Source of the DNA: Bacilli bacterium
GTDB lineage: Bacteria; Bacillota_I; Bacilli_A; RF39; UBA660
Reading direction: 5' to 3'
DNA: 36,522 bases
Assembly (NCBI GenBank): GCA_017432665.1
Contig: JAFRIS010000016.1
Location: 1 to 36,522, forward strand
Below, in pieces: positions 1 to 36,522 of the stretch (its first letter is position 1; every line of letters begins with the position of its first letter). Both the position numbers and the translations under genes were made by a program. The notes under the pieces are model-generated. The model saw nothing but the letters and a program-made list of their open reading frames with translations, ran no database searches and was not told the origin of the DNA.

Positions 1-175
1 ACATTATATTAATAAATCTAATATACCTACTGAAGTAATCGCACTATTCTATGTCAGCGGTGTCACTAAAATATGTACTGAAGCTATTAAAGATTCAAAA
101 GAATTTAATCCTGAAAAAATTATCGGTTATCTTGAAGACTTATTACCAGAAATTGATTATTTAGAAAAAAAATAA
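1..175 (+). CDS. TetR-like regulator, C-terminal fragment
   Basis: The gene enters from the left edge; the open frame begins at base 2 and ends with TAA at 173-175, leaving about 57 residues. The visible part is helical and contains FYVSGVTKICTEAI followed by a short acidic tail ending PEIDYLEKK. That layout resembles the ligand-binding C-terminal domain of TetR/AcrR repressors, where a hydrophobic helix with a Gly near its middle forms the dimer interface. The DNA-binding helix-turn-helix would lie outside the window, so the family call rests on the tail alone and could be wrong. A strong terminator follows directly after the stop, so it is probably not cotranscribed with the next gene. Confidence 0.45.
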   Translation, partial: HYINKSNIPTEVIALFYVSGVTKICTEAIKDSKEFNPEKIIGYLEDLLPEIDYLEKK

Positions 176-197
176 GAAAGTATACTTTCTTTTTTTT
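174..197 (+). terminator. Rho-independent terminator after the TetR-like gene
   Basis: Bases 174-191 form a perfect 18-base palindrome (AAGAAAGTA / TACTTTCTT) directly followed by more T residues. It overlaps the TAA stop of the TetR-like gene. Confidence 0.75.
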
Positions 198-238
198 ATT
201 CAATATCTATGATAAACTATATATAAGGTAGTGAGTTT

Positions 239-1183
239 ATGAAGTATTTAAAGAAAGTATTTATAGGAATTAGTTGTTTATTAGGAATAGTTTTATTAAT
301 TTTAATAATTGATTATATTAGATTAAATGTTTCTTATCAAAAAAACAAGAAAGCTTATACTGATGCATTTAATACACCTGGTGTAAAAGATAGTTATGTT
401 CCTCAAGGAATGGCTTATGATGGTCAGCATAATATAGTATTACAGACATCATATAATGGTAAAGGAAAAGTTAGTAAACTATATGTAGTAGATTTTAAAA
501 CTAAAAAGTTACTAAAAGAGTTGGCTATTAGAACTATAGATGGCAAAGACAACAAACTGCATGTGGGTGGTATTGCGACTAATGGTTATAATGTTTGGAT
601 TACTAGTGATTATAAAGTTAGTGAGTTTTCATTGGATGAAATACTAACGACATCACAAAATTATATAGAAAGCTATAATGATAGTAAATTGCCTATTCGT
701 GGAGACTTTTGTTATTGTGATGAAGAAGCAAACTTATGGATTGGCGACTTCTTTTTAAAACCTTTCTATGAAGTGCCAAATGATACTCCTCTATTATTTA
801 AATACAGCGCTTATGATGAATTAAAGTATGATAATCCTGAATTAGTTGTTTCTCTACCTAAGATGGTTCAAGGAATGACTATTACTAAAGATAATAAATT
901 TGTATTTACTAAATCATTTACTTATTTAATTAAATCTGAATTAACTACTTATAAAAATATATTTAAAGAAAAAACTACTGATACATATAAATTTAAAAAC
1001 AAAGAAATACCATATTATCATTTTACAAAGAAAAACTTAATTAAGAATGAAAAACTTCCACCAATGGCAGAAGGATTGTTTTACAAAGATAATTCATTAT
1101 ATATCTTATTTGAAAGTAATTCTAGTCATTATCCTTTAGCACTTCCTAAAGTTACTAAAGTACTTAAAAAAAGCACTAAATAA
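239..1183 (+). CDS. Membrane-anchored exported protein, possible beta-propeller
   Basis: This 314-residue protein starts with a lysine-rich segment and one hydrophobic helix (about residues 6-26), so it is anchored in or secreted through the membrane with the bulk outside. I recognise no named family. The body has PQGMAYDG (about 55-62), then blade-like strands (IVLQTSYNG, LYVVDF, GGIATNGYNVWIT, EEANLWIGDFF, VQGMTITKDNKFVFT). This pattern recalls six-bladed or NHL-type propellers, but that is inference. The ATG at 239 is preceded by AAGGTAGTG, a usable ribosome site. A possible promoter (TTTATT, 17-base spacer, TATATA) lies in the preceding 45 bases. It is convergent with the next gene, and the two share a terminator at their 3' ends. 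Confidence 0.6.
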   Translation: MKYLKKVFIGISCLLGIVLLILIIDYIRLNVSYQKNKKAYTDAFNTPGVKDSYVPQGMAYDGQHNIVLQTSYNGKGKVSKLYVVDFKTKKLLKELAIRTIDGKDNKLHVGGIATNGYNVWITSDYKVSEFSLDEILTTSQNYIESYNDSKLPIRGDFCYCDEEANLWIGDFFLKPFYEVPNDTPLLFKYSAYDELKYDNPELVVSLPKMVQGMTITKDNKFVFTKSFTYLIKSELTTYKNIFKEKTTDTYKFKNKEIPYYHFTKKNLIKNEKLPPMAEGLFYKDNSLYILFESNSSHYPLALPKVTKVLKKSTK

Positions 1184-1200
1184 TCAGTGCTTTTATTTTT
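1165..1200. terminator. Bidirectional terminator between convergent genes
   Basis: A 9-base stem (1169-1177 with 1186-1194, core AAAGCACT/AGTGCTTT) has A-rich and T-rich flanks, so it can terminate in both directions. Its loop holds the TAA of the plus-strand gene, and its right arm touches the stop of the minus-strand gene. Confidence 0.8.
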
Positions 1201-2647
1201 TGAATGCTGACATTAAATTCACTAAAATATCTTTTGATCTAATTAATGTATATACTTCAGAATTATCCCAAACACATCTTACAGCAGAATTCAAAATATC
1301 ATTTGTTTCTCCTGGATATAATCTGTATTTACCTTTTGGATAAGAATAATCAAAGAAGAAAATTGGAATTTGAGTTTCATAGTCAATAGTAACCATTTCA
1401 GTATTATATGGCGCTAATGGCAATGACTTTTTCATCCCATATAATGATGTAATAAATAACGAGTGTTTATTCTCACAGACTTTAGCGACATTACCCAAAA
1501 TTATATCTATTTTAGTTAAATTTTCTTTTATATCATTAACTGTTTGCCCTTTATCCATAAAACAATCAAAGATAATTATGTCATAGATAGAGTTATCTAT
1601 TAATCCTAGAATATTATTATAATCATTATAATAAGTATCATTCATTTTCATAAATTGAATTGATGGATTATTAACATTATTTAAACCATTAGCTAGTAAA
1701 TTTACTAAACCAATATTTTTTTCATCAGTAATAATTAATGCTTCTTTATCAGATTTCTCCAATAATAATGAAAAACTACTTTTATATTCAACATTTTCAG
1801 AAAACGCTGGTATTTCATGTTTAGAATATAATTTTATTAATGAATACATTGGCAAATTAAATGTATCAGTCTTGAATGCTTCAGGTGCATTATTTAAAAT
1901 CGAATTAATAAATTTATCATAATCATCTTTTCTAGTATTAAAGAACATAATTGTATCATTATTACTAATAAAACATGTATTAGTAGCACAGAATCCAGGT
2001 GCAACACAAGGTCTAATATTAGCTTCTTGTAATGAAAGTAACTTTTTATCAGTATCTATCCATCTTTCTGCTGAACAATAGAATAATAACTTTTTCGCAA
2101 AATCGTTTTCATCTTTTGTTGGATTTTCAGTAAAGTATTCTTTACCAATTATGAATCCTACAGTTATATGAGTATTAAGATGATACTTTATATAATTAAC
2201 AGTACTTATTAAGTCTTTATAATCACTAACTGTTAATTGTGATAATAATAGGTGCAGATATATTTCTTTCTTTTCCGGAAGTGTTAAACTATTAACTAAA
2301 TTATTTATTATATCGACAACTTGCTTATCATTAGGTTCTACAAATATATGTAGTTTTCCTTCCCCAGAAACACTTTGTTGAAAACTTTGATATGTAGGAT
2401 TACCTGGTAATTGTTGATTAATAACATTAGTGTTGATATAACTTAGTTCCAAACTATAAGTATCTCCTAAAAAGAAACGTTGATATGCTCCTCTATATTC
2501 TAATGATTTAGTATATGCTGTAGTGAAATAAGATGTTTCTTTTACATGAGCAAGATTAGGCATACATTGATCAATAGCGATACTATAACTGCCAGGTCTT
2601 TCTATACCCAAACCATTTATTAAAAATATTACACTTTTCTTTGCCAT
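1193..2647 (-). CDS. iPGM-fold pseudoenzyme (alkaline phosphatase superfamily)
   Basis: This 484-residue protein follows the order of cofactor-independent phosphoglycerate mutase (usually about 510 residues). The N-terminus VIFLINGLGIERPGS matches the metal-binding start ALIILDGFG. FFNTRKDD matches the FYNFRPDR block. IIIFDCFMDKGQ matches the NYANPDMVGH block. LFITSLYGMKKS matches the AIITADHGN block. The catalytic residues are gone: the first metal Asp is Asn, the nucleophile Ser block NSEVGH is unrecognisable, DHGN is LYGM, the DMVGH ligands are lost, and the DGRD and GRYYAMDRD substrate motifs are absent. So it keeps the fold but should not be a mutase; its role is unknown. I chose ATG 2647, behind AGGTGAT; a GTG nine bases upstream lies inside that ribosome site. 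Confidence 0.7.
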   Translation of the reverse strand: MAKKSVIFLINGLGIERPGSYSIAIDQCMPNLAHVKETSYFTTAYTKSLEYRGAYQRFFLGDTYSLELSYINTNVINQQLPGNPTYQSFQQSVSGEGKLHIFVEPNDKQVVDIINNLVNSLTLPEKKEIYLHLLLSQLTVSDYKDLISTVNYIKYHLNTHITVGFIIGKEYFTENPTKDENDFAKKLLFYCSAERWIDTDKKLLSLQEANIRPCVAPGFCATNTCFISNNDTIMFFNTRKDDYDKFINSILNNAPEAFKTDTFNLPMYSLIKLYSKHEIPAFSENVEYKSSFSLLLEKSDKEALIITDEKNIGLVNLLANGLNNVNNPSIQFMKMNDTYYNDYNNILGLIDNSIYDIIIFDCFMDKGQTVNDIKENLTKIDIILGNVAKVCENKHSLFITSLYGMKKSLPLAPYNTEMVTIDYETQIPIFFFDYSYPKGKYRLYPGETNDILNSAVRCVWDNSEVYTLIRSKDILVNLMSAFKK

Positions 2648-2697
2648 TACTATCACCTACTATTATAAATATACAATAATTTTCAATTATTATAAAT

Positions 2698-2729
2698 AAA
2701 AAAACGTAAATCTACAGGTAGTTTACGTT
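2698..2729 (-). terminator. Terminator after map
   Basis: An 8-base stem (2703-2710 with 2722-2729, TTTACG core) is followed on the minus strand by a T-rich tract. It overlaps the map stop codon and ends the mtaB-recD2-map operon. Confidence 0.7.
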
Positions 2730-3480
2730 AATCTAATCTTGGAGTAAATATTTCATAACCATCATCTGTTACTAGAACTGTATGTTCATAATGAGCGGCT
2801 GGTTCTCCATCTTCTGTTTTAACTGTCCAATCATCATCTAATTGATAAACATATCTTTTTCCAAATGTTAACATTGGTTCAATACAAATAACCATTCCTG
2901 GTTTTAATCTTGGACCAGTATTCTCAATTCCAAAGTTAGGTACTTCTGGATCTTCATGCATATCACGACCTATACCGTGTCCACATAATTCATGAACAAC
3001 TCCTAAGTTATGTGATTCAGCATATTTTTGAACTGCGGCAGATATATCTCCTATTCTATTACCGGGTTTTACTTCTTTTATTCCTTCATATAGGGCTTTT
3101 TCAGTATGTTCCATTAAATACTTCTTATCATCATCTATTTCTCCTACAGCATAAGTCCAGGCAGCATCTCCTTGATAACCTTTATAGCCAATAACAACAT
3201 CAATAGTAATAATATCTCCATCTTTTAGTTTATAATTATCAGGAATACCATGAACTACTGTATCATTAACGCTAGTACATAATGTAGCTGGAAAACCTTC
3301 ATATCCTTTACAAGATGGAACTGCATCATTTTTTAAAATGAAGTCTTCACATAACTTATCTAATTCCTTAGTAGTTATTCCTGCCTTTATATATGGTTTT
3401 ATAAACTTATGCATCTTAGATACTAACATACCTGCATGACGCATTAATTCTAATTCTCTTTCGCTTTTTATGGTAATCAT
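2728..3480 (-). CDS. map: Methionine aminopeptidase, type I
   Basis: This cytosolic metalloprotease removes the initiator methionine from new proteins. The 250-residue length is the normal size for a type Ia enzyme with no extra N-terminal domain. All five metal ligands of the pita-bread fold are present: D94, D105, H168 (CGHGIG), E201 (IEPM) and E232 (HYEHTV). The substrate-contacting H77 (VHGIP) is also present. The ATG at 3480 follows GGAGGT at good spacing. It sits 34 bases downstream of recD2 with no terminator between, so it is probably the last gene of that operon. In many Firmicutes map lies near secY and adk in the ribosomal protein cluster; here it does not. Function is near certain. 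Confidence 0.97.
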   Translation of the reverse strand: MITIKSERELELMRHAGMLVSKMHKFIKPYIKAGITTKELDKLCEDFILKNDAVPSCKGYEGFPATLCTSVNDTVVHGIPDNYKLKDGDIITIDVVIGYKGYQGDAAWTYAVGEIDDDKKYLMEHTEKALYEGIKEVKPGNRIGDISAAVQKYAESHNLGVVHELCGHGIGRDMHEDPEVPNFGIENTGPRLKPGMVICIEPMLTFGKRYVYQLDDDWTVKTEDGEPAAHYEHTVLVTDDGYEIFTPRLD

Positions 3481-3514
3481 CTTCTACCTCCAAACAAATG
3501 TAATTATACTACAA

Positions 3515-5701
3515 TTATTCTATACCTTCAATTAAATAATCTTTAATAGTTGTTCTTCTAATATCCATATTGATATTCTTAGAAGCAAAGTCTAATGCTT
3601 TAAAATCTCCAATAATATATAATTTCTTTCTAGCTCTAGTCACAGCAGTATAAATAAGTTTTTGATATAGCATTTTATTATATCCTTTAACTATTGGGAT
3701 AACTACAACATCAAATTCTGATCCTTGGGCTTTATGAATACTAATCGCATAAGCTAATCTAAAATTATTATAATTACTAGGTGTATATTTAACTATATTA
3801 TTATCAAAATCAACATGTATTTCACTTCTAGGAGTATTGACTATTCTATGTATTAAACCAATATCTCCATTATAAACATTATCATCAGGCATATTAGTAA
3901 GTTGAATTACTTTATCACCTTCACGTAATATTTCTCCACCTGACTCTTTAGAATTTTTTTCTTTACTTTTAGGATTAAATATTTCTTGAACTTGTTTATT
4001 AATTATATCAATACCATTAAGTCCTTTGTACATAGGAGCTAATATTTGAAAATCATGATAATTTAAATCTAAATATGTATGACATATTTCAGATATATTA
4101 GTAGTTACTTCACTATCAGGACATTCAATAAAAGTAAGATCATCACTAATATTAAATATATCTTTATTAATACTACTATTCCTAATATCATAAGCTAAAC
4201 TAATAATATTAGAATCTTGTCCTTGTCGATATAATTCAGTTAACTCAACTACTTCTAGTTTTTCTGAAGCAATTAAATCGTGTAATACATTACCAGGTCC
4301 TACACTAGGTAATTGATGATCATCACCTATTAAAATAATTTTACAATTACTAGAAATACCTTTTAATAAACTAGCCATTAAATAAGTATCTACCATACTA
4401 GATTCATCTAAGATAACAAATTCTACTTTACTTTTATTATATTCGTTTACTTGAAAAGTGTTTGATTCTTTTTGCCATTTTAAGAATCTATGAATTGTAC
4501 TAGCTCTAACTAAAGTGGATTCAGTAATTCTTTTCGCAGCTCTTCCAGTAGGAGCAAGTAAAGCAACTTTTTCAGTTAACTTTTCATAACTAAGATTATT
4601 CATCATACGATATAGTTCAATAATACCTCGCATAATAGTAGTTTTACCTGTACCAGGACCACCAGTTATGATTAAGAAGTCTTTCATATAACTTTTTTTA
4701 ATTGCTTCTCTTTGGTGTTCATTATAAGTAATTTCAAAGAAACTTTCTATTCCTTTAATAGTTGTATCTAACTTTTTATTAACTGTTTCTTTATTACTAT
4801 TTAATAATCTAAATCTTTTAACTATTAAACATTCTGCTTCATACATTTCTCTTAAATAATATCTATCATTTTTAATAACTATTTTAATATCTTTTTCTAA
4901 TTCATTTAAATATTTATCTAAATCAAATATTTCTATGCCTAATACTCTAGGTAAATAAGTACTTATCTCATCATAGTAATAATAACTATGTCCAAAAGTA
5001 TTACTTACTTCATTCATAATATAAATAATAGAAGCTTTAATACGATTAGAATCATCTTTAGAAACACCATTTTCTAAAGCTATATTATCTATCTTTTTAA
5101 AATACATTTCATTAATATCATCAATTACTTTATAAATGTTATTTTCTATTATTTCTTTGGTTCTACCCTTATAAGTATTATATATTAACATAGAATCTCT
5201 AGTAGAAAATCCCATATCAGTTAAATACATAATTACTTCATAACTAGCTTCATATTCTTTTAATTTATCATGTAATACATTAACATTTTTTTCACTAATC
5301 CCAGGTATTAAAATCAAATTAGACGGATTGTCTAAAATTGTTTTTAAAGTCTCTTTTCCTAAAACATCAACAATTGCTTTAGCTTTCTTTTCTCCAATTC
5401 CAGGAAATAAACCACTAGTTAAGAATTCAATAATAGAATCTTCTTCTTCTGGTTTAATTCTTTCATAACTATCTACTTGAAATTGTTCTCCATATTTAGG
5501 ATGATTTACTAATTTGCCATAAAACATATATGTATCATGATTATTTAATTCATGGAAATAACCAGTAAAGGTAATTGTTCTACCTATATAGTTAGCTAAC
5601 TTTTCATCATTTGTATCAGAAACGCGAAAAATACCGATATAATAACCGGTACTATTTTCATAAATACTTTTTGAAAATGTTCCTTTTATATAAGTAGACA
5701 T
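3515..5701 (-). CDS. recD2: RecD2-type ATP-dependent DNA helicase
   Basis: This is a 728-residue superfamily 1B 5'-3' helicase of the RecD/TraA class, the form found in bacteria without RecBC partners and tied to DNA repair and replication-fork upkeep. It has an N-terminal OB-like region (YTGYFHE-type strand), helix-hairpin-helix repeats (SGLFPGIGEKKAKAIV, LILIPGISEKN), Walker A GGPGTGKT at about 347-354, and Walker B ILDESSMVD at about 430-438. A UvrD-like C-terminus ends in SIHKAQGSEFD and YTAVTRARKKLYIIGD. I chose ATG 5701, which has AGGAGG just before it; an upstream TTG at 5719 would put this ribosome site inside the coding region. It begins 7 bases after the mtaB stop, suggesting translational coupling. 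Confidence 0.95.
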   Translation of the reverse strand: MSTYIKGTFSKSIYENSTGYYIGIFRVSDTNDEKLANYIGRTITFTGYFHELNNHDTYMFYGKLVNHPKYGEQFQVDSYERIKPEEEDSIIEFLTSGLFPGIGEKKAKAIVDVLGKETLKTILDNPSNLILIPGISEKNVNVLHDKLKEYEASYEVIMYLTDMGFSTRDSMLIYNTYKGRTKEIIENNIYKVIDDINEMYFKKIDNIALENGVSKDDSNRIKASIIYIMNEVSNTFGHSYYYYDEISTYLPRVLGIEIFDLDKYLNELEKDIKIVIKNDRYYLREMYEAECLIVKRFRLLNSNKETVNKKLDTTIKGIESFFEITYNEHQREAIKKSYMKDFLIITGGPGTGKTTIMRGIIELYRMMNNLSYEKLTEKVALLAPTGRAAKRITESTLVRASTIHRFLKWQKESNTFQVNEYNKSKVEFVILDESSMVDTYLMASLLKGISSNCKIILIGDDHQLPSVGPGNVLHDLIASEKLEVVELTELYRQGQDSNIISLAYDIRNSSINKDIFNISDDLTFIECPDSEVTTNISEICHTYLDLNYHDFQILAPMYKGLNGIDIINKQVQEIFNPKSKEKNSKESGGEILREGDKVIQLTNMPDDNVYNGDIGLIHRIVNTPRSEIHVDFDNNIVKYTPSNYNNFRLAYAISIHKAQGSEFDVVVIPIVKGYNKMLYQKLIYTAVTRARKKLYIIGDFKALDFASKNINMDIRRTTIKDYLIEGIE

Positions 5702-5708
5702 ACTCCTC

Positions 5709-6980
5709 CTACTCTCCAATACAATATGGATATTCTATTTTTATTATACGCACATTCTTAAAACTATTGTGAGGATACTCTCCTTTAATTTTAACATATA
5801 AATAATTACCTGTATGACCATAACTATAGCCGTCTTTTACTTCCTCTATTAATACTTCTACTTCTCTATTAATAAATTTATTCATATAATTATTTTCCAA
5901 TTCATGTGATACTTCTATTAATTTTCTAGCTCTTTCTTTAACGATACCTCTTTCTATTTTATTGGTCATTCTAGATGAAGCAGTTCCTTTGCGTTCACTA
6001 TATGGAAAGACATGCAATTTAGAAAATTCTAGTTTTCTACATGTATCAATAGTAGTTTCAAATAATTCTTCAGACTCTCCAGGAAAACCTACAATAACGT
6101 CTGTACTAATACTAATTTCTGGTCTAATAGATCTTATTTCTTTAATCTTTTCAAAAAAGAAATCTAAATCATATTTTCTATTCATTGCTTTTAATATTTC
6201 ATTAGAACCAGCTTGAATAGGAATGTGTAGATGATCTACTAATACTTTAGAATTTCTCAGTACATTTAATACTTTATTATTTAATTCAGTTGTTTCAATG
6301 GAAGATATTCTAAGTCTTTCTAAACCATCTATTTTAACTAACTTTTCTAATAAATCAGCAAAGTCAGTATCTAAATCTACTCCAAAACTTCCTGTATGAA
6401 TACCAGTAAGTACTATTTCTTTATAACCATTATTAACTAAGTCAGTTACTTCACTAATTACTTTAGATTCTTCTTTACTACGGCATTTACCTCTTACAAA
6501 TGGAATAATACAGTAACTACAGAAGTTATCACAACCATCTTGTATTTTTACAAAGGCACGAGTACGACCCGGGAAATCCGTAATATACATATCTTCAAAT
6601 TCTTTTAGGCGACCTGTGTATTGTTTATTAATTATTTCTTTATTTTTAAAATATTCATCTAATAAACTTACTATCTTAGCTTTATCTTTATTACCAATGA
6701 TAATATCTAAACCATCAATTTGAATATCTGGATTAGCTGCGATAAAACAACCCATAGCAACTACGCAAGCATTTGGATTTTTTCTAATAGCTTGTCTAAT
6801 CATCTTTCTACTTTTAGAATCACTATTATTAGTAACAGTACAAGTATTAATAATATAGACATCACAAATATCATCAAATTCTTTTATCTCATAACCTGCT
6901 TTTTTAAGTTCATTAATAACATATTCAGACTCATAAGTATTAACCTTACAACCCAATGTCATAACTCCCACACTCTTCAT
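5709..6980 (-). CDS. mtaB: tRNA t6A37 methylthiotransferase MtaB
   Basis: This radical-SAM enzyme adds a methylthio group to t6A at position 37 of tRNAs that read ANN codons. The 423-residue protein has the UPF0004 domain with cluster cysteines C11 (GCKVNTYES), C47 (INTCTVT) and C78 (AMGCF). The radical-SAM triad CxxxCxxC is at C150, C154 and C157 (GCDNFCSYC). A TRAM-like C-terminus ends the protein. GCKVNTYES and INTCTVTN favour MtaB over MiaB (which has GCQMN) or RimO. The ATG at 6980 has a weak ribosome site (AGTGAT). It is the first gene of an operon with recD2 and map and has its own promoter at 7010-7038. Confidence 0.95.
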   Translation of the reverse strand: MKSVGVMTLGCKVNTYESEYVINELKKAGYEIKEFDDICDVYIINTCTVTNNSDSKSRKMIRQAIRKNPNACVVAMGCFIAANPDIQIDGLDIIIGNKDKAKIVSLLDEYFKNKEIINKQYTGRLKEFEDMYITDFPGRTRAFVKIQDGCDNFCSYCIIPFVRGKCRSKEESKVISEVTDLVNNGYKEIVLTGIHTGSFGVDLDTDFADLLEKLVKIDGLERLRISSIETTELNNKVLNVLRNSKVLVDHLHIPIQAGSNEILKAMNRKYDLDFFFEKIKEIRSIRPEISISTDVIVGFPGESEELFETTIDTCRKLEFSKLHVFPYSERKGTASSRMTNKIERGIVKERARKLIEVSHELENNYMNKFINREVEVLIEEVKDGYSYGHTGNYLYVKIKGEYPHNSFKNVRIIKIEYPYCIGE

Positions 6981-7009
6981 ATTATCACTATCTTTCCATC
7001 AACGTACAA

Positions 7010-7038
7010 ATTATATCAAATAATATGTTATTTTACAA
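7010..7038 (-). promoter_or_regulatory. Sigma-A promoter of the mtaB operon
   Basis: On the minus strand, TTGTAA (7033-7038), a 17-base spacer and TATAAT (7010-7015) would start transcription about 22 bases before the mtaB ATG. The -35 lies within 2 bases of the T-tract of the preceding terminator. Confidence 0.7.
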
Positions 7039-7039
7039 C

Positions 7040-7067
7040 AAAACAAAAGCAACTATCGAGTAGTTGC
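7040..7067 (-). terminator. Terminator after the acidic membrane protein gene
   Basis: A perfect 7-base stem, GCAACTA/TAGTTGC (7049-7055 with 7061-7067), is followed on the minus strand by TTTTGTTTT. Confidence 0.8.
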
Positions 7068-7072
7068 CTTAA

Positions 7073-8035
7073 TTATTTATCTTGTAACTCTTGCAGAGTC
7101 ATCATAAAGTCTTGAGACTTGCTAATCTCTTGATCAAACTTTTCATAATTAGCAGTATTTTCTAATTCTAATTCATTAGTGACTGGCTTTTCAATACCAA
7201 ATACTGGTGAGATAATTGGACTACTCTTAAACTTAGTCCCAATTGTATTAAAGTCATCTAAATGTAATTTTGGCTTTTCTTTTAATACTTCTTGTTCTAC
7301 TTCTTTCTTTTCTTCTTGAGAAATAGCATTTTCTATTAAAAATGGTTCATCATATGAAGCAGCAACACTACCAGATTGAATCTCTAATTCTTGTAGACTA
7401 ATTGGCATTGTTCTTTCATCAATATATTGAGTAGCTTCATTAGCTTTATAAATATCTTTTCCTCTTTTTAACAATTCTTCTAAACTAATAATTGCATTTT
7501 CTTCTTGTTGTTCTTCAAAGTTACTTAATGATAATTCACCAGTTACTTCTATTTCAGCACTCTTTCTTAATTCCTCAGTTAATCTCTTTAATTCTAATTG
7601 AGCAGTTTCTTGATCAGGTTCAATTGTAGTATACTCTAATTCTGCTTCAGGTTCTTCTTCAATATCTTCAACAATATCTATTGGTTCAATGATAAGCGGT
7701 TCATCATAACTTTCATCTACAACCTCATCTTCTAATTCTGCAATACTATCTAATTGCAAAGTAGATTCTAACATATCATCGACAGAACTATTTTCTTCAT
7801 CTATTTCTAGGATTGGTTCATCCAATGCCTCAATTGTTTCTGCTTCTTCTCCAACAAACTTATCTTTAATTTGAGCAACCAATTTGTTTAGTTCACGAGT
7901 GTTGTGTTTCTTTTTGTAATTATCACTATGTTTTTCAACAATATAAATAATAAAACAAAGTAAACAAGCTAAGAAAGAAATACAATAAACTATGATTATT
8001 TCTTTAGAAGTTAAAAATTCAATTAATTCGTTCAT
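7073..8035 (-). CDS. Acidic single-pass membrane protein with ISPVFG motif
   Basis: This 320-residue protein is not a family I can name. One transmembrane helix (about residues 13-32, IIIVYCISFLACLLCFIIYIV) sits at the N-terminus, followed by a basic patch (KKKHNTREL), so the long remainder should be cytoplasmic. The middle (about 65-260) is very rich in Glu and Asp and probably disordered. Near the C-terminus a hydrophobic island FKSSPIISPVFGIEK (about 269-283) stands out and looks like a short binding motif. The architecture resembles a membrane tether for a cytoplasmic partner, such as a division or cell-envelope protein; this is inference only. The ATG follows AGAGGTGAT. The gene stands alone between a terminator and a 254-base upstream gap. 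Confidence 0.6.
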   Translation of the reverse strand: MNELIEFLTSKEIIIVYCISFLACLLCFIIYIVEKHSDNYKKKHNTRELNKLVAQIKDKFVGEEAETIEALDEPILEIDEENSSVDDMLESTLQLDSIAELEDEVVDESYDEPLIIEPIDIVEDIEEEPEAELEYTTIEPDQETAQLELKRLTEELRKSAEIEVTGELSLSNFEEQQEENAIISLEELLKRGKDIYKANEATQYIDERTMPISLQELEIQSGSVAASYDEPFLIENAISQEEKKEVEQEVLKEKPKLHLDDFNTIGTKFKSSPIISPVFGIEKPVTNELELENTANYEKFDQEISKSQDFMMTLQELQDK

Positions 8036-8232
8036 CGTATCACCTCTTTCTCAGTTTAACACACATATGTCAAATTGGATTATCAATGTGTCCATTTACA
8101 CAAAAAACATTTGTCAATTTACATAATCTAATAACTTGTTTTCAAGTTCTTTACACTAGTCAAATGGCAAATATCTTACCTAATAAAATCATAGCACAAA
8201 ACTATTTTTTTTGATACATTTTTTTACAAAAA
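8036..8232 (-). promoter_or_regulatory. Leader/promoter gap upstream of the acidic membrane gene
   Basis: This non-coding stretch must hold the promoter for the gene ending at 7073. I see no convincing -35/-10 pair. It contains three TTGACA/TTTGACT-like hexamers on the minus strand (near 8072, 8113 and 8160), a GATAAT near 8083, and a perfect 6-base hairpin AACTTG-TTTT-CAAGTT (8133-8148). None is strong enough to call an operator. Confidence 0.3.
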
Positions 8233-8263
8233 AATTAACTTTTTTATAACCAAAAAGTTAATT
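8233..8263 (-). terminator. Terminator after helD
   Basis: A perfect 12-base stem, AATTAACTTTTT with AAAAAGTTAATT (8233-8244 and 8252-8263), is followed on the minus strand by a T-rich tract. It lies about 27 bases past the helD stop. Confidence 0.8.
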
Positions 8264-8289
8264 TCTTTTAATATCAACATTTTAAAAAT

Positions 8290-10320
8290 TTAATTGTAAA
8301 TATAAAGTTCATGTTGGCATCTTGTACACGCTACATAAAGTAAATTTCTTTCGTTTTTACGATAAGAATTATTTCGATCATTATAAATAATTACACTATC
8401 AAACTCTAAACCTTTAGAAACATAAGCAGGAACAATTATTAATTCCTTAGTAAAACTCTTAGTAGTCGCATCCACTAAAGAAATATTAATATCATCTTTA
8501 ATTAAATTATAAAGAGCTTCCGCTTGCCTATCATCCTTAGTAATCAAAGCTGTACTTTTATACTTACTTTGTAATTCCTTAATATCTTTAATTAAGCTAT
8601 CTTTTAAGTACTCAACATCTTTTCTTATAACAACTGGTTTATTAGTATTTTTTCTAACTGCATTTACATGTTTTAGGTTAAGTATTTTGTTAGTATATTC
8701 AATTATTTCTGGAGAAGACCGATATGTCTTTAATAATTCTAAGTACTTGGTTTGTCCTCTAAATATATCTTTTAAGTCTTCTAATGAATCATAATGATAA
8801 TATGGATTAATATTTTGATTAATATCTCCTAGAATGGTAAAATCTGCTTTTTTAAATATTTCATTTATAATTAGATATTGTAGTTTACTATAATCCTGTG
8901 CTTCATCAATAATAACTTGTTTAATAGTAGATTCATAAATAAATCCTTCTAATTTTCCTTTTATATAAGCAAATATTAAAGCATCTTCATAATTAATTAC
9001 ATTTTTATTTATAAAACTATTAATAGTTTTTTCTGGCAGTTTAATCTTACAATATTCACTTAAATAAAAGTCTTTCATAATTTTTTTATAATCTTTTTTG
9101 AAATTACTATTTTCATATAATAGTTTTAAATAAGTTTTTACTTTAGTTCTCTTACCTTTATAATTATTAGAACAAAGCTTTTCAGCAATTTCCTCTACTC
9201 TTTCAAATAATGGTAAGCGATTATATTTATATTGTAGCATTTCATTAATATCATCTTTATCTACATAATGTATTTCATCTTCAAAAAAAGAATTAATAAA
9301 TTTGCAATTATTTATATAATCATTTAAGTAATCATCTAAGTCATTAATTATTTCATCACTCTGCTTATATTCTACTAATTCTGGATTAACTTCATTATAT
9401 GAATAATATCTAGATATAAAATCAGAAAAACTTTCTACTTCATGATATTCAGTAATAAAAGCTTCTAAATAATCTGAAAAAGTAGTTTGTAGTGTATTAT
9501 CTTCCCCTAGGGAAGGTAATACATCTGATATATACTCAGTAAAAATATTATTAGGTGAAAAAATTAATATATTATTACTATTCAAATTATTTAAACGGTA
9601 TAGCAAGAAAGCTATTCGATGTAAGGCAACAGTAGTTTTTCCAGAACCAGCAATTCCTTGAACAATTAAATTATCATCCTCCAAATTTCTAATTACTTTA
9701 TTTTGTTCCTGTTGAATAGTATTAACTACTTGCTTCATTCTGTCACTTGATTCTTCAGCCAAGACTTCTTGTAGTACTTCATCACTAATATTCAAGCTAT
9801 TATCAAAGACACCTAATAATTTGCAATTTTCAATCTTATACTGTCTTTTTCTTTTTAACTCACCACTAATAATACCTTCTGGGGCACTATAACTACAAGG
9901 ACCAGTTTCATAATCATAAAACAAACTACAAATGGGGCTTCTCCAATCATATAAAATATTATTAGAGTTTTTATCCTTTAAATAAGTAAGTGACATATAA
10001 ATATTAAATATTTCACCTTGGGTATCTTTAAAGACGATACTAGCAAAGTATGGTTTTGTTTTAATGTCACTAAGTCTTTTAAAATATCTTTGCCTTCTTA
10101 ATACTTTTTCTGCTTCCATTGAAGTCGCAGCCATTACTTGTTTTGCTTCTGCCAAATCAAAGCTGGACGAGTTTTCCCACATCATTTTTTTAAATTCACG
10201 TAGGTTTTCTTCATCGTTAAATACATCTTCTCCTAAAGAAGATAAAGTTTCTTCTAGTAGTTTTTGAACTTTTTTCAAGATTTTCTTTTCTTTGATAAAT
10301 TCAGTTTCACTAATTGGCAT
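8290..10320 (-). CDS. helD: HelD-type RNA polymerase-recycling ATPase
   Basis: This 676-residue superfamily 1 motor is of the HelD class, which binds RNA polymerase and removes it from stalled or post-termination complexes using ATP. A coiled-coil N-terminus (about 1-85) would enter the secondary channel. The hallmark YDWRSPICSLFYD is at 124-136 and the SSDRMKQVVNTIQQEQN box at 191-207. Walker A GIAGSGKTT is at 222-230, a DEAQDYS Walker B follows, and the protein ends YVACTRCQHELYIYN. The hallmark motifs separate it from UvrD, PcrA and Rep. The ATG at 10320 follows GGAGG. It is monocistronic, with its own terminator, and its leader carries a terminator-like hairpin. Some HelD proteins confer rifamycin tolerance; nothing here shows whether this one does. 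Confidence 0.93.
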   Translation of the reverse strand: MPISETEFIKEKKILKKVQKLLEETLSSLGEDVFNDEENLREFKKMMWENSSSFDLAEAKQVMAATSMEAEKVLRRQRYFKRLSDIKTKPYFASIVFKDTQGEIFNIYMSLTYLKDKNSNNILYDWRSPICSLFYDYETGPCSYSAPEGIISGELKRKRQYKIENCKLLGVFDNSLNISDEVLQEVLAEESSDRMKQVVNTIQQEQNKVIRNLEDDNLIVQGIAGSGKTTVALHRIAFLLYRLNNLNSNNILIFSPNNIFTEYISDVLPSLGEDNTLQTTFSDYLEAFITEYHEVESFSDFISRYYSYNEVNPELVEYKQSDEIINDLDDYLNDYINNCKFINSFFEDEIHYVDKDDINEMLQYKYNRLPLFERVEEIAEKLCSNNYKGKRTKVKTYLKLLYENSNFKKDYKKIMKDFYLSEYCKIKLPEKTINSFINKNVINYEDALIFAYIKGKLEGFIYESTIKQVIIDEAQDYSKLQYLIINEIFKKADFTILGDINQNINPYYHYDSLEDLKDIFRGQTKYLELLKTYRSSPEIIEYTNKILNLKHVNAVRKNTNKPVVIRKDVEYLKDSLIKDIKELQSKYKSTALITKDDRQAEALYNLIKDDINISLVDATTKSFTKELIIVPAYVSKGLEFDSVIIYNDRNNSYRKNERNLLYVACTRCQHELYIYN

Positions 10321-10351
10321 TTTTTCCTCCTTATAAATATATTAAACTAAG

Positions 10352-10375
10352 CAAAAAACCTACATTTTCATGTAG
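10352..10375 (-). promoter_or_regulatory. Possible transcription attenuator in the helD leader
   Basis: On the minus strand a 6-base stem CTACAT-GAAA-ATGTAG (10360-10375) with a GNRA-type loop is followed by GTTTTTTG. It sits between the likely helD promoter (10411-10439) and the start codon, about 30 bases before the ribosome site. The stem is short and A/T-rich, so efficiency is uncertain. Confidence 0.45.
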
Positions 10376-10410
10376 TGATAGATAAAGATATATCCAAAAA
10401 CGTCTTTTCA

Positions 10411-10439
10411 AATATATCACATGTATTTTAGTAATACAA
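10411..10439 (-). promoter_or_regulatory. Likely helD promoter
   Basis: The minus strand has TTGTAT (10434-10439), a 17-base spacer and TATATT (10411-10416). The predicted start near 10404 leaves a leader of about 84 bases, much longer than the 10-25 base leaders of other promoters in this window. Confidence 0.5.
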
Positions 10440-10485
10440 GTACTATTTTATAGTTATATCTATTTACCTAAATAAATATAACATA

Positions 10486-10511
10486 AAAAGTTAATGAATT
10501 CATTAACTTTT
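10486..10511 (-). terminator. Terminator after the DUF3267 gene
   Basis: Bases 10486-10511 are a perfect 26-base palindrome centred on GAATTC, overlapping the stop codon and ending in T residues on both strands. Confidence 0.75.
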
Positions 10512-11190
10512 AGATAATTGACAGTAAATAAATAATTAATAAAATTACTAATATAATTCCTGATGTCTTACTAATAGTGACTTTCTTTATATTTTTAAAT
10601 TGATAATCAGATTTAATATAATCCTTTATTTCTACTATTTCTAAATACTTACTTTTCTTCTTTGTTAAATCTTCATTAGAAATAAGTACAAACTGATCTG
10701 GTTCTCCTGATTCACTATAAATTACATCATTTAGTTTACTAATATAAATAAACATCATAATATCCATTGAAGCACCTATTAAATTAATTATTGATAACCA
10801 AATTAAGAGTGGTATATTGAAGAAATAGCCAATAATATAAGTAATTACTCCTAAAACCATAAAAGGCATTTGTAGAGATATTAAAATATTCTTCTTAGTA
10901 ATTTCTTGATATGCCATACAGTATAAAATACCCTTTTCTATACTAATACCATAAGCAATATTTTTCCTTTTAGTTCCTCCAATTAAATACCCTACTCCAT
11001 GGAAAAATTCATGTAAACACAAATACAGAATCATAATTAAAAAAGTAAGACCAATATTCATATCTAAATATAAATTAGCTTTGATTAAGAAACTGAAAGC
11101 TAACAAAAGAAAGAATATTATTGTACCCAGCACATTAGCAGGGATTAACTTCATCTTATATACATAAGCTTTTTTACTTGTTGTACTCAT
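10510..11190 (-). CDS. DUF3267-like integral membrane zincin
   Basis: This 226-residue membrane protein has about five hydrophobic segments and a metalloprotease-type HExxH, LHEFFHGVGY (about 60-69), inside a membrane helix. A candidate third zinc ligand lies in NLIGASMDIMM (about 136-146). This arrangement matches the DUF3267 (YgaP-like) family of putative membrane zinc peptidases, whose substrates are mostly unknown. A cytoplasmic region with EDLTKKKSKYLE precedes the last helix. The ATG at 11190 follows AGGTAA and lies 17 bases inside the end of the upstream phosphohexomutase gene, so the two are translationally coupled. Any functional link between them is unclear. Confidence 0.75.
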   Translation of the reverse strand: MSTTSKKAYVYKMKLIPANVLGTIIFFLLLAFSFLIKANLYLDMNIGLTFLIMILYLCLHEFFHGVGYLIGGTKRKNIAYGISIEKGILYCMAYQEITKKNILISLQMPFMVLGVITYIIGYFFNIPLLIWLSIINLIGASMDIMMFIYISKLNDVIYSESGEPDQFVLISNEDLTKKKSKYLEIVEIKDYIKSDYQFKNIKKVTISKTSGIILVILLIIYLLSII

Positions 11191-12553
11191 TAATTTTACC
11201 TATAAACTCTTTCTGTAATTCTTCTAGTCTTTCTTCTGTATTAGCCTCAAATCTAGCAGTTATATTAGGACCAGTATTAGAGTATCTTACTAAAGCCCAA
11301 CCATCATCAAAATTAACTCTTATACCATCAATGTCATTATATATATAGCCACAAGAATCAGCATATGCTTTAACTTTATCTACTACTTCTACCTTCTTTT
11401 CATCAGTAGATGTAAATTTTATCTCCTCGGTTGCATAATAATGATTAATTCCTTCTAATAAACCATCGATAGTTTTATCTGTCTTAGACATTATTTCTAA
11501 TAATCTTAATCCAGCATACATTCCACTATCGAATCCTGGCCAGCGATCATTGAAATAAACATGTCCTGATAATTCTGCACCAAGTGGTAAATTATCTTCT
11601 CTAACTTTAGCTTTAGTATAAGAATTGCCTGTACGATAACAAACACCCTCTGCTCCTAATCGTTCTATTTCATCACTAAGAGTCTTTGAACATTTTATAT
11701 CATATAAGAACTTCTTTTTAGTAACTTTATCAACAATATCACGAATAATAATAATTAAATAAATATCTGTAGGTATATACTTTCCTTCATTAGTAACTAT
11801 ACCTAGTCTATCACCATCTCCATCAAAAGATATACCTACATCAGCACCTATTTCTAGTACTTTGGCTTTTAATTGATCTAAGTTAGATTCTACACATGGA
11901 TCTGGATGATGATTAGGGAAATTACCATCACTTTCTTCATTTATAATAGTTAAATCCATTGGAAATAGTTCATAAATTTTGCGGCAGAAATTAGATGTTG
12001 CCCCATTAGCAGGATCTAATACTACTTTTAGTTTTCTCTCTCCGAAAACTAAATTAGTCTTATATAGTTCTATATATTCTGGTTCAATATTATAATCTTC
12101 AGTAATTCCTTCTCCAGTAAGAAAATCTCCTTCTAATAGTTCCGCTAAAAAGTCTTGTATTTCCTGTCCTTTACAATTACCTTTTTCATCAAAAGCAAAT
12201 TTTATTCCATTTTCATCTTTAGGATTATGAGAAGCTGTAATCATTGCTCCACTAGGTATTCCCATTTTTATACAAGCATAATAATACATTGGTGTTGTAC
12301 AAAGTCCTAATTTAACAACATCTACCCCAGTACTTGTAATACCTTTAATAACCGCTTCATAAAGACTAGGAGATGATAATCTGTTATCATGACCTACTAC
12401 ACATTTATTCTTACCAATTCTTTGAATATGAGTACCAAAACCCAATCCAAAAGTATATGCTGTATCCTCATCTATAGCTGTGGGATAAACACCCCTTATA
12501 TCATATCCTCTAAAAATATTTTTATCTAAATCATGTTTATATTTATATTCCAT
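11174..12553 (-). CDS. Phosphomannomutase/phosphoglucomutase (AlgC type)
   Basis: This cytosolic enzyme moves phosphate between C6 and C1 of glucose or mannose, feeding sugar-nucleotide synthesis for envelope polysaccharides. The 459-residue protein has the four alpha-D-phosphohexomutase domains: FRGYDIRGVYPT (14-25), phosphoserine loop TASHNPKD with S108, metal loop DGDGDR at 244-249, sugar-binding GAELSGHVYFND, and a C-terminal phosphate-binding RYSNTGPN. The start FRGYDIRG and the GAELSGH loop favour the dual-specificity AlgC/ManB group over GlmM or Pgm; exact substrate preference cannot be read from sequence. The ATG at 12553 has AGGAGGT ideally placed. It is followed by an overlapping DUF3267 gene. 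Confidence 0.9.
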   Translation of the reverse strand: MEYKYKHDLDKNIFRGYDIRGVYPTAIDEDTAYTFGLGFGTHIQRIGKNKCVVGHDNRLSSPSLYEAVIKGITSTGVDVVKLGLCTTPMYYYACIKMGIPSGAMITASHNPKDENGIKFAFDEKGNCKGQEIQDFLAELLEGDFLTGEGITEDYNIEPEYIELYKTNLVFGERKLKVVLDPANGATSNFCRKIYELFPMDLTIINEESDGNFPNHHPDPCVESNLDQLKAKVLEIGADVGISFDGDGDRLGIVTNEGKYIPTDIYLIIIIRDIVDKVTKKKFLYDIKCSKTLSDEIERLGAEGVCYRTGNSYTKAKVREDNLPLGAELSGHVYFNDRWPGFDSGMYAGLRLLEIMSKTDKTIDGLLEGINHYYATEEIKFTSTDEKKVEVVDKVKAYADSCGYIYNDIDGIRVNFDDGWALVRYSNTGPNITARFEANTEERLEELQKEFIGKINEYNK

Positions 12554-12570
12554 AAATACCTCCTACTTTT

Positions 12571-12598
12571 ATGATATCACAGAACAAACAAAAAGCAA
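12571..12598 (-). promoter_or_regulatory. Possible phosphohexomutase promoter overlapping a terminator
   Basis: The minus strand has TTGCTT (12593-12598), a 16-base spacer and TATCAT (12571-12576). The -35 lies in the 3' arm of the preceding terminator. The match is moderate. Confidence 0.4.
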
Positions 12599-12613
12599 GA
12601 ATTGTCTTGCTTT
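12592..12613 (-). terminator. Terminator after the ZIP transporter gene
   Basis: A 9-base stem AAAGCAAGA/TCTTGCTTT (12592-12600 with 12605-12613) is followed on the minus strand by TTGTTTGTT. It ends the three-gene pyrophosphatase operon. Confidence 0.8.
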
Positions 12614-12616
12614 TAT

Positions 12617-13372
12617 TTATCCAATTAACATTGATATTACAAGTAAACAAACACCAATAATAAGTCCTGTATAAGTTACTTGTTTTTGTTTTGTATTTTT
12701 AATTCTATCTAATAACTCATTGAATGCGATATAGATTAACATTCCTAATGTTAATGATAGAAGTATACCTAAAATTATTTCATCTAATACTACAAACTTG
12801 AAGGCATACATTATTAATCCTCCGCATAAAGTAGATATTGAAACTAATAATACCAATAATAAAGTTTTTTTATTATTCTTACCACTGTGATGTAGACTAC
12901 TGGTAATCACCATACCTAAAGGAATATTATGAAAACCGACTCCAATGGCTAAAGAAACAGCTAAATTACTATCAGTTAAAGCAGTTGAATATACAGCCAT
13001 ACCCTCAATAATATTATGAAGTATTAAAGCTAAAGTAGTCATAATACCAATATGTTCTAAATTAGCATTTGCTTCTTTCTTATTCATATGATGATCATGA
13101 TGATCTGGAATAAGTTTATCTAATCCGTTTAATAAGAAATATCCTACTACTGTGAATACAATAAATAATATAATATGTTTTATTCCTAAACTTTCAAATA
13201 TTTCAGGTAATAAATCGGTAATAATTAAAGTAACAATTACTCCAAAAGCTAATCCTATAGAAAAATCTATTACTTTATCTTTTTTATCTATTAATAAGGA
13301 GATAGTTGCTCCTAAAAGAATAAATAAACCTAAAATAAATGTTGTGAGTAAACCAATTTGATAACTTGTCAT
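12617..13372 (-). CDS. ZIP family divalent metal transporter
   Basis: This 251-residue inner-membrane protein has about eight hydrophobic segments. It has the two ZIP metal-site helices: HNIIEGMA (H119) in helix IV and HNIPLGM (H148) in helix V. A cytoplasmic His-rich loop HHDHH (about 91-95) follows helix III. Members import zinc, iron or manganese; the exact metal is not readable. I chose ATG 13372. The TAG stop of the upstream gene forms part of its ribosome site TAGGTGATAATT, so the genes are tightly coupled; the GTG at 13381 lies within that site. It shares an operon with a manganese-dependent-type pyrophosphatase, which makes manganese supply a reasonable but unproven role. Confidence 0.88.
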   Translation of the reverse strand: MTSYQIGLLTTFILGLFILLGATISLLIDKKDKVIDFSIGLAFGVIVTLIITDLLPEIFESLGIKHIILFIVFTVVGYFLLNGLDKLIPDHHDHHMNKKEANANLEHIGIMTTLALILHNIIEGMAVYSTALTDSNLAVSLAIGVGFHNIPLGMVITSSLHHSGKNNKKTLLLVLLVSISTLCGGLIMYAFKFVVLDEIILGILLSLTLGMLIYIAFNELLDRIKNTKQKQVTYTGLIIGVCLLVISMLIG

Positions 13373-13381
13373 AATTATCAC

Positions 13382-13897
13382 CTATCCTATAATATATTTT
13401 AATAATCCAAATGATATTAACATCATAATAATACTAGCTATAAATATACCTATTAATGCAGCAACAAATGATTTCTTACGATTCATTTCTAAAACAGAAG
13501 CTATTAAACAACCAGTCCAAGCACCAGTACCTGGCAATGGTATACCTACAAATAGTATTAAACCAATAAAACCGTATTTCTCTATTTGGCCTTTATGTTT
13601 ATCAACTTTTTTATCTAACCATTTTGCTACTTTGGAAAAACGTTTACTATTTCTCATCCAATCTAAAATATAGTTTATTAACCATAGTATAAATGGTACT
13701 GGAATAATATTTCCAATAATACTTATAATATAGCTTTTAAGTGGAGGTAATCCTAATAAAGAAGCAGCAATTAATCCTCCCCTAAGTTCAAGTATAGGCA
13801 TTAAAGAAATAATAAAAACAATTAGTTCTTTACCAAACGGTAACCCTCCTAAACCAGCAAAAGTTCCAACTATAAAAGCAACAATCTTCTCTACCAT
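13382..13897 (-). CDS. Small multidrug export family protein (PF06695-type)
   Basis: This 171-residue integral membrane protein has two motif-bearing hydrophobic hairpins. LPILELRGG-type sequence (MPILELRGGLIAASLLG, about 33-49) and LPGTGAWTGCLIAS (about 121-134) are the hallmarks of the Sm_multidrug_ex family, COG2426. That family is related to DedA/VTT flippases with re-entrant loops, so lipid or ion transport is as likely as drug export; the name comes from old annotation. A basic amphipathic segment (KRFSKVAKWLDKKVDKHKG, about 84-102) links the halves. The ATG at 13897 follows AGGAGG. It starts 8 bases after the pyrophosphatase gene and its stop overlaps the ZIP ribosome site. Confidence 0.8.
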   Translation of the reverse strand: MVEKIVAFIVGTFAGLGGLPFGKELIVFIISLMPILELRGGLIAASLLGLPPLKSYIISIIGNIIPVPFILWLINYILDWMRNSKRFSKVAKWLDKKVDKHKGQIEKYGFIGLILFVGIPLPGTGAWTGCLIASVLEMNRKKSFVAALIGIFIASIIMMLISFGLLKYIIG

Positions 13898-13905
13898 TTT
13901 TCCTC

Positions 13906-15522
13906 CTAATTCTCAAGTATTTCCATAATTACAGGAACAATATGTTTCTTTCTAGATACACATCCTTCAATAAAGTATCCTTCATAAACATCTGCTTGAT
14001 AAGCTAAACCAATAATATTAGCTCCTTTTTTATTATACATTACATAACTACCATTTTTAACAATATCAGTTACATATAAAGCAACTAAATTATAATTATT
14101 AGCTTCAGCCACTTTATCAAGAACATCTACATAAGCATCTATATCTCTTTCTATTTCATCAAAATTCATAGTAAAGAATTGTCCTATAGAAAAACGCTTA
14201 TCATTAACAGTATATAACTTATAGTCATTATATAAAACATCTTCTTTAGACATACCTTCCAATGAAGTGCCTGATTTTAATAATTCCATTCCATAACTTT
14301 GATAATTTACTCCCGCAATATTAGCTAATTCTTTTATTGCTTCTACATCTTTTAGAGTAGCTGTAGGACTTTTTAATACTAGTGTATCTGATAGTATTCC
14401 TGATAATAGAAGTCCTGCTATTTCACGAGGAATTTCAATATTCTTTTCTTTAAACAATATATAAATAATAGTACTAGTAGATCCTACTGCCATATTACGG
14501 AAATTTATTGGATTACTAGTCATAATAGTAGCTAAATTATGATGATCAAATATTTCTAGTATTTCAGCTTCTTCTAAACCTTCAACACTTTGCATTTTTT
14601 CATTATGATCTACTAATATTACTTGTTTAGGATGTTTCTCAGATAAATCAGTTATTTTCAATAATCCCAAACATTTATTATTTTTATTAACTACTGGATA
14701 GTTAGTATGTTTCAACTTATTATTTATATCTATGACATCAGAAACAAAGTCCGTTTCTAAAAAGCTGGTTGGATTATACATACTAACCATTGTTTTAATA
14801 TAATTAGCCAAGACTACGAATCTCGATATTTTATAAGTATCATATGGAGTACGAATAATATTAACATTATTTCTCTTAGCTATTTCAATATGTTCATCTT
14901 TAATCATAGAGTTACCTGATAGAATAATCATTTTAACTCCGGTATTAACAGCATATTCTATAATACTATGTCTATCTCCTACAATTAAAATATCATCTTT
15001 CTTTAATTCTACTTCGTTCATAAAAGTAGTACTCTTAAAAGCAGCGACTAGTAATTTACCTTGTATTTCAGAATCACAACGAGTAATTTCTTCTGCTTTT
15101 AAAACATATAACAAATTATCATAAGAAGTATATAGATTATCAATATTATCGTTTATTAAAACACGAGATAAGTCTTTAATAGTAATTAAACCATAAAAAG
15201 TATTATCATCTTTCACTACTGGTATACCCGTTAAATTGTTATCTAGCATTGCTTGATAAGCATGCAGTATACTACCAGTTTCTTTAATAAAGAATCCTTT
15301 ATGATAATCAATATCACGTAATTGTAATTTTACATCATTCAAATACTTAGGAACAGGAACATTAAAGTATTTTAAAGCATATTCTGTCTCTTTATTAATA
15401 TCTCCTATTATTCTAGCTTCAGTAGTATCACCTAAACTATTTTTTAAATAAGATAAACCTATTGCAGATACTACAGAATCAGTATCTGGTTTTTTGTGTC
15501 CAATGATAAATGTCTTATTCAT
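13906..15522 (-). CDS. ppaC: Family II inorganic pyrophosphatase with CBS/DRTGG regulatory insert
   Basis: This cytosolic enzyme hydrolyses pyrophosphate and so pulls biosynthetic reactions forward. At 538 residues it is the long, regulated form; the simple form is about 310. The DHH-fold start GHKKPDTDS gives H9, D13 and D15. A CBS repeat (about 80-125) is followed by a DRTGG domain (VGDRHSIIEYAVNTGVKM) and a second CBS repeat (about 258-295). The DHH core then resumes with LVDHNE and FDHHN, and a DHHA2 domain ends it. CBS-PPases of this layout bind adenine nucleotides (AMP/ADP inhibit, ATP or Ap4A activate in studied members). Tyr/Asp details here were not checked. It is the first gene of the operon with the export protein and ZIP genes. 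Confidence 0.95.
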   Translation of the reverse strand: MNKTFIIGHKKPDTDSVVSAIGLSYLKNSLGDTTEARIIGDINKETEYALKYFNVPVPKYLNDVKLQLRDIDYHKGFFIKETGSILHAYQAMLDNNLTGIPVVKDDNTFYGLITIKDLSRVLINDNIDNLYTSYDNLLYVLKAEEITRCDSEIQGKLLVAAFKSTTFMNEVELKKDDILIVGDRHSIIEYAVNTGVKMIILSGNSMIKDEHIEIAKRNNVNIIRTPYDTYKISRFVVLANYIKTMVSMYNPTSFLETDFVSDVIDINNKLKHTNYPVVNKNNKCLGLLKITDLSEKHPKQVILVDHNEKMQSVEGLEEAEILEIFDHHNLATIMTSNPINFRNMAVGSTSTIIYILFKEKNIEIPREIAGLLLSGILSDTLVLKSPTATLKDVEAIKELANIAGVNYQSYGMELLKSGTSLEGMSKEDVLYNDYKLYTVNDKRFSIGQFFTMNFDEIERDIDAYVDVLDKVAEANNYNLVALYVTDIVKNGSYVMYNKKGANIIGLAYQADVYEGYFIEGCVSRKKHIVPVIMEILEN

Positions 15523-15544
15523 AATCTCATCTTCTTTCGTGTAA

Positions 15545-15553
15545 ATTGTACCA
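15545..15553 (-). promoter_or_regulatory. Possible extended -10 promoter for ppaC
   Basis: The minus strand has TGG-TACAAT (15545-15553), an extended -10 element; no good -35 is visible, only a T-tract. The predicted leader is about 16 bases. Confidence 0.35.
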
Positions 15554-15569
15554 TAATTATAGATAAAAA

Positions 15570-15587
15570 AAAAGAGTTAACTCTTTT
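15570..15587 (-). terminator. Terminator after the HD-domain gene
   Basis: An 18-base perfect palindrome centred on GTTAAC is followed on the minus strand by nine T residues. An alternative GTTAAC/GTTAAC pairing overlaps it. Confidence 0.75.
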
Positions 15588-15588
15588 G

Positions 15589-16080
15589 TTAACGTAGATA
15601 GTTAATAATCATTAAGAAGAACACACTCAAACTAGTGGATAACTCTCTCTTAACACTAAAACTTCTTTCATAGATAGCAGCAACATCATCAATAATATCA
15701 ACTAACCAACTTTCTAAGTATTTAGGTGGTCTAAATGTCACTGGGAACATATGTGTTTTAATAATGTCTTCTTCCATTGGACTTAACTCATAATGCTTCT
15801 TAGCATTCTTTAAAGCAAATGAAGGATGTTTTCTAAGCCTTTTAATACTATCCATATCTGCTACTTCATCGATAAAGAAATCATGTAACATAGCCCCTCT
15901 TGTTGCTTTTTCATAGTCTAATCTTAACCCCTTAGTAATAACATATGTATAATATGCTACTCTTAAAGAATGATCATATCTAGATATTCCATGATGATCA
16001 ATATCTTTTAGTTTATTAAATTCTTTATTCGTAATAATATTTTTAACTACTTTGTAAAATCCTGTATTATATCTACGCAT
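15589..16080 (-). CDS. HD-domain phosphohydrolase
   Basis: This 163-residue cytosolic protein is a compact HD-superfamily hydrolase. Metal-site residues are H37 (SRYDHSLRVA), the HD pair at 66-67 (MLHDFF), a downstream KHPSFALKNA helix and D131 (IIDDVAAIYE). It belongs to the group of small stand-alone HD proteins (COG1418-like) related to YqeK and nucleotidases, but the substrate is not evident. It lacks transmembrane helices, GAF or RelA domains. The ATG at 16080 follows TGAGGT. The 108-base region upstream carries a terminator and a possible promoter; a second terminator follows, so it is probably monocistronic. Confidence 0.8.
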   Translation of the reverse strand: MRRYNTGFYKVVKNIITNKEFNKLKDIDHHGISRYDHSLRVAYYTYVITKGLRLDYEKATRGAMLHDFFIDEVADMDSIKRLRKHPSFALKNAKKHYELSPMEEDIIKTHMFPVTFRPPKYLESWLVDIIDDVAAIYERSFSVKRELSTSLSVFFLMIINYLR

Positions 16081-16149
16081 TTTATTACCTCATTTTTCTT
16101 CCTAAATAATGGTAACATATAAATACTTTTGTTGTAATAGATTTGACAT

Positions 16150-16180
16150 ATTTTAATACTAAGTTTACGCAATTTTACAA
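16150..16180 (-). promoter_or_regulatory. Possible promoter of the HD-domain gene
   Basis: The minus strand has TTGTAA (16175-16180) overlapping the T-tract of the dnaB terminator. It is followed by TATTAA at 16 bases or TAAAAT at 19 bases. Spacing is imperfect and the leader would be about 65 bases. Confidence 0.35.
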
Positions 16181-16184
16181 AAAA

Positions 16185-16203
16185 AAGAACTAGACAAGTT
16201 CTT
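16185..16203 (-). terminator. Terminator after dnaB
   Basis: A 7-base stem AAGAACT/AGTTCTT (16185-16191 with 16197-16203) is followed on the minus strand by a run of T. It overlaps the end of dnaB. Confidence 0.75.
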
Positions 16204-17476
16204 CTAATATTTTATCTAATTCTTCTCTTTCGGATTCATTTATTTCTTCTAATTCTTGTTCTTTGTTAAACCATGCCGGAATATTCTTATCTTCTTTAAT
16301 GGATTTCTCTTTAGGCTTAACTATTTTTTTGAATTTCTTATGTTCTTTTTCAGTTATTTTCATAGCTTCTTCTACTGTTTCTATGTTTAATCTTTTCCAT
16401 TGACCTGCGATTGTTTCAACGTAGCTCTTAGTTAATTGTTCATTATTTACTTTTAAAACATAACTAATTAAGACATTAACTACTCCAGGGTTTAATTTTT
16501 GATCAATTAATAGACTTTCTATTAACTTCTTATCTCTATCAGTAGGTTCAGCTCCTTTATATTTAGCCTTTAACAATTGATATGGTGTAATATTCTCAAA
16601 AGTATAAACCATCTTTGCCCATTTGGAATTATCCCCAGTAGGCTTCTTTAAATACTCTGGTTGACGATTATAAATAAGCGTAGGTAAATTACCATAATTA
16701 TCAAATTGATAATAATCTCGACAACTCTTTCTAAGAATAGTTTTATCAATCATTCCTTTTTCATTTAAAGAATTTCTAATTAAACCTTGCATATCTAAAC
16801 TATCCAAATTATAAATATAACTTAAATTATTAATTAATTCTTTATTTTCTTCGGTAAGATATTTTCCATTTAATTCTGGAATACCGGTAATTATTAAATT
16901 AAAATCTATACCTTTATTAATTAATATATTATTAGAATCTCTTTTAGTAATATCATCATAAATATTAGTAACTGTTCCTCTTACTGATGTAAAAACCTCA
17001 TCAAAACTACTAGTGATATCTTCATAGTCCTTTAAATTTATTCTTGGTAACTTAAAATATTCTTTAATCTTTTCATATTCTTTTTTACCTAAATTATTAT
17101 ATAAAACAACATTTAAAATTGGATGATTAAAAAACTCATTAGGACTAACAGGAGAATATAACAAATAAACTAATTGATTAATATTATCTTTCTTTATATA
17201 AGTCTTTATTAATCCAACAGCTTCTAATTTTTCCCTCGCAATAATAATATCATCTAATGATAATTGCATAGTAGCCATCAAATGATAATGTGTTAATTCA
17301 TCACTAATTAACTCTAATTTGTCTAGGTCAGAGATTAATGAATAATATAAGCTTACTGCGGTAAATCCAACAATTGGTTGATATAACATAGATACAATTT
17401 TTTTATCAATATCAGTAATAATAGATTTATTAATTACTGTATATGTATCTGCGGGTAAAATACTAATATTTTTCAT
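16190..17476 (-). CDS. dnaB: Bacillus-type DnaB replication initiation protein
   Basis: This is the Gram-positive primosome loader component, not the replicative helicase that carries the same name in E. coli. The 428-residue protein has an N-terminal winged-helix region (about 14-110, starting LPADTYTVINKS), a middle region, and a C-terminal DnaD-like domain (about 285-375). That domain carries the YxxxIxxxW signature YVETIAGQW at about 352-360. It ends with a charged linker and IPAWFNKEQ, common near the C-terminus of DnaB/DnaD proteins. I chose ATG 17476, directly behind TAGGTGGTGATTTT; the upstream start at 17524 has no ribosome site and lies before the predicted transcript start. The usual partner dnaI is not next to it in this window. 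Confidence 0.88.
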   Translation of the reverse strand: MKNISILPADTYTVINKSIITDIDKKIVSMLYQPIVGFTAVSLYYSLISDLDKLELISDELTHYHLMATMQLSLDDIIIAREKLEAVGLIKTYIKKDNINQLVYLLYSPVSPNEFFNHPILNVVLYNNLGKKEYEKIKEYFKLPRINLKDYEDITSSFDEVFTSVRGTVTNIYDDITKRDSNNILINKGIDFNLIITGIPELNGKYLTEENKELINNLSYIYNLDSLDMQGLIRNSLNEKGMIDKTILRKSCRDYYQFDNYGNLPTLIYNRQPEYLKKPTGDNSKWAKMVYTFENITPYQLLKAKYKGAEPTDRDKKLIESLLIDQKLNPGVVNVLISYVLKVNNEQLTKSYVETIAGQWKRLNIETVEEAMKITEKEHKKFKKIVKPKEKSIKEDKNIPAWFNKEQELEEINESEREELDKILEELV

Positions 17477-17495
17477 AAAATCACCACCTATATTT

Positions 17496-17524
17496 ATAAT
17501 ATAAAAACTAATTATTTTTTTCAA
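17496..17524 (-). promoter_or_regulatory. dnaB promoter
   Basis: The minus strand has TTGAAA (17519-17524), a 17-base spacer and TATTAT (17496-17501). The predicted start near 17489 gives a leader of about 12 bases holding only the ribosome site. This also supports the downstream ATG for dnaB. Confidence 0.75.
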
Positions 17525-17536
17525 GATAATAAAAGA

Positions 17537-17556
17537 AAAACTACTAAAGTAGTTTT
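17537..17556 (-). terminator. Terminator after the prepilin peptidase gene
   Basis: An 8-base stem AAAACTAC/GTAGTTTT (17537-17544 with 17549-17556) is followed on the minus strand by TCTTTTATT. It overlaps the stop codon. Confidence 0.75.
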
Positions 17557-18311
17557 ATAAATTCAATAATATTTGGAACATTTATACCTGTAAAATAAAC
17601 AAAAGTAAAAGCAATCAGTAAAAACGGTCCAAAAGGAACTAATCTCTCATGTTTTTTAACTAATAATAATAATGATACAGGTAAGGCTAAAATACTACCT
17701 ATAAAGATAACAATTAGTCCTAATAATGGATGAAGTATTAAACCAAAAACAAACATCATTTTAATATCTCCACCACCAAGAGTTTCTTTCTTAAAAACAA
17801 AATTACCAAGTAACATTATTCCATACATTATAGTGAACAAAACTATTCCTGATAAAAAGCATATTACTGTTCCAATAATTCCTACTTGAAGCACTTTAAT
17901 TATTAAGAAATAACCTGAAAAGAAAATTAACAATTCATCAGGAATAATATAATATGATAAATCAGATACAGAAATAATTATTAACATAGATACTATTCCT
18001 AGAGCTATTAATAAGTCATAAGAAAAGCCAAAGGCAAAGTATGCTAAAGCAAATAATACTCCTGTAAAAAATTCCATATATGAAGATAAAGCATCTATTT
18101 TACCTTTACAGTATCGACATCTACCTCTCAATAATAAGAATGATATCAATGGTACCATATCTAATAAAGTTAATTTATGATGACACCTATCACAATAACT
18201 TCTGGAATTCAAAAAGTTTTCGTGATTAGGTAGTCTAGTCCCTACTACAGTAAAGAATGATCCCATTAATAATCCTAAAATAAAAAAGGTAATTAAATAT
18301 AAAGTTTCCAT
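17544..18311 (-). CDS. Prepilin peptidase (A24 family)
   Basis: This 255-residue polytopic membrane aspartic protease cleaves and N-methylates type IV pilin-like signal peptides. An N-terminal zinc-binding loop holds C40xxC43 and C65xxC68. The two catalytic aspartates are D117 (SVSDLSYYIIPD) and D182 (LGGGDIKMM). Its full length with both Cys pairs resembles PilD/ComC rather than the short TadV type. The ATG at 18311 follows a ribosome site in the 17-base gap after the type II secretion F gene, so they are cotranscribed. Its pilin substrates and the assembly ATPase are not in the window. A competence (Com) pseudopilus or a type IV pilus are both possible. Confidence 0.93.
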   Translation of the reverse strand: METLYLITFFILGLLMGSFFTVVGTRLPNHENFLNSRSYCDRCHHKLTLLDMVPLISFLLLRGRCRYCKGKIDALSSYMEFFTGVLFALAYFAFGFSYDLLIALGIVSMLIIISVSDLSYYIIPDELLIFFSGYFLIIKVLQVGIIGTVICFLSGIVLFTIMYGIMLLGNFVFKKETLGGGDIKMMFVFGLILHPLLGLIVIFIGSILALPVSLLLLVKKHERLVPFGPFLLIAFTFVYFTGINVPNIIEFIKLL

Positions 18312-18328
18312 ATATAATTACCTCCTTA

Positions 18329-19768
18329 TTATTTAACTTGACTATAAATAGAGAACATCGGTTGAATAATTGATATTAAGATAACACCAACAACAACGGC
18401 CAAGAAAACAATCATAATCGGTTCTACTAAACTCTTCATCTGATCAATAACGTTTTTATGTAACATTTGGAAGTGCGAAGCAACTTTTTCCATCATTGCA
18501 CCTAATTGACCAGTTGTTTCACCAGTAACAATCATTTCATAAGCAACAATCGGAATAGCCCATTGCCCTCTGAAGGCAGATGATATTGAATCACCACGAC
18601 CTAAGTTTTCAAGTGTTTGATTAATTATTTTAGTATAAACTTCATTACTAGTAATTTTTGATAAGATTTCCATACTATCTGTAATAAATACACCGTGATT
18701 TAATAATGAAGCAAATGTCTTTGTAAAGTTAGCAATTTCATTATAAATAATAACATCTTTAAAAACTGGCAAATGCATTAATATTATTTGAACTCTTTCC
18801 CTAAAAGGCTGAATTCTTTTATATAGTTGTATAAATGTTATAACTACTGCTGCTACAGAGATTACTAATATATACCATTTTTCTTTAATAAAGTTACTAA
18901 CTTTAATAATTATTTGTGTTAAGACAGGTAATGTAGCTCCATTAGACTCAAACATAGAAGTAAATTGTGGAACTAAGTAAGTAAGCATGAATATTAAAAC
19001 TCCGAAGGCAATTGTTAATACGACTGCCGGATATGTCATGGCCGATTTCATTTGCTTACGAGTTTGATCCATTGAAGTATAATATTCTGCCATATCATCT
19101 AGAATCGAAGGTAAATCACCAGTCATTTCTGATGTCTTTACCATGTTTATTAATAACTTAGGGTAAATTTTATCTTGCATCATCATAGCTTCTGATAAAC
19201 TTTCACCTTTTAATAATTGATAAACTAATTCACTGAAACTTTTTCTTAGTTTAGGTTTAGTAGATTGTTTTGCTAAGATTTTAACTGAATCAGCTAAAGG
19301 AATACCAGATTTAATATATGTAGATAACTGAGTTAAAGAGAAAGATAAGTCATTAGCTTTAATAGGAGAATTCATACCGATATCGATATCTCCCTTACCT
19401 CTTTCTTTTACTTCTAGAACTTGGTACTCTTGTGATAATAAGAAATTACGAACATCTTCTTCACTCTCAGCATCAAAAGAACCTCTTTCTTTTTTACCTA
19501 CACCATTAATAATTGTATATTTATAAGACTTTAATGGTCTTCTAACTCTTGTTCTTGAATCACCTGGTTGATCTTGTGGTAACGCAGCCTCTTGAGTACT
19601 AGTAGGTGCAGGGTTATTAGCTAATTGTTGTTGCTGATTATTATTTGCAACAGCTTGTTGTTGATTTGCTTGTTGTTGAGCAGCAGCTTCTGTTGCATTA
19701 GCAGGTGCTGGTGCTGCTTGTTGTTGTACGGCTGTATTAGTTTTAGCATTTTTCTTTTTTCCTAGCAT
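18329..19768 (-). CDS. Type II secretion/type IV pilus inner-membrane protein F (PilC/ComGB-like)
   Basis: This polytopic protein forms the inner-membrane platform for assembling type IV pilus-like filaments. The 479-residue protein has two T2SSF domains (about residues 140-260 and 340-460). Typical helices include AMTYPAVVLTIAFGVLIFMLTYLVP and the final LVEPIMIVFLAVVVGVILISI region. Before them lies a GspF N-domain (YKYTIINGVGKKERGSFDA). Residues 9-69 are an unusual low-complexity tract of Gln, Ala, Asn and Pro (QQQ repeated four times) not typical of PilC or ComGB. I chose ATG 19768, with GGAAGGTAG upstream; a GTG at 19801 is also in frame. It pairs with the prepilin peptidase gene downstream, but no ATPase gene is adjacent. 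Confidence 0.9.
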   Translation of the reverse strand: MLGKKKNAKTNTAVQQQAAPAPANATEAAAQQQANQQQAVANNNQQQQLANNPAPTSTQEAALPQDQPGDSRTRVRRPLKSYKYTIINGVGKKERGSFDAESEEDVRNFLLSQEYQVLEVKERGKGDIDIGMNSPIKANDLSFSLTQLSTYIKSGIPLADSVKILAKQSTKPKLRKSFSELVYQLLKGESLSEAMMMQDKIYPKLLINMVKTSEMTGDLPSILDDMAEYYTSMDQTRKQMKSAMTYPAVVLTIAFGVLIFMLTYLVPQFTSMFESNGATLPVLTQIIIKVSNFIKEKWYILVISVAAVVITFIQLYKRIQPFRERVQIILMHLPVFKDVIIYNEIANFTKTFASLLNHGVFITDSMEILSKITSNEVYTKIINQTLENLGRGDSISSAFRGQWAIPIVAYEMIVTGETTGQLGAMMEKVASHFQMLHKNVIDQMKSLVEPIMIVFLAVVVGVILISIIQPMFSIYSQVK

Positions 19769-19806
19769 ACAAACTACCTTCCTCTTTATCTTTCTATACA
19801 CTTATC

Positions 19807-19815
19807 ATTTTAACA
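19807..19815 (-). promoter_or_regulatory. Possible extended -10 promoter for the F/prepilin peptidase operon
   Basis: The minus strand has TGT-TAAAAT (19807-19815). A TTGAAA lies only 9 bases upstream and is not properly spaced, so the -35 is unclear. The predicted leader is about 32 bases. Confidence 0.35.
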
Positions 19816-19865
19816 TAACTTTTTCAAATTTAAAACATTTATTTACATTTTTTATTAAAGTTAAC

Positions 19866-22038
<2,173 letters not shown>

Positions 22039-22061
22039 AGAAATCACCTCTAAGCGTTCTA

Positions 22062-22090
22062 ATTATATCAAAAAAAGATTAGTTTTAAAA
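22062..22090 (-). promoter_or_regulatory. queA-tgt promoter nested in a terminator
   Basis: The minus strand has TGA-TATAAT (extended -10 at 22062-22070) with TTTTAA (22085-22090) at a 17-base spacing. The weak -35 lies in the loop of the terminator at 22076-22099. The leader is about 17 bases. Confidence 0.55.
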
Positions 22091-22099
22091 TACTAATCT
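22076..22099 (-). terminator. Terminator after the exported-protein gene
   Basis: An 8-base stem AGATTAGT/ACTAATCT (22076-22083 with 22092-22099) is followed on the minus strand by a run of T. Confidence 0.8.
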
Positions 22100-22100
22100 C

Positions 22101-22805
22101 TTAAATACTAAAGTTTTTCTTAATATATCTTTTACTATTTTTTGCTTTAATTTTATCATTATATCTACTAGCTCCAGAAGCTATAGTCATTTTTGATACT
22201 TCAATAACTTCATCATATAACTCAACTATATCTTTAGCATTCATTTCATTGAAATTCATATCTTGAATAGTTGCACTTAAATTAATAGCTTCATTCATAG
22301 CTTTTGATTTAATTATATATCCTGCACCTTGAAAATCTTTTTTAACTTCGGCTACACCTTTAGGTGTTAAGAATAAAGTATCTTCATTATAATCAGGTGC
22401 TGGAGTTAATGTAACACTATTGATAGATACTTTTTCTTCATCTGCAATTGCTCCTTTAGCAGAATATAACAATATTTCAGTAGCTGTTTCTTCAAAGTTT
22501 TCTCTTAACCAATTAAGCGTTTCATTATATAAATCTTCTTCACCAGAACTAGCATAATAATTTAAATCAAGTATTTTCTTTCTAAATTTTGCGTCTTTTG
22601 CAAGAATATTAATAGTACCAGCATCTATTTCTTCATCTAAAGTAGTCAAATTTTGAATATCTTCATCTTCTAATAATTGCTCAATTGGAGTAGATTCTAA
22701 ATAACAATCTTTTTCATTTGCTTGATTAAGAGCCGCACTAGAACCAGCAAGAGCTAATGCCAATGCTATAGCACCTACTTTAACTTTAATACTATCTTTT
22801 GTCAT
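22101..22805 (-). CDS. Exported protein of unknown function
   Basis: This 234-residue protein has a clear signal peptide: basic MTKDSIKVKVG, hydrophobic AIALALALAG, then SSAALNQA. There is no lipobox Cys at the end, so it is secreted or left as an N-terminal anchor. The mature part is helical and acidic (PIEQLLEDEDIQNLTTLDEEID), with WLRENFEETATEILLYSAKG and a C-terminal basic helix ending in KRYIKKNFSI. I recognise no family. I chose ATG 22805, with GAGGGGGAT before it; the upstream codons would fall before the predicted transcript start near 22827. It is monocistronic, with a near-consensus promoter and its own terminator, implying strong constitutive expression. Confidence 0.65.
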   Translation of the reverse strand: MTKDSIKVKVGAIALALALAGSSAALNQANEKDCYLESTPIEQLLEDEDIQNLTTLDEEIDAGTINILAKDAKFRKKILDLNYYASSGEEDLYNETLNWLRENFEETATEILLYSAKGAIADEEKVSINSVTLTPAPDYNEDTLFLTPKGVAEVKKDFQGAGYIIKSKAMNEAINLSATIQDMNFNEMNAKDIVELYDEVIEVSKMTIASGASRYNDKIKAKNSKRYIKKNFSI

Positions 22806-22833
22806 ATTATCCCCCTCTTTCAAAAACATGTAC

Positions 22834-22862
22834 ATTATACCACAAATGTTGGAAAATGTCAA
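22834..22862 (-). promoter_or_regulatory. Consensus sigma-A promoter of the exported-protein gene
   Basis: The minus strand has exact TTGACA (22857-22862), a 17-base spacer and exact TATAAT (22834-22839), with a TG extended -10 (TGG before TATAAT). It is the best promoter in the window. Confidence 0.92.
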
Positions 22863-22871
22863 TTTTTGCCA

Positions 22872-22893
22872 ATAAAAAAGCACTTTAAGTGCT
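22872..22893 (-). terminator. Terminator after ruvB
   Basis: A 6-base stem AGCACT/AGTGCT (22879-22884 with 22888-22893) is followed on the minus strand by TTTTTTATT. It overlaps the ruvB stop codon. Confidence 0.75.
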
Positions 22894-23929
22894 ATCCTAA
22901 ATCTAAAGTAGTTTGTTCTCCTTTGGCTTTACTTTTCTTATTAGGAATACCTAATACTTCATAAGCTTTTTCAGTAACTACTCTACCGCGTGATGTTCTT
23001 TTTAATAATCCTATTTGTAATAAATACGGTTCATAAACATCTTCAATAGTAGTAACTTCTTCACCAATGGATGAACTAATTGCATCAATTCCTACTGGTC
23101 CACCATTAAACTTATTAATAATGGCACTTAATAATTCTCTATCAGTATTATCAAGCCCTATCTTATCAACTTTTAATTTATTTAAGGCTTTTTCAGTAAT
23201 AGCTAAATCAATATTTCCATCACCTTGTACCATAGCAAAATCTCTTACTCTTTTAAATAATCTATTAGCAATTCTAGGAGTACCACGACTTCTCATAGCA
23301 AGTTCTACTGCTGCTGCTTCATCAATAGTCATATCAAGTACTCTAGCTGTTCTTTTAACGATATCAGTAAGTTCTTCCACAGTATAAAATTGTAATTTAT
23401 TAATAATACCAAATCTATCTCTTAATGGAGATGATAAATCACCTGCTCGAGTAGTTGCTCCTACAAGTGTAAATGGAGGTAAATCTATCTTTATATTACG
23501 ACTATTACCTTCACTACCTACAATAATATCTAGTGAGAAATCTTCCATTGCTGGATATAGTATTTCCTCAATATATCTAGGCATACGATGTATTTCATCA
23601 ATAAATAATACATCTCCAGGTTCAAGTGATGAAAGTATTGCTGCTAAGTCACCTGTCTTTTCAATACTAGGTCCACTAGCTGTCTTTATATTAGTACCCA
23701 ATTCATGAGCAATAATAAAAGCTAATGTAGTTTTACCAAGTCCTGGAGGACCATATAATAAAACATGATCTAGAGCTTCTTTACGCATCTTAGCTGCTTC
23801 TACAAAGACTTTAATATTTTCTTTGACATCAGTTTGCCCTATATATTCATCAATAGTTTCTGGACGTAGTGTATTATCAATAACATTGTCATTTTCTAAT
23901 TCATAATTAGTTACAACACTTTCTTCCAT
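22892..23929 (-). CDS. ruvB: Holliday junction branch-migration ATPase RuvB
   Basis: This AAA+ hexameric motor drives branch migration of Holliday junctions with RuvA. The 345-residue protein has [12 protein letters not shown] (21-31), Walker [10 protein letters not shown] at 60-68, Walker [10 protein letters not shown], sensor [20 protein letters not shown] with the arginine finger, and the C-terminal winged helix ([15 protein letters not shown] ... RTSRGRVVT). Length and motifs are complete. The ATG at 23929 follows AGGAGGG. It starts 9 bases after ruvA. The resolvase ruvC is absent, as usual in Firmicutes, which use RecU. The tail after GIPNK is Lys-rich. Confidence 0.98.
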
Positions 23930-23938
23930 ATAACCCTC

Positions 23939-24502
23939 CTATTTTAATAATAATCTTAATGATTCTTTTACTTGTTCTTCAATAGTCAAAGTATTATCTA
24001 CTTTACCAAGTACTGGTTTAATTTCTTTATCTTTATAGCCTAATCCTATTAATACTTCATATAATTCGTTTTGAGTTTCTACTTCAGTAGTACTAATACC
24101 TTCACTAGTTGTTTCCATTTTACCTTTTAAATCTAATACTATTTGACGAGCAAGTTTTTCTCCAATCTTAGGGAATTTCTTTAAATATAAGATGTTTTCA
24201 CGATTAATTGCATCAATAATACCTTCTACTGATCCAACAGCTAAAATAGGCAAAGTCATCTTACAACCTAATCCTTTAACACTAATAAGTTTTAAGAACA
24301 ACTCTTTCTCTTCCAATAGTTTAAATCCATATAATAAATGAGCATCTTCTGATATTTGTTGATAAACATATACTTTGTATTCTACTCCAGGTTCAAATGA
24401 ATATGGATTAGATACATGTATTAAATAGCCTACTCCATTATTATCTAAAACTATCGCATTATTTTTAATATCTGTAACTGTTCCTTTAATATAATCAAAC
24501 AT
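23939..24502 (-). CDS. ruvA: Holliday junction DNA-binding protein RuvA
   Basis: RuvA binds the four-way junction as a tetramer and loads RuvB. The 187-residue protein has the N-terminal OB domain (FDYIKGTVTDIKNNAIVLDNNGVGYLI), helix-hairpin-helix motifs in domain II (LISVKGLGCKMTLPIL, LKKFPKIGEKLARQIVLDLKGK), a linker, and domain III (ELYEVLIGLGYKDKEIKPVL). In the first hairpin the usual GIGPK reads GLGCK, a mild departure. I chose ATG 24502, preceded by TTAGGTGATAAG; the TTG at 24517 lies upstream of that site. It is the first gene of ruvAB, with a promoter overlapping the previous gene's terminator. Confidence 0.96.
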   Translation of the reverse strand: MFDYIKGTVTDIKNNAIVLDNNGVGYLIHVSNPYSFEPGVEYKVYVYQQISEDAHLLYGFKLLEEKELFLKLISVKGLGCKMTLPILAVGSVEGIIDAINRENILYLKKFPKIGEKLARQIVLDLKGKMETTSEGISTTEVETQNELYEVLIGLGYKDKEIKPVLGKVDNTLTIEEQVKESLRLLLK

Positions 24503-24519
24503 CTTATCACCTAACAATT

Positions 24520-24548
24520 ATTATAAAACAAAAAAGTTCGATAAGCAA
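24520..24548 (-). promoter_or_regulatory. ruvAB promoter nested in a terminator
   Basis: The minus strand has TATAAT (24520-24525), with TTGCTT (24543-24548) exactly 17 bases upstream. TTGCTT is the loop of the terminator hairpin 24534-24557. The start near 24513 gives an 11-base leader. Confidence 0.5.
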
Positions 24549-24557
24549 ATCGAACTT
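24525..24557 (-). terminator. Terminator after the Cys-containing surface protein gene
   Basis: A perfect 9-base stem AAGTTCGAT/ATCGAACTT (24534-24542 with 24549-24557) is followed on the minus strand by TTTTGTTTT. It lies 60 bases past the stop codon. Confidence 0.85.
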
Positions 24558-24566
24558 ATTCCCTAT

Positions 24567-24594
24567 TTTATATATGTAAATTTATATATGTAAA
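24567..24594. repeat. Tandem 14-base repeat in a 3' untranslated region
   Basis: TTTATATATGTAAA occurs twice without a gap (24567-24580 and 24581-24594), between the stop of the surface protein gene and its terminator. With A/T-rich content it may simply be a slippage duplication. Confidence 0.85.
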
Positions 24595-24618
24595 CAATTT
24601 TTTCTATAATGCTAATTA

Positions 24619-25695
24619 CTAATAGAGACAATGAGAATCTTCTAGAGTAACATAACATCCACCAGAACCTTCATCAATGTAACTTCTTCCATCGGAATCA
24701 ATCTGAACATATACACCATCTACATAACAATCAAACCAATATCTATCACGATAATGTTCACTACAATATGAATTATCAAAAGCATTCAACAATATCATTT
24801 TATTTGTTTCATAGATTGGTTTTGAGTCATTAGAAGTTTCATCTACTCCTCCTCTTATTTCATATGTTCCTGGTGTTAATCCTGAGTATTCATTTGCCAT
24901 TTCAGAAGTTACAATGAAAACCACATAACTTTCTTCTACAACGTCATTTCTAATTTTATGTTTAAGACAATTATGCATCCCAGAATAAAACGATTGTAGA
25001 CTATTCATAGCATCTACTGCTGTTAAATATTGTGTTATTCCAGCCGCTATAGGCTGTCCAAAATATATACTGTTATGAGTTGAAGTATTGTCATATATGT
25101 TAGCTGTATATCTTATCATTGAATGATCAACTACTATGGCATTACTATTAGCTTGTTTATAATTAACAGTAAAAACTAAATTCAAGTTTTGAATAGTACT
25201 TGGTAATTGATTGTTTTCTATATCTTTTTTAAATTCTATCCTTATTTTGTATGTTTCAGATGTATTTGCTTTTAATTCCTGATTAACAACTAATGAAGCT
25301 CCACTATCATATGTAACACTATAAATTAAATAGTTAGGTAAAGTAGATATTTCAGAGCCATTTAATTTAGAACTTATTGTATCTATCATGGCATCTATTG
25401 TTCCATCATTTACTGCATCTACAGTAAATTCATAGAAATCTCCTGGCTTTGTTAGTTTTATATTATAGCTTACTGTTGTTCCAGAATTAGCAATAGTAGC
25501 TGCTTGAGTTACATTAGAACTAGTTACACTACCATTAGTTACTTGAACATTTTCCCAATGTATATCCCAAGTAGGATTATTAATACCAGCAATACCATTT
25601 ATAATCAAATTAGATTGTAATGTAGCGTAGCCAATGCTAATACATAGTATTAATAAGATCAATAACAGTTTGGTTCTTTTTTTAGCCTTTTTCAT
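24619..25695 (-). CDS. Secreted surface protein with Cys-containing C-terminus
   Basis: This 358-residue protein starts with a basic segment (KKAKKRTK) and a hydrophobic core, then IGYATLQSNLIINGIAGI. That border resembles the signals of TasA/camelysin-like surface proteins, though no SipW-type peptidase is in the window. The first half (about 40-185) is a beta-sandwich-like region starting NPTWDIHWENVQVTNGSV, with alternating strands and many Ser, Thr and Asn. The second half holds five cysteines after the signal region (HNCLKHK, YCSEHY, FDCYVDG, GGCYVT, SHCLY), possibly disulfide-bonded. I recognise no named family. The ATG follows AGGAGAATA. It is monocistronic, with a promoter at 25714-25742. 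Confidence 0.65.
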   Translation of the reverse strand: MKKAKKRTKLLLILLILCISIGYATLQSNLIINGIAGINNPTWDIHWENVQVTNGSVTSSNVTQAATIANSGTTVSYNIKLTKPGDFYEFTVDAVNDGTIDAMIDTISSKLNGSEISTLPNYLIYSVTYDSGASLVVNQELKANTSETYKIRIEFKKDIENNQLPSTIQNLNLVFTVNYKQANSNAIVVDHSMIRYTANIYDNTSTHNSIYFGQPIAAGITQYLTAVDAMNSLQSFYSGMHNCLKHKIRNDVVEESYVVFIVTSEMANEYSGLTPGTYEIRGGVDETSNDSKPIYETNKMILLNAFDNSYCSEHYRDRYWFDCYVDGVYVQIDSDGRSYIDEGSGGCYVTLEDSHCLY

Positions 25696-25713
25696 AACTA
25701 TTCTCCTATGTTA

Positions 25714-25742
25714 AGTATACACACATTTTATTATTTTCACAA
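25714..25742 (-). promoter_or_regulatory. Promoter of the Cys-containing surface protein gene
   Basis: The minus strand has TTGTGA (25737-25742), a 17-base spacer and TATACT (25714-25719). The -35 touches the T-tract of the preceding terminator. Confidence 0.6.
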
Positions 25743-25765
25743 CAAAAAAAGAGTTTATGACTCTT
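25743..25765 (-). terminator. Terminator after the 131-residue paralog
   Basis: A 6-base stem AAGAGT/ACTCTT (25749-25754 with 25760-25765) is followed on the minus strand by TTTTTTGTTG. It overlaps the stop codon. Confidence 0.7.
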
Positions 25766-26159
25766 ATTTTTTATATGTATATACTTTACCCAATTCCTTA
25801 TTTACTCTTTCTACATATGCATCAAGATCTTTAAACATTTCTCTTTCTTTTTTCATCTTTTCTTCATAATCTGCCATATAATCTCTTGTTCCTTGAGCAC
25901 ATTTATCGTAGTTATCTAGATAAAATTCTTCTGCTGGAATTCTCTTTTCATCTACCATTTCCTTGTCTTTATCACGCAAACTAGCTATATGAATTTTTCT
26001 TAGACAACAAGCTATTATTATCTTCTCATCTAAGTTTAGATTTCCTTTATCCTTTTCTTCGTTAAACCAATCACACACCTCACGGTAACCTCTAGCAGAT
26101 AAAGAGTGTGCTCTTACTATCCAATGAAATGTTTCAATTGGGCTTTTGTCGTCTAACAT
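25764..26159 (-). CDS. Unknown cytosolic protein, paralog of the next gene
   Basis: This 131-residue, highly charged, helical protein has no signal or membrane segment. I recognise no family. It shares a block order with the 153-residue protein encoded just upstream: NLNLDEKIIIACCLRKI here against DLSTDEKCLIATYLAFA there, then EFYLDNYDKC against KYYFNNYKDC. So the two are divergent duplicates. Two Cys (ACC) in the first block and one in the second could bind metal, but only the last is shared. The ATG follows AGGAGGT at good spacing. It has its own promoter and terminator, so it is transcribed apart from its paralog. Confidence 0.6.
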   Translation of the reverse strand: MLDDKSPIETFHWIVRAHSLSARGYREVCDWFNEEKDKGNLNLDEKIIIACCLRKIHIASLRDKDKEMVDEKRIPAEEFYLDNYDKCAQGTRDYMADYEEKMKKEREMFKDLDAYVERVNKELGKVYTYKK

Positions 26160-26186
26160 CTTTCAAACCTCCTGTATTATATATTC

Positions 26187-26216
26187 ATTATAAACTAAAA
26201 ATGTAGATGTTGTAAA
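26187..26216 (-). promoter_or_regulatory. Promoter of the 131-residue paralog
   Basis: The minus strand has TTTACA (26211-26216), an 18-base spacer and TATAAT (26187-26192), with a leader of about 20 bases containing AGGAGGT. Confidence 0.7.
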
Positions 26217-26244
26217 TAAAAGAGTAAAGATTTTTTTCACTAAT

Positions 26245-26280
26245 AAAAAAAACAAGTTATTCCTGTTTTCTTAACTTGTT
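26245..26280 (-). terminator. Terminator after the 153-residue paralog
   Basis: A perfect 9-base stem AACAAGTTA/TAACTTGTT (26251-26259 with 26272-26280) is followed on the minus strand by a long T run. Confidence 0.85.
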
Positions 26281-26718
26281 CTTCTTTTTTTCTTTTACTT
26301 TTCGTAGTTCAACTATTTCTTGATAAATATCCGGATGATTCTCTTCTAAAAATCTTTCCTCGCGGTCATTTTCTTCTATTAGTTTCTTATCATAATAATT
26401 TTTATAAATAATAGCTATTTTTTGATTAGTTTCATTAGAACAATCCTTATAATTATTAAAATAGTATTTTTGTAGAGTTTTTCTTTTCCCAGTACAAGAA
26501 TGGTTTTTGCCTTCAGGCATTATAACATCAGCAAAAGCTAAATATGTTGCGATTAAACATTTTTCATCAGTAGATAAGTCCGTTTCATCTATGTACTTCA
26601 TAAAGAAGCGAGTCAATTGGGAAAATTCTTTTAAAGTTAGTGATTTTGTAATAATTAAATAATCTAAAATAATGTTAGGGTCTATTTGATTATCGATATA
26701 ATTAATACTTTCTTTCAT
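26257..26718 (-). CDS. Unknown cytosolic protein, paralog of the previous gene
   Basis: This 153-residue, charged, helical protein has no export signal. It is collinear with the 131-residue downstream neighbour in two blocks: TDEKCLIATYL (about 55-65), and YYFNNYKDC (about 86-94). It has its own N-terminal part (NQIDPNIILDYLIITKSLTLKEFSQLT) and a very basic C-terminus (KVKEKKKNKLRKQE). I recognise no family and infer no function. The ATG at 26718 has only a weak ribosome site (AAGGGAAAA). It starts 23 bases after the acyl-CoA ligase gene with no terminator between, so the two are probably cotranscribed. Confidence 0.6.
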   Translation of the reverse strand: MKESINYIDNQIDPNIILDYLIITKSLTLKEFSQLTRFFMKYIDETDLSTDEKCLIATYLAFADVIMPEGKNHSCTGKRKTLQKYYFNNYKDCSNETNQKIAIIYKNYYDKKLIEENDREERFLEENHPDIYQEIVELRKVKEKKKNKLRKQE

Positions 26719-26741
26719 ATAATTTTCCCTTTCATTCTTTT

Positions 26742-28553
26742 TTATTCTTCTTTGTTTTCTTCTTCAATTACTTGTTTCAATAATTCAGTACTTAATTCAT
26801 ATTCTTTATTTTTATTCTTTAGTTTTTCTTCATGCATTAAAACATTATAAGCAATTTTTCCTACTAATGTTTTAGGTAACTCTTTTCGAAATTCATATTC
26901 ATATGGCCAAGAGAATCTAGCTAGATTTTTTTCAACCAATTCTTTAATTGATTCTAATAATTCATCTGACTCTTCAACACCTTTGTTTAACACAATAAAT
27001 GCCTTAGCAACTGTTACTTTATATGGATGAGGTATACCAATTACACAACTCATTCTTACAGCAGGATGGGAATCAATAACACTTTCAATATTGCTTGGAT
27101 AAACACAATATCCAGAAGTAATAATCATTCTTTTAATTCTTCCTTTAAAGTAAACAAAACCATCTTTATCCATAATACCTTCATCACCAGTATGTAACCA
27201 TATTCTGCCATCTCTATGCTTCTTCAAAGTCTGTTTTGTTTCTTTTCTATTATGAACATATCCGGCCATTACTGTTGGTCCACTAATAACAATTTCTCCA
27301 GAAGTTCCATATGGTAATTCTTTATCAGTACCAACATCGACAATCTTATAATAAGTATCTGGATAAGGAATACCAATACTTCCTTCACGATGATAATGAA
27401 GCGGTGTAAAGCAACTAGCTGCACAACATTCAGTTAATCCATAACCTTCCCTAATTGTAGTAGGAGAATGATGTTTTTTTAAGAAATCATCAAATCTTCT
27501 TTTTAAATCAACAGATAAGGTGTCTCCACCAGAAATAACACAAGTAATATAATCCAATTTCATATGATTAAAGTTTTTATTTTGAAGTATTGCCTCAAAT
27601 AAAGTAGGAACTCCTACAATAACATTAGGCTCATATTTTTTAATTATCTTATCAAAGGTTCTAGCATTAAACTGCGGTAACAAAATACTAGTACCACCAA
27701 AATATTGAACGCAATGAATACAAACACTTAGGCCAAATCCATGGAAAATTGGCATAATAGCAAGTACTTTATCTTGATCATTTAAGCAAGCAACATGCTC
27801 AAAGTTTTGCATCGCTGAAGCATTTAAATTTAAGTTAGTTAATCTAACTCCTTTAGGAGTACCAGAAGTACCACCAGAATATAATATAGCTGCGATATCT
27901 TTTCCCTTAAAACCATCTTCTATTTCTTTATAATATGTCTTTCCTAATTTAATAAACTCTTTCCAACTCATTTTTCTTTTATCATTATTTAAATAAGTTC
28001 CAGGATTTAGTGTTTTTATTGTCTTAGGAATAATATTTTTAGGAATTGTTGTAGTTGCATATAAAGACTTAGTAATAGGAGGCATGGACTCTCCTACTCC
28101 TACTAATACAACTTTCTTTACTTTTGTATCATTTATTATTTTATCTACTTTTTTCTCAGTAAAATCAATAGTAATTAACCATTCGCTTCTAGATATATTT
28201 AAATAATTTTTAATTTCATTTTCAGCACTTAGTGGATGAATCATAGAAGCAATTGCTCCTATCTTATTAACAGCATAAAAAGAAATAATTCCTTCAGGAG
28301 TATTAGGCATGCAGATTGATACTACATCTTTATACTTAACACCCAAAGCCTTTAGACCACGGGCAGCTTCATCTATTTGCTTTAAAAACTCATAATATGT
28401 TTTCTTGTTTCCATAATAGTTATAACTAATGTTGTTTAAATGCTTGCTAGATGTATATTCAATCAATTTGTAAGCAGAAAAATCAGGATACTCTAAGTGT
28501 TCCTTCTCATTATCATAAAACTTATACCAAGGGGCTTTAATACTCTTTGCCAT
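26742..28553 (-). CDS. AMP-forming acyl-CoA ligase
   Basis: This 603-residue adenylate-forming enzyme should activate a carboxylic acid, probably a fatty acid, with ATP and CoA. The P-loop ILYSGGTSGTPKGV lies near residue 230, followed by YGLTECCAA (motif A5), HTGDEGIMDKDGFVYFKGRIKRMI (A7/A8), and the A10 lysine in LPKTLVGKIAY. Length and motifs fit the long-chain FadD-like branch, but the substrate cannot be fixed by eye. I chose ATG 28553, behind GTGGTGATTTTT; the GTG at 28565 belongs to that site. No beta-oxidation genes are nearby. It is probably cotranscribed with the downstream 153-residue gene. Confidence 0.88.
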   Translation of the reverse strand: MAKSIKAPWYKFYDNEKEHLEYPDFSAYKLIEYTSSKHLNNISYNYYGNKKTYYEFLKQIDEAARGLKALGVKYKDVVSICMPNTPEGIISFYAVNKIGAIASMIHPLSAENEIKNYLNISRSEWLITIDFTEKKVDKIINDTKVKKVVLVGVGESMPPITKSLYATTTIPKNIIPKTIKTLNPGTYLNNDKRKMSWKEFIKLGKTYYKEIEDGFKGKDIAAILYSGGTSGTPKGVRLTNLNLNASAMQNFEHVACLNDQDKVLAIMPIFHGFGLSVCIHCVQYFGGTSILLPQFNARTFDKIIKKYEPNVIVGVPTLFEAILQNKNFNHMKLDYITCVISGGDTLSVDLKRRFDDFLKKHHSPTTIREGYGLTECCAASCFTPLHYHREGSIGIPYPDTYYKIVDVGTDKELPYGTSGEIVISGPTVMAGYVHNRKETKQTLKKHRDGRIWLHTGDEGIMDKDGFVYFKGRIKRMIITSGYCVYPSNIESVIDSHPAVRMSCVIGIPHPYKVTVAKAFIVLNKGVEESDELLESIKELVEKNLARFSWPYEYEFRKELPKTLVGKIAYNVLMHEEKLKNKNKEYELSTELLKQVIEEENKEE

Positions 28554-28573
28554 AAAAATCACCACTATAAATT

Positions 28574-28602
28574 ATTATACTATATTACGTAAAAAAATAA
28601 AA
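28574..28602 (-). promoter_or_regulatory. Weak candidate promoter of the acyl-CoA ligase gene
   Basis: The minus strand has TATAAT (28574-28579), with TTTTAT (28597-28602) at a 17-base spacing. The -10 is exact, but the -35 is poor and lies in the T-rich tail of a terminator. Confidence 0.4.
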
Positions 28603-28627
28603 TAAATAAAAAGAGGATTACTCCTCT
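28603..28627 (-). terminator. Terminator after the 223-residue membrane protein gene
   Basis: A 6-base GC-containing stem AGAGGA/TCCTCT (28612-28617 with 28622-28627) is followed on the minus strand by a T-rich tract. Confidence 0.75.
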
Positions 28628-29297
28628 ATTTTATTAATTCATTAACATCAGTTTTCTTATCATTCTCATCAATTACATATGTAGTAATTCCCATATTATC
28701 TTCACTAACTATGCTTTTTACATTTGTAACTGATAGTTTTGTTACACTCGTTTTCCCATCAATTAAATCTTTGGTAGAAATATAAGAAACACTATTATCT
28801 TCATTTAAAATTAGTAATCCATATTTTGGGTTTGTTGAAGACAATCCTTGTCCATAATCATTATTATATAAATGCTTTGCATTTGTAACATCAAGTTTCA
28901 ACCATTTTGTATTTTGTCCATCTAATTTAGCAGTCATTTTTTCAAAACTATATTCTTTATAGTTCTCTCTAGTCTTTACTAATTTTTGAAATGTTCCATT
29001 ACCATAAACATCATCTATATTAGGAGTACTATCATATACATTAACGTATACTTCTCCTCCGTATAACACTGCATGGCCTTTGATTGGGCTTAATGATATC
29101 ACTTCTTTTTCTACTTCTTCTTGGCAATTACTATCATTAGTATCCTTCTTATCACTTTTTACAGTACTAGATGAGTTTTCTTTAGCCATTAATTTATCTT
29201 TGTTAATGAAAATAAATCCTCCCATACCTACACACATTAGTAATAATAAAACTACAAGTATAACTAATCCAGCATTACTTTTTTTCTTTTCTTCCAT
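28626..29297 (-). CDS. Membrane-anchored extracytoplasmic protein
   Basis: This 223-residue protein has a short basic start (MEEKKKSN), one hydrophobic helix (about residues 10-31), then a Ser/Lys/Asp-rich linker (about 40-60) and an extracytoplasmic domain. That domain begins around SPIKGHAVLYGGEVYVNVYDS and contains several strands and a repeated TNAKHLY / TNVKSIV element. I recognise no family. A single Cys (NCQEE) lies in the linker. The ATG follows AGGAGAGTGA. It has its own promoter and terminator, so it is likely monocistronic. Confidence 0.6.
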   Translation of the reverse strand: MEEKKKSNAGLVILVVLLLLMCVGMGGFIFINKDKLMAKENSSSTVKSDKKDTNDSNCQEEVEKEVISLSPIKGHAVLYGGEVYVNVYDSTPNIDDVYGNGTFQKLVKTRENYKEYSFEKMTAKLDGQNTKWLKLDVTNAKHLYNNDYGQGLSSTNPKYGLLILNEDNSVSYISTKDLIDGKTSVTKLSVTNVKSIVSEDNMGITTYVIDENDKKTDVNELIK

Positions 29298-29330
29298 TCT
29301 CTCACTCTCCTATCATTAATACTATCATAT

Positions 29331-29359
29331 ATTTTAAAATATAATATAAATAATTACAA
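29331..29359 (-). promoter_or_regulatory. Promoter of the 223-residue membrane protein gene
   Basis: The minus strand has TTGTAA (29354-29359), a 17-base spacer and TAAAAT (29331-29336). The -35 overlaps the T-tract of the preceding terminator. Confidence 0.6.
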
Positions 29360-29385
29360 AAAAAGAAAGCTACTTTACTTTCTTT
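29357..29385 (-). terminator. Terminator after the 181-residue membrane protein gene
   Basis: An 8-base stem AAAGAAAG/CTTTCTTT (29362-29369 with 29378-29385) is followed on the minus strand by TTTTG. Confidence 0.75.
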
Positions 29386-29915
29386 AACAATCCTTTGACA
29401 TAATTTTTAGCTTGAATAAATCTAGTATTTACCTTTTCTTTAAGACTAGGTGATACTACCCAACTAAGTATTATTAAAAACCAAAGGCAATCATAATAAT
29501 TACCATTTAATAGAGCTCTTACTCCAAATATTAAAGCAGTAATCACAATACCAATAATACAAATAACTATTATTAAATTACTTACATTGTTCATATTACT
29601 TTTAGTTTTAAAATCTATCTCTTTACGACTTAGTAGTTTATCAGCCTTTTCTTTAAATCTAGTATATCTTTCTTCTAAGTCAGCAAAATCTTTTATTTTT
29701 TCACTTGATTCATATAAATCATCACGATATAGTACTTTAAAATCTTCCTGGATACTTAAATCTACATTTTTATAATTATCTAAATCTAGTTTAATATTAA
29801 ATTCTTCTTCAAATATTTTAAGCAATTTATTACGACATTTATTAGAAATAAAACCAGATTCATTAATATACACTTTTAATTCTTTATTTATTTCATTTAA
29901 TCTCTTAGTACTCAT
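29370..29915 (-). CDS. Unknown C-terminally membrane-anchored protein
   Basis: This 181-residue protein has a charged helical N-terminal part (about 1-105, including ELKVYINESG, LEERYTRFKEKADKLL) and then two close hydrophobic segments (about 113-132 and 140-156). A basic tail (KNYVKGLLKKVK) ends it, so the N-terminal domain and tail probably both face the cytoplasm. I recognise no family. The ATG at 29915 follows AGAGGTT. It starts 11 bases after yebC and shares its transcript, with a terminator downstream. Whether it works with YebC is unknown. Confidence 0.55.
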   Translation of the reverse strand: MSTKRLNEINKELKVYINESGFISNKCRNKLLKIFEEEFNIKLDLDNYKNVDLSIQEDFKVLYRDDLYESSEKIKDFADLEERYTRFKEKADKLLSRKEIDFKTKSNMNNVSNLIIVICIIGIVITALIFGVRALLNGNYYDCLWFLIILSWVVSPSLKEKVNTRFIQAKNYVKGLLKKVK

Positions 29916-29926
29916 AAGAACCTCTT

Positions 29927-30649
29927 TTATTTTTCTTTTAAATTATAATAAACATCTTGTACATCATCTAAATCTTCAAGCGCATCTACTAGTTTCATAA
30001 CTTTCTCTTGGCCTTCTTCATCTAGTTCTACTTCCATATTTGGTACATAAGTAAGTTCACATTCTAAGAATTCTTTTACATCATTTTCTTCTAAAGCATC
30101 CCTTACTGCGGTAAAACTATTTTGATCAGTAGTAATCATATAACTATCCTCTACTTTCTCAAAATCAAGTGCTCCGGCATCTAATGCAACCATCATCATA
30201 GTATCTTCATCATATTCAGAAGGTATAACAATAGAACCTCTTCTTTCAAACATATAGCTTACTGAACCATCGGTTCCTAAATTACCTCCAGCTTTTGTAA
30301 AAGCACTTCTAACAGCAGAAGCAGTACGATTACGATTATCTGTTAAACAATCTACCATAAATGCTACTCCACCATGACCATAACCTTCATATCTTAAGTT
30401 TTCATAATTAGCAGCATCTGCAGAACCTACAGCCTTATCAATTGCTTTTTGAATGTTATCTTTAGGCATATTTTGAGCTTTTGCTTTATCAACAGCTAGT
30501 CTTAAAGCAGCATTTTGATTAGGATCAGGACTACCACTTTTAGCTGCGACCATTATTTCTTTTGTTAACTTTTGAAACATTTTTCCTCTAGCAGCATCTA
30601 GTAAACCTTTCTTTCTATGAATTGTAGCCCACTTTGAATGTCCACTCAT
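29927..30649 (-). CDS. yebC: YebC/PmpR family regulator or translation factor
   Basis: This 240-residue protein has the family signature at the start (MSGHSKWATIHRKKGLLDAARGK). It also has AAKSGSPDPNQNAALRLA, NMPKDNIQKAIDKA, and RYEGYGHGGVAFMVDCLTDNRNRT, and the domain II-III region with GGNLGTDGSVSYMF. Proteins of this family were first described as transcriptional regulators; members (YebC/YeeI) have also been linked to relief of ribosome stalling on proline stretches. Which role holds here cannot be read from sequence. The ATG at 30649 follows GAGGAGGT. It is divergent from the gene at 30740 across a 90-base shared promoter region. Confidence 0.95.
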   Translation of the reverse strand: MSGHSKWATIHRKKGLLDAARGKMFQKLTKEIMVAAKSGSPDPNQNAALRLAVDKAKAQNMPKDNIQKAIDKAVGSADAANYENLRYEGYGHGGVAFMVDCLTDNRNRTASAVRSAFTKAGGNLGTDGSVSYMFERRGSIVIPSEYDEDTMMMVALDAGALDFEKVEDSYMITTDQNSFTAVRDALEENDVKEFLECELTYVPNMEVELDEEGQEKVMKLVDALEDLDDVQDVYYNLKEK

Positions 30650-30739
30650 ATTAATACCTCCTCTTCTTCGTTATTATTTTATCACATCTTTGATTACTTT
30701 TAAACAATTATTTATGTTATAATTTAACTAGGTGATAAT
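30650..30739. promoter_or_regulatory. Divergent promoter region, yebC and DUF192-like gene
   Basis: The plus side has an extended -10, TGT-TATAAT at 30715-30723, with TTACTT at an 18-base spacing as a weak -35. Its leader is about 10 bases with AGGTGAT. The minus side has TAAAAT near 30674-30680 with a poor -35 (TTTAAA). No inverted repeat that would suggest a shared operator was seen. Confidence 0.5.
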
Positions 30740-31051
30740 ATGAACCTAAAAATTAATAAAAAGACATATGAGGTTAGAGAACTGACTAATTTTAAATCAA
30801 GGTTTAAATCTCTAAAATTTGTCTTTGAACCACTTGATTATATAATAAAAATACCAAATAAGAAAATTGCTAATACTTATTTTTTTGTTCAAAAAGTTGA
30901 TATCTGCTTTACTGATCCTAAGAATAGAATTACAAAACTATGTGAAGATGTGAGATCCGAAAAATTAATTTTTGACTTTTCTGCGACTAATATTTATTAT
31001 TTACCCATTGGATGTGCGAAAGAATATAAAGTTGGTGATATATTAAAATAA
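30740..31051 (+). CDS. Small DUF192-like protein
   Basis: This 103-residue cytosolic protein lies alone on the plus strand among minus-strand genes. The pattern ANTYFFVQKVDICFTDPKNRI followed by a strand and then IYYLPIGCAKEYKVGDIL echoes the DUF192 fold. In that fold a central segment on the left matches NTxxPLDxxFxD, and a later ELPAGxxxxxxVKxGDxL ends the domain. The usual N-terminal GLMFR block is degenerate here (FKSLKFVFEPL). The call is by pattern and moderate. The ATG follows TAGGTGATAAT. It is divergent from yebC, and a strong terminator follows. Confidence 0.5.
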   Translation: MNLKINKKTYEVRELTNFKSRFKSLKFVFEPLDYIIKIPNKKIANTYFFVQKVDICFTDPKNRITKLCEDVRSEKLIFDFSATNIYYLPIGCAKEYKVGDILK

Positions 31052-31080
31052 AAGACTAAAATTACTTTAGTCTTTTTTTA
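31051..31080 (+). terminator. Terminator after the DUF192-like gene
   Basis: A 10-base perfect stem AAAGACTAAA/TTTAGTCTTT (31051-31060 with 31066-31075) is followed by T residues. Confidence 0.85.
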
Positions 31081-31129
31081 TAAGTTATTTTACGCTTCCT
31101 TAGCCATTCCCTTGATGCATCATATTATA

Positions 31130-31157
31130 CAAAAAAAACAAGTTGGTAACAACTTGT
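31130..31157 (-). terminator. Terminator after the Hpt-receiver gene
   Basis: A perfect 8-base stem ACAAGTTG/CAACTTGT (31138-31145 with 31150-31157) is followed on the minus strand by eight T residues. Confidence 0.85.
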
Positions 31158-31159
31158 AA

Positions 31160-31963
31160 TTATTGTGCATCTTTATATAGCATAGTTTTTTCAATGATCA
31201 TTTTAACACTTTGTTCAGTAAATGGTTTTTCTAACATATCAACTATATCATAAGTGAATGCCCTATCAATAGTTTCTTTAGAAGAATCTCCTGAAATGAT
31301 AGAAACAGGAATTTCTCCTAAAATACCATTTTGTCTCATAAACTCTAATACTGCGAATCCATCTACTTTTGGCATATTTAAGTCAAGTAAGATTGTAATG
31401 ATTAAACCATTATCTTTATTAGCTTTTATAATTTCAATTGCTTCTTCTCCATCTTTTGCAGTACCAACATTATATTCTTCACTAAATATTCTTTTAACGA
31501 AGTTCCTAATGATATTAGAATCATCTACAACCAGTATAGTTTTATTAGTATAAACTTCTCCAGTACTTTCAGCTGCGGGAGCATTAGCACTTTCAACCGT
31601 TTCATCACTATTCATATATTCTTGAATTAATACAATTGCTTTGTTAGTTTCATTTATTAAGTCATTAATATGTGCTGTTACATATGATACGTCTCCAGCT
31701 TTACTCTTTGTTTCATGTTCAAGAGCTAAATCTGCCAAAGTATTAAAACCAAAATACTTTGCATCACTTTTTAGAGAATGTACAGTAATGGCATAGTTAT
31801 TCATATCAGAATTATTCATCATTTCAATAAGTTGATTAATTTTAGAATGAATGCCAACTAAAAACTCCCCTATTGTTTCATTATATGTTTGAGCATCTCC
31901 AAACAATTCTAGACTTTGTTTAATATCAACACCATTTTTCTCTAAAAAACTTATATCCTTCAT
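31160..31963 (-). CDS. Hpt-receiver fusion protein
   Basis: This 267-residue cytosolic signalling protein joins an N-terminal histidine phosphotransfer (Hpt) domain to a C-terminal response-regulator receiver domain. There is no kinase, DNA-binding or other output domain. The Hpt histidine is H62 in the motif HSLKSDAKYFG. An Ala/Glu-rich linker (about 118-140) leads to the receiver: acidic pair D147-D148 (LVVDDSN), phospho-acceptor D194 (LLDLNMPKVDG), switch Ser224 and K246 (EKPF). All key residues are intact, so both domains should be able to carry phosphate. No histidine kinase is in the window. The ATG at 31963 follows GAGGTGA. It is monocistronic. Confidence 0.9.
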   Translation of the reverse strand: MKDISFLEKNGVDIKQSLELFGDAQTYNETIGEFLVGIHSKINQLIEMMNNSDMNNYAITVHSLKSDAKYFGFNTLADLALEHETKSKAGDVSYVTAHINDLINETNKAIVLIQEYMNSDETVESANAPAAESTGEVYTNKTILVVDDSNIIRNFVKRIFSEEYNVGTAKDGEEAIEIIKANKDNGLIITILLDLNMPKVDGFAVLEFMRQNGILGEIPVSIISGDSSKETIDRAFTYDIVDMLEKPFTEQSVKMIIEKTMLYKDAQ

Positions 31964-31986
31964 AACAATTCACCTCTATCATGTTA

Positions 31987-32015
31987 ATTATATAATAAAA
32001 AAAAAGAAAATACAA
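31987..32015 (-). promoter_or_regulatory. Promoter of the Hpt-receiver gene nested in a terminator
   Basis: The minus strand has TTGTAT (32010-32015), a 17-base spacer and TATAAT (31987-31992). The -35 lies in the 3' arm of the terminator hairpin 32011-32026. Confidence 0.6.
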
Positions 32016-32026
32016 TTCTTATTGTA
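31996..32026 (-). terminator. Terminator after the methyltransferase-like gene
   Basis: A 6-base stem TACAAT/ATTGTA (32011-32016 with 32021-32026) is followed on the minus strand by TTTTC and nine T residues. The stem is weak, but the T-tract is strong. Confidence 0.6.
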
Positions 32027-32036
32027 AAATCTTTTA

Positions 32037-32729
32037 CTATTTACGTTTATTATATATAACTGGATACGGATTATGATATTCTTTTAAATATGCTTTTTCT
32101 AGAGTTCCCATATTGTAATCTTCTACTCCACGTTCTGCCATATATATCATAGCATTTAACCAGTCATTATCACTTTCAAAATAGTCATAGACATCACCAT
32201 GTGGTCCACCTTCACACAAAGCAATCATAAAATCAATATTATTACGTGTCGCAGAATCAATAATATTATATGTTGCTTCACATGGCATAAAGCCTATCAA
32301 TAAATTAGCACTACCAATTGGAGTTTCAGAATAAAACTTTTCTCTAACTAGTGTTAATTTTTCACTATTTCTTTCATATTTACTTAGTCTAGGATCATAT
32401 ACTTTAATTTTACCAGTAATTTGTTCATTAGCTATCCTTCTAGCCAAACCAGGTATAACTCCTCCACCTACTTCAATAATATATCTATCACGATAATTAA
32501 ATTCACTATCTAATAGATTCATAAATCCTAAATAAATATTTTTTTCATCTTCTAATATATTTAATTTGTCATAAACTTCAGTTACTAAATCTGGAATCAT
32601 TTTACCATTAGAGTGACCTCTAAGGGCATAATTTAATAAATGTTTTCGTTCATGTTCATCAAATATATCATGATATTCTATGACAAATCTTTCGATTTCA
32701 TCATAATTTGTATTCAACCTATCTCCCAT
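32037..32729 (-). CDS. Rossmann-fold, methyltransferase-like protein
   Basis: This 230-residue cytosolic protein has a glycine-rich loop YIIEVGGGVIPGLARRIA (about 84-100) followed by IKVYDPRLS (about 108-116). That arrangement matches motifs I and post-I of a SAM-dependent methyltransferase, where the second-strand acidic residue (Asp in YDP) would contact the ribose. The remainder (ANLLIGFMPCEATYNIIDSATRN, IDFMIALCEGG) is compatible with motifs II-IV. No substrate is suggested, and I cannot name a family. I chose ATG 32729, preceded by AGGTGATTTTT; the GTG at 32738 is inside that site. It has its own promoter. Confidence 0.6.
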   Translation of the reverse strand: MGDRLNTNYDEIERFVIEYHDIFDEHERKHLLNYALRGHSNGKMIPDLVTEVYDKLNILEDEKNIYLGFMNLLDSEFNYRDRYIIEVGGGVIPGLARRIANEQITGKIKVYDPRLSKYERNSEKLTLVREKFYSETPIGSANLLIGFMPCEATYNIIDSATRNNIDFMIALCEGGPHGDVYDYFESDNDWLNAMIYMAERGVEDYNMGTLEKAYLKEYHNPYPVIYNKRK

Positions 32730-32749
32730 AAAAATCACCTAACATTAAA

Positions 32750-32779
32750 AATATATCATAAAAAAAAGTTTCTTGTAAA
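32750..32779 (-). promoter_or_regulatory. Promoter of the methyltransferase-like gene
   Basis: The minus strand has TTTACA (32774-32779), an 18-base spacer and TATATT (32750-32755), with a TGA extended -10. The leader is about 15 bases with AGGTGAT. Confidence 0.6.
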
Positions 32780-32787
32780 TAAACATC

Positions 32788-33477
32788 TTATTTATAATCA
32801 ACTTTTACTAAAACCGGATAGTGATCACTAGTATTAAGATTAGTAATTCTATCTTTACTAATTAATTTAAAACAATCTGAGATAAAAATATGATCTATCG
32901 CACGATGATACTTAGATATTTTTAAAGTCTTATCAGAAATATCAATATGCTTTATTCCCATTTTTTTTAATTCAGCTACAAAATTATTAAATATTTCTTT
33001 ATTTGTTTTTAAATTAAAATCACCTGTTAAAATAATTGGATTTGGATCCCTCTTTAGTAATTTTATAATTCTTTTTAATTGTCTTTCCTTTACCTTTTCT
33101 TTTCTTACTTCTAAATGAGTATTATATATAGAAATAATCTTACCATTATCTTCAATTTCTACTTTAGTTATAATTCTACGCATTATAGATGGTAGAAATG
33201 GTAAACGGTAAGTCTTGTTCTTAATTACTCTTTTATTAGTAATAATTGGAGTTCTTTCATTAAAACGATTTGGTAATAGAAAACGATATGCACCATAAAT
33301 AGAATATGATAGTTTATTTAAAGACTTTGTAATATCTTTATCAATCTTAGAATATACTTCTTGAAGATTATAAATATCTATCTTTTTATCTTTTAATAAT
33401 TCAATTATTTGATCTCTTTTATCTTTTTTATATTTATTAAAATCATTTTGAATATTAAATGTACATATCGTTAGCAT
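32788..33477 (-). CDS. Endonuclease/exonuclease/phosphatase-family hydrolase
   Basis: This 229-residue protein of the EEP superfamily has the complete metal-catalytic set: N8 (TFNIQND), E40 (NLQE), H121 (NTHLE), D153/N155 (TGDFN), D195 (IDHIF) and D218-H219 (TSDHYPV). The superfamily cuts phosphodiesters in nucleic acids, sphingolipids or inositol phosphates; the target is not readable. It has no signal peptide, which argues against a secreted DNase or sphingomyelinase. The ATG at 33477 uses a ribosome site that includes the TAG stop of obg (TTAGGTGATGTT), so it is coupled to that gene. The 3' end has only a weak A/T hairpin before a T-run, so termination is uncertain. Confidence 0.85.
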   Translation of the reverse strand: MLTICTFNIQNDFNKYKKDKRDQIIELLKDKKIDIYNLQEVYSKIDKDITKSLNKLSYSIYGAYRFLLPNRFNERTPIITNKRVIKNKTYRLPFLPSIMRRIITKVEIEDNGKIISIYNTHLEVRKEKVKERQLKRIIKLLKRDPNPIILTGDFNLKTNKEIFNNFVAELKKMGIKHIDISDKTLKISKYHRAIDHIFISDCFKLISKDRITNLNTSDHYPVLVKVDYK

Positions 33478-33485
33478 AACATCAC

Positions 33486-34760
33486 CTAATCTTTAAAATC
33501 AAAGTAGAAATCTAATATTCTTACTTGATCTCCTTCTTTTGCTCCTAATTCTATTAATTTATCATCTATCCCCATTTTTCTTAATTTCTTAGCGAATCTA
33601 TAAATAGCTTCATCACTAGAAAACTTAGTCATTTTAAAGATTCTTTCTACTTCTTTACCAGAAATAGCCCATAGACCATCACCTTCTTTGGTGATAGTAA
33701 ATGGTTCCTCTTTCTTAAACTTATATAATACATGACTTTCTATTTGTGATTCATCGTATAATGGATTACTAGGGATAGTATCTAATAAGTCTGCTAGATA
33801 ATCAATTACTATTTGTAATCCTGTATTAGTAGCAGCACTTACTTCAAAGATTTTACAATCTACTTTTTTTCTGAATTTTTGTAAATTTTCTTTTGCATTT
33901 GGTAGATCCATTTTATTAGCAATTATAATCATCGGTTTTTTCATTAGTTTTTCATTAAATGCTTCTAATTCTTTATTAATCACTAAATAATCTTCATATG
34001 GATCACGCATTTCGCTACCTGCCATATCTATGACATGAGCAATTACTCTAGTTCTTTCTATGTGTCTTAAGAATTTATCTCCTAAGCCATCACCTTTACT
34101 TGCCCCTTCAATTAGTCCTGGTAAATCAGCCATAACAAAACTACGACCATCACTACTCTTAACTACTCCTAAATTAGGATTTAAAGTTGTAAAGTGATAA
34201 GCAGCAATTTTAGGTTTAGACTTTGATACGCAGGAAATAATAGTACTTTTTCCAACGCTTGGTAACCCTACTAATCCAACATCGGCTAACATTTTAACTT
34301 CTACTTTTAAAGTCTTATGCTCCCCTTCTTCACCTTTTTCAGAATAGTCTGGAGCTGTATTAGTTTGAGTTTTAAAAGCAGTATTACCTCTACCACCACG
34401 ACCACCTTTAGCAATTACTTCTTGTTGATCTTTGTGTGATAAATCAGCTAAAATCAATCCTGTATCTAAATCAGTTATTACTGTTCCTAAAGGTACTTTT
34501 ACTACTAATGGTTCTGCTCCTTTACCATGTTGATTCTTTCCTTTACCATTTTCACCGTTGTTACCTTTAATAGTCTTTTGATATCTTAAATCAAGCAATG
34601 TATGAAGACCTTCATCAACTTTAAAGATAATATCTGCTCCATGGCCACCATTACCACCGTATGGTCCACCCATTTCAACATATTTTTCCCTTCTAAAAGC
34701 TGTACAACCATCTCCACCATTACCAGCTTCTACTTTTATTTCTACCTCATCTACAAACAT
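33486..34760 (-). CDS. obg: GTPase Obg/CgtA
   Basis: This essential P-loop GTPase acts in 50S ribosome assembly and stress control. The 424-residue protein has the Gly-rich Obg domain (about 1-157, AGNGGDGCTAFRREK), then the G domain with G1 GLPSVGKST, G3 DLPGLIEG, G4 NKMD and G5 SAATN. A C-terminal OCT domain follows (about 345-424, WAISGKEVERIFKMT), the form seen in Gram-positives. All motifs are intact. The ATG at 34760 has TAGGGG before it. It lies 8 bases after the coiled-coil gene and is coupled to the EEP gene downstream. rpmA is nearby, as in many bacteria where rplU-rpmA-obg form a cluster, though two other genes intervene. Confidence 0.98.
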   Translation of the reverse strand: MFVDEVEIKVEAGNGGDGCTAFRREKYVEMGGPYGGNGGHGADIIFKVDEGLHTLLDLRYQKTIKGNNGENGKGKNQHGKGAEPLVVKVPLGTVITDLDTGLILADLSHKDQQEVIAKGGRGGRGNTAFKTQTNTAPDYSEKGEEGEHKTLKVEVKMLADVGLVGLPSVGKSTIISCVSKSKPKIAAYHFTTLNPNLGVVKSSDGRSFVMADLPGLIEGASKGDGLGDKFLRHIERTRVIAHVIDMAGSEMRDPYEDYLVINKELEAFNEKLMKKPMIIIANKMDLPNAKENLQKFRKKVDCKIFEVSAATNTGLQIVIDYLADLLDTIPSNPLYDESQIESHVLYKFKKEEPFTITKEGDGLWAISGKEVERIFKMTKFSSDEAIYRFAKKLRKMGIDDKLIELGAKEGDQVRILDFYFDFKD

Positions 34761-34768
34761 AGAAACCC

Positions 34769-35890
34769 CTATTTAGCCTTACCGGCAGTTCCAGTACCTG
34801 CAGTACGAACAGCAGCTTTTTGAACAACCATTCTATTAGCACCTCTATATGTAATTTTAGGATCACTCTTTAATTCAGCAAGAACTGCTTCAGCGTGTGC
34901 AATCTTTTGACGATACTTTTCACTTCTTGACTCATATATATTGGCTTTGAAACGATCAAAGATTTTATTTTCATCAAGGCCTACCATTAATGAGTCATTA
35001 ACTTTTTTCTTTTCGGTATAATAGTTAATTTTACCTTGGGCTTTAGCCAATATTCTTTGTCTTTTTAAATTAGCTTTGTGTATTGGATACATAATTGCCT
35101 TTTGATTATTTAATAATTGAACATCTTTTGCTTTTAACTCAGCTAATCTCTTATCAATTCTCTTTATTTCACGAGAAACTTTATTACGATTCCTACGACT
35201 TGCTAATGTGCTTTTCATTTCTTCCAATTGCTTTTTTTGTTCTTCAAGTGTCTTTTTTCTATCAACATTTTTATTATGTTGTTCATCTAATTCAGAAAGT
35301 TTTTCTTTCACTTCAGCGTCTTCTATTTCTCTATTAAACAAATTAGATTGTTCGTCCTCTAAGAACTTTAATTCTGCTTTTAAATTTGCCATTCTCTTAG
35401 CAGTAGTATTAGTTAAGTCATATTTCTCCATTTTTTCTAGACTTTTTAATTCTTGCTTAATCTCTTTTATTCTATCTCCATAAATGCTTTTATATGCAGC
35501 ATCCGAATAAACTTCTTCACCGTTATTATCTTCGTTACTTACTACTACACCACTAATAGCATCATTAACACGACTAGTTATATTGCTTGGTATAACCATT
35601 GATTTTTCTTTTGAATAGTTTTGAATAACATTTTGAACAAGCTTAGTTGCATCTTCTAATCTTTGTTTTTCTTTAGGACTATGTGGAGTTACTGCCTCAA
35701 TATCAGCAATCCATTTTTCATAAGTCTTTATAAGATTCTCTTCTTTTGTTATTTTGTTTTCCATATTTGTAACTATTCTATTTAATGGTTTTCTTTTTAA
35801 TATACGTATTCCTTTTATTTTGTTATATCTATTTTTTCTTTTATTTGATTTTTCTTTTAATTCTCCAACAATCTTTTTAGATTCATTCAT
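34769..35890 (-). CDS. Coiled-coil protein of unknown function
   Basis: This 373-residue protein is basic and almost entirely helical, with long coiled-coil stretches (for example KEIKQELKSLEKMEKY, EEQKKQLEEMKSTLAS, REIKRIDKRLAELKAK). There is no signal or transmembrane segment. I recognise no family. The C-terminus is a low-complexity Ala/Gly/Thr tail (VRTAGTGTAGKAK). I chose ATG 35890, with AGAGGGA six bases before it; the upstream ATG at 35908 has no ribosome site. It overlaps the end of the DUF1292 gene by 8 bases and precedes obg by 8 bases, so all three are coupled. Confidence 0.6.
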   Translation of the reverse strand: MNESKKIVGELKEKSNKRKNRYNKIKGIRILKRKPLNRIVTNMENKITKEENLIKTYEKWIADIEAVTPHSPKEKQRLEDATKLVQNVIQNYSKEKSMVIPSNITSRVNDAISGVVVSNEDNNGEEVYSDAAYKSIYGDRIKEIKQELKSLEKMEKYDLTNTTAKRMANLKAELKFLEDEQSNLFNREIEDAEVKEKLSELDEQHNKNVDRKKTLEEQKKQLEEMKSTLASRRNRNKVSREIKRIDKRLAELKAKDVQLLNNQKAIMYPIHKANLKRQRILAKAQGKINYYTEKKKVNDSLMVGLDENKIFDRFKANIYESRSEKYRQKIAHAEAVLAELKSDPKITYRGANRMVVQKAAVRTAGTGTAGKAK

Positions 35891-36146
35891 CCGTATCCCT
35901 CTCTTCATTTACAGCTTTTTGAACTAGTTCCCACTCTTCTGCATCTTCAATACTATCTAATACAAAATGATCTCCTTCTCTATTAAGAATGGAAACAAAC
36001 ACTTCTATATTATCTTCATCTACTTCTACATTCTGAGTATATAAAATGTATTCTTTATCTTCATAGCCTTTTACTGTGAATATATCCAACACTTCTACTT
36101 CAAATTCATTACCCTCTGAATCATGCACTTTAATCATATTTTCCAT
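35883..36146 (-). CDS. DUF1292 family protein
   Basis: This 87-residue, very acidic cytosolic protein belongs to DUF1292 (YrzB-like), a small family of unknown function common in Firmicutes. The hallmark order is present: a start of about ten residues, then EGNEFEVEVLDIFTV, EYILYT, and a central region of alternating Glu/Asp and Val (VEVDEDNIEVFVSILNREGDHFVLDSIEDAEEWELVQKA in two parts). The ATG at 36146 follows AGGTGATTTAG. It ends in TGA inside ATGAATGA, so its last bases overlap the start of the coiled-coil gene. In many Firmicutes the family sits beside ruvX-like and alaS genes; here it opens an obg operon. Confidence 0.85.
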   Translation of the reverse strand: MENMIKVHDSEGNEFEVEVLDIFTVKGYEDKEYILYTQNVEVDEDNIEVFVSILNREGDHFVLDSIEDAEEWELVQKAVNEERDTDE

Positions 36147-36159
36147 CTAAATCACCTAA

Positions 36160-36170
36160 ACTAATCTTAT
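36160..36170 (-). promoter_or_regulatory. Possible promoter of the DUF1292-obg operon
   Basis: The minus strand has TGA-TAAGAT, an extended -10 near 36160-36170. The only -35 candidate is a T-run at a 17-base spacing that belongs to the rpmA terminator, so this is weak. Confidence 0.3.
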
Positions 36171-36188
36171 CATATTTTTTTAAAATAA

Positions 36189-36210
36189 AAAAGGACCTAA
36201 TGGCCCTTTT
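36189..36210 (-). terminator. Terminator after rpmA
   Basis: A 9-base stem (36189-36197 with 36202-36210, core GGACC/GGCCC with one G-U wobble) is followed on the minus strand by T residues. Confidence 0.8.
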
Positions 36211-36212
36211 AA

Positions 36213-36503
36213 CTATTCACCAACTGGATAAACTGAAGCTTGCTTTCTATCTCTTCCTAAGCGTTCAAATTTAACAATTCCATCGATTGTAGAATAAATT
36301 GTATCATCCTTACCACGACGAGTATTTGTTCCTGGGAACACTCTAGTTCCTCTTTGACGATATATAATTGAACCAGCTGTTATAAATTCACCATCAGCTG
36401 CTTTAGCTCCAAGTCTACGTCCTGCAGAATCACGACCATTAGATGTTGATCCTTGCCCTTTGTGGTGAGCAAATAATTGAATATCTAATTTTAAAAATTT
36501 CAT
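36213..36503 (-). CDS. rpmA: Large-subunit ribosomal protein L27 with Prp-cleavable extension
   Basis: This 96-residue protein is bacterial L27 (bL27), which reaches the peptidyl-transferase centre. The core is standard ([22 protein letters not shown], then [10 protein letters not shown] and HPG-like [13 protein letters not shown]). The first 12 residues, [12 protein letters not shown], match the Firmicutes-type N-terminal extension that the cysteine protease Prp removes, normally just before HH/AxKKG. So a mature start at H13 is expected. The prp gene usually lies between rplU and rpmA and would be just outside the right edge. The ATG at 36503 follows AAGGAGG. A terminator follows. Confidence 0.97.
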
Positions 36504-36522
36504 AATTCTCCTCCTTACTTAA

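Follow-up and report, generated by a model that had tools for sequence, protein, structure and literature searches.

The locus and its neighborhood

The window, meaning the whole 36,522-nucleotide stretch of DNA that was analyzed, comes from a metagenome-assembled genome of 1.19 Mb that is 71% complete. Close to its start, a reverse-strand gene encodes a degenerate paralog of independent phosphoglycerate mutase (iPGM). This gene and the features around it are listed below.

1193-2647, reverse strand: degenerate iPGM paralog gene, 484 amino acids (open frame and translation; stop codon at 1193-1195)
2652-2657 (approximate), reverse strand: AGGTGA ribosome-binding site 5' of the paralog ATG (direct sequence reading)
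1169-1194, bidirectional: terminator hairpin common to the paralog and the convergent gene at 239-1183 (folding z -4.46)
2696-2730, reverse strand: hairpin and U-run between map and the paralog, probably the map terminator (folding z -3.13)
2728-3480, reverse strand: methionine aminopeptidase (map), the upstream neighbor (Pfam Peptidase_M24, E 3.8e-54)
3515-5719, reverse strand: RecD2-type helicase, second gene upstream of the paralog (Pfam; order conserved)

The paralog begins with the ATG at 2647, and an alternative in-frame GTG at 2656 was judged a less likely start. A preliminary description, made from the sequence alone, had seen an intact frame with its own ribosome site and terminator. 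This was borne out, with the ATG following AGGTGA and the terminator being common to the convergent neighbor. The protein encoded by the latter gene (239-1183) has 314 residues, with a membrane helix at its N-terminal end, and matches nothing in Pfam; of the relatives inspected, only the closest (L031 and L032) have the gene at that position. Elsewhere in the window (17544-19801), a prepilin peptidase (A24) gene adjoins one for a type II secretion F protein; the two belong to a competence or type IV pilus-like system, here in a small genome.

At every locus of the genus that was inspected, map lay directly upstream of the paralog, and the RecD2 and radical-SAM genes were usually present farther upstream, giving the order rSAM-RecD2-map-paralog. 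The neighbors were considered as a guide to function and rejected: outside the genus they vary without a common theme, and the constancy of map, RecD2, and the radical-SAM gene does not extend beyond the genus. Since the neighbors are kept only within the genus, they provide no functional clue.

The protein has the fold of iPGM

Pfam iPGM_N (PF06415) matched the window protein with an E value of 0.13 and 12.1 bits, compared to a cut-off of 27. An NCBIfam search, which included TIGR01307, gave no match, and a phmmer search of the PDB with the window protein alone found nothing. Against the genuine iPGM of the window organism, entered as a lone sequence, hhalign gave the window family a weak match. 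Since these single-sequence comparisons gave nothing or little, profiles and structure were needed to see the homology to iPGM. Neither NCBIfam nor Pfam, at scores above its cut-off, recognizes the protein, so for these two libraries the earlier remark that no named family is known for it stands.

When 31 family members were set against 31 genuine iPGMs, hhalign gave a probability of 95.3 and an E value of 2.4e-8, with 397 columns in order, and the ortholog profile aligned with the genuine iPGMs across residues 1-405. PF06415 also matched two of the paralogs in the genus directly (E 1e-5) and the long relatives described below above the Pfam cut-off.

An AlphaFold model of the window protein, built from 11 sequences, had a pLDDT of 83.4 and a pTM of 0.80. 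The first 22 Foldseek matches in the PDB were all iPGM chains (E 4e-22 to 1e-19), followed by phosphopentomutases at E 1e-5. VIA-align of the model with the iPGM structure 1EJJ gave a Z of 23.3 over 436 residues, with an rmsd of 7.4 over both domains. This rmsd points to an angle between the domains that may differ from that in 1EJJ, the domain orientation being uncertain in the model. The Foldseek and VIA-align matches indicate that both iPGM domains are present, and the model has the two-domain alkaline-phosphatase/transferase fold. The preliminary description had laid the protein along iPGM from end to end by a few short motifs. These motifs are present in the iPGM order, and the structure prediction and search that it had proposed as a check returned the iPGM fold; a model lacking the alkaline-phosphatase fold was not seen. 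Some similarity to iPGM/GpmI (PF06415 and PF01676; TIGR01307; 1EJJ) also remains in the buried strands and at the residues G12, G14, P30, H100, H132, D231, N237, G321, D381, and P428.

The catalytic and substrate residues are lost

Residues were compared between 42 genuine iPGMs and 67 relatives, namely 31 sequences of the genus, 28 from other genera, and eight longer relatives. The iPGM positions were fixed by motifs and alignment. Fifteen metal, nucleophile, and substrate residues were followed, which we take to be those of the Geobacillus stearothermophilus iPGM, and all 15 were present in 42/42 genuine iPGMs. In the window protein, 14 of the 15 were substituted or deleted. The regions concerned, all placed by alignment, are as follows.

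2606-2623, reverse strand: LINGLG (residues 9-14), once the metal-binding DGxG, with Asp replaced by Asn11
2483-2509, reverse strand: SLEYRGAYQ region (residues 47-55), the old serine nucleophile site, Ser62 to Tyr51 (alignment with the 42 iPGMs)
2231-2257, reverse strand: LHLLLSQLT region (residues 131-139), where the DGRD substrate motif is lost
1922-1951, reverse strand: IMFFNTRKDD (residues 233-242), equivalent of iPGM NFRPDR, with one aligned, non-conserved Arg
1433-1453, reverse strand: ITSLYGM (residues 399-405), equivalent of iPGM TADHGN, with Asp444/His445 replaced by Leu/Tyr

None of the metal ligands (D12, D403, H407, D444, H445, and H462), nor the nucleophile S62, was found in the window protein or in any of the 31 genus sequences. 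In the window protein D12 has become N11, D403 is deleted, H407 is K366, D444 and H445 are L402 and Y403, and H462 is D422. S62 has become Y51, and the ten residues before it (VGLPEGQMGN) are deleted. None of the substrate residues H123, R153, D154, R185, R191, R264, and K336 is kept: H123 is deleted, R153 and D154 are L138 and T139, R185 is K169, R191 is N175, R264 is D242, and K336 is N311. The one residue left, R239, aligns with R261 and is not conserved, since 13 of the 31 orthologs have K or N there.

These results agree with the preliminary description in that the first Asp is Asn, the serine-nucleophile block is missing, DHGN has become LYGM, and DGRD is gone. Its statement that every metal ligand is lost was also correct. 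Its claims that the Arg-rich substrate motif is gone and that every substrate contact is lost were correct except for R239. One result that it had named as counting against it was the recovery of the ligands at shifted positions. None reappeared; the one candidate, D365, two columns away from D403, does not vary within the genus but was rejected since it is missing in relatives outside the genus.

The same replacements recur among the relatives. Position D12 is Asn in 66/67 relatives, the Asp being kept only in the long form L123. The D444 column is Leu in 63/67, the H445 column is Tyr or Phe in 67/67, and Asn or Asp replaces H462. R153 and D154, found in 42/42 genuine iPGMs, occur in none of the 67.

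Strong conservation of several replacements in domain A (N11 at the 94th percentile, L402 at the 91st, Y403 at the 96th, and R/N at K336 at the 88th), together with residues invariant throughout the degenerate family that include H132, E194, W196, D231, N237, and S401, could point to a new enzyme, in which the fold was kept and another active site, perhaps metal-free, acts in the same cleft on a different substrate. We consider this unlikely. The domain-B substrate columns (R153, D154, R185, R191, and R264) and H407 drift, lying between the 5th and 41st percentiles, and the old active-site columns, taken as a set, showed no significant excess of conservation over the remainder of the protein (p 0.24). 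Because of this last result, we do not claim a conserved or retained ligand pocket. No candidate for a catalytic dyad or a metal site can be seen either, and N, L, Y, and F are poor substitutes for two-metal phosphoryl transfer.

Relatives and tree

In the bacterial family to which the window genus belongs, about 19 of 150 sampled genera (about 44/386 genomes) contained degenerate relatives. A profile built from the paralogs of the genus detected full-length relatives in 13 genera, including the window genus (about 35/386 genomes). Longer forms of 520-560 residues, which are more remote, came from six further genera, one of them partly masked. Samples of 395 genomes from the class and 392 from the phylum yielded no short-type member beyond the bacterial family. 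In the class sample outside the family, the best-scoring matches of the long-type profile were genuine iPGMs where they were read. Genuine iPGMs and degenerate relatives form two separate sets by iPGM-model score: complete genuine iPGMs of the class scored about 500-830 bits, short forms less than 70, and long forms 120-253.

The genuine iPGMs were split from all the relatives at 100/100 support in the tree. Assuming that the genuine iPGMs are on the root side, L123 comes first, followed by the other long forms and then by the short forms, including those of the window genus. L123 is an intermediate that retains Asp12 and has ATRELGY in place of GNSEVGH. An intermediate that still has the catalytic Asp, and forms that end in a transmembrane helix, make it possible to reconstruct how the changes followed one another. 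One long form, L144 (G424:C1), lies a few genes away from a genuine iPGM. A 24,507-codon open frame on the same contig spans a masked run of N and should not be read as a giant gene.

The paralog is maintained by selection

The paralog was present in 31/36 genomes of the genus, nearly always as a single open frame. Its dN/dS was 0.13-0.25, at a dS of about 1, and 13 columns are invariant even across the whole divergent degenerate family. Orthologs in the genus share the substitutions and the neighbors, a point that the preliminary description had proposed to check. The loss of the catalytic residues, a scattered distribution in the bacterial family (about 44/386 genomes), and in-frame stops in two genomes of the genus (G002 and G023) are what a decaying iPGM pseudogene would show. 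This explanation is very improbable given the low dN/dS, the nearly always intact frames, the invariant columns, and the conserved place, start signal, and terminator. The preliminary view that the gene is repurposed rather than decayed was upheld by its presence in 31/36 genomes, its dN/dS, its intact frames, and its constant place next to map. By its homology to iPGM, its loss of the catalytic residues, and its purifying selection, the protein qualifies as a pseudoenzyme derived from iPGM.

A genuine iPGM, encoded by a separate gene, was found in 30/36 genomes of the genus. The one in the window organism, on contig C26, matches TIGR01307 at 604 bits and has all the motifs; the preliminary description had proposed a comparison with this enzyme, and this check too came out in its favor. 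The genuine iPGMs of the genus (L041 and L057-L071) are of two types, marked by the motifs VREETDGNAF and IAPKNKYNAF, with about 57-58% identity between types. No iPGM was detected in six of the 36 genomes (G017, G019, G022, G025, G032, and G033). A canonical cofactor-dependent PGM was considered for such genomes and rejected, as those searched gave only sub-threshold matches.

Of the 31 genus genomes with the paralog, 26 also have a genuine iPGM, and in the class sample a second match with an iPGM-level score was obtained for most of the carriers that belong to other genera. Along with the long form of G424 near a genuine iPGM, this would fit a partner or allosteric subunit of the same cell's iPGM, for example in a heterodimer that brings glycolysis to the membrane. 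G017 and G022, each 94% complete, carry the paralog although no iPGM was detected in them; with genome incompleteness as a caveat, this speaks against iPGM as an obligate partner. The two genes are also unlinked in the genus, and iPGM of the Bacillus type is a monomer. Overall, an iPGM partner seems quite improbable.

A predicted membrane tether at the C terminus

Past the endpoint of genuine iPGM, the window protein carries an additional segment.

1196-1237, reverse strand: basic amphipathic tail (residues 471-484), SKDILVNLMSAFKK, proposed membrane-targeting helix (HeliQuest-type D 1.40)

The AlphaFold model has a helix at 474-483, with low confidence. A basic amphipathic stretch past the iPGM endpoint ends all 59 short forms, other examples being KGILNNLFGKK and KGLLTSLLFK, and a C-terminal transmembrane helix was absent from 59/59. 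By the lipid-binding rule D = 0.944 muH + 0.33 z, with a threshold of 0.68 (PMC3189734), the tail exceeded 0.68 in 59/59 short forms and 1.34 in 44/59 (75%), counts that are not independent trials since the short forms are related by descent. Among the C termini of 309 other proteins of the same contigs, 42% were above 0.68 and 14% above 1.34; for genuine iPGMs the numbers were 7/42 and 2/42. The tail is short, and basic C termini are not rare in the AT-rich genomes sampled. Taken together, the basic amphipathic helix at the C terminus suggests membrane attachment, as predicted from sequence.

At the place of this tail, all eight long forms that were readable to the end have a Lys-rich linker followed by one hydrophobic helix, with a mean Kyte-Doolittle value above 1.6. 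This looks like the layout of a tail-anchored protein whose domain would be in the cytoplasm. Long degenerate iPGMs with a C-terminal transmembrane helix are L116-L120, L123-L125, and L139-L145. The predicted C-terminal tether and the graded series of relatives are additions to what the preliminary description had observed.

Discussion

Judged by its sequences, the family has lost the iPGM-type catalytic machinery, yet selection has preserved it in one group of uncultured Bacilli from the gut. Compared to iPGM/GpmI, the window protein lacks the two-metal ligands, the nucleophile, and conserved substrate contacts, with one non-conserved Arg still aligned. It also has the predicted tether and scores far under all curated cut-offs.

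There is a precedent for a membrane-linked member of this superfamily. PbgA/YejM of enterobacteria has a regulatory role and is fixed to the cytoplasmic membrane, and its alkaline-phosphatase-superfamily domain was reported to be without the usual catalytic residues (PMC7018646); another report argued that YejM is a metalloenzyme (PMC7576196). The likeness of the window protein to it is by prediction. The PbgA/YejM domain is periplasmic, has N-terminal transmembrane anchors, and belongs to the sulfatase/LtaS-like branch, whereas the window protein is predicted to be cytoplasmic and belongs to the iPGM branch. The tail resembles the C-terminal membrane-targeting sequences of MinD and FtsA, a short basic amphipathic helix at the extreme C terminus, which in MinD holds the protein at the membrane (PMC6803595). 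The globular parts are unrelated, and the likeness of the tails is one of character, not homology.

The protein is probably a catalytically dead, membrane-tethered iPGM paralog with a binding or regulatory role rather than a catalytic one. In this scheme, an iPGM paralog kept its two-domain fold, lost the di-metal site, serine nucleophile, and substrate-binding residues, and would then have been retained for another job. The C-terminal amphipathic helix, which may have replaced the transmembrane tail anchor of the older relatives, would hold the protein at the cytoplasmic side of the cell membrane. There it could serve as a scaffold or sensor on a tether, its function being to bind another protein or a metabolite. 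That it is a regulator is what we infer.

Among kinases and proteases, pseudoenzymes are a familiar phenomenon. Our full-text searches, which covered one open-access library and cannot exclude such a case, found no report of an iPGM pseudoenzyme. The findings also carry a warning for annotation: the more iPGM-like of the long forms exceed the Pfam iPGM_N cut-off and risk being labeled as a glycolytic enzyme, though they cannot work as one. More speculatively, these pseudoenzymes might, on the cytoplasmic side of the membrane, sense a glycolytic phospho-metabolite or gather enzymes of glycolysis, in which case the series of relatives would record the path from a glycolytic enzyme to a membrane regulator.
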